Assembly (NCBI GenBank): GCA_027576995.1
Contig: JANBQC010000635.1
Location: forward strand, 1 to 15,626
Direction of reading: 5' to 3'
DNA from: Dimargaris cristalligena
Taxonomy: Eukaryota; Kickxellomycota; Dimargaritomycetes; Dimargaritales; Dimargaritaceae
Length of the DNA: 15,626 bases
The position numbers were made by a program, and so were the translations under genes. Under the pieces are notes generated by a model. The model saw only the letters and a list, made by a program, of their open reading frames with translations. It did not search any database and was not told the DNA's origin. Of this stretch, positions 1 through 15,626 are shown piece by piece (the stretch's first letter is position 1; each line of letters begins with the position of its first letter).

Positions 1-2783
1 CATCCTCATCCCCTGCTGGTTCCCCAATCCTTTTTGTCAAGAAAAAAGATGGTTCTCTTCGCCTCTGTGTTGACTATCGTAGTCTAAACAACATCACCAT
101 CAAAAATCGCTACCCTCTCCCCTTAATTGGTGAGCTTCTGGACCGCCTACGTACTGCCAAAGTTTTTAGCAAAATTGATCTTCGAGGTGCTTATAATCTA
201 ATTCGAATTGCTAAGGGAGAGGAGTGGAAAACTGCATTTAGAACTCGCTACGGGCATTATGAATATACAGTTATGCCTTTTGGCCTCTGTAATGCACCTG
301 CCTCATTCCAACACCTGATGAATGATATCCTTTCTGATTGTCTGGATAAATTTGCTATTGCATATCTAGACGACGTACTTGTATTCAGTCCTAATATGGA
401 ATCCCATATCTCCCACACTAGGGAAGTCCTATCTTGCCTCAGAAAAGCCTCCTTATTTGCCAAATTAGAAAAATGTGAATTCCATAAATCAAGTGTGGAG
501 TTCCTTGGTTACATTGTCACAAACTCTGGTATTGAAATAGACCCATCTAAGATTGATTCAATCCAATCCTGTCCAATTCTCCGCAGTGTTAAGGATATCC
601 AGTCCTTCTTAGGTCTTGCCAACTTCTACCGCTAATTTGTTCGAAATTTCTCATCAATTACAGCACCACTCACTCGCCTCCTTTGTAAGGATACTCCATG
701 GGATTGGTCACCCGAAGCCCAAGCCGCCTTTGATGCCCTTAAATCTGCATTTACATCAGCCCCAGTTCTTCAATACTTTGACCCGTCCCAGCCTATAACT
801 ATTGAAACTGATGCCTCTGATTTTGCCATTGGTGGAGTCCTCTCGCAACCAGATAATGATGGTCTTCTCCACCCTATTGTATTCCATTCTCGAAAATTCA
901 CTCCTGCAGAACTGAACTATGAAATTTATGATAAGGAAATGTTAGCAATAGTGGAGTCTTTCAAGGTATGGCATGCCTACCTTGAGGGTGCTCATTTCCA
1001 AATCACAATGCTCACCGACCATAAGAACTTGGAATATTTTACCATTACAAAATCCCTAAATTGCCGCCAAGTCCATTGGGCCTAACTCTTGGCTAACTAT
1101 AACTTTGTTATTAAGTATATCCCTGGCCATAAAAATGGCAAGGCTGATGCCCTATCTCGCCGCCCTGACTTTTTCCCTAAGGAGGGGAGTGACACCTTGT
1201 GTAATAGTTCACAAGCACTACTAAAGTCCAACCAATTTATGATTTGTGCACTCGATACCTTAACCTCCTCCTCCCTTCTTATTGATGATATACACACTAG
1301 TTATACATCTGATCCTGCCCTAGCCAAAGTATTAGCCTCTTTACGTGAACCATTACTCAATTCCCCAACCGAAAATACCAATAACCTACTACCTTTTTCC
1401 CTGGTTGATGATATTATTCTTTACGATGGACTTATCTATGTCCCTGATACTACCAGTATCAAATTACGCTTACTCCAAGATCACCATGACTCCCCAACTG
1501 CTGGCCATTTTGGTCGAGCTAAAACCCTTGAATTGCTATCCCAGAATTACTACTGGCCCAAAATGCGCCAATTTATGGAAGAATATGTATCCTCTTGTGA
1601 CCAATGTAATTGCTGCAAACCAGTTTGCCACAAACCTTATGGACTACTCCAGTCCCTTCCAATCCCTGAAGGCCCTTGGAAATCAATCTCTATGGATTAT
1701 ATTGTTGGCCTTCCAGCCTCCAGCGGCTTTACTGCACTACTAGTAGTTGTTGACCGCTTTACTAAAATGGCACACTTTATTCCAACCACTGATAATGTTG
1801 ATGCCCCCACTACTGCCCAATTATTTCTAACCCATATCTATAAATACCATGGCCTCCCTATTGATATTGTTTCAGATCGAGGCTCCACCTTTACCTCCCA
1901 TTTCTGGTCTGCCCTGATGGAACTCCTTCATATCAAGTGCAACTTATCAACTACCTTCCACCCCCAATCAGATGGCCAAACAGAGCAAGTAAACCAAGTC
2001 CTAGAACAATACCTTCGCCTCTACTGTGACCACCTCCAGGATAATTGGGTTGATCTCCTTCCCCTTGCTGAATTTTCTTACAATAACTCAAAGCACTCAA
2101 CTACCAAAACTAGCCCATTCTTTGCTAATACTGCCCGTCACCCAATTGCATTACCAATGTCTGCTGCAGTTGCAAAATGTAATACACCCGCAGTAACTGA
2201 TTTATCCTCAGAACTAATTGAGGTTCATAATTCTTTAGTTAAGAATATTGAATCTGCAAACCACCGGTATGCTACCTTTTACAATCGTAAACACCTGCCT
2301 GAGCCTGACCTGTCTATTGGCTCTAAAGTCTGGCTCCTTCGAAAACACATCAAGACCACCCGACCTAGCTCAAAACTTGACTACAACCACTTAGGTCCTT
2401 TTACCATCCTTGCCAAAGTTGGCCAACGGGCCTATCGCCTAGACCTACCACTATCAATGAGTATACACCCTGTATTCCATGTCTCCCTCCTTGAACCCCT
2501 TATTGGGAATACTATTCCTGGTCGCACTCAAGTTCCTCCACCCCCAATTGAGGTTAATAATGAGTATGAATATGAGGTTGAGGATATCCTAGATAGTCGC
2601 CTCCATTATGGAAAATTACAGTATCTAATTGACTGGAAAGGCTATGATGCCAGTGCTCGCACCTGGGAACCTGCTACAAATATTGTAAGGTCCCCAGACC
2701 TTGTCCATCGTTTCCACCACCTGTACCCTAACAAGCCAGGACCTTGCAGAGCTCGGCCTTCAAAGGGGGAGCTACTGTCATGA
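1..2783 (+). pseudogene. pol: Ty3/gypsy Pol polyprotein (RT-RNase H-integrase-chromodomain), 5' partial, two stops
   Basis: The frame starts at base 3 and runs to the TGA at 2781-2783 (about 926 codons). Numbering codons from base 3, RT begins near its FVKKKDG block and has the catalytic YLDD at 363-374. RNase H follows, with ETDAS (Asp at 810-812) and TDHKNL near 1014. Integrase has a zinc-binding HHCC module (His near 1482-1487, CDQC at 1596-1607), then Asp565 (1695), Asp625 (1875) and Glu661 (1983), giving the D-35-E spacing. A GPF motif near 2394 and a chromodomain from about 2574 (EVEDILDS...YLIDWKGY...TWEP) close the protein; chromodomains direct integration toward marked chromatin. TAA stops at 633-635 (after NFYR) and 1083-1085 (after RQVHWA) break it. 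The frame does not shift at either stop, so both are point mutations. ATG and TTG starts inside this span are not real gene starts. Confidence 0.93.
2762..2770 (+). other. Polypurine tract for plus-strand priming
   Basis: The purine run AAAGGGGGA lies 5 bases before the TG of the 3' LTR and overlaps the last codons of pol. In LTR elements this position holds the primer for plus-strand DNA synthesis. The overlap of the pol 3' end with the polypurine tract and LTR is usual for compact chromoviruses. Confidence 0.75.
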
Positions 2784-3143
2784 CCGGTAAATTTGAACTA
2801 TATAAATAACCCACCATATAAGTAAAAAAACCCATATCAACAAATGGGTAAAATTAATATCCAACATTACCAAGATATATACCCATCACCCTACTATGTT
2901 TTATTTCCCAGTGTTTATTCCTCATATTATCTAGTTACTGATTTGTATCTATTAGTTATTATCATTCTTCCCCTGCCCCTTGGGTTGGGATATAACCCCA
3001 ACCATTTTCCCTTAGCTTGCTCTTCAGCTTGCAACTCCTCTTTGTTTTCCTTTTCTGATATCTAGTTTAATAAATCCTAATTCCATCCTTCAAAGTCCCG
3101 CCTGTCTTATGGTACCTGGCCTCATCTTTAGCTCGTCATAACA
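2776..3143 (+). repeat. 3' long terminal repeat of the Ty3/gypsy element
   Basis: The proposed 368-bp LTR begins TGTCATGAC and ends GTCATAACA, so its ends form a nearly perfect 9-bp inverted repeat with TG...CA termini. Inside are a TATA box (TATAAATA, 2801-2808) and a poly(A) signal (AATAAA, 3069-3074), in the order expected for U3-R-U5. A hairpin (GGTTGGG 2983-2989 with CCCAACC 2997-3003) sits in the middle. The last six bases of pol, including its TGA, lie within the LTR. The boundaries were inferred from the termini and the polypurine tract, because the 5' LTR is not in the window for comparison. Confidence 0.8.
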
Positions 3144-3560
3144 TGTTGGGATAAACTTGCAGTCACACTTTATCAACATTAAACCAGGTTCAAAAGACTA
3201 TCAATAAATAAACATAAAATTACTAGTAGTTACTGAGAATAACATACTGTAAAGAACTGAAATCAAATCCTTAAAAACTGAACTTTATTCAAAAAGATAG
3301 ATGATAAGAAGGGAAAGGTGATGATAAACTTGCTGTTCTAAGAGGTTGCAGCAAGTGGGAGTATTTATACTCAAAAGGGGAAGCCTAAATGAAAAGATAG
3401 ATAGATAATAGAGAAAGGGAGGGGAGTTTCTAGATAATAGTATTAGTCATCACAAAGGATATGTAATACTTGGGTAACCAATAAATTTAATGTGAAACAA
3501 TAGAAGGGAAAAAGAGAAAGCTATTTTTAACTGTACTTTGAACAGGGGTGCAGTCAGGTT
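3144..3560 (-). repeat. Possible antisense LTR or LTR remnant abutting the gypsy LTR
   Basis: Read on the minus strand, this stretch has an LTR-like order: a TATA-type box near 3362-3371 (GTATAAATAC), a poly(A)-type AATAAA near 3288-3293, and an end reading ATCCCAACA at 3144. The plus-strand start TGTTGGGAT directly follows the CA of the gypsy LTR. No matching distal TG end, internal domain or target-site duplication was found, so the upper boundary is arbitrary. It could equally be ordinary AT-rich intergenic DNA. Confidence 0.25.
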
Positions 3561-5717
3561 AGGGGTAGGGGTGCATCATAGCCAAGGGTATATAATATAC
3601 TAATAGAAAAAATACTATACTAATGAAAATGGAGGGAAAATAACTCTACTCATCAGGGGCAGGGGCAGGGGCTCATTCACTCATCAGGGGCATACTTCTG
3701 ATAAGTGCAAAAAATGGATTAAAAATAAAAATAAGTAAAAAATGTGGTAAGTTCACCACAATGGGGTTGCCTGTGTCTATTTCCCAGGATGGGTCAAGAG
3801 GGGGTATAATTAATGGGTCACTTATTTGTGTGACCCAAAAAGAATCTTAATCTAAATAAATATAGAAAGTGATTTGTATATGAGAGCATAGCAAGAGGCA
3901 GTTAGAAACCAGGGTCTATAGTAATGGGTCCAGACTACTTAATGGAATTTTTATTCAGAAGCCATCCATCAAAGAACCAGCATAATAGAGAGTGGACATT
4001 GTACTTTCATCAAAATAATTAGCCACTGCCACACAGCTGCTTCCTTTAGCATGGCTACTGGTGAAATATGAGGTGCTGGGATTTAAAATATTCATTCCAT
4101 AAACTATACCTCAGATGAAGTATATAAACAGATGCCAGGGCACATAAATTTCTCATAAAAAATATAATAAAATAGTTCTAACTGTACATACCTTTAAAAA
4201 AGCCCACTTGATGGGCTTGATTATTGGTGCAATTGGATTGGCCATAGAGTAATCCCTACTAGGCTGATATATGTTGCCTTTGTAAATAAACTTGAATTTT
4301 TGCATGATTATGGATTCTATAGGTTTAATGATACAAGTGAGAAAATCTGTAGGGGACAAAAATCCTGTGGTTTATATAGTTGGAAAAAAGACTTATTTCA
4401 CTTTGCTTGGCTAACTGGCCCCTTCAGGTGGCCAAAGGGGATAGCAACAGCTAACCACACCATGAAGCTTAATGCAAGCCCCACACTGTGGAGAAAAGGA
4501 TGGGGCATTCTTACAAGATGATCAAGTCATGGCATTTGCCATCAGTCTAGGTACAGCCAATAGCAATTGCTCCATCCCAAAATGACCACAGTAGCCTATA
4601 ATGTTGCTTCAGACATTGCAGTTCCTTTACCAATAATGGGAATAGTGGGGGGGGGGGGGTACTGGCCCATTTGGCCCTTTTCAATGCCTAAAGTTTAGTT
4701 GCATTATTTAGTCATGTTTTACTTTGATATTATGTCCACCCTTCCAACTTAACCCAAATATGGATACTGCTAGTCTTTTTTAACCACTGGCCCTGATAGT
4801 GGGCACACACCTTTTCCCAGTTGATGATGGGCCTTTCACAGACAATGATACTTTCCACCCTAATGCGACAGCATTTGTTTGATCACCAAGCCCATTGTTT
4901 TTTGTCCCTGTTACAGCCAAGCATGCAGCTGCCCTTCACCCCGAAACTTCCTACTGGTTGAAAGGAAAAGGAACCTTCATAAATGTCCTTATCCATTCCC
5001 AGTATGCCTTTCTATACATTCTTATCCGCACTTCCATTATATATTCCTTTCCGATTCCTACATCATCTTGTGACTAGCCATGTCCTATTTTTCTGTCCCG
5101 TCCTTCTAATTAAAAGACAAATAATGGTGGTTATATATTTTTTGTCCATAGCCTAGGCTTACTATACCTAATTTTAGAAGATTAGGAGGTGTGATCAAGC
5201 TTTAGAAATTATTATAAAACCAAAATATGCCTAATGTCAAGAAACATTTGATTGTTTCGCAAAGTGGCCATCAGTATGGCCATGATTGTTATCTTTTAAA
5301 GGAACACGTACTAGATTTAAGAGATCCCTGGCGTATTGACGTGAAATGGTATCACAAATTTTATATTTCCAATTGAAAGATGTTTTAAGCCTAATAGTCA
5401 GCATTTAAAGGAGATATAAGTCTAACTGCAGTTTCAGGGAGCGCAACATTTAGACCATGTCCCCAAATGAACTTGGGGATGCCATCCGGATGCATGGCTG
5501 GGCCATCAATACCAATAGTATGGACAAGACACTGTAACTAGTTGTTGTTTTTTTGCCGTTTCTTATAGATACTTATTTGTTACCATATTATTGTCATGTA
5601 CATGCAAGTGTATGATCGAGATGTGAGTTCTGTAGTCAGTGTGGTCAGATGCCATTTGGTAGAATAGTTATGTGGAATAAAGCTACCCACATATATAAGA
5701 AGGCACGGAGATTAGAG
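3561..5717. other. AT-rich intergenic region without a recognisable gene
   Basis: Only short, unconvincing ORFs occur here (none over 75 codons, none with recognisable motifs). Visible structure includes a 14-bp direct repeat around a GGGGCA run (3648-3692), a run of 13 G at 4647-4659, a small hairpin at 4201-4217, and two adjacent dyads at 5460-5498. The stretch may be decayed repeat DNA. Confidence 0.6.
3648..3692. repeat. Short direct repeat flanking a GGGGCA tandem run
   Basis: ACTCATCAGGGGCA occurs at 3648-3661 and again at 3679-3692. Between them the GGGGCA unit is repeated, giving a G-rich run on the plus strand. This looks like local slippage or a microsatellite; no function is implied. 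Confidence 0.7.
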
Positions 5718-5896
5718 CAGTGTCATGTGCTTTTACAGCCTAGATGCCAACATATTGGGGAAGTTCATTCAGGCTGTATAGCGAAACATCCATTAAATGG
5801 GGCCAAAATTGCTGGTTAGAATATTTTCCCCCATATATTCTCCCATACACATATTGTGTATAACATTATACAGCTGGTTTGAATTTCACCCATATT
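5718..5896 (+). repeat. Left arm of a long imperfect inverted repeat
   Basis: The core 5761-5896 matches the reverse complement of 6547-6683 at roughly 80% by eye. Shared blocks include AAGTTCATTCAGGCTGTATA, then TATACAGCTGGTTTGAATTT. Weaker similarity, with an indel of about 20 bases, extends out to about 5718 (CTTTTACA block). The arms enclose about 650 bp. A long-TIR element of the MITE or foldback type or an inverted duplication would both fit. No target-site duplication was identified. Confidence 0.8.
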
Positions 5897-6095
5897 TACA
5901 CCCTTTATTCAGGCGCCACTGTCTCCACCAATAGATCCACACCATTCTAATTTTTTTTCTTCTGTAAGTAATAAAAAACGAGATCGATTGTCACCCCGCA
6001 GGTTTTTGCATAGGTTTTTTTAAAAAAAACCTCCAAGGACCAAGTTGGCTGATGGTAGTGGTATATCGCCCCGCGACTAGAGCATGGTCCCCCTC

Positions 6096-6430
6096 TATAT
6101 AAGGCCGCAGGCTCTGTGCCATTTGGTTTAGGCATTATCTTCTATTCCTGTCTGTTTTATTATACTTGCACTGGGCTATTTCGAGATCCAAGGCGTTGTA
6201 TTTTTAGCGTTTCTCCATAAGGTAAGTTTACTCGTCTGATTCGGTTGGCTATTTGTCTTGTGAATGTTTTGGCAGTGAAGATATCACGCTGGCACCAATC
6301 TGATGTATAGGAACAAGCGATGATTCAGTATGTCTTCATGCCTGGAGTCCTGAGCCTTTACTTCATCAAGCATATTGTTTTTAGTGGGTCAACAACCCCC
6401 TCTTGTCATATGATTCCGGACGGTCGCTAA
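6096..6430 (+). other. Candidate small transcription unit: TATA box, 54-bp intron, 36-codon ORF
   Basis: TATATAAGG at 6096-6104 looks like a core promoter. At 6222 a strong 5' splice site (GTAAGTTTA) opens a possible 54-bp intron ending at GGCAG (6275), with a CTGAT branch-point match at 6236-6240; length and motifs fit fungal introns. No ATG occurs between the TATA box and the splice donor, so the intron would be in the 5' leader. After it come a 6-codon ATG ORF and then a 36-codon ORF (6320-6430, starting MIQYVFMPGV and ending IPDGR). I recognise no family. It could be a small protein gene, a non-coding RNA or chance. It lies entirely between the two inverted-repeat arms. Confidence 0.3.
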
Positions 6431-6546
6431 TCATTGAATAATACGTGTATTTTCTGATTTCCAATTGTAACTAGGTTGTGCTGATACTTATCCAGCTCCC
6501 GATTTCCTATAATTTAATTCCCCTTTAATAAAATAATTTAGTCCGA

Positions 6547-6747
6547 AGATATGGGTAAAATTCAAACCAGCTGTATAAGGTTTTACAATATACGTGTATG
6601 GGCGAATATATGTGAGAATAGCTTTTAACCAGTAATATTGGCCGCATCCAATGGATTTTTCGTTATACAGCCTGAATGAACTTCTCCCATATGTTCTCAA
6701 TTGCTGGAATGTGAATATTATGGGGTGTAAAAGGACTGTGTCATCCG
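6547..6747 (-). repeat. Right arm of the long imperfect inverted repeat
   Basis: This is the inverted partner of 5718-5896. The best-matching part is 6547-6683; similarity weakens to about 6747, where TGTAAAAGG mirrors the outer block of the left arm. The differences are mostly single-base changes plus one or two small indels, so the two arms diverged after duplication and are not recent copies. Confidence 0.8.
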
Positions 6748-9230
6748 AATAGTATGCATGGTGTACCAGTTAATATGAGGAGGGTGGGCAGTTGCCATCG
6801 ATCTTTCAGATCAATTTATTACATGTACGAGAAGGGGCACAGGTCAGGTATGATAAAATGGCTTCCCTGCTAATGGGTCAGTCTGATTGGCTATGGCCTC
6901 GAAGGCCAAACTATTCGTGAAATAGTTCAATAGGTGTAACGACTGGTGGAATTACAGGGGGCCACCTCCCATACTTGAGTCGACAATTCGTCGAAATATA
7001 TATATATATATATATATTGATATACCCTCCAAGAGCGCGCGCACCCGCCTCGTTCATTGTCAGTGAGTGTAAAAAGTGGGGCTTGGGAAGCGCAACCGAC
7101 AGCGTCAGAGCGCACAAGGATTGGCTTGGCTCTTTTATATATATATTACTCTTGAGTCTGCGGTGCGCGTACAAACGTAATAGGACAAGTTATATGGCAT
7201 GGTGCGGTGGGTAGGACCAAAACTAGTGATTCCAGTAAGCGCATTTGAACGGTGGAAATGTTGGGGAGGGAATGAGGTAATTTTAGGCTGCTCTCCTCCA
7301 AGGTAGTGTGGATAAGTAAACTGAACGAGGGTGTCAAATAGGTGTCCAAAGGATTGGATGATACTGTACTTTTCAATTATCTGGTGAGTGCACAACGGAG
7401 GCATAAGTAATTTGTCAATATAAAAACAGAGATAGCTCTGTGTGTATCAGGGAATTAAAATCCCACCTGCGTAGGAGTATGCCACTATACCTGCCAAGTA
7501 GTTGGACATGGCCGTGCTATAATCTAACGGTAATGTGGTGGTTTAGAAAGATTTCTGAGTAACACACCATGGAGCTCTAATGATGGATATGGCTCACTCG
7601 CTGGGTGTCCCAGTCCCATGGGCCATCTGAGCATACGAATCAACTGACAATGGAATGGTCATTGAGAAAGCTATGTGTTTGAGGTCACCCTCAAAACCGT
7701 GTCAGCATCACTGAAAAGCGACAAGCTGGATCGCATAGGCATGTAGATGCCCAATATCATGAATCATTTACAAAAATGTGTGGTCTAACAATGAGGCCAA
7801 CCCCGTCAGTGGAAATCCGTTGCCTGTTAACGACAAGTGTATTTCACTGACTAGTTTCCATGCCAGTTTAGGTAAATGACAAACAGACTCCGGTCCATGG
7901 GTGGTAGGGTTTGCTAATTAAATACCCTGTCTCCTCTCACAATCAAGGTTTATAAAATCCAAATCTCGTGGGCATTATGAGAAGGACACTCGCATCGGGT
8001 CTTAACGGCCAGGTCTCTTCCTCCTTCACTTACAGGCACTCGCCCCCACTTACACTTGTGTCGGTCGATCCTCTCTCCCTCAGTTTAAAATTTTCCTGTA
8101 GATTTTCTCCTTGGCCGTCACTTCCGTTCTGCCCTCCTCAAGCAGTTAAATGTCAGCTACCCATCACCCACATACTGTCGTAGGTGTATGCCACCAGTGG
8201 CTCAAGGGCAATCACTATCTAAAAAATGGAAATACCGGTCTGCTGATGGTAATCAGAGGAAGTCGGACATTGCTTTCACTCCTGCCTCTGAAAATAGTTG
8301 GATATCTCCGGAGGGAGGGGGTACAGCCGACCGATCCCTTCTATGAACCATCTAGAGAGTCCATTTCACCACCCTAAAGGATGTTTTCTATTTGGTGGTA
8401 TACCCCTACAGGGCCATGGGCGGAAAGCTGGTGCTGTGGAGGATAATGACTTGGACACTGGAGAGAAACCCGTGTGGGTGTTTTGGATAATCTATACCTA
8501 TAAGGTGATTCGAATGTACCACTTTCATGGCCCCATAGTGGTAGATATGCCTTGGCCTGTCTCTCAGCTCATACTGATACTGGAGAAAGAGACAGTTAAA
8601 TTCTCGGTTATGCATGAATATAGCATGTTATTTAGAGCAATCACAATAGCCGCGACATGTTCCTTGTTGATAGATCCTCATGGGCATTTTCATTTCTTTA
8701 CCAAGCTTAGCAATATCTGTATCCACCCACCAACGGCAATCGCGTGGATTCTTGGAATAGATACCTTGAACCTTCAGGCGCGACAACCATACTGATAGTA
8801 GCTATTACCTGGCCGTGGCTGTAATCCCCAACCACTCTAAATAATTTTCTGATGTATCCACCGGATTTTCCTGAGTTTTTATTTTCTCGTATATTCTTTG
8901 CCATATCAGTTGCATAGGATCCAGCCTCATTAAAGCGAGTTCCAACAGATCAATCATCACTGAAAAATAACGCTTTATAGTCAGCACCACCACTCATGAG
9001 TTCAACGGTATAGGGCATTTTAGTATGGAAGCCATGGTTAGGGAGATGGGTGATACATTGTCATTGGTCGAGATGAGGAATTGTCTGAACTCGAAGCTGT
9101 CCGTTCCCTCTGATGGCTGCAGAACCTCTGGTTGTATAGGCGGCTACCCAGTGCTGTGGTATCAACATTATTCCCCATACAGGGGTGACGCCACTATTAC
9201 CCGAAAAAATTCCCACTATAGGCCTACCCT
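6748..9230. other. Intergenic region without a convincing gene
   Basis: ORFs up to 165 codons occur, but they overlap on both strands and show no known motif. A TATA-type sequence (TTTATAAAAT, about 7950-7959) stands just upstream of a short ORF at 7968; that pair is not enough for a call. The 22-bp AT microsatellite is the only clear element. Weak similarity to the region upstream of the minus-strand gene may begin around 9190 (ATAGGCC block). Confidence 0.5.
6996..7017. repeat. (AT)n microsatellite
   Basis: An uninterrupted alternating AT run of 22 bases, preceded by a near-palindrome (CGACAATTCGTCG, 6981-6993). Several short ORFs that read through it encode Tyr-Ile repeats and are artefacts of the microsatellite. 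Confidence 0.9.
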
Positions 9231-9565
9231 ACTACTGACCTGCATTAAAAATGACCCACCCTCCTTTCTGTATTTCTAATACCTTCTTTATCCTATTCGG
9301 CCTTTCAGTATTATCACTATACTTAACAGCCTAAGCGGGCCTTTTGAAGTTCACATAAGTAACAAGTGGAAGCCTCTCCTCTCTTTTGGGATATTATCAT
9401 TACCTATTCTCTTGAACTTTACCATTTGACCTTCTGGCCCCCCATTTACTCTTAGCCAGCTCTTTTTCAAGCACTTACCTCCCTATTATTATCATTTTCG
9501 CAATAAACGGTATATATCTTTTTATTTGACATTGACTTGCTATCCACCTACCCCCATCCGCCACC
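9231..9565 (+). promoter_or_regulatory. Conserved upstream block of the kinase-like gene (copy 1)
   Basis: This DNA is alignable with the reverse complement of 14772-15141, upstream of the minus-strand gene. The best-preserved pieces, in the same order in both, are ACTACTG..TTGCAT/TGCATTAAAAATG (from 9231), a GTATTAT segment, CCTAAGCGGGCCTT (9330-9343), AATAAACGGTAT (9502-9513) and TTGCTATCCAC..CCGCCACC before the ATG. AATAAACGGTAT continues into TATATAT, a likely TATA box about 50 bp before the ATG. Conservation in patches over about 330 bp suggests a shared promoter. Which patches bind factors cannot be told from the sequence. Confidence 0.7.
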
Positions 9566-9724
9566 ATGACCGCATCTACCCCCGCCCCGGTCTCCTCCAA
9601 CTCGGCGAACCTCCCGTCTTCTGCAGCTAGGGAGTCGCCCTCCGCGAATTTGGACTGCGCTGACAGGGAGGTTACTTCCTCCTCCGGGATTCCAAAGTCC
9701 AACTGCGTGAGGCCAGATTCCAAT
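9566..9724 (+). repeat. Shared 53-codon leader, copy 1
   Basis: These 159 coding bases match the leader of the minus-strand gene (14613-14771) at 137/159 positions; the 53 residues match at 40/53. Homology stops immediately after the codons for RPDSN, and the following sequence is unrelated. Residues begin MTASTPAPVS and include PSSAARES and GIPKSNC. The leader has no recognised targeting motif. Confidence 0.9.
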
Positions 9725-10432
9725 AGTAATACATATGCAAAACGTAAACATCGACTGAACATGCGGGAGGTGCAGGCCATGCAGTTTATCAAGGAGCATA
9801 CGACCATACCGGTTCCGGACATATACAGCTACCGTATTGACGGGTCCGATTCGATTATTGAAATGGAACGCATTGCGGGTATCACCCTTAAAGAGTGTAT
9901 TGCCCAAAACCGGGTAACGACGGACCATATACAGCATATCGCCGAACAACTCAACGACTACATCCACCAGATGCAGGGATTGCAAAGTGATGTAGTAGGG
10001 CCCTGTATCTGGACCGATAGTGATACTGAACAAGCATTGCACGATCCATTTGTCCCGTTTCCTACACCCATGCCGATGCACGAGGCCGAAGCGTTTATGA
10101 TGAACAATCTGTTACAACACAGAGAGAGCCGTCCTCCCACCGGGTTTACGCAGATGTTTTCCAAGTACCTAAAGCAACATACGTATACCATTAATCTAAC
10201 GCACGGAGATTTGCTGCCGCGTAATATCATGGTGGATCCCGATACGTGCCAAATCACCGGCATTCTGGACTGGGAGTTTAGCGGCTTTTATCCCGAGTAC
10301 TGGGAATATTCGCGAATGACATCCCATCCGCCTTTTGATTCAGTGTGGTTCTCAATTATTGATTTAATCAAACCCGAATACCTAGTGGAGGCTTGTTATC
10401 TAAATGTGTACATCCAACACATGATCCAGTAG
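9566..10432 (+). CDS. APH-like (aminoglycoside phosphotransferase family) kinase-fold protein with modular N-terminal leader
   Basis: This 288-residue protein belongs to the fungal APH/choline-kinase-like phosphotransferase family, usually soluble and of unknown substrate. Residues 1-53 are a Ser/Thr/Pro/Asn-rich leader, probably disordered, without a hydrophobic signal peptide. Residues 65-110 hold the N-lobe pattern (EVQAMQFI..HT.IPVP..., then IIEMERIAGITL). The catalytic loop is HGDLLPRN at 213-220 (Asp215, Asn220) and the metal-binding segment is ILDWEFSGF at 233-241 (Asp235). A Lys at 59 aligns with the ATP-contacting Lys of relatives, but the glycine-rich strand normally before it is replaced by the leader. 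Actual activity is therefore uncertain, although the C-lobe motifs are intact. The ATG sits in GCCACCATG, identical to the context of the minus-strand relative. No intron is needed. It is not evidence of drug resistance; fungal APH-like proteins rarely have known substrates. Confidence 0.85.
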   Translation: MTASTPAPVSSNSANLPSSAARESPSANLDCADREVTSSSGIPKSNCVRPDSNSNTYAKRKHRLNMREVQAMQFIKEHTTIPVPDIYSYRIDGSDSIIEMERIAGITLKECIAQNRVTTDHIQHIAEQLNDYIHQMQGLQSDVVGPCIWTDSDTEQALHDPFVPFPTPMPMHEAEAFMMNNLLQHRESRPPTGFTQMFSKYLKQHTYTINLTHGDLLPRNIMVDPDTCQITGILDWEFSGFYPEYWEYSRMTSHPPFDSVWFSIIDLIKPEYLVEACYLNVYIQHMIQ

Positions 10433-10434
10433 CG

Positions 10435-10629
10435 ATGTCGAATAAATTATACCATGTAAGTTATCTGGGGCAGTCGGTGGATCATAAATATGTAATTTGT
10501 GTCGCATCGAAAGGTACCTACCCTTTATATTATGAGGTGGTGAGCAAAATCGGCGGCTTTCAGTAAAAAGGAGATGAATTAGGCTATATTTACCACGCGA
10601 CGGCGGGCTATGTACATGGTTCTGCACGT
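10435..10629 (+). pseudogene. Decayed ORF directly after the kinase-like gene, possibly related to the NCQHW-domain protein
   Basis: An ATG two bases after the kinase stop opens a 43-codon frame (MSNKLYHVSYLGQS..., ending KIGGFQ at a TAA, 10564-10566). The same frame continues with protein-like sequence (KGDELGYIYHATAGYVHG) up to a TAG at 10627-10629. The pattern LY.V.Y, then His with hydrophobic residues, then a G-Y-aromatic stretch resembles the start of the domain encoded at 14054-14551 (NLYVVVY...QHLLLF...GGFYG). That similarity is judged by eye and weak. It may be the remnant of a neighbouring gene, or a 3' region with chance coding potential; an AATAAA at 10441-10446 inside it could serve as the kinase poly(A) signal. 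Confidence 0.35.
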
Positions 10630-13600
10630 TAGTTGGGCAATCTTAACGATGATAAATATGATACAATAGTTGCAGGATTTCCGAGAATAAAATGTGGATA
10701 CGAAAAATAAAACCACCAATGGTTCTACTAAGCGTGATTGGGATTGCGGATCACGAGTCAGAATGGCCATAGGCGTCGTTTCGTACATTAAAGACAAACG
10801 AGTCCCGTCATAAATAGGTGATACCCAACTAGGTTTCCAAGGCACCTTTTGGGTTTCCTAAATTGAGAGGAAACTGGATATTAAATGTCATTTTACATTT
10901 ATTGGTTTGTAGGGTAATTCGGGAAACGCTTTTGATGATCTGATTTCTAGAAATTTCAAGAGTGCCATGAGAGGGACGCCCTGACAATTCTAACGTAGGT
11001 TAGAAAGCGTGAGTGGGACAAGGTTATATTTATAGCTCCCGCCACTTACAACACTCAACGGTACCGGCATCACTCCAAAGGTTTAATTTCTACCAGTAAA
11101 CCTAAAGATTAAGGTTAGTGCTCCAACCTGAATGAATGCCTGGATGCAATCAAGGAAGAGGCCACTGTCAGCCAGAGTCAATCTAGAATTTGTTCTCATT
11201 ATTTTTGTAAAGGTTAGGTGTTTATAAATACTTGTATCCGTGGTTCACTTTCATTCCAACAACCATCTTAAGTAGCAGTAGTAAAATAGTGCAGCACTAT
11301 GTAGTCTATTCACCCTTAGTTAGGGACATTATATTAAGTGGTAAGTTCGGGAATCTTGCCGGGAGCTGCATATCAAGTTGGTATTATAGTGCATCTCTTT
11401 AATTATTTATCTTGCCCTCCGCACTTAAGATTACAATGACCGTGACACTGAGAAAAAAGTCCCCTCCCCGGTCGCTAGGTACCAAGTACAGAATACATTA
11501 TGGTCACGAATTCAGCTCTAATCTCCTAATTAAGGTGGCTGGTGAAGTAACGTTAAAGCTGGCAGGGAAATTGGTTGCCAGTGAGAGCACTTTGAGAACA
11601 CACGTCGAGTTACCGAGACCTTCCAGAGATCTTGAACAGTGGCCTTTCCCAGGTCCCAGAAAATATCCGACTAGAAGAAGAAAAATGCACAGCTTCTTGA
11701 ACCATAATACTGTTCTCTGGATTCACCTCAGCAGTTTTCTCAAACACATTATTCACCTGCTGGCTAGTCCATCGCCCATCTATGTTTTAGGTCATGACGG
11801 AGTTGTCACAAAATATTTTGTCAATTAGTAACTTTTACGTACTGGTACTTAAGAATAATCCAAATCATATTTACCTACGAGTGTAATCTATATTTCCTGG
11901 TTTGAACTTTTTCTGGGCCGGTAAGCCATTGAGTAGATTCTTGAGTTTTTCACCTTTTTGGTCTAACCAATGGACCCTCTTTAAAAGTAAAAAGAACTAC
12001 AGCCTACCGGAGCAGTTTACTGACTAGAAATACGATTGCCCCTTTGGCCATCTGCGTTGGTTATCAGATAGGTATTACACTAGCAAGAGAAAGTATCTCT
12101 CTGTGGCAGGGTAGCGGTAGCTATTGGTTATGATGGTAGCCGATAAGTGCATATCATCCCGATCTGCTGCCTGATACAACTTTGTGGAGTATTCACAATT
12201 TTTCAGTAAATGGTGGGTCAAGCAAGATGAGGGAGTAGACCCAGCATCAATAAGTGATATGTTGTAAGGGGAGCTCCCGGTACAAAATTGGTAGCCACCT
12301 TGCTGAGTAGATATTAAAGGACAGAAATGCCCACTACGTGTCTGGTCTATTAAGGAGCTTATATTAGGAGTCCAGGGGAAGGGGCAAGACCGTGTAAAAA
12401 AATGCTGCTTAGATAATGAGGAAACGTCGGTGACTTTTATAGCAGACGGTTCCCAATTTTCTTGGGATAATGTCTCACCACATCCTCCCATTTTGCTACT
12501 ACCCCACTTCATTGGCCCCCCATACATTAGTAATGATGGCGGCTGTATTAAATGATAGACATAGGTCACATGTTGGTGAATATATATAGACCCAATGTAT
12601 AGCCCATCCATAGGTCATGAGCTTTCAACCACTATTTGGTTCCAGATATCCATCTACCCATTTGATCCATTTATAGTGGGGCCGCTTGAACCAGTTTCCG
12701 TAGCCCAGTAGTCAGCTAGGGGTATAAAAGTGAATAATAACAGGAAGGAACCCCCTCCCCCCCAAGAACAAGGAAAGATGGTGAGACTAATGGGGAATCT
12801 TTCGGTAATCTACTATCAAAGTTTTTGTAAAGTGGCCGCGGAGGTTATATGTTCTATCGGCGTTGTTACTATAAGGGGTTACGGTGGCGGTACACACCAG
12901 TTAATGAACAGTAATAAGATTGGTCACAATATTCTCTTCTAGTTGGTGTTTAACATTATCATATCTATATTCGAGAATATTTGGTTTGAGCATAGAGAAT
13001 TGAACCAGCAGTTTACTCTCATCACATTGCTTAAGACAATCTTCCCTGGGCGACTCCCCACTTTGAAACGCCCAGAAAATCATGTAATTCTAGTGGAGGA
13101 TTCAAAGCAAGGCATTTTAAAATTAATGGGGGAGGAATAAATTGGAATATACTGGGATAGACTACATCAGTTACTCTACTCACCACTACTTCACAGGAGT
13201 ATTTCCTCGCCCATCAAGTGCGTATTTGTTTGCTGAAATAATTCTAATTCTGGAAATTGAAACCTCGAAACTGTTTTTAAAAAGCTAGACTAAAATATAG
13301 TGATATACATAATAACGATCGTTTATCTTTTATATATAGATTTATGTTTACCATTGTTGTGGCAGAACTTAATGTCGCATTACAATAAAGTCGTTAACCT
13401 TAGGTTCGCACTGGCTTAATCGGTGACAGTTTTGTTGGAAACTAATATCACGGGTGGAAAACTCGCCCTTGGCGGGGACACTGCTTGCCTGGACTCCAGA
13501 CAGGGACAGGCTGGGCACACTGGATGGGCTTGGGACCAATAGCAATATGGACAAGATGGCGCCGGGTATCGAGAACAATTAAGAGTAAATCAAATGGTAT

Positions 13601-14053
13601 AAAACTGTCGGCCTTTATTGAGAGAACATCAGCAGGGTATCTATAAGAAAGTCGGTGATAGGAACAAACACAAGTACAGTGACCTGGTGATGCTCAAGGT
13701 CCGTCTTGCTAGTAGGCAAGGGTGGATGTTATTATAGTGCCAGAATACACAATTGACGGCAATGAATAATGAAGAGAACTAATTTGGAAGATAAATGTAA
13801 TAATGAAGGCCACCCAATAGTGGCAGGTTCGGGGTACAAGGGCTGGGGGGGGCACGCCCCAACTTCCTACAAGAACAGTCTTACAATAATAATAAATGTT
13901 GGAAGGATGGTCCAGGCCGCAGAAGTACCAGTTTGGGAAGAAGGATGAAGACCTACCTCCGGTGGTGGTGGACTTTACCATTTCCAAAGATTAGGAATAA
14001 TTTGGCCAGGTTACACTTCTAGGGTTTAAGTAGGCCCTGCCAAAACAACGCCA
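10630..14053. other. Intergenic region between the two leader genes, no convincing gene
   Basis: The first 200 bases may continue the decayed ORF above, but with many stops. Two TATA-like sequences (GGTTATATTTATAG near 11022 and TTTATAAATAC near 11220) are each followed by C/A-rich stretches that could be transcription starts. A GGTATAAAA lies near 12720 and another near 13590. ORFs of 138 codons (11412-11828, plus) and 178 codons (12075-12611, minus) show no family motifs. Nothing else could be supported. Confidence 0.5.
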
Positions 14054-14565
14054 TTATACAGCGCCTATATAAACCTCGCAGTCATGGCATAATAAAGTAC
14101 CTTCATTGTCTTGCGTATCATGGTTTTTATGGTCATGAATTAGTTCATCGCGCCAAGGGGACCAGTCACTTATGATTTGGCGTACAACCCGCATGCCGGT
14201 ATTTCGTTCCTCCCGATTAATAACATCGTGGGCATAAAGCCGCTCTAACACTGCTATCACCCAATGTTGGCAATTCCGATAATTTCGCGCTAGATCCGTT
14301 GAATTATTCGCCAGCTCGGTATTATTAACTCGCACTTGTGTAGCGTGGGGGGTGATGTCGCGTATACCCGATTTAATAAGTACCATGTCCTCAACACGGC
14401 CGTTACGTTCCATGGTTTCCGAGTAGCTTTGGTATATATAGTTCCCGTAAAAGCCTCCTATTTCATACACTATTCCGCGGGTGTTTTCGCCTGTGCTACG
14501 AAACAGTAAAAGATGCTGATTCTCACTATCAAAGTCACTGGTATATACCACTACATATAGATTGT

Positions 14566-14575
14566 GGGGGGGGGG
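14566..14575 (-). other. C10 homopolymer at the frame junction
   Basis: Ten G on the plus strand are ten C in the sense of the gene. The upstream frame reads Glu-Thr-Pro-Pro-Pro-Gln through the tract, and the downstream frame reads Pro-Pro-His-Asn-Leu-Tyr. Loss of one C or gain of two joins leader and domain. Such tracts are prone to both sequencing error and real length change. Confidence 0.85.
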
Positions 14576-14612
14576 TTTCTACATGGTCTTCGTTGTCGAT
14601 AGACGCACTGCA

Positions 14613-14771
14613 GTTGGAGTCTGGCCTCGCGCAGTTGGTCTTTGGAATTCCGGAGGGAGAAGTTGCCTCCCTATCGGTGTAGTCCAAATTCGTGAAGAGC
14701 GACTCCCTAGCTGCAGACGATGGGAGGCTCGCCGAGTTGGGGGAGACCGGGGCGGGGGTAGATGTGGCCAT
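14613..14771 (-). repeat. Shared 53-codon leader, copy 2
   Basis: Begins MATSTPAPVS and ends ...GIPKTNCARPDSN. It is collinear with the leader at 9566-9724 without a single indel over 159 bases. Of 22 base differences, 13 codons change the residue and 7 are silent, so the protein diverges faster than the DNA would suggest under strong constraint. In this gene the leader is followed by a 14-residue linker rich in Asp, Glu and Pro. Confidence 0.9.
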
Positions 14772-15141
14772 GGTGGCGGTTGAGAGGAAGTGGATAACAA
14801 GGTAACAACAAATATTTTTAATTTACTTTTTTTTTTAGAAAAAAAAACGAGGTATACGCAGAATAAATACCGTTTATTAAAAAATAGTAACCTTAGAGGC
14901 GATAATAACTAGAGAAGGAAATAGATGGGTGCAAACCGGAGAACGAAGGACTCAGCGGTAGAATTCGAAAGGGCAGCCAATGACACCTTCCAAAGAGAGG
15001 TGGGAATTCCGCCAGTTACCTAAGTGCGCTTGGAAGGCCCGCTTAGGCCGTTAATTATAATACTAATATTATAAGGTCAAAGGAAAAATAGGAGTTGGAA
15101 ATGCAGAAAGGGGTCGGACATTTTTGATGCAAGACAGTAGT
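14772..15141 (-). promoter_or_regulatory. Conserved upstream block of the NCQHW-domain gene (copy 2)
   Basis: This is the inverted counterpart of 9231-9565. Read on the minus strand it holds ACTACTGTCTTGCATCAAAA (from 15141), a TTATAAT/GTATTATAATTAAC segment, CCTAAGCGGGCCTT (15047-15034), AATAAACGGTAT (14878-14867) and TTGTTATCCACTTCC..CCGCCACC before the ATG. Spacing from CCTAAGCGGGCCTT to the ATG is about 40 bp longer than in copy 1, partly from an A/T-rich palindromic stretch at 14827-14847. Partial similarity may continue outward to about 15260 after an insertion. Confidence 0.7.
14827..14847. repeat. T10-AG-A9 palindromic tract in the 5' region
   Basis: Ten T, then AG, then nine A form a simple inverted repeat within the predicted 5' untranslated region of the minus-strand gene. 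It is absent from the other copy, so it arose after the two diverged. It could alter transcript folding or nucleosome placement, but no function is shown. Confidence 0.8.
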
Positions 15142-15626
15142 GTAAGGATGACAGTCACTTACTCCTTACTTTGAGTGACCTATTCTGGCCTCAAGGTTCG
15201 CCTACTAGTTGGCCTATCAGGTGAGGAATGTCGGAAAATAACGGGAGTGGGGTGCCCACCGGATGTCACTTCTTTCCCAGCTCTTCATCGCCATAACAAT
15301 GCCACCTACCGCTGTAGGCAATTGGCAGACTGCTGGATGGTACTACATATACACATTAGATGTTGAATATGCGCGGATAGCTGATTGTCGTGGGCAATAA
15401 TCCTAGTAACGACTGGAAGGCACATCACAGAAGGTAACACACAAGCGGATGATACAAAGCGGTGATTTATAGACAATACATGTGGTATACATCGGTAGCA
15501 CAGGATTGCTAGTAAAAGGGGGCATTGGATAGTCGCTAACTTTATACAGAATAACTATTGGGATTGGCACTGGTTTATATAGCCGGGCTGGCTAAGGACA
15601 AATGCGTCACAACAGCACAAAGCATG
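15142..15626. other. Flank upstream of the minus-strand gene, no gene seen
   Basis: The longest ORF here is 63 codons and has no recognisable motif. On the minus strand a TATA-like CTATATAAACC lies near 15576-15586. The part up to about 15260 may contain diverged remnants of the upstream block, such as TGATAGGCC read on the minus strand. Nothing else could be supported. Confidence 0.5.

Follow-up and report, generated by a model that had tools for sequence, protein, structure and literature searches.

A solo-LTR-like mobile unit with an open leader reading frame at the 5' ends of two unrelated genes in Dimargaris cristalligena

Two unrelated genes of Dimargaris cristalligena, an obligate mycoparasite according to the accessible part of its description (PMC6784888), begin with one and the same dispersed unit, which is mobile and inserts with 4-bp target duplications. 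This shared block is probably a solo LTR, or the LTR-like end, of a D. cristalligena retrotransposon family, supplying promoter, start codon and leader to genes. More tentatively, and with less than even confidence, we entertain the wider view that such a transposon end is a movable source of promoter, start codon and N-terminal tag, that it has repeatedly made fused genes, and that the tag has been kept by selection on the host protein.

How might the unit create a gene? We envision that it carries a promoter, a start codon and a 56-codon frame that is open to its 3' edge and presumably represents the start of the first protein encoded by the element itself. Insertion just 5' of a host gene, or within its first codons, would in the right frame add promoter, start and N-terminal leader in one step, and thus produce a new expressed protein fused at its N-terminus; in principle, one third of insertions before a coding frame would have this outcome. 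Transcription from the putative promoter of the unit would be followed by initiation at an ATG in GCCACC context and by translation through the open edge into the following sequence. Probably, an APH kinase gene and a DUF6540 gene were captured in this manner, and the fused genes were later duplicated.

The unit in the window and in the genome

The window, by which we mean the whole stretch of 15,626 nucleotides analyzed here, is contig C623 of a surveyed genome of 27.09 Mb in 779 contigs. A first-pass annotation had aligned positions 9231-9723 (plus strand) with 15141-14614 (minus strand) and had described homologous upstream DNA, a common start context and 53 homologous leader codons in front of unrelated bodies. 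All of this holds: the aligned DNA 5' of the ATGs measures 335 bp in the plus copy and 370 bp in the minus copy, GCCACCATG is common to both, and the leader regions are 84% identical over 201 bp (E 1.6e-56), which excludes chance likeness, whereas the bodies belong to APH (PF01636) and DUF6540 (PF20174, NCQHW). The homology is longer than first aligned, running from 15347 to 14604 in the minus copy and from about 9027 to 9733 in the plus copy. The features are as follows.

9027..9733, plus strand: solo-LTR-like element before the APH gene (from alignment with other copies; homology to the DUF6540-like remnant stops at 9026)
9566..9733, plus strand: leader reading frame in this element, 56 codons, from GCCACC-ATG to the element edge
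9734..10432, plus strand: APH-type (PF01636) kinase body, in frame with the leader
14604..15347, minus strand: second solo-LTR-like element, with its 5' end TGTAGTACCATCC at 15347 and its 3' edge ...AGTGCG at 14604
14604..14771, minus strand: leader reading frame in the second element
14054..14603, minus strand: DUF6540 (PF20174, NCQHW) body; in the assembly its frame differs from that of the leader (ORF 14054-14551)
8742..9026, minus strand: broken DUF6540-like remnant adjoining the 5' end of the plus-strand element (77% to contig C712)
3248..3760, plus strand: unoccupied relative of the insertion site of the C26 element (copy c09), with the target TTTA at 3364-3367

The plus element has its 3' edge, ...AATACA, at 9733, and its 5' limit, TGGAAGCCAT, would lie at about 9026/9027. 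In the minus element, 168 nt separate the A of the ATG from the 3' edge, and the flanks of the element, TATA and TCTA, agree in three of four letters. The C712 segment that resembles the remnant at 8742-9026 is itself a weak DUF6540 match.

The leader is by no means restricted to these two loci, a restriction that would have refuted the first-pass proposal. A genome search with its 53 residues, as the first-pass annotation had proposed, returned 57 places at E <= 10 and 44 at E <= 0.001; a composite leader of the commoner class returned 63 at E <= 1 and 52 at E <= 0.001, and both searches combined give 53 distinct places at E <= 0.001. Thirty of the 57 places were read, eight of which belong to class A (like the window leaders) and 22 to class B. 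Complete copies are 708-776 bp long and have the form TGTAGT...AGTACA. The class B ends read TGTAGTGCCATCCGGAGG... and ...CCCAGGTAGTACA, and class B homology mostly extends from about 540-620 bp 5' of the ATG to about 168 bp past its first base (longest 90 of 380 pairwise alignments). A search for the 5' end pattern with up to three mismatches gives 32 places, and its reversed control gives none. The 14-bp CCTAAGCGGGCCTT block, also suggested as a search key, proved unsuitable as a family marker: it is exact at three places only, and with one mismatch it gives 10 matches versus 18 for the reversed control.

Insertion has left its trace at the ends of the unit. Among the 17 class B copies that have both ends (c10, c20, c21, c22 and c23 lack one), ten are flanked by an exact 4-bp target duplication, compared with 0.25 expected, and none by a duplication of 3, 5 or 6 bp; flank swapping among the copies yields four matches in 272 pairs, equivalent to the expected 0.25. 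The body-bearing copies c02 and c03 were excluded from this count because their 3' ends do not fit the pattern; the body-bearing copies have eroded ends and no clean target duplication. Joined flanks find matches across the joint in two of the 17 copies. Those of c09 (C26) align to window 3248-3760, to L063 and to L044, with one TTTA there and two in the copy; those of c18 match across the joint at eight places. As a minor observation, window positions 5749-5895 and 6549-6695 form the arms of an inverted repeat (85%) belonging to another dispersed family, and the joined flanks of c18 match across the joint at this site, as if the element had inserted into a family copy. Two paralogous loci, L042 (C712) and L044 (C190), contain the same rearranged piece, a leader start followed by an inverted upstream part.

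Junctions with the bodies and the number of captures

Three of the 30 copies read have a body in frame, one has a body out of frame and 26 have none. The in-frame fusions are APH on the plus strand of C623 (288 codons), APH on C32 (288 codons) and DUF6540 on C537 (239 codons). APH and DUF6540 are the only two body types among these 30 copies, which does not support the modular family envisaged in the first-pass annotation; among the leader search matches, an open frame of more than 165 aa is found only with body-bearing leaders. Six of the 27 frames of at least 85 codons downstream of body-free copies were compared with Pfam and gave no match. At C162:874 (L029, 1041 onward), a 256-codon frame without Pfam match starts from the element edge, out of phase with the leader; it is possibly a third body or an interrupted exon.

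The window ORF at 9566-10432 matches PF01636 at E 1.9e-14, with 54.4 bits against a cut-off of 23.2, over profile positions 35-207 of 239. The catalytic motif of APH kinases is HGD....N. The catalytic loop reads HGDLLPRN in the window copy and HGELLPSN in the C32 copy (L062), and with HGE in place of HGD the latter fusion may be inactive. The depositors' gene model H4R33_000992 (P0002), a prediction, includes the leader, which is identical to that of the C32 fusion; a second D. cristalligena record, P0001, begins within the body and is uninformative on the leader. For DUF6540 (PF20174) the scores lie around the cut-off of 27 bits: the C537 copy is marginal at 27.9, and the window copy reaches 26.8 as ORF 14054-14551, just below the cut-off, and 28.4 in a six-frame genome search. 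The window minus-strand leader frame stops after 78 codons, with the body in a different frame, and the intact DUF6540 fusion is the C537 paralogue. No DUF6540 fusion was found in the protein database at E <= 1 among 89 candidates.

In the original alignment of the two window copies, the shared leader comprised 53 codons, and homology seemed to end sharply after RPDSN. The break is indeed the same in both genes, but homology runs three codons further: RPDSN stands three codons before the edge of the unit, which falls at residue 56/57, and the alignment breaks where it does because the element ends there. All four body-bearing copies align with the other copies; in the APH pair the 5' part is ragged. 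Judged by match ranges, both bodies appear to have leaderless relatives, with matches that begin no more than two residues from the edge. For the C537 DUF6540 protein, the match to its C773 paralogue starts at residue 57 (67% identity over 183 residues, by match range); C773 was the only leaderless relative in this search, in which the other DUF6540 places did not appear. The APH protein matches two C541 places from residue 55 (again by match ranges), and its other body matches cover later parts only. APH relatives of other organisms vary at this end: about a dozen other residues take the place of the leader in three, two carry long, different extensions and one starts inside the body. Apparently leaderless bodies and bodiless leaders thus meet at the edge of a mobile unit.

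Both fusions were duplicated together with flanking DNA. Homology between the C623 and C32 APH copies covers at least window 8368-10439 and takes in upstream DNA, and the DUF6540 pair likewise has DNA past the unit in common; each fusion is therefore older than its duplication. A tree built from 15 of the 30 copies groups all four body-bearing elements in a single clade (95/97), a result compatible with two captures by one active subfamily as well as with one capture followed by exchange. The latter would mean that a single fusion arose and that the leader block was then moved between genes by recombination or deletion inside an APH-DUF6540 pair. The clade would follow naturally, and APH matches lie on six of the eight contigs that match DUF6540, which would have helped such an exchange; both junctions, however, coincide with the element edge, a point rarely hit by random deletion or crossover, and this argues for two insertions. 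Moreover, the tree held half of the copies read, and the clade may represent the subfamily that was active at the time. We hold movement of the leader between genes to be rather unlikely and clearly prefer two insertions over one capture with exchange. The first-pass annotation had proposed a regulatory region plus leader recombined onto different bodies. Two unrelated bodies, many loci and a common break remain of this proposal, but the module is a mobile unit rather than a recombining gene segment, and domain shuffling was rejected as the main mechanism because the unit inserts with target duplications.

APH and DUF6540 make up a recurrent gene pair in this genome. Genes or fragments of both occur together on C541, C773, C712, C190, C105 and C623, and on C773, C712, C190 and C105 APH is followed by DUF6540 on one strand. 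Several members are short fragments, and some of the APH matches contain stops.

The leader reading frame and its fate in fusions

The leader has the properties of a coding sequence that is open to the edge of the unit. Among 21 of the 22 class B copies (c23, which has no 3' end, was left out), the ATG lies exactly 56 codons (168 nt) before the 3' edge in 19, and the leader is exactly 168 nt long in 20. Across 17 copies, a single indel event falls into the 168-nt leader, compared with 97 in 757 upstream alignment columns. Codon statistics were obtained from 20 class B copies, c08 being left out on account of a 14-nt gap. Their mean pairwise divergence is 0.16, 0.16 and 0.265 at the three codon positions (190 pairs) and 0.27 upstream; third positions thus drift like non-coding DNA, whereas the first two are restrained. 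Amino-acid changes from the majority number 225 versus 278 in simulation, which is a mild effect. Five of the 20 gap-free leaders contain a stop codon, in each case at codon 41, a position with CGA or CAA in some copies and TGA or TAA in others. Taken together, the pattern fits a past coding constraint at the level of the element, followed by decay after insertion.

Is the leader translated together with the bodies? It is conceivable that the element came to lie before both genes by chance and that their true starts are located further downstream. The frame from the leader start closes within 92 codons in 26 of the 30 copies read, and at the window minus-strand gene leader and body are out of frame, as chance placement would predict. 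Three intact in-frame fusions speak against it. So does the leader of the APH fusion, which has been conserved since the fused gene was duplicated, whereas that of the DUF6540 fusion gives no such sign. In the APH pair, dN/dS is 0.28 in the leader and 0.286 in the body, and seven leader codons carry an amino-acid change versus 11.3 in a simulation corrected for transitions only (P = 0.017); the APH leader thus appears to be under purifying selection like its body. A simulation with the same correction gave no signal of selection on the leader between the two DUF6540 copies (P = 0.49). All in all, we consider chance placement unlikely. As to the promoter, identity between the APH copies is 90% across the 300 bp that precede the ATG, and it is 73% in the 3' flank; because the DNA upstream of the element is also 90% identical, the former value is not evidence for promoter constraint.

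What might the leader contribute to a fused protein? Ser, Thr, Pro and Ala make up 55-62% of its residues in three copies, and it is polar, with a highest 15-residue Kyte-Doolittle mean of 0.07-0.43 in the same number of copies (by hydropathy only). This composition favors a disordered tag over a targeting signal, and nothing suggests the shared localization that the first-pass annotation had held possible. Three leaders examined by hydropathy lack the hydrophobic N-terminal segment typical of secreted effectors with a signal peptide. In agreement with the first-pass annotation, none of the 30 leaders read has the Crinkler motif LxLFLAK among its first 60 residues; the absence of both features led us to reject a Crinkler-type or effector family. 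In a search for the leader in other species, which reaches proteins of 158-504 aa sharing exact words, P0002 was the only match at E <= 10 among 15 candidates.

Solo-LTR character and relation to known systems

The unit behaves like a solo LTR, and we infer its LTR nature from its ends and duplications; we call it LTR-like because a complete element was not found. Among the 30 of 57 leader loci that were read, there is no pair of LTRs around a retroelement interior and no two-LTR relative with gag-pol, primer-binding site and PPT, and the positions of RT matches are inconsistent with one; in the unit itself, too, no primer-binding site was recognized. The genome holds 22 RVT_1 and eight RVT_2 places, and none of them provides a fitting Ty3- or copia-type partner beside a leader. 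The RT place nearest to any leader, on C723, is 1.6 kb away on the opposite strand, and the only one within 10 kb of a same-strand leader is the Ty3/gypsy element of the window, 9.0 kb upstream of the APH leader. The pol of this element (RT, integrase, chromodomain) occupies window 3-2783 and is followed, by eye, by an unrelated LTR-like sequence, TGTCATGACC...GTCATAACA, at about 2776-3143; with this different sequence adjoining its 3' end, the gypsy element was rejected as partner of the unit.

Could the unit instead be a short non-autonomous transposon of another class, with its own promoter and a small ORF and with the same effect on host genes? We regard this as quite unlikely: the missing complete retroelement with these ends would be explained, as would the single leader per locus in 20 loci read together with as much as 4 kb of downstream DNA (save C443, with two adjacent copies, and C119, with one copy interrupted by about 300 bp), but the TG start in 15 and the CA end in 13 of 17 class B copies, a terminal inversion of about 9 bp only, the 4-bp duplications and the length all fit solo LTRs, and the open frame at the edge is understandable if the leader once continued into an interior.

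If the unit is an LTR, a known counterpart may be Ty1 of yeast, in which Gag begins inside the LTR. The likeness lies in a start codon within the LTR and a frame open to the edge; the LTR-encoded piece of Ty1, however, is much shorter, whereas that of the Dimargaris unit comprises 56 codons and occurs in fusion with host genes. The unit resembles Crinkler (CRN) effectors in that these, too, place one N-terminal leader, marked by an LxLFLAK-type motif, on several unrelated bodies, but the Dimargaris leader has neither this motif nor a hydrophobic start, and its module is mobile DNA that duplicates its target on insertion. The solo-LTR-like reading thereby corrects a tempting interpretation as a modular effector family.

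LTRs as host promoters are already documented. Those in front of mammalian NAIP genes serve as promoters and have been recruited repeatedly, according to the available part of that report (PMC1781489). The likeness is an LTR before a gene acting as its promoter, a role that would apply to the Dimargaris unit only by inference; in the portion of the NAIP account at hand, transcription starts in the LTRs, whereas the Dimargaris unit also brings a start codon and 56 in-frame codons. The novelty would thus consist in a variant of LTR exaptation that adds a start codon and a coding leader. In the literature covered, which mostly excludes subscription journals, we found no earlier description of the leader or the family. 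With more than 50 leader copies in the genome, and four of the 30 read bearing bodies, one can count directly how often fusions arise and what becomes of them.

A mobile element upstream of fungal genes is also seen in Fusarium oxysporum, where MITEs are present in the promoters of effector genes, as stated in the accessible part of the source (PMC3599309). Compared by description only, the Fusarium case concerns presence in promoters, whereas the Dimargaris unit supplies coding sequence. Four body-free elements of our set (L068, L037, L073 and L072) lie, by eye, roughly 0.4-1.1 kb upstream of signal-peptide-like frames, a placement that may be due to chance.
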